From Streptomyces sp. SCL15-4 (GTDB taxonomy: Bacteria; Actinomycetota; Actinomycetes; Streptomycetales; Streptomycetaceae), in assembly GCF_033366695.1 (NCBI RefSeq), contig NZ_JAOBTQ010000002.1, positions 1-14,814 on the forward strand: a stretch of DNA of 14,814 nt. Direction: 5' to 3'. This document shows, piece by piece, positions 1-14,814 of this stretch. Below the pieces are notes generated by a model. That model was not told where the DNA came from and ran no database searches. It was given only the letters and a program-made list of their open reading frames with translations. The number at the start of each line of letters is the position of its first letter. Position 1 is the first letter of the stretch. The position numbers and the translations under genes were made by a program.

Positions 1-17
1 TGGGAAGGCGTCCCCGA

Positions 18-43
18 GGGGACCGGCGGACGAGCCGGTCCCC
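18..43. terminator. Hairpin at left end (possible terminator)
   Basis: This is a perfect inverted repeat: ggggaccggc (18-27) pairs with gccggtcccc (34-43) around a 6-nt loop. There is no T tract. It lies beyond the 3' end of the leftward gene that stops at 114, so a role in ending leftward transcription is plausible. If the window closes into a circle, it would also face the rightward operon ending at 14758. Confidence 0.5.
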
Positions 44-61
44 GGTGTCCCGGGCATGGGT

Positions 62-94
62 CGGCCCCTGCTCGGGACGATCGAGCAGGGGCCG
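62..94 (-). terminator. Hairpin terminator downstream of the leftward 410-aa gene
   Basis: Perfect 13-bp arms, cggcccctgctcg (62-74) and cgagcaggggccg (82-94), enclose a 7-nt loop. The hairpin starts about 20 bases past the stop codon at 114. It has no T tract, which is common for actinomycete terminators. Nearly the same stem recurs at 1759-1790, downstream of the next leftward gene. Confidence 0.65.
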
Positions 95-113
95 CGGGAA
101 AGTGGGAAGGTGC

Positions 114-1346
114 CTAGTCAGGGGCCGTTTCGGTGGGCTGTCGGTCCCACAGATGGACCGTGGCGCCGGTCCGGAGCGGCGCCCCCTCGGGGCCCTTCAC
201 GTGGCCGGAGACGATCCGGTCCTCGTGCGTGCATCCGCCCTCGGCGTGCGCGCGGGGGTCCATGCACGTTGACCGGCGGTAGGGGCGTACGGGCCACCGG
301 CAGGACCACTGAGGCTCACGGCGCCCGGTGCTGGCCTGCGCGTCGTCCTGCGCTGCCTGCGGGGTCGGACGGTGCGCGGAGTGGACGCGGACGACGCGGA
401 CGGCGGACGAGCCGGTGACGCCCTGGCGGCGGTCGCGCTTGGCTCCGGCCCGGGCCCGGGGGATCTCGTCGACTTCGGCCCACCGGTTCTTCCCCTGCTG
501 GGCCATGAGCTGCCACGCGGTGTAGAGGACGTGCGCCCACCGGTCGGTGGTGTCCGGCACGGGCGTGTCGAACGGGGCGCCCTCCCGGAGCAACATCTCG
601 TTGTCCCACCCGAGGGGCGGCCCCTGCGCCTCCCGCAGGCCATCGATCATCCCGGCCGTCATCACCATGCCGTCCCGCATGGTCCCGATCACGGTCTCGG
701 GCGGCAGGCCGGAGAACAGTCCCCGAGGGCTGTAGAAGGTGATCCACACCCCCGACCAGTCGGCCGGGACGGTGCCGGCCGATCCGGCGCCCCGGTACAG
801 CCAACGAACCTCGCCCTGATCGAGGGTGACCTCCCTGGGGGTCCACACCGACCAAGAGGCGGCCACGATCGGCGTAGTGATCTGCGCGGAGGCTCCGGGA
901 GTTCCGAAGGGCGTGTTGGCCAGGGCGGCGCCGGCGTCCTCGGTGTATCCGCCGATCGGTTCCCCGAACACGATGAATCCGGACTCCGAGGGGAGGCGGG
1001 AGAGCGTCACCGGCTCGGTGGGCGGGGTGTGCGCTGCGGCCAGGGCGAGCGCGGTCATGTCCGGGGTGGCGTAGTACAGCTCTGCTGTCTCCAGCCGGCG
1101 CCGCTCGCAGGCCGTGAGCAGTAGGGCCCCCACGGACCCTTGGGACGCTCCGATCCCGGGGACCGTGGGAACGATCGTGGAACGGCCCGCGCGCAGTGCC
1201 TCCCGCATCGTGACCTTCGTGGAATCGGCGTCGAGATGTTCGAGCAACTCCGCGCGCCACTCCGGGAGCTGCTGGGGATCGGGCGGGGTCCATCGCATAC
1301 GGGAGTCATCGCTCACGCGGCAGACCATACAAGCGGGGTACGACAC
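114..1346 (-). CDS. Plasmid/phage-type hypothetical protein with Cys/His-rich C-terminus (410 aa)
   Basis: I do not recognise a biochemical function. The start used is GTG at 1346. GTG at 1316 (protein beginning VSDDSRMRW) is an alternative, and neither has a strong ribosome binding site. The protein is soluble, with no signal peptide or membrane segment. Its N-terminal ~270 residues are a mixed alpha/beta region without familiar motifs. The C-terminal ~110 residues contain a basic stretch and then Cys and His spaced as in CRWPVRPYRRSTC followed by GGCTHED, ending in HVKGPEGAPLR and VHLWDR. From memory, this kind of tail (basic strand, WPVR, 'KGPEGAPL', 'VxxWDR') is frequent in actinobacterial plasmid and phage hypotheticals. 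The C/H residues could bind zinc. Its upstream region is the repeat cluster at 1349-1702, so it may be controlled by, or bind, those repeats. That link is inferred only from position. Confidence 0.75.
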   Translation of the reverse strand: MSYPACMVCRVSDDSRMRWTPPDPQQLPEWRAELLEHLDADSTKVTMREALRAGRSTIVPTVPGIGASQGSVGALLLTACERRRLETAELYYATPDMTALALAAAHTPPTEPVTLSRLPSESGFIVFGEPIGGYTEDAGAALANTPFGTPGASAQITTPIVAASWSVWTPREVTLDQGEVRWLYRGAGSAGTVPADWSGVWITFYSPRGLFSGLPPETVIGTMRDGMVMTAGMIDGLREAQGPPLGWDNEMLLREGAPFDTPVPDTTDRWAHVLYTAWQLMAQQGKNRWAEVDEIPRARAGAKRDRRQGVTGSSAVRVVRVHSAHRPTPQAAQDDAQASTGRREPQWSCRWPVRPYRRSTCMDPRAHAEGGCTHEDRIVSGHVKGPEGAPLRTGATVHLWDRQPTETAPD

Positions 1347-1348
1347 CT

Positions 1349-1382
1349 GACGTTTCCGCAGGTCAGGGTGCCATTATGTGGC
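1349..1382 (+). repeat. Iteron copy 1
   Basis: gacgtttccgcaggtcaggg is followed by ccattatgtgg. The cgtttcc to attatgtg spacing is 22 bases, as in the other copies. Nested around it is acctg...caggt. It abuts the start codon of the leftward gene at 1346. Confidence 0.6.
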
Positions 1383-1383
1383 C

Positions 1384-1399
1384 GTATCGGCTCCGATAC
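1384..1399. repeat. 16-bp dyad GTATCGG-CT-CCGATAC
   Basis: Perfect 7-bp arms with a 2-bp centre lie between iteron copies 1 and 2. The half-site CCGATAC also occurs at 1576-1582. Both half-sites recur in a hairpin at 9611-9630, so a common DNA-binding protein is possible. Confidence 0.5.
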
Positions 1400-1436
1400 C
1401 CGAGGGGAACGGGGTTGATACCGCAGGGGAAATGCG

Positions 1437-1475
1437 GACGTTTCCGCAGGTCAGGGCGGCATTACGTGCAGGAAA
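1437..1475 (+). repeat. Iteron copy 2
   Basis: The copy reads gacgtttccgcaggtcaggg followed by cggcattacgtgcaggaaa. It matches copy 1 over the first 20 bases without a mismatch and begins 88 bases after it. Its first half also forms a small hairpin, tgcgga (1433-1438) with tccgca (1443-1448). Confidence 0.6.
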
Positions 1476-1510
1476 GGGCGTGCGGCTCGGATGCTGGGAG
1501 GCGGCCGTTT

Positions 1511-1549
1511 CCCGTTTCCGCAGGTCGCGGCCCCAATACGTGCGGGAAA
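1511..1549 (+). repeat. Iteron copy 3
   Basis: The copy reads cccgtttccgcaggtcgcgg followed by ccccaatacgtgcgggaaa. The core cgtttccgcaggtc is identical to copies 1 and 2 and lies 74 bases after copy 2. The ends form an imperfect dyad (TTTCCGCA with TGCGGGAAA). Confidence 0.6.
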
Positions 1550-1632
1550 GGGGCGCGGTTCCCTGGGGAAACGGGCCGATACCCGTGGGAATCCTTCGGG
1601 GTCTCTTCCCTGGGGGAACCATCTGCGGGTCG

Positions 1633-1646
1633 GTCCCGGCCGGGAC
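1633..1646. repeat. 14-bp perfect palindrome
   Basis: GTCCCGGCCGGGAC is self-complementary. It lies between the iteron cluster and the large palindrome at 1665-1702. It could be a small operator, but GC-rich palindromes of this length also occur by chance in such DNA. Confidence 0.35.
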
Positions 1647-1664
1647 GAGCAGGGCCTCCCCGAG

Positions 1665-1702
1665 GGGCCGCCGTACGTCAACCTGTTGACGTACGGCGGC
1701 CC
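1665..1702. repeat. 38-bp near-perfect palindrome (18-bp arms, 2-bp centre)
   Basis: Arms at 1665-1682 and 1685-1702 are exact reverse complements separated by CT. The core half-site is gttgacgtac. A partial third copy, tgacgtac, follows at 1707-1714. The tiny centre argues against a normal transcription-terminator loop. A protein-binding dyad, a recombination or resolution site, or a cruciform used at an origin fits better. Confidence 0.6.
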
Positions 1703-1758
1703 GTGATGACGTACCGGGCTACCGCGGCCGGGACCGAGGGCGCCCTCGGGGACGAGTG

Positions 1759-1790
1759 GGCCCCTGCTCTCGGGGGAGTGAGCAGGGGCC
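1759..1790 (-). terminator. Hairpin, copy of the terminator at 62-94
   Basis: ggcccctgctc (1759-1769) pairs with gagcaggggcc (1780-1790), leaving a 10-nt loop. It lies downstream of the leftward zinc-ribbon gene that stops at 1973. The stem and the following gcggg are shared with the hairpin at 62-94 while the loops differ, which suggests a duplicated terminator. Confidence 0.5.
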
Positions 1791-1972
1791 GCGGGGGTGC
1801 CGGAGACGCTACTCCGGCCGGTGCCGGTCGGCCGTGACAACGCGCTGTTTTCGCGGACGACCCGCGGTCGTTCCCGGTTTGCTGGTTGCTGGCGCGGTGC
1901 CGTTCCTGCGTGTGCGCACACGCGGTATTTCCGGTGCGCGTGCTGGTCTGGCGCGGTGCGCGGAAAACTCGA
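1791..1972. other. Gene-free stretch with one 16-bp palindrome
   Basis: No convincing reading frame with a ribosome binding site is seen on either strand. The only clear element is a perfect palindrome, GCGTGTGCGCACACGC, at 1908-1923. Together with 1347-1790, the gene-free interval is about 625 bases, the longest in the window. Confidence 0.45.
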
Positions 1973-2959
1973 CTACCGGAGCGGGTAAATCGTCGCAGTG
2001 ATGTACTGCGCGCGGTCCGCGGTCGCGGCCAGGGGACGAGCGTGCGCAGGGCAGGCGTAGGCGTCGACTTCGGTCACGTCCCGCCGGAAACGCACGGCGT
2101 GCGTCGCCGTGCCCGGGCACCGTTGCCGCTCGCTCGTCTGCCCGGTGTCCAGTGCTTCGCAGCGTCCCGGCGGCTGGTTGTACCAGACGAGCAGGGAGGT
2201 ACCGAGGGACCGGACGATCTGGCCCACGGTGTCCCGCCGCCGTTGCTCGCGCTCCGGGAGCGTCTGGGGGTCGATCGGCTGCACGGCGGCCCCGGCCGCG
2301 GCGGTCGGCGGGCTCGGCAGCACTGCCGGCGGATTGGGGACGAGCGGACGAGCAGGGCGGGGAGCAGCTGCTCGACGCGCGGGCGCGGGCATGGCGGCGG
2401 GCCGTCCCCCGAGGGCGGCCAGAAGGCCGGCCAGTCCGCCGCGGGCACTGCCGGGCGGGAGTGCCCGGGTGAGTTCGTCGCGGCCCCCGTTGCGCATCCA
2501 TGCGGCCAGGGAGGGGCGCTCCGGCTCGTCCGGCTCCGGCTCGTCGTCGGGGTCGTCGTCCGGCTCCCACACGGGCGCAGGGCGCACCCTGGCGGCTCGG
2601 GGAGGGGGCGGCGGCGGGAGGTAGCCCTCGGGGGACGGGCCGGTGTTCCCGGGGGTCCGGTAGGGCACGCGCTGCCCGGTCCCGCAGTCAGGGCACCGGA
2701 CGGTCATCCGGTCCCGGGCCCGGGACTGCCACGTGTGGCCGCAGCGGCACTCCACCCACACGGCGGGCCGGGAGGCGACGCTCACGGCCCGGGAGGCGGC
2801 CCCGGACAGTTCCGGGGTCACCGGCCCTTCCCACTCCTGTTCCACCCGCACGTGCCGGGACGTCCGGCAGTGAGGGCAACGGGTGTTCCCGCCGCGGACG
2901 GTGGTCCGGTACGGCTCTGCACATGAGCGGCACACGATTTGCACGGGGACGGTTCGCAC
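1973..2959 (-). CDS. Double zinc-ribbon protein with proline-rich linker (328 aa)
   Basis: The start is GTG at 2959, preceded on the minus strand by aaggggggaac, a good ribosome binding site. The first ~90 residues hold two zinc-ribbon units: CRSC with CPHC about 18 residues later, and CRCGHTW with CPDC. A proline/acidic linker (PPPPPPPR, then DDDPDDEPEPDEPE) follows at roughly residues 115-145, then an Ala/Pro-rich segment. The C-terminal ~90 residues carry further Cys/His (RCEALD, RCPG, ACPAHAR). No enzyme motif is visible. A role in nucleic-acid or protein binding is likely from the ribbons, but the partner is unknown. It lies between the candidate origin region and the regulator gene on the same strand, with a terminator separating it from that regulator. 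Confidence 0.75.
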   Translation of the reverse strand: MRTVPVQIVCRSCAEPYRTTVRGGNTRCPHCRTSRHVRVEQEWEGPVTPELSGAASRAVSVASRPAVWVECRCGHTWQSRARDRMTVRCPDCGTGQRVPYRTPGNTGPSPEGYLPPPPPPRAARVRPAPVWEPDDDPDDEPEPDEPERPSLAAWMRNGGRDELTRALPPGSARGGLAGLLAALGGRPAAMPAPARRAAAPRPARPLVPNPPAVLPSPPTAAAGAAVQPIDPQTLPEREQRRRDTVGQIVRSLGTSLLVWYNQPPGRCEALDTGQTSERQRCPGTATHAVRFRRDVTEVDAYACPAHARPLAATADRAQYITATIYPLR

Positions 2960-3038
2960 GTTCCCCCCTTCCTGCTGGTTCCTGGCGCGGTCTCACTTCC
3001 GATGGTCGCACGCGGCACTGACGAAAGATTGGGAAAGG

Positions 3039-3075
3039 CGAACGGCCCCGGTCCGGTTGGACCGAGGGCCGTTCG
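3039..3075 (-). terminator. Strong terminator after the GntR-family gene
   Basis: cgaacggcccc with ggtcc (3039-3054) pairs with ggaccg...gggccgttcg (3059-3075) through a ggtt loop. The stem is about 16 bp with one bulged A at 3065. It lies about 40 bases downstream of the leftward regulator's stop at 3114 and before the next leftward gene starts at 2959. Confidence 0.75.
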
Positions 3076-3113
3076 GGGCGGAGGGGTTGACCAAGAGGCG
3101 TTCCGGGTCACGG

Positions 3114-3833
3114 TCAGCTCAGGGGCGTTGACCACTTCAACACCGTGGACCCGTGGCAGACCTTCACCGCAACTTCGACGATCCGGCCGTCCGTGAGGAA
3201 CACCGTTCGCACCACCTGCGTCACGATCACGGACCCGGTGAGGCCTAGAGCCTCTTTCTCCGGCTCCGTGGCGTGCCGGGAGGTCACCTCTTCCAACACC
3301 CGGTCCTGACCGACTCCGAGGCGTTCGGCGGCCAGCTCCCGGGAGGCTCCGGTCGAAACGGGCTGGGTCAGTTCGGGGGTGGCTTCCACCACGAACGCCG
3401 CGTAGTACGACGACGACAGGTGGACGGGCGCCCCGTCCCGGCTCACGATCCGGCGCCGGACGTGCACGGGCGTGCCCGGCTCGACTTCCAGCCGTGCGGC
3501 AACGGTCTCGTCTGCACCGACCGTGCCGACTTCCAGAATCCGGGAGGTCTCCCCGCTGGCGAGTGCCCGGCCGGTGGCCGCGTGGTTACGGACCCGGGCC
3601 GCGATGTTGTCGCTCGCCGGCCGCGCGACCACGGTGCCCGTGCCGGTGCTGGCGCGCGTCAGTCCTTCTGCCTTGAGCACCTTGTATGCCCTGCTCGCGG
3701 TCGCGCTGGACACGTGCCAGGTCTCCATCACTTCCCGGATCGGCGGCATCCGGTCCCCGGGGTTCATCGCCCCGCTACGGATCAGGCCGCGGAAGTGCTC
3801 CGCAATGTCCGCGTACCCGGTGTTCCCTGCCAT
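3114..3833 (-). CDS. GntR-family transcriptional regulator with UTRA domain (KorSA-like)
   Basis: The protein has 239 residues, the usual size for GntR/HutC-type repressors. Residues ~5-70 form the winged helix-turn-helix: YADIAEHFRGLIRSG, then GDRMPPIREVMETWHVS, ATASRAYKVLKAEGL and the wing STGTGTVV. Residues ~90-235 match a UTRA-type effector domain (VHVRRRIVSRDGAPVHLSSSY, then a C-terminal VFLTDGRIVEV). The ATG at 3833 is preceded by aaagggtgag. It is divergent from the transfer genes across a 127-bp region, the classical arrangement in which KorSA-type repressors of Streptomyces elements control themselves and tra. That control is inferred from family and position; the ligand is unknown. 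Confidence 0.9.
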   Translation of the reverse strand: MAGNTGYADIAEHFRGLIRSGAMNPGDRMPPIREVMETWHVSSATASRAYKVLKAEGLTRASTGTGTVVARPASDNIAARVRNHAATGRALASGETSRILEVGTVGADETVAARLEVEPGTPVHVRRRIVSRDGAPVHLSSSYYAAFVVEATPELTQPVSTGASRELAAERLGVGQDRVLEEVTSRHATEPEKEALGLTGSVIVTQVVRTVFLTDGRIVEVAVKVCHGSTVLKWSTPLS

Positions 3834-3960
3834 GCTCTCACCCTTTCGGCATCGAGTGTCCTACCGTGTCTTGCCTTGCTCTACGTCATGTTCTACATTG
3901 CCTGACAGAGCGCAGCAATACAACGGAAGCACATCACTGCCACGGATCGGAGAGCAGCCG
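3834..3960 (+). promoter_or_regulatory. Divergent promoter/operator region for the transfer operon
   Basis: A plausible sigma-70-type promoter reading right is TTGCCT (3871-3876), a 17-bp spacer and TACATT (3894-3899), ending about 60 bases before the GTG at 3961. The pentamer TCTAC is repeated with a 12-bp step (3880-3884 and 3892-3896) and overlaps this promoter. It is therefore a candidate operator for the adjacent GntR regulator. The leftward promoter for the regulator must also lie here, but I could not place it with confidence. Confidence 0.5.
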
Positions 3961-4497
3961 GTGAGCACACCGACCAACGCCGCCAGCAGCGGCAAGACGA
4001 TGAACGACTCGGCGAAGTTCGGGGCGTCCTTCGCTCCCTCCTTCACGCTGAACCTCTCGCAGAGCAAGACCAACAACAACGGCGGCGGCGGGGGTGCCGG
4101 CGGCGGCGCGGTCCCCGCACAGGGCGGCCGGGGCGGTCACCCGGAGAGCCTGCTCCCGCCGCCGGAGTTCACCTCCCCCGCGGACGTGCGCAACTACTGC
4201 AACCACCTGCGGGCCGTCATGGTGACGCTCAGCTTCGAAGTGGCCATGGGCGCGGAGATCCTCAAGGGCGTGCTCGGCACGGTCCCGGACCCCGAGGGCC
4301 GTATCGGCGGCTCGAAGGCCCGCGCGTGGCGCGTCTCCCGGAAGCTCGCGAAGTCCGCGGACGCGGCCGCCGCCGCCGCGAAGAACGCCGCCGCCACGTA
4401 CGCCGCTTTCCAGCAGGCGTACGAGGAGGAGATCAACCGAGTCAAGCACCGTGCGCGGCGCCCCCAGGGTCCGCGCATGGACTGGGCGCAGCAGTAA
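3961..4497 (+). CDS. Small transfer-associated protein upstream of traB (178 aa)
   Basis: The chosen start is GTG at 3961, preceded by cggagag at good spacing. The reading frame stays open far upstream, but it runs antisense through the regulator gene and lacks a ribosome site there. The N-terminal ~65 residues are low complexity: Ser/Asn-rich, then a glycine run (NNNGGGGGAGGG). The rest is predicted helical and amphipathic (RNYCNHLRAVMVTLSFEVAM, then an Ala/Lys-rich stretch ending YEEEINRVKHRARR). I see no signal peptide. Proteins of this size and layout often precede the FtsK-type transfer gene in Streptomyces plasmids and integrative elements. The 13-base gap to traB suggests co-transcription. 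An accessory role in TraB-dependent transfer is likely, but no mechanism can be read from the sequence. Confidence 0.8.
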   Translation: MSTPTNAASSGKTMNDSAKFGASFAPSFTLNLSQSKTNNNGGGGGAGGGAVPAQGGRGGHPESLLPPPEFTSPADVRNYCNHLRAVMVTLSFEVAMGAEILKGVLGTVPDPEGRIGGSKARAWRVSRKLAKSADAAAAAAKNAAATYAAFQQAYEEEINRVKHRARRPQGPRMDWAQQ

Positions 4498-4510
4498 AGG
4501 GGTCAGGGCC

Positions 4511-6517
4511 ATGGGTGAGAAGGACATCGAGCAGCAGCACGAAGAACAGCTCAAGGGCGCGTCCAAGCCGTCCGCGGTCGGCGCCTACCTCCTGCACCGT
4601 GCCAAGCCGCATCTGCCGCCGTGGATCGGCACGGCCGGTGTCGGTCTGGCGGGGTCCGGCGCACATCTGATGTGGGCGGACTCGGCATGGGCCGGGGTCG
4701 GCCTGACCCTCTCGTCCGTGGCCCTGACCGCGGCCACGTGGTGGGCGGGCCGCGGGACGAGCGCGCAGCGTCGGCTGCACTCCGCGATCACGGTTGCGGC
4801 CGGGTCGCTCTGGTTCACCGGGGCGGCCCTGTCCGGGCCGCTCGCGGGCCCGCTCCCGGACCTGTACCTGATGGGCGGAGCCGTGACGGCCCTGTCGTGG
4901 AACGTGCGCATGGTCATGCGCCGCAACCCCGACGCGGTCACCACGGGCGAGTCCTCGGACAAGGGCCTGCTGGAGAAGGTGGGTCTGGCCCGTACGAAGC
5001 TGGGCGCGGTCAAGGTCGAACCGAACAAGGTCACCGCGCCCTACGCGCTCCCGGCGGGGGAGGCCACCAACGACGACGTGTCGCGGAGCCTGCCGCGTAT
5101 CGCGTCCGCGCTGGACGTGCCGACCACGGCCGTGCGCTACCGGCCCGACCCCGAGTCGGCGCGCAAGGGCGAGTTGGTCATCGTCCCGAACGACATGCTG
5201 AAAGAGATCATCTGGTACCCCGGGCCGTCGGCTCCGGGCGGCTCGGTCGCGGAGCCGCTCGTCATCGGGGTGTACGACGACGGCCGGGAGCTGCGCCTCA
5301 CGCTCCCCCAGGCGATCCATCTGCTCGTCATGGGCGTGACCGGCTCCGGCAAGACCGAGGCGGCCATGGACGTCATGGTGGAGATCCTGACCCGCCGGGA
5401 CGTCGTGGTGTGGCTGTCCGACCCGAAGCGCGGCCAGGACCTCGGGGAGGCGTTCGGCGCGTGCGACTGGGTCGTCACGACGCAGGACGGCGCCGCCGTG
5501 ATGATCGAAGCGTTCAAGGCCGTGATTCCGGCCCGTCAGCTCTGGCTGGGCCAGCACGGCTACCGGTCGTGGGAGCCTGCCGCCGCGGTCCGCCAGGACG
5601 ACCCCGCGCACACCTGCCGCGAGGACGGCGCGGCGTGCGGGTGCCCCGGCATGGCCTACCTGGTCGGCTGGTTCGAGGAGGCGGCCAACACGCTGCGGGC
5701 CGTGGACGACGACGCGTTCACCGGCATCGCGCAGGAAGCGAGGAGCGCCGGCGCCTCCCTGGTCGTCTCGATGCAGCGCGCGTCCGGCTACCAGATCAGC
5801 ACCGACACCCGCGCGTCCCTGCCGTCCGCGCTCTGCCTCGGGGTGGACGAGCGGGACGCCGGTTTCGCCCTCCCCTCCGATGTGTTGGAGGCGGGCGCCA
5901 ACCCGGGCGCCTGGGGGAACAAGCGGCCCGGCTACTGCTACCTGGTCAGCGCGGGCGTGGACGAGGAACTGTGGTCCACCCCCTCCCGGACGTTCCGCAA
6001 CGACCCCGTAGCGCTGGAGTGGGCGGTTCGGGAGTTCGCCGCGGTGCGGATGCCGGTGGACGACGTGACCGCCACGGCGGCGGCCTCGGTCGCCGGACAG
6101 CTCTACACCGACCGCCAGAGCCCGGCCGCGGGCACCGCCACCGAGGGCGGCCCGCAGCGTGCCGCCAGGACGGAAGACAACGACGTGACGACCGACACCG
6201 AACCGCTGGTTGACCCCGAGGACGAGGGAATCGACCCCGAGGCCGAACTCCCCGAGGCGAGCGACGCACCGATGTTCGGCGCCCCGGCCGGGGACGAGCC
6301 GCACGACCCGCGGGAGGCCATCGAGGACATCCTCCGGGAGTTCGAGCAGGCGGGCCGCATGGTCGTCCAGACGAAGGACTTCATGGAGCACTGTGACCGG
6401 CACGGCCGGTCCCGGGCGTGGGTCTCCGGACAGCTCGGACGCCTCGGCCGGGAGGGGCGGCTCGTCCCCACGGGAGGCCACAAATACCGGATCGTCCCGG
6501 CCCTGACGTCAGCCTGA
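4511..6517 (+). CDS. traB: FtsK/SpoIIIE-type conjugative DNA translocase (TraB)
   Basis: The protein has 668 residues from the ATG at 4511 (upstream taaagggg). It is inferred to be the hexameric ATPase that moves double-stranded plasmid DNA between mycelial cells. Residues ~35-135 contain three or four hydrophobic membrane segments (WIGTAGVGLAGSGAHLMW, GVGLTLSSVALTAATWW, then a third and fourth stretch). The motor domain has Walker A GVTGSGKT at residues 275-282, followed by VVVWLSDPKRGQDLGEAF. The Walker B position reads AYLVGWFEEAA (~382-392), with E389-E390 but no aspartate. Between them is a Cys-rich insert (HTCREDGAACGCPG). The last ~70 residues form a winged-helix domain (from EAIEDILREFEQAGRM onward), which in Streptomyces TraB proteins binds short repeats of the clt locus. 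The stop overlaps a GACAC-rich repeat array that could be that locus. Expression is probably repressed by the divergent GntR protein. Confidence 0.92.
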   Translation: MGEKDIEQQHEEQLKGASKPSAVGAYLLHRAKPHLPPWIGTAGVGLAGSGAHLMWADSAWAGVGLTLSSVALTAATWWAGRGTSAQRRLHSAITVAAGSLWFTGAALSGPLAGPLPDLYLMGGAVTALSWNVRMVMRRNPDAVTTGESSDKGLLEKVGLARTKLGAVKVEPNKVTAPYALPAGEATNDDVSRSLPRIASALDVPTTAVRYRPDPESARKGELVIVPNDMLKEIIWYPGPSAPGGSVAEPLVIGVYDDGRELRLTLPQAIHLLVMGVTGSGKTEAAMDVMVEILTRRDVVVWLSDPKRGQDLGEAFGACDWVVTTQDGAAVMIEAFKAVIPARQLWLGQHGYRSWEPAAAVRQDDPAHTCREDGAACGCPGMAYLVGWFEEAANTLRAVDDDAFTGIAQEARSAGASLVVSMQRASGYQISTDTRASLPSALCLGVDERDAGFALPSDVLEAGANPGAWGNKRPGYCYLVSAGVDEELWSTPSRTFRNDPVALEWAVREFAAVRMPVDDVTATAAASVAGQLYTDRQSPAAGTATEGGPQRAARTEDNDVTTDTEPLVDPEDEGIDPEAELPEASDAPMFGAPAGDEPHDPREAIEDILREFEQAGRMVVQTKDFMEHCDRHGRSRAWVSGQLGRLGREGRLVPTGGHKYRIVPALTSA

Positions 6518-6623
6518 CGGCCTGACACCTGACACCTAATCCCCAGGTAGACGCGGTGTCAGAGCGGCAGACACCCGCTCTGACACCGCCTGACACCGGG
6601 CCCTGACAGCGGGCCCTGACACC
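6515..6623. repeat. GACAC repeat array with 15-bp-arm dyad; candidate clt/TraB recognition locus
   Basis: TGACACC occurs at 6523-6529, 6530-6536, 6581-6587, 6591-6597 and 6617-6623. A variant, TGACAGC, lies at 6604-6610, and an inverted GGTGTCA at 6555-6561. The arms 6553-6567 and 6575-6589 are a perfect 15-bp inverted repeat around cagacac. gggccctgaca is also directly repeated (6598-6608, 6611-6621). The array begins at the traB stop codon and ends just before the next gene's ribosome binding site. Streptomyces clt loci are described as short direct repeats with inverted repeats next to traB, which fits. Alternatives are an operator or an attenuator. Confidence 0.6.
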
Positions 6624-6639
6624 CACGAAGGAGCACCCC

Positions 6640-7155
6640 GTGAGCAGCAGCAACGAGCATCGCACACCGGGCCGGGAGGTCACGCCGGACGACGTGACGC
6701 ACTTCCTGATCCCCGACTCCCCCGCCGCCCTGGCCACCCCGCCGGCGGCCCCCGCCGCCCCCGAGGCGCCCGCCATGCCGACCACGGCCGAACTCCTGGC
6801 CGCGTGGCAGCAGCAGCAGACCGCCGCCGCCCTCGTGCAGTCCGGCGCCCTGCTCCCCCAGTCCGCCGCCCTGGCCGCGGCCGACACGGACCCGGTCGTC
6901 CCCCGGTGGGTCTGGCGCGCGTCGGCCGTGACCGCCGCCGTGTCGGCCATGGCGGGCGTGATCGGGTTCGTCGTGTGGGGTGTGTCGCTCGCCCTGACCG
7001 CCGCCGTGTCGGCCGTGTCGGCGGCGGCCCCCTACCTCAGCGGCGCGGTCGCCCTGGCACTCGCCCTGGCACTCGCGTGCCGCAAGCGGCCCGGAGCCGA
7101 CACACTCACGGTCAAAGTCGTTCAGAGCGTCGTCGTACAGAGCAAGCGGAAGTGA
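6640..7155 (+). CDS. Spd-like plasmid-spread membrane protein (171 aa)
   Basis: The GTG at 6640 is preceded by gaaggag at ideal spacing. The N-terminal ~90 residues are cytoplasmic-looking, Pro/Ala-rich and with a glutamine run (WQQQQ). Two hydrophobic segments follow at ~94-120 (SAVTAAVSAMAGVIGFVVWG) and ~129-147 (YLSGAVALALALALAC), then a basic tail. No catalytic motif is present. Small membrane proteins placed after traB in Streptomyces plasmids are usually spread (Spd) proteins needed for intramycelial distribution, which is the likely role. Val-Ser pairs are always encoded GTG-TCG, creating repeated GTGTCG at the DNA level. The gene overlaps the next by four bases (GTGA), indicating translational coupling. 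Confidence 0.72.
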   Translation: MSSSNEHRTPGREVTPDDVTHFLIPDSPAALATPPAAPAAPEAPAMPTTAELLAAWQQQQTAAALVQSGALLPQSAALAAADTDPVVPRWVWRASAVTAAVSAMAGVIGFVVWGVSLALTAAVSAVSAAAPYLSGAVALALALALACRKRPGADTLTVKVVQSVVVQSKRK

Positions 7156-7855
7156 GCACCGACATGAAGAAGATCAGCACCCGTGCCGTCCTGGTGACCG
7201 GCGCGGCGATCGTCGCAACCGTCGCAATGGCTGCGTCGGCCGACACACTCGCCACCCTCGGCGGCGCGGTCGGATGGGGCCGCGAGATGAAGTGGTCCCT
7301 CCCCGTGTCGGTGGACGTCCTCGCCCTCGTGTCGGGTCTGGTCTGGCTCACCGCCGGACTGCCCGAAGCGGCACGCAAGCTCGGATGCTGGCTCACCCTC
7401 GTGACGGTCGGCGGCTCGATGGTCCTCAACGCCATCGGCCATCTCGTGTCGACCGACCACATCGTCGTGGGTCCGCCCCTGGTCATCGCCGTGTCGGCCG
7501 TGCCGCCCCTGGCCGCCGCCCTGGCCGTCCACCTGGCCGCCATGACGGCACAGGGCGGACGCGGACCCAAGACCGACACGGCGCCCGTGCCGCCGCGCGC
7601 CGTTGCCGACACTGCCCCGGTCGCCAACGACACGGCGCCCGTGCCGGTTCGGGTCGGCGCCGACACGGCAACCGACACGGACGACGCGACCGACACGGCC
7701 CGGACGGAAACCGACACGCTCACGCTCGCGGCCGACACGGCACCGGAGGAAACCGGCGCGCTCCCCGTGCCGGTTCACGCTCCGGCCGACACGGAGCCGG
7801 ACCCGTGGACGACTGACGACACGTACGCCGACACGGACGACAACCCCACCGACAC
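6881..7855. repeat. Dispersed GACAC/GTGTC motif family inside two coding sequences
   Basis: Forward GACAC lies at 6883, 7099 and 7242, then twelve times between 7575 and 7855 (7575, 7608, 7629, 7662, 7674, 7692, 7713, 7734, 7788, 7818, 7830, 7851). Eight of those twelve are exact CCGACACGG. Reverse GTGTCG starts at 6940, 6982, 7006, 7015, 7305, 7329, 7446 and 7491. Inverted copies dominate before about 7500 and direct copies after. They share the GACAC core with the intergenic array at 6515-6623. They may be extra recognition sites for the TraB-type motor, or a by-product of Asp-Thr and Val-Ser pairs with fixed codons. Confidence 0.6.
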
Positions 7856-8069
7856 GGACCCGCACGCGGCCCGCCCGCTCGTCATGCCGGAGACCGGCGG
7901 ACGACTCACGGACGCTGAACTGGACGCCGTGGTCGTCCTGCTCATCCGCGAGACCGACCCGCCCCGCTCCTACCGCCAGATGGAAGACCGGTTCCGGGAG
8001 CTGGGCTACAGCGCTTCCGCCGCTCGTCTCCGGGCCGCGTGGGGACGCGTGGCCGCCCCCGTCAACTGA
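7152..8069 (+). CDS. DUF2637-type (SpdB-like) membrane protein with Asp-Thr repeat linker (305 aa)
   Basis: The start is taken as GTG at 7152, whose GTGA overlaps the upstream stop. ATG at 7164 is the alternative. Four hydrophobic segments lie near residues 11-31, 47-70, 77-99 and 107-131, matching the DUF2637/SpdB-like pattern seen in Streptomyces transfer regions. Residues ~142-235 are an acidic, disordered linker with twelve Asp-Thr pairs (for example ADTATDTDDATDTA). The C-terminal ~55 residues (LTDAELDAVVVLLIRE, then SYRQMEDRFRELGYSASAAR) look like a small helix-turn-helix of the kind that ends these proteins. The likely role is membrane-bound plasmid spread together with TraB, with the C-terminal domain contacting DNA or a partner. 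The linker codons create an unusual DNA repeat (see the GACAC family). Confidence 0.78.
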   Translation: MSTDMKKISTRAVLVTGAAIVATVAMAASADTLATLGGAVGWGREMKWSLPVSVDVLALVSGLVWLTAGLPEAARKLGCWLTLVTVGGSMVLNAIGHLVSTDHIVVGPPLVIAVSAVPPLAAALAVHLAAMTAQGGRGPKTDTAPVPPRAVADTAPVANDTAPVPVRVGADTATDTDDATDTARTETDTLTLAADTAPEETGALPVPVHAPADTEPDPWTTDDTYADTDDNPTDTDPHAARPLVMPETGGRLTDAELDAVVVLLIRETDPPRSYRQMEDRFRELGYSASAARLRAAWGRVAAPVN

Positions 8070-8085
8070 CCCCGAGGGAGGGGCC

Positions 8086-8286
8086 GTGTCCGAACAGCAG
8101 CAGATGACCCGGGACCGGGCGCTGGAGATCGTGCGCGACTGCTACACCACCGGCCAACCCCAGTCCACGGCCGTGACCCTGACCGGCTACTCCCGGTCGT
8201 GGGTGGCCACGGAGTACCGGCGCCTGAAGGCGCGCGGGATTTCCCCCGTGGCCGGCCAACTGGACCTGTTCGACCTGACCGGCTGA
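8086..8286 (+). CDS. Small helix-turn-helix protein (66 aa)
   Basis: The GTG at 8086 has gagggagggg upstream, 16 bases after the previous stop. The sequence is dominated by one helix-turn-helix-like unit: DRALEIVRDCYTTGQ, then STAVTLTGYSRSWVATEYRR, where GYSRSWV is a plausible recognition helix. It ends QLDLFDLTG. Being so short, it is likely a DNA-binding accessory or regulatory protein. It closes the transfer operon, and its target is unknown. The strong ribosome site and tight spacing support that it is real. Confidence 0.7.
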   Translation: MSEQQQMTRDRALEIVRDCYTTGQPQSTAVTLTGYSRSWVATEYRRLKARGISPVAGQLDLFDLTG

Positions 8287-8351
8287 TCGCGTTCGGGTCC
8301 GGCCCCCCACCCGGGCCCGTTCGTGGCCGTCCGGCCAACCCCTCACCCCCC

Positions 8352-8379
8352 TTGAATTCAGCAGATCCCCCGGCATAGT
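8352..8379 (+). promoter_or_regulatory. Promoter for the ssb-methyltransferase pair
   Basis: TTGAAT (8352-8357), a 16-bp spacer and CATAGT (8374-8379) form a reasonable sigma-70-type promoter in an otherwise GC-rich gap. The leader that follows holds a small hairpin, cgccg-gaaa-cggcg (8391-8404), capped by a GNRA-type loop. The ssb start lies at 8444. Confidence 0.55.
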
Positions 8380-8443
8380 CGGCGGGGAGTCGCCGGAAAC
8401 GGCGGCTCGTCGCACGGGCCGGGCCCACAGAACGGAAGACGAC

Positions 8444-8899
8444 ATGAGCAGCAGCAACGGAACCCCGATCACCCTCGTGGGCAACCTGACCGATGACCCG
8501 GAACTCCGCTTCACCCCCTCGGGGGCCGCCGTGGCGAAGTTCTCCGTAGCGGTCAACCGCCGCCAGTACGACGCACAGTCCGGGGAGTGGAAGGACGCCG
8601 GCACCGACTTCCACCGGGTCTCGGCATGGCGGTCCCTGGCGGAGAACGTGGCCGCCACCCTGGCCAAGGGAATGCGCGTCGTCGTCGTGGGGGACCTGCG
8701 ACAGCGGACGTGGACGGACGAGAAGACGAGCGAGAAGCGGTCCGCGTGGGAGGTGGACGCCTCCGCGGTCGGCCCCGATCTGGCGTTCGCCACCGCCACC
8801 GTGACCAAGACGACCCGCACGAGCGGGTCCGCCCCCGGTGACGAGACGTGGGAGACCGCGAGCCGCACCCGTCCCGCCGCCGCCCCGTCCGGCCGGTGA
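8444..8899 (+). CDS. ssb: Single-stranded DNA-binding protein (plasmid-type, 151 aa)
   Basis: The ATG at 8444 follows ggaagacgac. Residues ~8-110 are a typical bacterial SSB OB-fold: ITLVGNLTDDPELRFTPSG, then VAKFSVAVNRR, FHRVSAWRSLAENVAATLAK, GMRVVVVGDLRQRTW and SAWEVDASAVGPDL. It would coat single-stranded DNA during replication or after transfer. The tail is short and ends RPAAAPSGR. It lacks the acidic DDDIPF-like tip that housekeeping SSBs use to recruit partners, so it may be a dedicated protector rather than a recruitment hub. Its stop codon overlaps the next gene's start (GTGA at 8896). Presence on the element fits the putative polymerase and terminal-protein genes downstream. Confidence 0.93.
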   Translation: MSSSNGTPITLVGNLTDDPELRFTPSGAAVAKFSVAVNRRQYDAQSGEWKDAGTDFHRVSAWRSLAENVAATLAKGMRVVVVGDLRQRTWTDEKTSEKRSAWEVDASAVGPDLAFATATVTKTTRTSGSAPGDETWETASRTRPAAAPSGR

Positions 8900-9603
8900 C
8901 CGCCGTGGGGGGCCGGCCCGAAGTGCTGGACCTGTTCTGCTGCGCGGGAGGGGCCGGAGTCGGGTACGCGCGCGCAGGGTTCGCGGTGACCGGGGTGGAC
9001 CTGGTGGACCGCCCCCGCTACCCGCACCGGTTCGTGCGCGCCGACGCGCTGGAGTACCTGGCCGCCCTGATCGCCTCGGGGGAGATCCGGCGGTTCGCGT
9101 TCGTCCACTCCTCCCCGCCGTGCCAGGCCGGATGCGCGCTCACGGTCGGCACGAACGCCTCCCGAGGGTGGGGCCGCGAACACGTGCAGCTCATCCCCGC
9201 CCTGCGGGAGTTGCTGGACGCCACCGGCCTCCCGTACGTCATCGAGCAGCCGGACGGGGCCGCCCCGGTCCGTAAGGATCTGCGGCTGTGCGGCGAGATG
9301 TTCGGGCTCGGGGTGCTGAGGCACCGCAACTTCGAAGTGTCGGGGTGGACGTTCCTCGCTCCGCCGCACGTCCCCCACCGGGGCCGGGTGCGCGGGTACC
9401 GGCACGGGGTCTGGCACGAGGGGCCCTACGTCGCCGCGTACGGCAAGGGCGGGGGGAAGGCCACCGTGCCGGAGATGCAAGCCGCCATGGGCATCGACTG
9501 GACGGACGTGCGCGAGGAACTGACCGAGGCGATACCGCCGGCCTACACCGAGTGGATCGGCTCCGCGTTCCTCGAGGTATCCGGTCTGGCGGTCGCGGCG
9601 TGA
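8896..9603 (+). CDS. DNA cytosine-5 methyltransferase-like protein (235 aa)
   Basis: The start is GTG at 8896, overlapping the ssb stop. Residues 10-21 (VLDLFCCAGGAG) form the SAM-binding motif I, and SSPPCQ at 72-77 is the motif IV catalytic loop with nucleophile C76. Motif VI, normally Glu-Asn-Val, reads VIEQPDG, with E117 kept but Asn replaced by Gln. The C-terminus IPPAYTEWIGSAFLE resembles the motif X helix. At 235 residues it lacks room for a full target-recognition domain, like compact enzymes found in actinophages and plasmids. No cognate restriction gene is seen, so an orphan role such as protecting the element from host restriction is likely. Loss of activity through the Asn change is also possible. 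Confidence 0.82.
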   Translation: MTAVGGRPEVLDLFCCAGGAGVGYARAGFAVTGVDLVDRPRYPHRFVRADALEYLAALIASGEIRRFAFVHSSPPCQAGCALTVGTNASRGWGREHVQLIPALRELLDATGLPYVIEQPDGAAPVRKDLRLCGEMFGLGVLRHRNFEVSGWTFLAPPHVPHRGRVRGYRHGVWHEGPYVAAYGKGGGKATVPEMQAAMGIDWTDVREELTEAIPPAYTEWIGSAFLEVSGLAVAA

Positions 9604-9610
9604 CCGCACG

Positions 9611-9630
9611 CCGATACGTTCCGGTATCGG
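9611..9630. repeat. Dyad CCGATAC-GTTCCG-GTATCGG
   Basis: Perfect 7-bp arms lie just after the methyltransferase stop. The half-sites are the same as in the dyad at 1384-1399, but in the opposite order. It may be a binding site or simply a hairpin preceding the terminator at 9665. Confidence 0.4.
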
Positions 9631-9664
9631 GGGCCCTCCCCGTACGGTGACCGCGCGGACGTCC

Positions 9665-9706
9665 GGCGGCCCGGTGCCCTCCCAACAGGGAGAAAACCGG
9701 GCCGCC
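9665..9706 (+). terminator. Terminator after the ssb-methyltransferase pair
   Basis: ggcggcccggt (9665-9675) pairs exactly with accgggccgcc (9696-9706). The loop contains ccct...aggg, which extends the stem, and a short run of A. It lies about 60 bases after the stop at 9603 and before a new transcription unit. Confidence 0.8.
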
Positions 9707-9780
9707 TTCCGTACCCGGTTCGCCCCGACGCGCGGGATCTTTCCCCTGTTCGGTAGTGGCGTACGGGTACTGACGGGGCG

Positions 9781-9799
9781 TAGGATTCGGGGACGAATC
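9781..9799 (+). promoter_or_regulatory. Possible -10 box overlapped by an operator-like dyad
   Basis: TAGGAT (9781-9786) resembles a -10 box, though no good -35 hexamer lies upstream. It overlaps gattcg (9784-9789) and cgaatc (9794-9799), a perfect 6-bp-arm dyad. A repressor bound here would cover the putative promoter of the operon starting at 9817. Confidence 0.35.
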
Positions 9800-9816
9800 A
9801 TGAAAGGAGTTGCGAC

Positions 9817-10164
9817 GTGACCGCTACAGCGACCAAGCCGACCGGCACCGACGCGGCCCCTGCCGTCCCCGCGAACTGGCGGGTGACCCCGCAGGGCACC
9901 GTGCGCGTCTCCGACGTGGCCCGTACCACCGGCGACTACGAAGCCATCAACTACACCGTGCGCCGGTACGGCGTCGTCGTCGCGCAGCACGGCCAGGGCC
10001 GGAGCCGCTACATCCCGGTATCCGAGGCCCTGCTCCTGGTGGCCGCCGCCGCCCTGGCCGTGGCCGCCGGAGTCGCTCTGGCGCAGATGTACCGCGCGAT
10101 CAAGGCGAGCGGCGCGCAGGTCGGTCCCGACTCCCTCACGATTCCGCTCCCCCTCGGAGCCTGA
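9817..10164 (+). CDS. Small protein with one membrane segment (115 aa)
   Basis: The GTG at 9817 has aaaggag 8 bases upstream, a strong ribosome site. Residues ~20-65 are a compact soluble region (WRVTPQGTVRVSDVARTTGD, then VRRYGVVVAQHGQGRSRYIP) that could be a small DNA-binding or adaptor domain. Residues ~71-92 are a clear hydrophobic helix (ALLLVAAAALAVAAGVALAQ). A short tail follows. I do not recognise a family. As first gene of the operon leading to the putative polymerase and terminal protein, it could tether the replication machinery to the membrane. That is speculation from position and topology. Confidence 0.72.
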   Translation: MTATATKPTGTDAAPAVPANWRVTPQGTVRVSDVARTTGDYEAINYTVRRYGVVVAQHGQGRSRYIPVSEALLLVAAAALAVAAGVALAQMYRAIKASGAQVGPDSLTIPLPLGA

Positions 10165-10203
10165 CCCATGACCATGACGACGTCCCCGAAGGAGGTGAGC
10201 ACC

Positions 10204-10548
10204 GTGGGAGACCGCACTGACGCCGTGTTGGACCTGTTCCTGAACATGACGGAGGAGGAGTTCCTGATCCTGTGGAAGTGGGGCGGATACCGCGGTGTCC
10301 CCCCGCGGGATGTTGACCGCCGGATCGTCGCCATGGTCAAGGGCATGACTCCCCAGGCTCGGCGGGACGTCGGCCGCGCGTTCGTGCGCGCGTTCGCCGC
10401 GCTCCCGCCGCAGATTCGGGCCGCCCTGGCGGCCCTTCTGCTCGTCCTCGTGGGTCGGCCGGCCGGGATACCGCTCCCCGCCGCGGCCCCTCGTGCGCTG
10501 TCCCCTCAAAGGAGGTGGCACCGACTCACTCCGGCCCGCGCTCCGTGA
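10204..10548 (+). CDS. Small hypothetical protein, operon member (114 aa)
   Basis: I chose GTG at 10204 because gaaggagg ends 8 bases upstream. An in-frame ATG at 10168 (weaker cggag upstream) would add 12 residues and start 3 bases past the preceding stop. The N-terminal ~60 residues are helical and charged (AVLDLFLNMTEEEFLILWKW, then PPRDVDRRIVAMVKGMTPQA). Residues ~70-86 (IRAALAALLLVLVGRPAG) are hydrophobic and could enter the membrane. The tail is Pro/Ala/Arg-rich. No known motif is recognised. Co-location with the preceding single-span protein suggests a related function. Confidence 0.68.
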   Translation: MGDRTDAVLDLFLNMTEEEFLILWKWGGYRGVPPRDVDRRIVAMVKGMTPQARRDVGRAFVRAFAALPPQIRAALAALLLVLVGRPAGIPLPAAAPRALSPQRRWHRLTPARAP

Positions 10549-10666
10549 CCATCCGACCCCGCCTGACCGGCGGGGGTCACGACCGCAGGCCTCTACCCCC
10601 AGGAATGCCGAAAGCCCCGAGATCCGACTCCCGAGGCTTGGCATCAATCCCTTTGCGAGGAATGAA
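10549..10666 (+). promoter_or_regulatory. Leader region with imperfect hairpins inside the operon
   Basis: gaccccgcc (10555-10563) can pair with ggcgggggtc shortly downstream, with one bulged G. A second imperfect fold joins tgcc...agcc with ggct-t-ggca around 10604-10643. These could attenuate transcription into, or set the amount of, the downstream polymerase genes. The region also reads as an upstream extension of the next gene's frame, but without a ribosome site. Confidence 0.3.
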
Positions 10667-10924
10667 GTGCAGGACAAGAGTACCCAGTCAGCACCCGAAC
10701 TGACCACAGATCCCCGTGTGACCCCCGTCGGGGGTACCGGCCGGGTGACCACGGTCACCGACGGGACGACCGCTTACCTGATCTGCCGGACCGTGCGCGG
10801 TCGCGGCGGGTGGGGCGTGCACTGCGCCGCGGGTGAACTCATCACCTCCGGATGGCCGACCCTCACCCGGGCCCGCGCGTACGCCGATCGCCTGCTCTCC
10901 CGGAAGGCGGGGGCGGCCGAATGA
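10667..10924 (+). CDS. Small basic hypothetical protein coupled to the polymerase gene (85 aa)
   Basis: The start is GTG at 10667 with gagg six bases upstream. The long in-frame extension to 10493 overlaps the previous gene and lacks a ribosome site. Residues ~25-80 form a compact domain (GRVTTVTDGTTAYLICRTVR, then GWGVHCAAGELITSGWPTLT and ARAYADRLLSRK), probably a small beta-sheet followed by a helix. It has no recognised family. Its stop overlaps the ATG of the 1085-aa gene (ATGA at 10921), so the two products are probably made together and may interact. Confidence 0.7.
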   Translation: MQDKSTQSAPELTTDPRVTPVGGTGRVTTVTDGTTAYLICRTVRGRGGWGVHCAAGELITSGWPTLTRARAYADRLLSRKAGAAE

Positions 10925-13900
10925 CCGAGACGACCCCGACCGCCGGGCCGCGGGCCCCCCGCCCTCGGACCGAGCGGCCCCTCCGTGTGGTCACCGGCTC
11001 CGACGGGGCCCGGGAAGAGATCATCACGGAACGGATCGCGGACCGGTACGAGGCAGACGAGAACGGGCACTACCGCGTGAGCCGCTCCTACGGCGAGAAC
11101 GCCGCCGGGGACCGGGTCACGAAGGTGTCCCGCAAAGAGATCCTGTCCGCCCGCGCGGAGATCACCGCCGCGTACGCCGACGACACCGGGGAGCCGTACC
11201 CGATCGCGGCCACCGAGACGACCGACCGGTCCCGCCCCGTGGTCACGTACTACGACCTGCGGGTCTCCCGGGAGGACGCGGGCCCGGTCGTCGTCGACAC
11301 GGTCCCGGCCGACGACTTCGACAAGTTGGCGTGGTTGGACCGGCAGGAACTCGCGGAGATCCCGCAGGTTCTCGCGGCCACCGGCCAGACCGCGCGCGGG
11401 GACATCGTGACGTCGATCCGCCTCGGGTCCGCCCGGTACCCGACCATCCCCGCGTACTCCCGCCTCGGGTGGCACTGCCGCGACGGCCGGTGGCTGTACG
11501 TCCACGGCGGCGGCGCGTGGACCAAGGATGGCGCCCTGGACGTCCCGGTCTACGGCAACGGCCTCGGGGTGTTCACCATGGCGCCCCCGCCCGAGGACGA
11601 CGCGGCCGGCCGCCGCGCGTTCGATGCGCTGTGGCAGTTGTTCGGGATGACCCCGGACAAGTTCGCCGCGGTCGAAATCGGCGCCGTGTTCCGGGCCGCC
11701 ATGGGGCGCCCCTCGGGGAGCTGCACGTACTGCGCGGTGAACCGCTCCGGGAAGTCCGGCCACATGGCGTTCCTGACGCAGTGCTGGGCCCCCTCGGTCC
11801 GCTGGAACACGCTCCCCTTCAACGCGGGGAAGGCGTTCGCCACTCCGGCCTATGTGGAGTACGTCCACCACACGTTCGGGGACATGTTCGTCGGGTGGGA
11901 CGACATGGCCCCCACCGGCTCCGCACGCGAGCGCGCCGACTATTTCGACCTGTTCGCCCGGTCCCTGTTCAACGGCTCGTCCAAGGGCCGTATGGGCATC
12001 AAGGACGGCAAGATCGTGGCCCGTGACCGGCTCCGGCCCCGCGCGTTCGGCGGTCTGTCTGCCGAGGACGTGACCGCGGTCGAGTCGGCGCAGAACCGAA
12101 CCCACCTGTTGCAGCTCTCCCGCGGGGAGTTCGACCCGGCCGCGTTCGCGGCGGCCGACGAGAACGGCGGCCCCTCGGACCGCTCCGCGCTCATGTCCGC
12201 GTTCGTCATCTGGTGGGCGGCCAAGATGCCGGCGCACGCCTACGTCTCCGAGCTCGAGCACCGGTTCGCCGCGGACCTGACCGCCGCCACCGAGGCGCCC
12301 GGCCGCTACGTCGAGTCGTCGGCGGACAAGGCGGCCGGCCTCTTCTGCGGTCTGGAGTTCGCGCTCTCCCGCGGGTGGGTCACGCAGGACCGGGCCCGGG
12401 AGCTGTGGGAGCGGGGGTGGGCCGGTCTGTGCGAGTCCCTGCGCGCGCAGGTGGACGCCAACTCCGGCCAGTCCATGGCCGACCGCATCCGGGACGCCAT
12501 CCTTGACGGACTGGCGGTCGGGGACGTTCACGTCCTGGACGTGCACGGCGGGATGCCCGCGCAGGGGCAGGCCCTCGGGTGGCGCGGGGAGTACGCGCAG
12601 GGCGCCGGTATCGGCTGGACGGACGGGACCCGCCTCTACCTCCTCCCGTCCGCCGCCGCCCCGTACGTCATCCAGAAGTCGGCCGACTCCGGCGCCCCCA
12701 TCGAGATCACGGCCCGCGCCATGGGAGAGGCCCTGGAAACGGCCGGATACATCACCGGGGAAGACGAGAACCGCGGCGGCCGGATCACCCACCGGCACAC
12801 CGCCTCCCAGTGGATCTCCGTTGCCCGCGCCACGAAGAAGGTGTGGTCCATGCCCGTCCCCGTCGAGACCGACGGCGGCCAGGGCGACGCCACCGAGGAC
12901 GGCCCCCAGACCCCGCAGGGCCCCGAGGGCGGCCCCCTCGTGTGCCGCGGGTGCGGCAACGCCATGGACGCCGATTTCAACGGGGACGGACTGCACCCCG
13001 GGTGCGACGCGCCGGACGAGTGGCCCGCGGGCACCCTCGGAGCCTCCGTGAGCGACCGCCCGGCCCTGGCCGCGGTCCCCGACCCGGTGACCCCCGAGGC
13101 GGCCCCCCTGGCGGTCCCTGCGGGCCCCGTGGTCGTGGACGAGCCGGTCCTCCCCGAGCCGGAGCCGGAGCCCGCCGCGGCCCCCGCCCCGAGCCGTCAG
13201 GCCTCCCCGAAGGTGCGGCCGGAGCCGACCGTGTGCGCGAGCATCGCGGACCGTGTGGCCGCCGCCCTGGAAAAGGCCGGCGGGGACGTCGACAAGGCAA
13301 CCGCCGCTCTGATCAAGACCGCGATCCCCGACGGGATGGAGCTGTTGGAGTCGACGCGGGTGTCTGCCCGGTACGACTTCACCGCGCACCCGCCGGAGCC
13401 GGAGATCCTGCGCAAGCCGTCCAAGAACGGCGCCAACGACGTGTGGGAGGCCCGTCCGAAGTGGACGAACCCCACGACCCCGGACGGCACTGAGGTGCAG
13501 CTCCTGGACGTGAACGCCGCCTACCTCTCCGCGCTGAACACTCACCTCCCGATCGGTGCGTTGCAGCACGCCACGGGCGGGGAGTTCGACCGGCGCCGCT
13601 CCGGTCTCTACCGGATCACCCCGCCGGAGTGGACCCGGACCGACCTCCCCAACCCCATCGGGTCCCGGGAGCTGTCCGGGGACCTGTGGGTCACCCGGCC
13701 GACCCTGCAACTCCTGTTGGACGCGTCCTCGGAGAAGTACGGGCGCCTGTGCGATGCACCGGTCATCCACGAGTCGTGGACGAGCGGGTCCTCGGAGTCC
13801 ATCCTCCGCGCCTTCCGGATCATCCTCCGGGACGCGCGCGCGGCGGCCATCGAGTCGGGGGATGACGTCACCCTCGCGTACGTCAAGGCCATGTATTCCA

Positions 13901-14178
13901 AGTTCATTTCGACGTCCGCGAAAGCCTCCAAGTTCAATCACCTGATCGAGCGCACGGACTGGTCACAGATCATCCGCGCGCAGGCACACGGGAATCTGTG
14001 GCGCCGCGCATTCAAGGCACACACCGCCGGTCTGACCGTTCACCGGATCACCGGAACCGACGAATTGCACGTGGCCGGAGACTGGCGCGCGGTATTCGCT
14101 GAGGGTCGGGGACTGACCGAGATGAAGACGAAGGGTGCCTATGTCGTCGGCGCCCCGGTCGCAAAGATGGGGGAGTGA
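10921..14178 (+). CDS. Tap-like fusion: primase/SF3-type helicase ATPase, zinc motif and B-family-like polymerase (1085 aa)
   Basis: The ATG at 10921 overlaps the upstream stop. The N-terminal half resembles primase-associated helicase ATPases of actinobacterial mobile elements: Walker A AVNRSGKS (272-279, first Gly replaced by Ala), Walker B MFVGWDDMAPTGS (322-334), then RSLFNGSSKGR, a Gly-rich basic segment, and a later winged-helix-like part (WTDGTRLYLLP to ALETAGYI). A zinc motif follows: C675, C678, H692, C695. Residues ~700-765 are a Pro/Glu-rich linker. The C-terminal domain carries B-family polymerase-like motifs: A, LLDVNAAYLSALNTHLPIGA (D863); B, YVKAMYSKFIST (K989, Y992); C, ITGTDELHV (D1047, with Gly where the first Asp of DTD normally sits). 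Streptomyces Tap proteins are known to prime and extend terminal protein at telomeres, and tap precedes tpg in an operon, as here. The likely role is replication initiation and/or telomere patching. The domain assignment is from motifs only. Confidence 0.78.
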   Translation: MTETTPTAGPRAPRPRTERPLRVVTGSDGAREEIITERIADRYEADENGHYRVSRSYGENAAGDRVTKVSRKEILSARAEITAAYADDTGEPYPIAATETTDRSRPVVTYYDLRVSREDAGPVVVDTVPADDFDKLAWLDRQELAEIPQVLAATGQTARGDIVTSIRLGSARYPTIPAYSRLGWHCRDGRWLYVHGGGAWTKDGALDVPVYGNGLGVFTMAPPPEDDAAGRRAFDALWQLFGMTPDKFAAVEIGAVFRAAMGRPSGSCTYCAVNRSGKSGHMAFLTQCWAPSVRWNTLPFNAGKAFATPAYVEYVHHTFGDMFVGWDDMAPTGSARERADYFDLFARSLFNGSSKGRMGIKDGKIVARDRLRPRAFGGLSAEDVTAVESAQNRTHLLQLSRGEFDPAAFAAADENGGPSDRSALMSAFVIWWAAKMPAHAYVSELEHRFAADLTAATEAPGRYVESSADKAAGLFCGLEFALSRGWVTQDRARELWERGWAGLCESLRAQVDANSGQSMADRIRDAILDGLAVGDVHVLDVHGGMPAQGQALGWRGEYAQGAGIGWTDGTRLYLLPSAAAPYVIQKSADSGAPIEITARAMGEALETAGYITGEDENRGGRITHRHTASQWISVARATKKVWSMPVPVETDGGQGDATEDGPQTPQGPEGGPLVCRGCGNAMDADFNGDGLHPGCDAPDEWPAGTLGASVSDRPALAAVPDPVTPEAAPLAVPAGPVVVDEPVLPEPEPEPAAAPAPSRQASPKVRPEPTVCASIADRVAAALEKAGGDVDKATAALIKTAIPDGMELLESTRVSARYDFTAHPPEPEILRKPSKNGANDVWEARPKWTNPTTPDGTEVQLLDVNAAYLSALNTHLPIGALQHATGGEFDRRRSGLYRITPPEWTRTDLPNPIGSRELSGDLWVTRPTLQLLLDASSEKYGRLCDAPVIHESWTSGSSESILRAFRIILRDARAAAIESGDDVTLAYVKAMYSKFISTSAKASKFNHLIERTDWSQIIRAQAHGNLWRRAFKAHTAGLTVHRITGTDELHVAGDWRAVFAEGRGLTEMKTKGAYVVGAPVAKMGE

Positions 14179-14182
14179 CGAC

Positions 14183-14758
14183 ATGGTAGGCAAAATCACA
14201 GGCGAATTCGGAGCGCACGGAAAGCAGGGCGGGGAAGCAATTTCCGACCGGCTCACGGAACTTGCCGGGGGTATCAAGTCGTCCGCCATGAGTGAGCGCG
14301 GATTGGAGGCGCGTCTCAAGTACCTCACGAACTCCCCCGCCGGATATCAGGCAATGGAGCGGGCCGGTATCAGCGTCACCCCGCGCACGCTTATCGCGTG
14401 GCTGTCCGGGGACCGTGACCCGAACAAGGCAAACCGCGGCCGACTCGATGCCGCATACGCCGACCTGCGGCGCCGCAACGTGGCGAAGAACCTGAAAAAC
14501 CGGCTCAACAACAACGGGCGCGGAACGCGCGTGGAAGTCCACCCCATCACGCAGGCAGGGGTCACCCCCTCCCGGCAACGGGCCCTGGAAGTCCGCAAGG
14601 TCAACATCCGCCCGTCCCAGTGGGACCGGCTCGTCGACCTGTGGGCCGCCGGGGACGTCGACGCGATGAACGACGAGTGGGAGGACATTGCCGAGGACAC
14701 CCTCGGCTCCGAGTGGGGCGCCTACACCGCCGTTGCGGCCATCGGATTTGGCGCGTAG
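14183..14758 (+). CDS. Tpg-like putative terminal protein with helix-turn-helix (191 aa)
   Basis: The ATG at 14183 has gggggag upstream and starts 4 bases after the polymerase stop. Residues ~35-75 (LEARLKYLTNSPAGYQAMER, then AGISVTPRTLIAWLSG) form a helix-turn-helix. A basic stretch follows (RDPNKANRGRLDAAYADLRR, then RNVAKNLKNRLNNNGRGTRV). Residues ~130-150 include VRKVNIRPSQWDRLVDLW, and the end is acidic then hydrophobic (DDEW-like to AIGFGA). Streptomyces Tpg (~184 aa) shows the same order: a YL-containing helix, an RTV-type HTH, an Arg-rich linker, then a V-x-L-x-x-x-Y/W segment before an acidic helix. Tpg is covalently joined to DNA 5' ends and primes synthesis. The size, order and position directly after a Tap-like gene support this role. 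A plain DNA-binding regulator is the alternative. Confidence 0.65.
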   Translation: MVGKITGEFGAHGKQGGEAISDRLTELAGGIKSSAMSERGLEARLKYLTNSPAGYQAMERAGISVTPRTLIAWLSGDRDPNKANRGRLDAAYADLRRRNVAKNLKNRLNNNGRGTRVEVHPITQAGVTPSRQRALEVRKVNIRPSQWDRLVDLWAAGDVDAMNDEWEDIAEDTLGSEWGAYTAVAAIGFGA

Positions 14759-14765
14759 CAGCTCC

Positions 14766-14807
14766 CCGAGGGGCCCCCGCGGCAGACTGCCGGCGGGGGC
14801 CCCTCGG
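14766..14807 (+). terminator. Strong terminator hairpin at right end
   Basis: Perfect 15-bp arms, ccgaggggcccccgc (14766-14780) and gcgggggcccctcgg (14793-14807), enclose a loop that itself pairs (ggca with tgcc). It begins 8 bases past the stop at 14758. There is no T tract. It closes the operon that runs from 9817. Confidence 0.8.
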
Positions 14808-14814
14808 TCGTCCT

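Follow-up and report, generated by a model that had tools for sequence, protein, structure and literature searches.

A Tap core with a predicted phi29-type fold joined to an initiator-type helicase in a small linear plasmid of Streptomyces

Introduction

Can a single plasmid gene provide both the helicase that opens a replication origin and the enzyme that patches the ends of a linear replicon? The question is raised by a gene of Streptomyces sp. SCL15-4, located in a stretch of DNA of 14,814 bp (hereafter the window) that makes up the whole of contig C2, in a genome of 8,422,239 bases assembled in two contigs. Its product joins a helicase-like half to the core of the Streptomyces telomere protein Tap, and the nature of this core is a second question.

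According to passages of Yang, Tseng and Chen 2015 (PMC4513846), Tap and Tpg of S. lividans, with no polymerase added, link dCMP to Tpg and extend it to 13 nt, and Tac does likewise for Tpc. Tap and Tac are described there as proteins without a polymerase motif that form a new class, and Streptomyces genomes are said to be without a family-B polymerase. A protein of plasmid pRL2 has been likened both to Tap and to a helicase (work cited in PMC8743542). Further related literature comprises PMC7276702, PMC13152386, PMC3572947, PMC7205883, PMC11476376 and PMC6863802. In the open-licence literature, which lacks most subscription journals, we found no published assignment of Tap to family B, and no archetypal Tap core joined to a helicase of the SaPI Rep/Cch type. 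A study by Kolkenbrock in 2010 reportedly presented the pAL1 protein as a novel replicative enzyme.

Results

The window and its sister plasmids

The fusion gene is present in two annotated complete linear plasmids, those of S. canus NBC_00866 (17,342 bp) and Streptomyces sp. NBC_01506 (15,075 bp), where it stands in the order traA, traB, ssb, fusion gene and tpg homolog. The fusion protein of the window is 87.5% and 79.6% identical to theirs, respectively. Most of the window, including the traA region, is similar to the sister plasmids at the DNA level. The two ends of the sister plasmid L002 carry inverted repeats that measure about 1.3 kb and are 91% identical, and bases 49–98 of the window resemble positions 1299–1350 of L002; the right end of the window lies about 1.25 kb inside L003. 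On the basis of these alignments, we infer that the contig corresponds to the unique sequence of a small linear plasmid of the conjugative type, and that about 1.25 kb would be missing at each end, telomeres included. The features of the window are collected in Table 1.

Table 1. Features of the window discussed in the text.
Feature	Position	Strand	Evidence
Fusion gene, 1085 aa: initiator-helicase-like N-terminus, zinc-finger-like motif and linker, Tap-core polymerase	10921..14178	+	open frame, relatives
SaPI Rep/Cch-type initiator-helicase region, residues ~51-650, winged-helix-like end 517-651	11071..12870	+	
Walker A NRSGKS, residues 274-279	11740..11757	+	G277-K278-S279 invariant in 22-sequence alignment
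Walker B region VGWDDMAP, residues 324-331	11890..11913	+	D327-D328 invariant in 22-sequence alignment
C-x2-C-x13-H-x2-C motif, residues 675-695, possible zinc knuckle	12943..13005	+	pattern
Pro/Ala/Glu-rich linker	13006..13227	+	translation; low pLDDT at residues 701-773
Tap core, residues 770-1085, predicted phi29-type protein-primed family-B fold without exonuclease domain	13228..14175	+	AF2, Foldseek, VIA, alignment invariants
Motif A DVNAAYLSAL, residues 863-872 (D863)	13507..13536	+	motif scan, alignments
Motif B KAMYSKF, residues 989-995 (K989, Y992)	13885..13905	+	motif scan, alignments
Motif C GTDELHV, residues 1045-1051 (D1047)	14053..14073	+	motif scan, alignments
tpg, terminal protein (TP), 191 aa, presumed protein primer	14183..14758	+	Tpg identity
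ssb, single-stranded DNA-binding protein, plausible partner	8444..8899	+	Pfam SSB E 7e-31
traB, plasmid transfer ATPase	4451..6517	+	NCBIfam NF041214 E 7.8e-255
GntR/UTRA regulator	3114..3833	-	Pfam GntR 4.3e-12, UTRA 1.7e-18

The 191-aa protein that a first-pass annotation of the sequence had put forward as a possible acceptor of deoxynucleotides turned out to be Tpg, whose gene starts directly downstream of the stop of the fusion gene at 14178. It is 45% identical to Tpg of Streptomyces sp. T12 and 84–87% identical to the Tpgs of L003 and L002, and has matches in 152 plasmid records. T115 was considered as the attachment residue of the window Tpg; it precedes an Arg, whereas T114 of S. lividans Tpg precedes an Asp, and for this reason it is not claimed.

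A continuous fusion frame found in independent replicons

The frame runs through its 1085 codons without any internal stop. Its limits had been given correctly in the first-pass annotation, and the helicase-type ATPase, the C-C-H-C pattern and the motifs A, B and C named there could all be located in the translation. The C-C-H-C pattern is weaker than the other motifs, being matched by a regular expression in 12 of 22 relatives. These 22 proteins (query included) have residues 20–670 in common; ten of them are 84–100% identical in this part and measure 1060–1087 aa. The frame is also uninterrupted in all five further genome loci, two of which are identical contigs (L039 and L041). Because 22 proteins share residues 20–670 and the fusion is carried by two complete linear plasmids and five of five loci, it is not a chance occurrence. 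No relative of the fusion protein was found among 50,697 phage records, and IMG/VR contained no stretch matching the patterns used for the fusion.

The N-terminal half resembles replication initiators

Structure prediction of the N-terminal half, which the first-pass annotation had proposed, returned a helicase fold of the SaPI Rep/Cch type, the model being of low confidence around the Walker motifs. Structure matching revealed an AAA+ helicase fold with a winged-helix end, and both Walker A and Walker B are present. The best structural matches, over residues 45–651 and including the winged-helix-like end, were SaPIBov1 Rep and SCCmec Cch, which we take to be replication initiators. Pfam detected no HTH domain in the fusion protein, the winged-helix-like match being located at residues 517–651, and no DUF927 domain (PF06048) either; the related protein P0018 gave a weak DUF927 match, below the cut-off.

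The C-terminal half and phi29-type polymerases

The first-pass annotation had likened motif A to that of protein-primed polymerases and looked to a polymerase palm in the C-terminal domain. Residues 770–1085 were modelled by AF2 with a pLDDT of 91.6 and a pTM of 0.90. In Foldseek comparisons, phi29 polymerase came far ahead of every other fold, with a match to both palm and fingers that begins at phi29 residue 168–186. D863 of motif A, K989 of motif B and D1047 of motif C stand where the corresponding residues stand in phi29-type enzymes. Among the 120 Tap-type relatives listed, 119 have an Asp in place of D863 and the remaining one has a gap; K989 and D1047 are kept in all 120. Motif C reads GTD rather than DTD, and motif B is degenerate, without NSxYG. 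The 3′-5′ exonuclease domain is absent from the fusion protein, whose N-terminal half matches helicases instead; we therefore call the Tap core a distant relative, and not a member, of the phi29-type polymerases.

At the sequence level, Pfam, NCBIfam and PHROGs gave no polymerase match for the fusion protein. A PDB sequence search with this protein returned nothing meaningful, and a search with the A1 alignment profile returned chiefly DnaB helicases, A1 including proteins with DnaB-like N-termini, and no polymerase. Since the hhalign comparison of the Tap core with phi29 alone was not significant (P 0.16), we constructed a profile from ten phage polymerases. The Tap-core profile (120 rows) matched it with a score of 35.7, against 24.2 for the best of 300 shuffles, 290 of which were scored while 10 gave no score. 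Taken singly, the goshikiensis, pPR2, pRL2 and pAL1 classes gave no good match to the ten-phage profile (P 0.03, 0.11, 0.45 and 0.3), and neither did a diverged chromosomal protein described below (P 0.7); two helicase profiles used as controls gave P 0.75 and 0.37. The 33 matches at E<=0.001 in the viral library include three poxvirus proteins not named as polymerases, one densovirus 'structural protein', one uncharacterised protein and five unnamed ones.

Computation supports a kinship between Tap cores, which lack an exonuclease domain, and the protein-primed family-B DNA polymerases of the phi29 type, and suggests that the catalytic domain of Tap belongs to family B after all. The first-pass annotation had gone further and proposed that such a protein would be a self-contained replication and end-patching enzyme. 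Our analyses support this interpretation in part, in that a helicase fold and a phi29-type polymerase fold are predicted for the two halves of what would be such an enzyme.

Modules exchanged among relatives

In a plasmid collection, 164 records matched the fusion protein, 60 of which were listed. Matches H4–H60 among those listed cover the fusion protein only from residue 758–788 or so onwards, at 54–61% identity, and mostly lie in genes that carry an HTH annotation. In a protein search, 227 sequences reached E<=0.001, and 120 of these were listed. Among the matches listed, the Tap core is found behind N-termini of several kinds: HTH, DnaB-like, DUF927 and the window's own type. The N-termini of the 120 listed relatives form BLASTP groups of 85, 25, 9 and 1, in which a GK[ST] string occurs in 3, 18, 9 and 0 members, respectively; the group of 85 merges HTH and DnaB-like proteins. 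Of 392 Streptomyces genomes, 159 contain the Tap core and three, that of SCL15-4 included, the window-type N-terminus.

Exchange is visible from both sides of the linker. An N-terminus 55–68% identical to that of the window precedes other polymerase classes in P0123, P0124/P0125 and P0126/P0127. In P0011, a core 91% identical to the window's lies behind a DUF927 helicase, and the only significant BLASTP match between the two proteins extends from residue 564 to the end of the window protein. A TP or TP-like gene is located directly downstream in eight of eight other plasmids (S. canus, NBC_01506, goshikiensis, pRL2, pAL1, pPR2, NBC_01310 and pRHL2), and a TP gene in all five genome loci. The TPs of different classes are weakly similar to one another, so that some are called TP by position.

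We incline, with some reserve, to a wider view in which the telomere polymerases of Actinobacteria (archetypal Tap, pRL2, pPR2, goshikiensis, pAL1/Rhodococcus and diverged chromosomal classes) would form a single superfamily of exonuclease-less, phi29-related, protein-primed family-B enzymes. Small linear plasmids would have joined SaPI-type initiator-helicases to it, a single chain then serving both the internal origin and the ends, and the same helicase would have been rejoined to several polymerase classes.

The host chromosome

No second copy of an archetypal tap or tpg was found in the genome beyond the plasmid's own. A search with the A3 profile detected a diverged tap-type member on the chromosome at 8,246,414 (E 9.5e-16), composed of an HTH domain and, after it, a part that resembles the polymerases of the pAL1 class (9.4e-23). 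Only 9 bases downstream of it begins a gene for a protein of 185 aa with weak HTH matches. As the chromosomal pair is diverged and archetypal tap and tpg are missing from the chromosome, the plasmid seems to supply an end-patching pair of its own that differs from the host's. Of 61 Streptomyces genomes searched with the A3 profile, 42 contained at least one member at E<=1e-8.

On visual inspection, the chromosome contig seems to end on its right side in another type of telomere, and a comparison of its two ends revealed no shared terminal repeat.

Discussion

We favour the reading, to which we give a probability of about 0.7, that the fusion gene encodes the replicase of this small linear plasmid of the conjugative type, with a helicase that opens the origin and a Tap core that patches the ends. 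The N-terminal 600 residues or so, an initiator-helicase of the SaPI Rep/Cch type, would open an internal plasmid origin. Host enzymes would then copy the plasmid outward, leaving 3′ overhangs, as is known for Streptomyces linear replicons from passages of PMC4513846. By analogy with Tap and Tpg of S. lividans, the C-terminal 316 residues would hold the Tpg encoded by the next gene and add the first nucleotides, and a host polymerase would fill the remainder of the end. Origin firing and end patching would in this way be joined in one plasmid protein, and the plasmid would therefore not need to rely on the telomere proteins of its host, those of this strain belonging to another class.

An assembly error that merged two adjoining genes has a negligible chance of being the source of the fusion: the two modules do exist separately elsewhere, and a low-complexity linker connects them in the window protein, but the possibility is ruled out by the identical continuous frame, found in both complete plasmids, independent contigs and all five loci. 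We also think it very improbable that Tap is a primase of another fold and the phi29 match misleading. A 2017 study by Yang reportedly carries the title 'Telomere associated primase Tap'; however, 'primase' may describe an activity rather than a fold, and the model is confident, with phi29 polymerase above other folds. It is hardly less doubtful that the C-terminal domain has a polymerase-like fold and no activity of its own, Tap recruiting and positioning Tpg for a host polymerase. The GTD of motif C and the degenerate motif B would fit such a role, as would the earlier link between end patching and DinB polymerases (in passages of PMC4513846), but the three catalytic residues are near-universally kept and, according to the same passages, Tap and Tpg alone polymerise in vitro.

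The alternative that deserves most attention, although we consider it unlikely, is that the helicase half serves the telomere only, where it would melt hairpins or clear bound Tap core and so let another polymerase extend the Tpg-linked primer; the origin would be fired by the host or by some plasmid gene not recognised as an initiator. The helicase is indeed fused to the telomere enzyme itself, and Yang et al. 2015 suggest, in a passage of PMC4513846, that Tap has to be displaced from Palindrome II by a helicase. In addition, clear origin iterons were not found in the window, which contains only short repeats in few copies. Against this role, the helicase half finds its best structural matches, which extend to the winged-helix-like end, in replication initiators, and in the window genes that were scanned no other initiator came to light; an unrecognised one may lie elsewhere among the window ORFs. 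We retain origin opening by the helicase half and end patching by the Tap core as the preferred reading.

Helicase–Tap fusions have precedents in pRL2 and pAL1, and the fold assignment of Tap is the more important outcome. End patching in Streptomyces has lacked a catalytic domain that could be recognised; a phi29-type fold with named catalytic residues makes it testable enzymology and connects the linear chromosomes of bacteria with protein-primed viruses, and the Tap-core profile finds diverged members in Streptomyces without an archetypal Tap. The fusion itself shows how a small replicon could combine origin firing with end patching, independently of a host with another telomere class.

Comparison with known systems

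The Tap core has in common with phi29-type polymerases the predicted palm and fingers fold and the positions of the three catalytic residues; it differs from them by the missing 3′-5′ exonuclease, GTD for DTD, the degenerate motif B and a sequence similarity at the profile level only. The N-terminal half resembles SaPIBov1 Rep and SCCmec Cch in fold over residues 45–651, in Walker A and B and in its winged-helix-like end, whereas identity is about 10% and the window helicase is fused to a polymerase. The DUF927 telomere proteins of pRL2 and pPR2 likewise carry helicase and telomere polymerase in one chain, with a TP-like gene downstream, but their helicase is of the DUF927 type, at most distantly related to that of the window, and their polymerase belongs to another class. 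The telomere proteins of pAL1 (Arthrobacter) and pRHL2 (Rhodococcus) are homologous in the helicase region (1.7e-19) and in the polymerase region (2.5e-12), with a TP gene directly downstream. They are longer, with 1707 and 1792 aa, belong to another Tap class and have an extra N-terminus in which a CHC2 zinc finger is weakly matched (E 1.3e-4 and 0.077), short of the curated cut-off; Pfam found no CHC2-type extension in the 1085 aa of the window protein. The window shares with the Streptomyces Tap/Tpg pair of archetypal telomeres a Tap core at 54–61% identity (matches H4–H60 among those listed) and a tpg directly downstream. Known Taps, as described in passages of PMC4513846, have an HTH-type N-terminus, whereas the window protein carries an initiator-helicase of about 600 residues in its place.

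The host chromosome and other Streptomyces genomes

The chromosome of the host, Streptomyces sp. SCL15-4, carries a diverged telomere-polymerase homolog of 743 aa, with a helix-turn-helix domain (HTH) at its N-terminus, motif A IDVNMAF and motif C SDCVVY. A gene showing weak HTH matches starts 9 bases downstream, and together they are probably the non-archetypal pair with which the chromosome patches its own ends. The profile built on telomere-polymerase cores (A3) has a second, short match on the other chromosome arm, perhaps a remnant. By eye, the right end of the chromosome contig (L026) resembles a telomere, with closely packed palindromes that start CCCGCGCTGCGCGCGGG when the strand is inverted; the left end of the contig is unlike this palindromic right end.

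Some member of the A3 profile was present in 42 of the 61 Streptomyces genomes. In genomes lacking a match to the archetypal Tap core (for example G005, G006, G007 and G044), these members lie in open frames of about 750–860 aa, and are candidate end-patching enzymes of non-archetypal telomeres.

Features of the host chromosome and of the window
Feature	Location	Strand	Description
Telomere-polymerase homolog and 185-aa gene	L036 1649-4447 = G000:C1 8,245,148-8,247,946		Host chromosome; homolog diverged
Second A3-profile match	G000:C1:145404-145574		Short; E 3.8e-6; 116-aa frame; other chromosome arm
410-aa ORF	Window 114-1346	-	Matches the phage protein family phrog_15934 (E 4.8e-18), whose function is unknown
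Palindrome	Window 1665-1702		Perfect; 18-nt arms; centred about GTACGTCA
251-aa ORF	Window 8848-9603	+	Cytosine-C5 DNA methyltransferase-like by eye (DLFCCAGGAG, PPCQ)

Other features of the window and related loci

A Pfam scan of the methyltransferase-like frame returned no family above its cut-off, and such a gene is absent from the gene tables of the complete sister linear plasmids L002 and L003. The palindrome of the window, which could be a binding site or a terminator, has similar counterparts in L002, at 9617-9680 and 14925-14962.

Two genome loci carrying a fusion gene of the window type, L039 and L041, are identical over 10,437 bases and lie on contigs of 16,490 bp each. One record bears the name Microtetraspora glauca in its title, the other Streptomyces xylophagus; the identity may reflect a recent transfer, a wrong label or contamination.

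N-terminal domains of other telomere proteins

Among the matches listed, DnaB-like Taps such as P0078, P0085 and P0097 were inspected for a Walker A motif, which was found in 11 of 16. In these 11 proteins it reads GxGxS/T, without the lysine, which suggests that their DnaB-like domain is inactive. The N-termini of the pAL1 and pRHL2 telomere proteins match the CHC2 zinc finger weakly, with scores that fall short of the cut-off, and the two proteins may be primase-helicase-polymerase chains.
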